NCBI GenBank assembly: GCA_938003515.1
Contig: CALKYL010000278.1
Coordinates: forward strand, 1 to 9,169
Direction: 5' to 3'
DNA from: an uncultured bacterium
Lineage (GTDB): Bacteria; Planctomycetota; UBA1135; UBA2386
Length of the DNA: 9,169 nt
Shown: piece after piece, positions 1 to 9,169 of the stretch
How the letters are laid out: each line of letters opens with the position of its first letter
How positions within the stretch are numbered: the first letter of the stretch is position 1
The notes under the pieces: model-generated
What the model was told of the DNA's origin: nothing
Database searches by the model: none
Seen by the model: only the letters and a program-made list of their open reading frames with translations
Translations under genes and position numbers: made by a program

Positions 1-1
1 G

Positions 2-730
2 CTCGGCAGCGGGCTGAAGGACTGCGCCGAGGCCGTCGACGACCGGGACGCGGTGCCGTTCGGCGACGTGCCGGACTGGCCGACCCCCGGCGTCGTCGGC
101 CACGGCGGCGCGCTCGTCGTCGGCACGGTCGGCGGGGTCGGGGTCGCGTGCCTGACCGGCCGCGTGCACCTCTACGAAGGCCACTCGCCGGCCGACGTCG
201 TGCGGCCGGTGCGCACGCTGCGGCGCCTCGGGGTCGGACGCTTCCTCTTGACCAACGCCGCCGGCGGCATCGGCGACGACCTGTCGGCCGGCGACCTGAT
301 GCTGATCACCGACCACCTGAACCTGACCGGCAGCTCGCCGCTCGCCGGGCCGCACGAGCCGGCGTTCGGGCCGCGTTTTCCCGACCAGACCCGCGTGTAC
401 TCGCCGGAGCTGCGCAGCGAGCTCGCCACCTGCGGCGTGCGGCTGCGGCCCGGCGTCTACGCGGGGCTGTCGGGGCCGGCCTACGAGACGCCGGCGGAGG
501 TGCGCATGCTGAAGACGCTCGGCGCCGACGCGGTCGGCATGAGCACGGTGCACGAGGCGACGGCGCTCTGCGCGATGGGGGCCGAGCTGTGCGGGCTGTC
601 GCTGATCTCGAACCTCGCGGCCGGCATCGGCGACGCGCCGCTGTCGCACGACGAGGTCGTCGAGGCCGGCCGGCAGGCGGCGGCGACGATGACCGGGCTC
701 GTGACCGAGTTCTGCCGGAGGCTCCGGTGA
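2..730 (+). CDS. Purine nucleoside phosphorylase, 3' part (5' end outside window)
   Basis: This enzyme would perform the cytosolic phosphorolysis of purine (deoxy)nucleosides to free base and (deoxy)ribose-1-phosphate, in purine salvage. The frame is open from base 2, and the first residues read LGSGL, the family's N-terminal phosphate-binding loop, so the true start lies upstream. The GTG at 53 is internal. About 242 residues are present, against roughly 270 in the trimeric (PNP/MTAP) family, so only some 25-30 residues are missing. Family landmarks appear in order: GHGG, GRVHLYEGHS, TNAAGG, GDLMLITDHLNLTG, GPAYETPAEVRML (with the base-binding Glu), GADAVGMSTVHE and SLISN. The Asn in SLISN aligns with the Asn that marks 6-oxopurine-specific enzymes, so inosine/guanosine is a more likely substrate than methylthioadenosine (inference). 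The stop overlaps the next gene's GTG. Family assignment is firm; exact substrate is less so. Confidence 0.93.
   Translation, partial: LGSGLKDCAEAVDDRDAVPFGDVPDWPTPGVVGHGGALVVGTVGGVGVACLTGRVHLYEGHSPADVVRPVRTLRRLGVGRFLLTNAAGGIGDDLSAGDLMLITDHLNLTGSSPLAGPHEPAFGPRFPDQTRVYSPELRSELATCGVRLRPGVYAGLSGPAYETPAEVRMLKTLGADAVGMSTVHEATALCAMGAELCGLSLISNLAAGIGDAPLSHDEVVEAGRQAAATMTGLVTEFCRRLR
717..721 (+). promoter_or_regulatory. Shine-Dalgarno site GGAGG for the GNAT gene
   Basis: A full GGAGG lies inside the last codons of the purine nucleoside phosphorylase gene, five bases before the GTG at 727. It decides the GNAT start, because that reading frame stays open far upstream, through most of the phosphorylase gene. 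Confidence 0.7.
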
Positions 731-1740
731 GCGGCGAGCTGACGATCCGGCCGTACCGGCCGGGCGACGAGCGGGCGATCCTGAGCACCTTCAACCTGGT
801 GTTCCGCGAGGTCTGCGGGCCGGACTACGTCGACCGCACCGAGGCGCAGTGGCGGTGGGCCTACCTCGAGAACCCGTGCGGGCACCGCATCTCGCTCGCC
901 GTGGCCGCCGACGGCACCGTCGCGTCGCAGTACGCCGGCATGCCGATGCCGTACGACACGCCGTGGGGGCTCGGACACTTCGTGCACTGCGTCGACTCGA
1001 TGACGCACCCGAAGTGGCGGCAGGGCCTGAAGGCGAAGAGCCTGTTCGTCGAGACCTGCATGCCGTTCTGGGCGCACAGCGAGGCGATCGGCGACGCGTT
1101 GTTCTACGGGTTCCCCGTCGACGCCGCGTACCGCATCGGCAAGCGCTACCTCAAGTACGAGATGATGCGCGTCGTCGACTTCCTCGTGCGCGACCGGGCC
1201 GCGCCGCCGCTCGCCGCACCGGCCGGCGTCGAGGTCGCGCGCGTCGAGCAGGTGCCGCCCGAGGCCGGCGGGCTCTACGACGCGGTGCGCGCCGACAAGC
1301 GGTGCCTGTTGCGCCGCGACTGGCGCTGGCTCGCGTGGCGCTACGTGAAGAACCCCGCGCGCGCCGACGACGGGCTGTGGACGGCGGGCCGGCAGTGCCG
1401 GCTCGCCGGGCTGATGGTGCTCAAGCCCCGCGCGGGCCTCGCGCCGGACGCCGCGACGATCGTCGACTGGCTCGTGCCCGAGCGCGACGACGAGGCCGGC
1501 GACGCGCTGCTCGCGGCGGCGGCGCGCCGGCAGCTCGACGAGGGCAGGGAACGGCTGATGGCGGTGTTCCCGCCCTGGTCGCACGAGCACCGCCTGCTCG
1601 TCCGACGCGGCTTCGTCGAGACGCCGTCGGCGACCTGGCTGCAGCGCCGGCTGATCCACAACGTCTGCTGGCCCGACGTGACGCCGGAGTTCCTCGCCGA
1701 GGCCTGGTGGTACACGCTCGGCGACAGCGACCTCGCCTGA
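727..1740 (+). CDS. Two-lobed GNAT-family acyltransferase
   Basis: This 337-residue cytosolic protein probably transfers an acyl group from acyl-CoA to an unknown amine. It begins LTIRPYRPGDE, a classic GNAT first strand. Residues 90-108 resemble GNAT motif A, the CoA pyrophosphate loop (THPKWRQGLKAKSLF), though the loop is not a perfect R/Q-x-x-G-x-G/A. A W-R-W...NP element occurs twice, at about 42-50 and 199-210, each followed by a beta-strand-like stretch, suggesting two tandem GNAT-like halves as in Eis-type or FemAB-like proteins. The C-terminus ends WWYTLGDSD. GTG 727 is chosen because GGAGG precedes it and it overlaps the phosphorylase stop (GTGA), implying translational coupling. It could serve nucleoside metabolism with its upstream neighbour or the downstream ligase/esterase genes; sequence alone does not decide. 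Substrate unknown. Confidence 0.75.
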   Translation: MSGELTIRPYRPGDERAILSTFNLVFREVCGPDYVDRTEAQWRWAYLENPCGHRISLAVAADGTVASQYAGMPMPYDTPWGLGHFVHCVDSMTHPKWRQGLKAKSLFVETCMPFWAHSEAIGDALFYGFPVDAAYRIGKRYLKYEMMRVVDFLVRDRAAPPLAAPAGVEVARVEQVPPEAGGLYDAVRADKRCLLRRDWRWLAWRYVKNPARADDGLWTAGRQCRLAGLMVLKPRAGLAPDAATIVDWLVPERDDEAGDALLAAAARRQLDEGRERLMAVFPPWSHEHRLLVRRGFVETPSATWLQRRLIHNVCWPDVTPEFLAEAWWYTLGDSDLA

Positions 1741-1770
1741 GCCGCCGCGCCGCCCTTTTCTCGCGGCGGC
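1741..1770 (+). terminator. GC-rich hairpin after the GNAT gene, possible terminator or attenuator
   Basis: A perfect 9-bp inverted repeat (GCCGCCGCG at 1741-1749, CGCGGCGGC at 1762-1770) encloses a 12-base loop containing TTTT. It starts at the first base after the GNAT stop and lies before the S51-fold gene. No U-run follows the stem, so this is not a canonical intrinsic terminator. It may be a processing or pausing hairpin, or a chance result of high GC. Confidence 0.3.
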
Positions 1771-1794
1771 GCCTCGGGTAAGGCATTCGCCCCG

Positions 1795-2730
1795 ATGTTG
1801 TCCACCGCCATCGTGCTCGGCCCGCAGCGGCGCGACCCGTCCGTGTGCGACGCGGTCGACGCGCTCGTGCCGAACCGGCGCGAGCCCGTCGCCGTCGTGA
1901 CGGCGGGGTGGGAGGAGCGCGAGGACGAGGACGAGGAGCTGCGCGAGCACTGCAACCGGAAGGTCGTCAACCTCGCGGTCTGGCAGCGGGTCGAGCGCGT
2001 CTTCGAGCGCGACCCGGAGCTGCTGCAGGCGATGCGCGAACGGCACGCGACGCTCCGCAAGGTGCAGGAGCTCTACCGGCTGCGGCTGGCCGGCCTGATG
2101 GAGCCGACGCGCGAGCTGATGCGCCGGGGCGACGACGACCCGCTGGTGCGCGCCGAGCAGGAGGACGCCTGGGTGCTGGTGCGCGGCCTCGACGACCAGC
2201 ACACGGCGCGCGTCGCGCAGATCCACCTGGAGTTCGACGAACGGGTGCGCCCGGCCGAGCGCGACGCGGTCCTCGAGGAGCGGCGCGCGCTGCGGCGCGA
2301 ACTGGAGGGTGCGTCGTGCCTGTTGGTCGCCGGCGGCCACATCGGCGTGCTGCTGCACCGCCTGCGGCTGTTCGACGTGCTCGCGTCGTGGAGCGACCGG
2401 CCGGTCGTCGCGTGGTCGGCCGGGGCGATGGCGCTCAGCGAACGCATCGTGCTGTTCCACGACGCGCCGCCCCAGGGCAGCTCGTTCGCCGAGGTCATGG
2501 AGGCGGGCCTCGGCCTGCTGCCGGGCTTCGTCGCGCTGCCGCACGCGCGCCACCGACTACAGACCGACGATCCGCTGCGCGTGCAGATGCTGACCCGCCG
2601 CTTCGGCCCGGCGCTCTGCGCGCTCCTGGACCCGGGCTCGCGCTTCGACTGGCGCGACGGCCGCTGGCAGCCCCGCAGGGGCTCGCGCCAGCTGGACCGC
2701 GACGGCCTGGTGGTGGAGGCGGCGCCGTGA
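1795..2730 (+). CDS. Peptidase S51 (dipeptidase E/cyanophycinase)-fold protein with helical insertion
   Basis: This is a 311-residue cytosolic protein with the class I glutamine-amidotransferase-like fold of peptidase S51. Visible landmarks are an N-terminal strand (STAIVLGPQ), a second strand PVAVVTAGW (about 31-39), LLVAGGHIGVLLHRLR (about 176-191, matching the family's GGN/GGG turn), the nucleophile elbow AWSAGAM with Ser208, then GLGLLPG (238-244) and LPHARH with His250 as the likely catalytic His. Between the second strand and AGGH lie roughly 140 residues, much more than usual. They are rich in E, R, D and L and look helical or coiled-coil. Family members hydrolyse alpha-aspartyl dipeptides or cyanophycin; the substrate here is unknown and a non-peptidase amidase role is possible. 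ATG 1795 is the first start giving the N-terminal strand; only a weak, distant AAGG precedes it. Its stop overlaps the next gene's GTG. Confidence 0.72.
   Translation: MLSTAIVLGPQRRDPSVCDAVDALVPNRREPVAVVTAGWEEREDEDEELREHCNRKVVNLAVWQRVERVFERDPELLQAMRERHATLRKVQELYRLRLAGLMEPTRELMRRGDDDPLVRAEQEDAWVLVRGLDDQHTARVAQIHLEFDERVRPAERDAVLEERRALRRELEGASCLLVAGGHIGVLLHRLRLFDVLASWSDRPVVAWSAGAMALSERIVLFHDAPPQGSSFAEVMEAGLGLLPGFVALPHARHRLQTDDPLRVQMLTRRFGPALCALLDPGSRFDWRDGRWQPRRGSRQLDRDGLVVEAAP
2715..2719 (+). promoter_or_regulatory. Shine-Dalgarno site GGAGG for the Fes-like esterase gene
   Basis: GGAGG sits seven bases before GTG 2727 but thirteen before ATG 2733. This spacing favours the GTG, which also overlaps the upstream stop in a GTGA junction. 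Confidence 0.65.
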
Positions 2731-3860
2731 CGATGCTCGCGCGGCTCGAGACGGCCCTGACCGGCGGCGCCGTCGCCGTCGACCGGCTCCTGCGCACGGT
2801 CGAGTTCCCCTATGTCGAGGGGCGCAACGTGACCTTCGTCTACCGCGGCGAGGCGCAGGAGGTCACGCTGCAGCACTGGATCCACGGCCTGCCCGGCTCG
2901 CTGCCGTTCCGGCGGCTGCGCCACAGCGACCTCTGGGTGCTGCAGATCGACCTGCCGCCCGGGTCGCGCATGGAGTACAAGCTCGGCATCGCGCTGTACG
3001 CCCGCGGCACGCTGATCCGGGCCCCGCTCAACAAGCACCCCGCGCGCGATCCGTTCGGCGCCAACTCCGTCGTGTACGGCGAGGGCTACGAGCCGCCGGA
3101 CTGGACCGTCGAGGACCCCGAGGCGCGTCACGGCACGGTCGAGGAGCGGCACGTCGACAGCCCGGTGTTCGGCGACTGGCGGCCGATCAAGGTCTACCGG
3201 CCGGCGCGCTTCCGCGAGACGCGGCGCTACCCGTTGCTGATCGTGCACGACGGCTTCGACTACCTGGGCTTCGCGCACCTGAAGGAGACGCTCGACAACC
3301 TGATCCACCGGCTCGAGATCCCGCCGCTGATCGCGATCCTGACCCAGTCCCCGGACCGCATGAACGAGTACGCGGCCGATCCGCGCCACGCGGACTTCGT
3401 CGTCAAGGACCTCGTGCCGCAGATGGAGGACCTCCTGCCGCTCGTGCGCGAACCGTCGGCGCGCGCGCTGATGGGCGCGAGCTTCGGCGCGGTCGCGTCG
3501 CTCGCGACCGCGTGGCGGCACCCGGGCTTCTTCGGCAAGCTGCTGCTGCAGTCGGGCTCGTTCGTGTTCACCGAGATCGGCGAGCACGACCGCGGCCCGG
3601 TGTTCGACCCGGTCGTGAAGTTCGTCAACGAGTTCCGCAAGGCGCCGGGCCGGCCCGCCGAGAGCGTGTTCGTCTCGTGCGGCGTCTACGAGTCGCTGAT
3701 CTACTACAACCGCTCGCTCGTGCCGCTCCTGCAGGAGACCGGCATGCAGGTGCGCTTCCGCGAGGCCAACGACGGCCACAACTGGGAGAACTGGCGCGAC
3801 CGCCTGCGGGAGGGGCTTTCCTTCTTGTTCCCGGGGCCGCTGTGGCTCGTCTATGAATAG
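2727..3860 (+). CDS. Fes-like esterase (N-terminal Ig-like domain plus esterase D-type alpha/beta hydrolase)
   Basis: This 377-residue serine esterase has the architecture of enterochelin esterases (Fes/IroD). An N-terminal beta-sandwich at about residues 24-120 contains RMEYKLGIALY and the linker-proximal HPARDPFGANSVVYG. The alpha/beta-hydrolase domain (esterase D, PF00756-like) runs from about 145 to the end. Counting from ATG 2733, the nucleophile elbow is MGASFGA with Ser250. The acid is probably Glu320 in SCGVYES, and the catalytic His is His349 in DGHNWENWR. No signal peptide is visible, so it is likely cytosolic. Fes enzymes cleave ester bonds of ferric siderophore trilactones, but no siderophore synthesis or uptake gene is in the window, so the substrate is open. 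It overlaps the S51-fold gene by four bases (GTGA), implying coupled expression. The family call is strong and the specific substrate unknown. Confidence 0.83.
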   Translation: MTMLARLETALTGGAVAVDRLLRTVEFPYVEGRNVTFVYRGEAQEVTLQHWIHGLPGSLPFRRLRHSDLWVLQIDLPPGSRMEYKLGIALYARGTLIRAPLNKHPARDPFGANSVVYGEGYEPPDWTVEDPEARHGTVEERHVDSPVFGDWRPIKVYRPARFRETRRYPLLIVHDGFDYLGFAHLKETLDNLIHRLEIPPLIAILTQSPDRMNEYAADPRHADFVVKDLVPQMEDLLPLVREPSARALMGASFGAVASLATAWRHPGFFGKLLLQSGSFVFTEIGEHDRGPVFDPVVKFVNEFRKAPGRPAESVFVSCGVYESLIYYNRSLVPLLQETGMQVRFREANDGHNWENWRDRLREGLSFLFPGPLWLVYE

Positions 3861-3900
3861 CGGGCCTCCGCGCTAACGTCTCCGGTCCGCCCTCGTGCCC

Positions 3901-5172
3901 ATGCCCGCCGTCACCCGCCACATCGGACTCTCCCTCGGCGCCGACATCTGCTGGCCGTTCGCCTTCGAGCAGATCCTCGCCGACAGCAAGCTCGAGCTGA
4001 AGCTCGGCAAGGACACCGTGCGCTTCGCGTGCGAGCGCGTCGGGCTGCAGCCGTTCCGGCTCGAGCCCGGGTGCAAGTACGACCTGGTCGTCGACCGCCT
4101 GACGCACTGGTTCACGCTGCAGCGCGAGTGGATCAAGAAGTGCGTCCTGATGGACGACCTGTACGTCTACAACAACCCGTGGTCGGTGCAAAGCTACGAG
4201 AAGCACTCGAGCTACGCGGCGATGGCCGCGCTCGGCATGCCGATCCCGACGACGGCGATGCTGCCGCAGAAGTCGTACGTGCCCAAGGCCGACCTCGACT
4301 ACACGCTGCACGCCTACGCGAAGCTGTTCGACCTGAAGGCGATCGGCGACGAGCTCGGCTACCCGCAGTTCCTCAAGCCGTTCGACGGCGGCGGCTGGCG
4401 CGGCGTGACCAAGGTCGACGACGGCGAGCAGCTGGTCGCGGCCTACGACAAGAGCGGCACCGACCTGATGCACCTGCAGCGCGCGGTGCACGGCTTCGAC
4501 CTGTTCGTGCGCGCGGTCGGCATCGGCCCGCAGGTGCGCGTCATCAAGTACGACGCGTCGCAGCCGCTGCACGACCGCTACCGGGCCGACCGCGACTTCT
4601 GTTCGGCCGAGGAGCTCCAGCTCGTCGCGGACACGTGCCTGACGATCAACAGCTTCTTCGGCTGGGACTTCAACAGCGTCGAGGCGCTGCGCGCCGACGG
4701 CGTCTTCTACCCGATCGACTACGCGAACCCCTGCCCCGACAACCAGGTCAACTCGATCCACTACCACTGGCCGTGGTACGTGCTCAGCAACCTGAAGTGG
4801 GCGCTGTTCGTCGCCGCGACGAAGCGGCCGATGCGGAAGACGCTCGACTTCGAGCCCTACTACGAGGTCGCGCGGCAGAAGCTCGACTACCGCGAGAAGC
4901 TGCGCCGCTACGCGAAGATCGCGCGCGACCGGCTGCAGGCCGAGCGCTTCGAGGCGTTCTGCCAGGAGCACCTCGGTCCGCTCGAGGAGACCGCGTTCCG
5001 CTGGTTCCGCAGCGAGCGGTGCCTCGCCGCGATCCGCAAGAAGGTCGAGAACGTCTACCCCGCGCACGAGATCGACGAGTTCACCGGCCGCTTCCACGCG
5101 CTCGTGTTGCGCTCGGTCGACGACCTCGAGCAGAAGGCCACCCCGTCCACGAGCCCGCGAGGCCGTTCGTGA
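3901..5172 (+). CDS. ATP-grasp (RimK/glutathione synthetase-like) carboxylate-amine ligase with helical C-terminal extension
   Basis: This 423-residue cytosolic ligase is expected to activate a carboxylate as an acyl-phosphate and join it to an amine. Residues about 1-90 form a pre-ATP-grasp region. NNPWSVQSYEKHSSY (from Asn91, with Lys101) and GMPIPTT match the family's entry to the ATP-binding module. FLKPFDGGGWRG carries the nucleotide-binding Lys159 and glycine-rich loop. SVEAL (Glu261) and PIDYANPCPD (Asp273, Asn276) occupy the metal-binding positions, and an unusual HYHWPWY follows at 287-293. From about 300 onward some 120 residues are helical and charged, beyond the normal end of the fold. 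ATG 3901 is chosen; an in-frame GTG at 3895 is an alternative, and neither has a clear Shine-Dalgarno. A TANNNT hexamer (TAACGT, 3874-3879) in the 40-base gap could be a -10 element, but without a recognisable -35. Its stop overlaps the downstream esterase start. Substrates are unknown. Confidence 0.85.
   Translation: MPAVTRHIGLSLGADICWPFAFEQILADSKLELKLGKDTVRFACERVGLQPFRLEPGCKYDLVVDRLTHWFTLQREWIKKCVLMDDLYVYNNPWSVQSYEKHSSYAAMAALGMPIPTTAMLPQKSYVPKADLDYTLHAYAKLFDLKAIGDELGYPQFLKPFDGGGWRGVTKVDDGEQLVAAYDKSGTDLMHLQRAVHGFDLFVRAVGIGPQVRVIKYDASQPLHDRYRADRDFCSAEELQLVADTCLTINSFFGWDFNSVEALRADGVFYPIDYANPCPDNQVNSIHYHWPWYVLSNLKWALFVAATKRPMRKTLDFEPYYEVARQKLDYREKLRRYAKIARDRLQAERFEAFCQEHLGPLEETAFRWFRSERCLAAIRKKVENVYPAHEIDEFTGRFHALVLRSVDDLEQKATPSTSPRGRS
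5159..5162 (+). promoter_or_regulatory. Shine-Dalgarno-like GAGG for the second esterase gene
   Basis: GAGG, within the last codons of the ATP-grasp gene, lies six bases before GTG 5169 and supports that start in a frame that is open far upstream. Confidence 0.5.
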
Positions 5173-5918
5173 GCAAGCACAAGATCAGCTGGAGGTCGCC
5201 GTCGCTCGGCGGCCGCGAGATCACCTTCGTCCGCTACGGCGTGTCCGGCACGCCCCTGCTGCTGTTCCCGACCGCGGGCGGCGACGCCGAGGAGCCCGAG
5301 CGCTTCCATCTGATCTCGGCGGTCGGCGCGTTCCTCGAGGACCTGCGGCTGAAGGTCTACTGCGTCGACTCGGTCGCCGGGCAGGCGTGGCTGCAGGAGT
5401 GCCGCACGCTCGAGCAGGCCGCCGCCGTGCAGCAGCGCTTCGACGCGTGCATCTCGCGCGAGGTCGTGCCGGCGATCCACCGCGACTGCGGCGGCGACCC
5501 GGGTCCGATCTGGACCGCCGGCTCGTCGATCGGCGCGTTCAACGCGCTCGCCGCGGTCTGCCGGCACCCGGACCAGTTCGGCACGGCGATCTGCATGAGC
5601 GGCACCTACAACATGAACCGCTTCCTCGACGGGCAGATCAACCGCGACTACCACGAGAGCTCGCCGCTCGACTTCGTGCCGAACCTCGGCGGCAGGCACC
5701 TCGAGCTGCTCAAGCAGCGCTTCGTGCTGCTCGCGCACGGCACCGGCGACTACGAGGACCCGCAGCAGAGCTGGAACGTCGAGCGCGTGCTCGGGCCGAA
5801 GGGCGTGCCGAACCGCGTCGACGAGTGGGGCAAGGAGTGGCGCCACGACTGGGTCACCTGGCGCAAGATGCTGCCGCAGTTCCTCGGCGAGTTCCTGCCG
5901 CCGCGGCGCGCCGGCTGA
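5169..5918 (+). CDS. Short esterase of the alpha/beta-hydrolase fold (COG4947-like)
   Basis: A 249-residue serine hydrolase without the N-terminal accessory domain of the upstream Fes-like protein. The early strand region reads REITFVRYG and PLLLFPTAGG. The nucleophile elbow is AGSSIGAFNAL with Ser120, the likely acid is Asp194 in GTGDYED, and the catalytic His is His226 in RHDWVTWRKMLPQFL. The tail continues FLGEFLPP, a common ending in this family. There is no signal peptide or membrane segment, so it is probably cytosolic. GTG 5169 is chosen because it overlaps the ATP-grasp stop (GTGA) and has GAGG upstream, so the two proteins are probably made in a coupled way and may act on the same molecule. 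It resembles uncharacterised esterases of the COG4947 type; that family name is from memory and the substrate is not known. Confidence 0.8.
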   Translation: MSKHKISWRSPSLGGREITFVRYGVSGTPLLLFPTAGGDAEEPERFHLISAVGAFLEDLRLKVYCVDSVAGQAWLQECRTLEQAAAVQQRFDACISREVVPAIHRDCGGDPGPIWTAGSSIGAFNALAAVCRHPDQFGTAICMSGTYNMNRFLDGQINRDYHESSPLDFVPNLGGRHLELLKQRFVLLAHGTGDYEDPQQSWNVERVLGPKGVPNRVDEWGKEWRHDWVTWRKMLPQFLGEFLPPRRAG

Positions 5919-5923
5919 GCGCG

Positions 5924-7195
5924 GTGGCCCGATCGAACGAGCCGTCCGGGGCGAGCGCGCCGACCGGATCGCCGGGTCCCGTCGGGTCGGACGCGAAGGC
6001 CCGGCCGCGCCGCCGCCGGCGCTGGGCGTTCGTGCTCGCGGCCTTGATGGTCGGCACGATCGTCGCGCTCGTGCTCGTCGAGCTCGCGTTCCGCGCCTTC
6101 TGGACGCTGCCGCCGTGGTTCGCCGAGTTCCAGCAGGCCGGCATGTACGCGGCCGCTGCCGACGGCGCGCCGGCGCTGCGGCCGGGCTACCGCGGCACGC
6201 TCCGGGTCGGCGACGCCTACGCGACCGACGTGCGCATCAACGCGCTCGGCATGCGCGGCCCCGAGATCGGCGCGCGGCGGCCCGGCGAGGAGCGGGTGCT
6301 GATGGTCGGCGACTCGCTGGTGTTCGGCTACGGCGTCGAGGACGAGCACGCGCTGCCGGCGCGCGTCGAGGCCGAGCTCGCGGCCCGGGGCGTCGTCGCG
6401 ACCGTCGGCAACGGCGGCGTGCCCGGCTACGGCAGCCGCCACTACGTCGAGCACCTGCGGCGCCTCGACGAGCGCTTCGGCGCCGACCTGCTGGTGTGCT
6501 GCGGCTTCCTCGGCAACGACGCGGTCGACGACACGGTGCCCAACCGAACGGTCTACGCGGGGCTGATGCTGCAGGAGCCGATGGCGAGCCTGGTGTTCAC
6601 CTCGTGGCGCGCGCGGCTCGCGCTGCGTTCGCGCGCGGCGCTCTGGGTCGAAGCGTGGATCCTCGAGCACCGGCCGAGCTGGTCGCCGCTCGCGACGTGG
6701 TCACCGGATCCGGAGACGATGACGCGCGCGGTCGGCTTGCCGCCCGAGACGCCGCAGAACCAGCGGCACGCCGGGCTGTTCCTCGACGTGCGCGACGAAC
6801 GGCACACGTGGCAGCCGGGCGCGGAGCCGGTGCTGCCGCGCCTGCTCGGCTACCTGCGCGCGTCGCTGCAGCGGGCCGCCGACACCGCCGGCCGGCGGCC
6901 GCTGGTGTTCGTGATCCTGCCGACGAAGTGGCAGGTCGACGAGTCGCTGCGCACGGCCCGGCTGCGCGAGCTCGGGCTCGACCCGAAGGACTACGAACGC
7001 GGCCTGGCGCAGGCGCGCTGGCGGGCGGTGGCCGAGGGCCTCGGCATCCCGACCCTCGACGCCACCCCGATCCTGGCGGCCGCAAAGGAGCCGGCGGACG
7101 AGCTGTTCATCGCCGACGGCGGGCACTTCAACGTGCGCGGCAACGAGATCGTCGCGGCGTGGCTGGCGGGGGAGCTGGCGGAACGGCTGCGCTAG
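5924..7195 (+). CDS. Membrane-anchored SGNH/GDSL-family hydrolase or acyltransferase
   Basis: A 423-residue protein with a short, low-complexity N-terminus (rich in S, P, G and A), an arginine cluster at about 29-33 and one hydrophobic segment at about 34-57. By the positive-inside rule this places the catalytic domain outside the cytoplasmic membrane. SGNH blocks are visible in order: MVGDSLVFGYG with Ser131 (block I), NGGVPGYGS (block II), GFLGND with Asn198 (block III) and DGGHFNVRG with Asp398 and His401 (block V). SGNH proteins remove or transfer O-acyl groups on polysaccharides, peptidoglycan or lipids; an AlgX/AlgJ-like transferase role is possible but unproven. GTG 5924 is five bases after the previous stop and has no good Shine-Dalgarno. 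ATG 6047 would cut into the membrane helix and is unlikely. The close spacing suggests one transcript with the esterase/ATP-grasp genes, although the extracytoplasmic location differs from theirs. Confidence 0.82.
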   Translation: MARSNEPSGASAPTGSPGPVGSDAKARPRRRRRWAFVLAALMVGTIVALVLVELAFRAFWTLPPWFAEFQQAGMYAAAADGAPALRPGYRGTLRVGDAYATDVRINALGMRGPEIGARRPGEERVLMVGDSLVFGYGVEDEHALPARVEAELAARGVVATVGNGGVPGYGSRHYVEHLRRLDERFGADLLVCCGFLGNDAVDDTVPNRTVYAGLMLQEPMASLVFTSWRARLALRSRAALWVEAWILEHRPSWSPLATWSPDPETMTRAVGLPPETPQNQRHAGLFLDVRDERHTWQPGAEPVLPRLLGYLRASLQRAADTAGRRPLVFVILPTKWQVDESLRTARLRELGLDPKDYERGLAQARWRAVAEGLGIPTLDATPILAAAKEPADELFIADGGHFNVRGNEIVAAWLAGELAERLR

Positions 7196-7323
7196 GATGA
7201 AGCCGGTGGGCAGTGGCTTCCGGCCGACTCCAGGACACGCGGCCCAGATGTCCGCACGGGGCGGCTCGTGCGCCCGCGTCGCCCGGGACCTGATCGCGGC
7301 GAACCGCGGCGCGCGCCCGTCCC

Positions 7324-8565
7324 TCAGCGCCAGGGATGGCGCTGGGCGACGACCACGATGCCGCTGTGCGAAACCGTGAAGCGCTTCAGGTCCTGCTCGC
7401 GGTCGTAGCCGATGACCGTGCCGGGCGGCACGTCGTTCCACTTGTCGAGGATCACGCGCCGCAGCTTGCAGCCGCGGCCGATGCGCGCGCCGCGCATGAC
7501 GATGCACTCGTCGAGCGTCGCGTGCTCGTCGACGTAGACGAGGTTCGAGAGGATCGAACGGCGCACCTTGCCGCCGGACACCACCACGCCCGGCGCGAGC
7601 AGCGAGTCGACGACCTCGGCGCGGCGGCCGTCGCCCTCTTCGTTGAAGACCGTCTTCGCCGGCGGGTCGTTGTGCCACAGCGTGTACGTGGGCCAGTCCT
7701 GCCGGTACAGGTTGAGCTGGGGCTTCACGCTGATCAGGTCCATGTGCGCGTCGAAGTAGGCCTCGATCGTGCCGACGTCGCGCCAGTACGGCCGCTCGTC
7801 CTCGCCCTCGAGCCCGCAGAACGCGTGCGCGTAGACCGGCACCTCGCCGATCATGCGCGGGATCACGTGGTGGCCGAAGTCGCCGCCCTGGCCGTCGGGC
7901 AGGCGGCCGTCGGCCTGCAGCCGCCGGACCAGCTCCTCGGTCTCGAACACGTAGATGCCCATCGACGCGAGGCAGTAGCCCGGCTCGCCCGGGATCTCCG
8001 GCGCGTTCTGCTTCGGCTTCTCGACGAAGCCGGTGATCCGGTTGTTCTCGTCGACCTGCAGGATGCCGAACGCGGGCGCCTCGTGGACCGGGATCCTGAC
8101 CGCGCCGATCGTCAGCGCGGCCTCGTGCTCGACGTGCTCGCGCAGCATGTCCCTGTAGTCCATCTGGTAGATGTGGTCCCCGGACAGGATCACGACGTTG
8201 GACGGCCGCCAGTCGAGGATCGTGTCGAGGTTGTGGAAGATCGCGTCGGACGTGCCGCGATACCACTTGCCCACCGACACGTGGTGCGGCGGGCTGCAGG
8301 TGATCCACTGCTCGAGGCGGCGCGGCAGGAAGTTCCAGCCGAAGCGGATGTGCTCCTCGAGCGAGCGCGCCTGGTACTGCGTCAAGAGGTGGATGCGGCG
8401 GAAGCCCGAGTGGATGCAGTTGCTGAGCGTGAAGTCGATGATCCGGTAGCTGCCGCCGAACGGCACCGCCGGCTTCGCGCGGTGCTGCGTCAGCGGCATC
8501 AGCCGGCTGCCGGCGCCGCCGGCGAGGACGAAGACGAGCGTGTTGCGGAGGTCGAGCGGCACCAT
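7324..8565 (-). CDS. glgC: Glucose-1-phosphate adenylyltransferase (ADP-glucose pyrophosphorylase)
   Basis: The enzyme makes ADP-glucose and pyrophosphate from ATP and glucose-1-phosphate, the committed step of bacterial glycogen synthesis in the cytosol. The protein has 413 residues, close to the usual ~420. Landmarks are GGAGSRL (16-22) and RAKPAVPFGG (29-38, activator/substrate loop), WYRGT (101-105), SGDHIYQMDY (128-137, catalytic Asp130), FVEKP (180-184, glucose-1-phosphate-binding Lys183) and YWRDVGTIEAYFDAHMDL. These are followed by a left-handed beta-helix domain with repeats such as ILSNLVYVDEHATLDECIV. The ATG at 8565 is chosen because the conserved N-terminal strand (NTLVFVLAGG) starts directly after it; the frame stays open further upstream but that stretch has no family resemblance. 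No strong Shine-Dalgarno is visible. The gene is divergent from a glycogen debranching gene. Members of this family are allosterically controlled by sugar phosphates; the effector here cannot be read from sequence. Confidence 0.97.
   Translation of the reverse strand: MVPLDLRNTLVFVLAGGAGSRLMPLTQHRAKPAVPFGGSYRIIDFTLSNCIHSGFRRIHLLTQYQARSLEEHIRFGWNFLPRRLEQWITCSPPHHVSVGKWYRGTSDAIFHNLDTILDWRPSNVVILSGDHIYQMDYRDMLREHVEHEAALTIGAVRIPVHEAPAFGILQVDENNRITGFVEKPKQNAPEIPGEPGYCLASMGIYVFETEELVRRLQADGRLPDGQGGDFGHHVIPRMIGEVPVYAHAFCGLEGEDERPYWRDVGTIEAYFDAHMDLISVKPQLNLYRQDWPTYTLWHNDPPAKTVFNEEGDGRRAEVVDSLLAPGVVVSGGKVRRSILSNLVYVDEHATLDECIVMRGARIGRGCKLRRVILDKWNDVPPGTVIGYDREQDLKRFTVSHSGIVVVAQRHPWR
7325..7344. terminator. 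Weak hairpin at the convergent glgC 3' end
   Basis: A perfect 7-bp inverted repeat (CAGCGCC at 7325-7331, GGCGCTG at 7338-7344) with a 6-base loop overlaps the glgC stop codon, between convergent genes. Neither strand shows a following T-run, so termination is uncertain. Apart from this the 7196-7323 gap holds only a 5-bp hairpin with a CGAA loop at 7295-7308 and no gene I can support. Confidence 0.2.
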
Positions 8566-8757
8566 TCGGACTCGGCTGAGGACCGGGTGAGGGACAGCCC
8601 TAGGATGGCGCTTCGTGTGCGGTGACGACAGGGCCGGCTCACGTTTCCTTGTCGGGGAGCAACGTTGATACCGGATGCGCGCGACGTAGGCTCCGGCCGA
8701 GCGATCTTGCGAGACGATCCCGAATCCGCCCGTTCCGCCGCGACCCGAGCCAGCGCG
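8566..8757. promoter_or_regulatory. Divergent glgC / debranching-enzyme intergenic region
   Basis: These 192 bases separate the divergent starts of glgC and the debranching gene and must hold both promoters. Toward the debranching gene a good candidate is seen (separate entry). Toward glgC I see no convincing -35/-10 pair; the best hexamer, CATCCT on the minus strand (8602-8607), lacks a recognisable -35. A palindromic CCTAGG is at 8599-8604. No operator with clear dyad symmetry was found. Confidence 0.5.
8665..8692 (+). promoter_or_regulatory. Candidate sigma-70-type promoter for the debranching gene
   Basis: TTGATA at 8665-8670 (five of six matches to TTGACA) is followed after 16 bases by TAGGCT at 8687-8692 (the T, A and final T of the -10 box). 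Transcription would start near 8699, leaving about 60 untranslated bases before GTG 8758. This argues that the TTG at 8665 is part of the promoter, not a start codon. Confidence 0.42.
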
Positions 8758-9102
8758 GTGACGAACGATCCGTCCGCGAACGCCGTCGCCGGTGACGCCG
8801 AGTGGCTGCTGACCGACGGCCGCGGCGGCTACGCCTGCGGCACCGCGAGCGACCTGGCGACGCGCCGCTACCACGGCCTGTGGGTCGTGCGGCCGGCCGG
8901 CACCGCGCGGCGGCGCATGGCCGTCGCGGGGCTCGACGAGCGCGTCGTGCTGGCCGGCCAGCAGCCGGAGCAGGGCACCGGTCTGTTGCACGCCCACTGG
9001 CGCGGCCAGGACCGGCCGTGGGCGCCGCGCGTCGCCGTGCGTTCCGCTTGCAGGGTAGGGCCTCCGCGTGCCGCTGTGCCGCGGCGCTCCGGCGATGGGT
9101 GA
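8758..9102 (+). CDS. Glycogen debranching enzyme, N-terminal fragment (frame broken near window end)
   Basis: The fragment matches the start of the bacterial/archaeal-type glycogen debranching enzyme (GDE_N domain, then a GH133-like catalytic domain), which trims branch points during glycogen breakdown. Counting from GTG 8758, EWLLTDGRGGYACGT (15-29) and TRRYHGL (35-41) are the family signature, followed by LDERVVL. Only about 114 residues are read before a stop at 9100-9102, against roughly 650-750 in full enzymes. Coding character is lost from about 9040: third positions are no longer G/C-rich and neither other frame continues the domain. GTG 8758 is preferred over TTG 8665, because the extra 31 residues lack family resemblance and overlap a candidate promoter. 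The truncation is more likely an assembly-end error than a natural pseudogene, but sequence alone cannot decide. It is divergent from glgC, as expected for a glycogen locus. Confidence 0.75.
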   Translation: MTNDPSANAVAGDAEWLLTDGRGGYACGTASDLATRRYHGLWVVRPAGTARRRMAVAGLDERVVLAGQQPEQGTGLLHAHWRGQDRPWAPRVAVRSACRVGPPRAAVPRRSGDG

Positions 9103-9169
9103 TCCGCGGTTGTTTTGCGCTTCGTCCCTGGCGTGTGGCTCGTCGCGATTTTTTTTTTTTTCTGGTAAA
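9103..9169. other. Non-coding tail with T13 homopolymer, probable assembly edge
   Basis: The last 67 bases have no reading frame resembling the debranching enzyme and are visibly less GC-rich than the rest. They contain 13 consecutive T (9149-9161) followed by CTGGTAAA. In a genome this GC-rich this looks like low-quality sequence at a contig end. It could be mistaken for a terminator, but no stable stem directly precedes the T-run. Confidence 0.6.

Follow-up and report, generated by a model that had tools for sequence, protein, structure and literature searches.

Gene content of the locus

The window, by which we mean the whole 9,169-nucleotide stretch of DNA analyzed here, carries a run of four genes on the plus strand. 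The first (positions 1795 to 2730, ATG start) encodes an S51-like protein with an AGGH loop, a WSAGA motif that holds Ser208, and His250; we regard it as an accessory member. It is followed by esterase 1 (2727 to 3860), a Fes-type protein with an N-terminal E-set domain and an alpha/beta-hydrolase domain, whose GTG start lies in the sequence gtga, and by a RimK-fold ATP-grasp ligase (3901 to 5172; ATG at 3901, with a GTG at 3895 as alternative start). The last gene, for esterase 2 (5169 to 5918, GTG start), encodes a small alpha/beta-hydrolase. According to the open frames and the sequence, the stop of the S51-like gene overlaps the start of esterase 1 by 4 nt, and the end of the ligase gene overlaps the start of esterase 2 by 4 nt. 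Because all four genes lie on the plus strand with these overlaps, the original prediction described them correctly as two overlapping same-strand pairs, and its assignment of the four products (S51-like protein, Fes-like esterase, RimK-like ATP-grasp ligase, second esterase) was also right.

Farther downstream the window holds glgC for ADP-glucose pyrophosphorylase (7324 to 8565, minus strand; NCBIfam glucose-1-phosphate adenylyltransferase, 482 bits, cut-off 470), 1.4 kb from the cassette, and the start of a glycogen debranching enzyme gene (8698 to 9102, plus strand; GDE_N, 58.6 bits, cut-off 27), 2.8 kb from it. The latter is truncated by the contig end; its homology ends near 9048, and tblastn matches to relatives extend to residue 117 at most. 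Alpha-glucan is the clearest pathway clue at this locus, and the original prediction overlooked it despite these two genes. GlgC itself is alpha-glucan context, outside the cassette core. Pfam and NCBIfam profile scans of the window proteins returned no cyanophycin synthetase and, within the window, no siderophore synthesis gene.

The ligase and both esterases retain their putative active-site residues

An AlphaFold2 model of the ligase (pLDDT 88.4) was compared with known structures by Foldseek. The best PDB match was RimK, the ribosomal-protein S6 glutamate ligase (5zk6; E = 4.1e-9, 14% identity, TM-score 0.69 by target length and 0.50 by query length), a distant similarity of fold that is common to RimK and the D-Ala ligases. 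Lys124, Lys159, Glu261, Asp273, and Asn276 are kept in 81/81 aligned members, and the last four of these are putative ATP/Mg residues. The protein is like the RimK and D-Ala-D-Ala ligases in fold and in putative ATP/Mg residues but diverges from them in sequence, and the C-terminal part of its model is helical. Profile searches with the window ligase gave weak matches to D-Ala ligase and carboxylase models; VanG was the best NCBIfam match, at 18 bits, and no RimK model was among the NCBIfam matches listed (25 of 27). At E ≤ 0.01, the D-Ala ligase C-terminal model was matched by 26/51 ligase members and not by the window ligase. Homologues are numerous, with 4,897 of 7,999 scored candidates at E ≤ 0.001.

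The window esterase 1 scored above the cut-off for PF00756 and weakly, below the cut-off, for Enterochelin_N. Its layout, an Enterochelin_N-type (E-set) domain joined to an esterase domain, is that of Fes and is shared with the CE1 feruloyl esterases that carry CBM48. These two groups provide the best structural matches and have the conserved Ser/acid/His in common with esterase 1, in which Ser252, Glu322, and His351 are invariant among aligned members. Identity to them is nevertheless about 20%, and the score against the enterochelin esterase equivalog (88.4 bits) is far from its cut-off of 222. Unlike Fes, esterase 1 recurrently neighbors amide ligases and GlgA. We considered whether its N-terminal domain is a glucan-binding CBM48 and rejected the idea: CBM48 was matched by 0/48 members, against 35/48 for Enterochelin_N at E ≤ 0.01, and in structure comparison Fes and CBM48 were both near, with Fes the closer. 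Since the domain matches in this way, we make no claim of glucan binding for esterase 1. Esterase 2 of the window matched PF00756 at 32.6 bits (cut-off 22); Ser120 and Glu196 are kept in 70/70 members and His226 in 67/70, the remaining 3 being gaps. Judged from these alignments, the putative active-site residues of the ligase and of both esterases are intact.

The S51-like protein is less uniform. The window protein scored 23.5 bits against Peptidase_S51, just under the cut-off of 23.9, and 20/22 aligned members matched this model at E ≤ 0.01. Ser208 and His250, predicted by analogy to be catalytic, are both present in the window protein and are kept in 51/60 and 35/60 locus members, respectively; with 119 close database homologues added, the counts are 170/179 and 154/179. 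The putative catalytic His is thus absent from 25/60 locus members, 9 of which have lost the Ser as well, and no S51-like gene was found in eight alphaproteobacterial and acidimicrobial loci. Because of this loss of the His, peptidase activity does not look like a general core function, and the original proposal should not lean on it.

The cassette is conserved in order across phyla

With the RimK-fold ligase alone as query, 429 loci were found, and the best 80 were analyzed. Neighboring genes were detected with single query sequences, so that divergent copies may be missed, and many contigs end within the cluster; therefore, the absence of a gene from a locus is weak evidence. All four families occur together in 52 of these best 80 of 429 loci, and 45 have the exact gene order and strands of the window. 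The loci belong mainly to Planctomycetota, Acidobacteriota, and Myxococcota. Spacing among the best 80 loci is tight: wherever the S51-like gene and esterase 1 are both present, they share a strand and lie no more than 200 nt apart (59/59), and esterase 1 is equally close to the ligase in 55/67 loci and the ligase to esterase 2 in 59/69. The median gaps of the same-strand pairs measured are 7.5 to 56 nt. Esterase 2 is present in 69 of the best 80 loci and the S51-like gene in 59. Hence the arrangement is neither due to chance nor local to the window; esterase 1, the RimK-fold ligase, and esterase 2, often with the S51-like gene, form a tight same-strand unit across phyla. The original prediction had left room for the families being rarely neighbors in related genomes; that they recur together, and in one order, in phyla far apart speaks against this.

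The runs can be longer or shorter. In 11 of the best 80 of 429 loci, every one labeled Myxococcota, a single strand carries GlgA, AGa (described below), the S51-like gene, esterase 1, the ligase, esterase 2, and GCS2-CBS. Two alphaproteobacterial loci (L077, from the isolate Tropicimonas sp. IMCC6043, and L035) have a GCS2 ligase with only esterase 1, the ligase, and esterase 2, and a third (L034) has AGa. Carriage on plasmids was considered and set aside, as the ligase had no match at E ≤ 1e-5 in a plasmid collection.

Partner ligases accompany the cassette

AGa is an amino-acid-ligase-like ATP-grasp protein, often found with two paralogues, AGb and AGc. It is related in sequence to the L-amino acid ligases 4wd3 (E = 4.9e-12) and 3vot (E = 2.4e-11) and to BacD; it differs from them in the company that it keeps, namely, its paralogues, the RimK-fold ligase, two esterases, and GlgA. 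L-amino acid ligases are dipeptide-forming enzymes.

The RimK-fold ligase and AGa occur nearly one-to-one in three phyla, even when unlinked. In Planctomycetota (n = 199), 28 genomes have the ligase, at a cut-off of E ≤ 1e-140 set after a gap had been seen in the match list, 28 have AGa, and 27 have both; in Myxococcota (n = 112) the counts are 36, 36, and 35, and in Acidobacteriota (n = 119) the two occur in the same 5 genomes, all co-occurrence statistics being computed without regard to shared ancestry. These searches scored part of the first-look candidates per genome (no more than 9, 15, or 16 in the case of AGa), so that false absences are possible. A further 25 Planctomycetota genomes have more distant ligase matches (E = 1e-102 to 6e-34), and among them AGa occurs only in G055, whose ligase is a contig-end fragment and was counted as negative. 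An AGa-type match was present in 20/20 genomes of the loci L001 to L020 and, in a separate search at E ≤ 1e-30, in 29/37 genomes, a count that includes one genome with AGb/AGc-level matches only (G241), one fragment (G235), and one genome already among the 20 (G018). The 8/37 genomes without such a match are, by locus title, three alphaproteobacterial, one acidimicrobial, two acidobacterial, and two from Pirellulaceae.

Seven regions were chosen from genomes related to that of the window, and all seven keep AGa, GlgA, AGc, and AGb together at a second locus; we infer from these relatives that the window's own genome has it too. The four-gene cassette proposed originally is real but only part of the system, the relatives keeping AGa, AGb, AGc, and a GlgA elsewhere. 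A metabolic cassette of ligases and esterases is still the best frame; the four genes as a complete system gave way to this larger set. AGa, AGb, and AGc scored about 35 to 42 bits against cyanophycin synthetase models, whose cut-offs are 850 and more, and none of the cassette neighbors scanned attains a cyanophycin synthetase cut-off.

The full cassette carries its own glycogen synthase subfamily

At least one glycogen gene lies nearby in 43 of the best 80 of 429 loci, with GlgC matches in 19. In a phylogeny of GlgA, 39 rows that are linked to the cassette and come from three phyla (rows L074 and L187 being one gene entered twice) are united with 3 unlinked rows in one group (support 100/100). 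This group excludes five unlinked GlgAs from Myxococcota that bear the cassette; in three of those genomes (G269, G311, and G321) another copy adjoins AGa, and no linked copy was seen in the other two (G315 and G344). Two cassette-bearing Myxococcota (G228 and G276) have a single GlgA seen, which is outside the group. The cassette-linked copies thus make up a group of their own, together with the 3 unlinked rows. The L074 copy passes TIGR02095 (535 bits, cut-off 328), and four GT5 motifs are mostly retained in the cassette copies (in 36, 33, 34, and 38 of 38).

By hand count, GlgA lies within 10 kb of AGa in at least 21/28 cases; among 25 loci with both, the two are within 200 nt and in the same direction in only 14. 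When cassette GlgA was searched against 23 cassette genomes, chosen mostly because their locus had no visible GlgA, only 7 had a match of at least 49% identity, and the eight alphaproteobacterial and acidimicrobial cassette genomes gave matches of 37 to 43% or none. The presence of any GT5 synthase proved a poor marker of the cassette (27/28 ligase-positive versus 130/171 ligase-negative Planctomycetota), which leaves linkage and the tree as the basis of the GlgA argument. By those measures, the full version of the cassette carries its own GlgA subfamily, whose members in three phyla cluster according to their linkage to the cassette.

A proposed amide/ester pathway and its alternatives

We tentatively favor, with confidence somewhat short of even, the reading that the window encodes part of a conserved pathway, non-ribosomal and working through amide and ester bonds, that is connected with alpha-glucan and may make an aminoacyl- or peptidyl-glucan. 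In such a pathway, several ATP-dependent ligases would form amide bonds and two serine esterases would cut or transfer ester bonds, and the full form would act on or with alpha-glucan from its own glycogen synthase. AGa, AGb, and AGc, with a GCS2-type ligase where present, would join amino acids or similar units through amide bonds into a short chain, to which the RimK-fold ligase would append one or more further units. An ester could then couple the peptide-like group to a hydroxyl of glucose or glucan, or close a depsipeptide, and esterases 1 and 2 would form or release it. S51-like, N-formylglutamate-amidohydrolase-like, and AspA-like hydrolases, where active, might trim the amide after its release. 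The outcome would be an aminoacyl or peptidyl alpha-glucan or a glucan-linked peptide reserve. Because reduced versions without the cassette GlgA exist, the glucan may be a later coupling and not the core substrate. Nor do the closest characterized relatives, Fes, RimK, and cyanophycinase, assign a substrate to the cassette.

Those reduced versions, which keep the ligases and esterases, would also suit a soluble small metabolite, a peptide or depsipeptide that the cassette GlgA might glucosylate and that would serve, e.g., as an osmolyte or signal while glycogen stays unmodified. The resemblance of AGa to dipeptide-forming ligases points the same way, and we consider this alternative credible if doubtful; it sits poorly with the cassette GlgA, which scores above the glycogen synthase cut-off with its motifs mostly intact, tracks the cassette across three phyla in the tree, and is a member of the single-strand gene run in 11 of the best 80 of 429 loci. 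A nitrogen-rich, cyanophycin-like peptide reserve, made and recycled beside glycogen genes through joint carbon/nitrogen reserve regulation, comes near to the storage polymer suggested originally and would account for the many amide ligases, the S51-, FGase-, and AspA-like proteins of the loci, and the weak cyanophycin synthetase matches of AGa, AGb, and AGc. We judge it unlikely: the window proteins and scanned neighbors offer no cyanophycin synthetase, co-regulation alone predicts no cassette-linked GlgA group, and two conserved esterases are left unexplained. As the whole story, cyanophycin-like storage is weakened by that GlgA group and by the loss of the putative S51 His in 25/60 members.

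The closest fold of the ligase raises the thought that it adds amino acids to a protein, for instance GlgA or a primer protein, and that other enzymes take them off. This seems quite improbable, since the RimK similarity is distant and equally a D-Ala ligase trait, and esterases are in general unsuited to removing isopeptides. Least probable by far is a pathway to a siderophore or catecholate ester that esterase 1 would release in the manner of Fes, a reading that we reject: Fes is structurally closest to esterase 1, but the score of the latter is far below the equivalog cut-off, the window has no siderophore synthesis gene, and what recurs beside it in the best 80 of 429 loci is a set of amide ligases and GlgA.

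Returning to the glucan-tied pathway, a bolder and rather unlikely version is that bacteria from three or more phyla attach amino acids or short non-ribosomal peptides to glycogen through ester bonds. They would do so by means of a dedicated GlgA, several ATP-dependent amide ligases, and a Fes-type and a small esterase that attach and release these groups, giving a mixed carbon-nitrogen reserve or a granule coat. We know of no such reserve or glycogen granule coat from bacteria.

Significance

Bacterial glycogen metabolism is regarded as well mapped. Multi-ligase amidoligase operons with peptidases and hydrolases were reportedly predicted by comparative genomics by Iyer, Aravind, and colleagues in 2009. 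Among the listings and the opening parts of abstracts consulted, and by term search of PMC4431377 and PMC11046441, we found no paper describing the cassette; in the first 300,000 of the 445,374 characters of the latter, a 2024 review of prokaryotic alpha-glucan enzymes, the terms "ATP-grasp" and "esterase" are absent. The larger enzyme set to which the four genes belong is widespread and apparently undescribed, and in three phyla it comes with a glycogen synthase type of its own. That several phyla combine amide ligases and esterases with a glycogen synthase reserved for the cassette hints at an unknown glucan- or glucose-linked metabolite, and the carriers may couple small peptide-like groups to the sugar that they store or to a metabolite that contains sugar.

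Layout of the cassette in the window

The window of 9169 bases appears to span the whole contig. The four plus-strand genes of the original prediction, encoding an S51-like protein, esterase 1 (Fes-like), a RimK-fold ATP-grasp ligase and esterase 2, were confirmed in their two overlapping pairs, each with an overlap of 4 nt. Upstream lie the end of a purine nucleoside phosphorylase (PNP) gene and a GNAT-like gene with a weak Pfam match (2-1740), which also overlap by 4 nt. The cassette is followed by an SGNH/GDSL hydrolase gene with a hydrophobic N-terminal stretch (5924-7195), by glgC on the minus strand and, at the right end, by the 5' part of a gene for a glycogen debranching enzyme. Similarity to debranching enzymes extends only to around base 9048, and a T run closes the sequence; the terminal ∼120 bases of the contig (9049-9169) have the appearance of an assembly artefact.

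Conservation of the cassette

A ligase profile (A1) was compared with genome contigs of 84,980 species, yielding 429 relatives; the best 80 were analyzed, with the window's own proteins as queries for the cassette partners. Of the partners, esterase 2 was detected most often (69 of these best 80 of 429 loci), ahead of esterase 1 (67) and S51 (59), and all four families occurred together in 52. The exact order S51-esterase 1-ligase-esterase 2 on one strand was present in 45/80, a variant with esterase 2 shifted to the front in 5/80, and esterase 1-ligase-esterase 2 without S51 in 7/80. By record title, the loci belong to Planctomycetota, Acidobacteriota, Myxococcota, Alphaproteobacteria, Acidimicrobiia and Eisenbacteria; S51 was not found in any of the eight alphaproteobacterial and acidimicrobial loci. 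In a ligase tree, the window groups with L006, L007, L015 and L017 (support 100/99), nested among Planctomycetota and untitled bacteria.

Within the same 80 loci, PNP and GNAT matches occur in 10, all among the window's near relatives (L002-L017), and the SGNH/GDSL hydrolase in 10, all within L001-L019. Five loci titled Pirellulaceae or Planctomycetaceae (L028, L048, L056, L062 and L080) have esterase 2 preceding an S51 protein that lacks the putative catalytic His.

As judged from listings and the starts of abstracts, a full-text literature search returned no description of the cassette. A 2009 amidoligase survey may contain an earlier prediction of it.

The cassette is part of a larger gene set

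Clustering of adjacent frames and Pfam/NCBIfam scans identified recurrent neighbors, and the four-gene cassette is a portion of a larger set. In the best 80 of 429 loci, this set includes three further ATP-grasp families, the amino-acid-ligase-like AGa (35/80), AGb (23/80) and AGc (23/80), together with the GT5 glycogen synthase GlgA (29/80), a GCS2 ligase with CBS domains (GCS2-CBS; 21/80), an N-formylglutamate-amidohydrolase-like protein (10/80) and an AspA/AstE-like protein (6/80). Glycogen genes among the neighbors comprise glgC (19/80), debranching enzyme, GH57, a GT3-type glycogen synthase, a GH13 protein here called glgX and one gene tentatively called malQ by resemblance; at least one glycogen gene of any kind is present in 43/80. 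The consecutive one-strand arrangement GlgA-AGa-S51-esterase 1-ligase-esterase 2-GCS2-CBS occurs in 11/80 loci, all labelled Myxococcota. In the alphaproteobacterial loci L077 and L035 a GCS2-type ligase adjoins esterase 1, ligase and esterase 2, and in alphaproteobacterial L034 AGa is located after esterase 2.

Fused genes were also observed. Beside esterase 2, the product of L026:12010-13926 unites a GCS2-type ligase with two CBS domains, possibly as a nucleotide-sensing amide ligase. Single frames at L063:18100-21192 and L006:17186-20000 combine a GT3-type glycogen synthase, DUF3417 and the beginning of a phosphorylase.

AGa accompanies the ligase even where the two are unlinked. AGa-type matches were present in all 20 genomes of loci L001-L020; when 37 genomes belonging to L018 and to other loci were tested, such a match was obtained in 29 and none in 8. 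Full-length ligase (E<=1e-140) was found in 28 of 199 Planctomycetota genomes, AGa in 28 and both in 27; the corresponding values were 36, 36 and 35 of 112 in Myxococcota and 5, 5 and the identical 5 of 119 in Acidobacteriota, kinship among genomes meaning that Fisher values for this co-occurrence are not probabilities. Another 25 Planctomycetota genomes hold distant ligase homologues, and AGa was found in none of these except G055, a contig-end fragment. GlgA lies beside AGa, within a short flank, in 17 of the 30 AGa loci fetched from the L001-L020 genomes, and all 17 have the higher-scoring AGa type; AGa, GlgA, AGc and AGb cluster at a second locus in 7/7 larger, hand-chosen regions. Most genomes of the window's clade (G001-G020) also carry another AGa type, which scores lower (45-49% identity) and showed no GlgA next to it in the short flank.

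A cassette-type glycogen synthase

In a GlgA tree of 85 rows, a 100/100 branch separates 39 cassette-linked rows (two of which, L074 and L187, are the same gene), from Myxococcota, Acidobacteriota and Planctomycetota, plus 3 unlinked rows, from 43 others. The latter comprise 36 rows from cassette-free genomes and 7 from cassette-bearing Myxococcota, namely 5 unlinked copies and 2 sole copies. Another GlgA adjoins AGa in three of the five genomes with unlinked copies (G269, G311 and G321); no AGa-linked GlgA was seen in G315 and G344. The L074 GlgA scores above the TIGR02095 cut-off, and four GT5 motifs are conserved in 33 to 38 of 38 rows. By hand count, at least 21 of the 28 AGa-positive Planctomycetota have a GlgA no more than 10 kb from AGa. 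Counting against this association, a GlgA sharing 49% identity or more with that of L074 was found in only 7 of 23 cassette genomes, picked mostly because their own locus showed no GlgA, so reduced versions of the cassette work without it.

Interpretation

Composition, linkage, co-occurrence and active sites of the cassette are observed; we infer its chemistry, with amide and ester steps. The presence of several amide ligases, of two serine esterases with intact active sites and of a cassette-specific GlgA is consistent with a pathway building an amide-linked group, which an ester would join to glucose, to glucan or to some product formed alongside glucan. Judging from the reduced version in Alphaproteobacteria, the core is probably amide plus ester chemistry, and glucan its partner in the full version.
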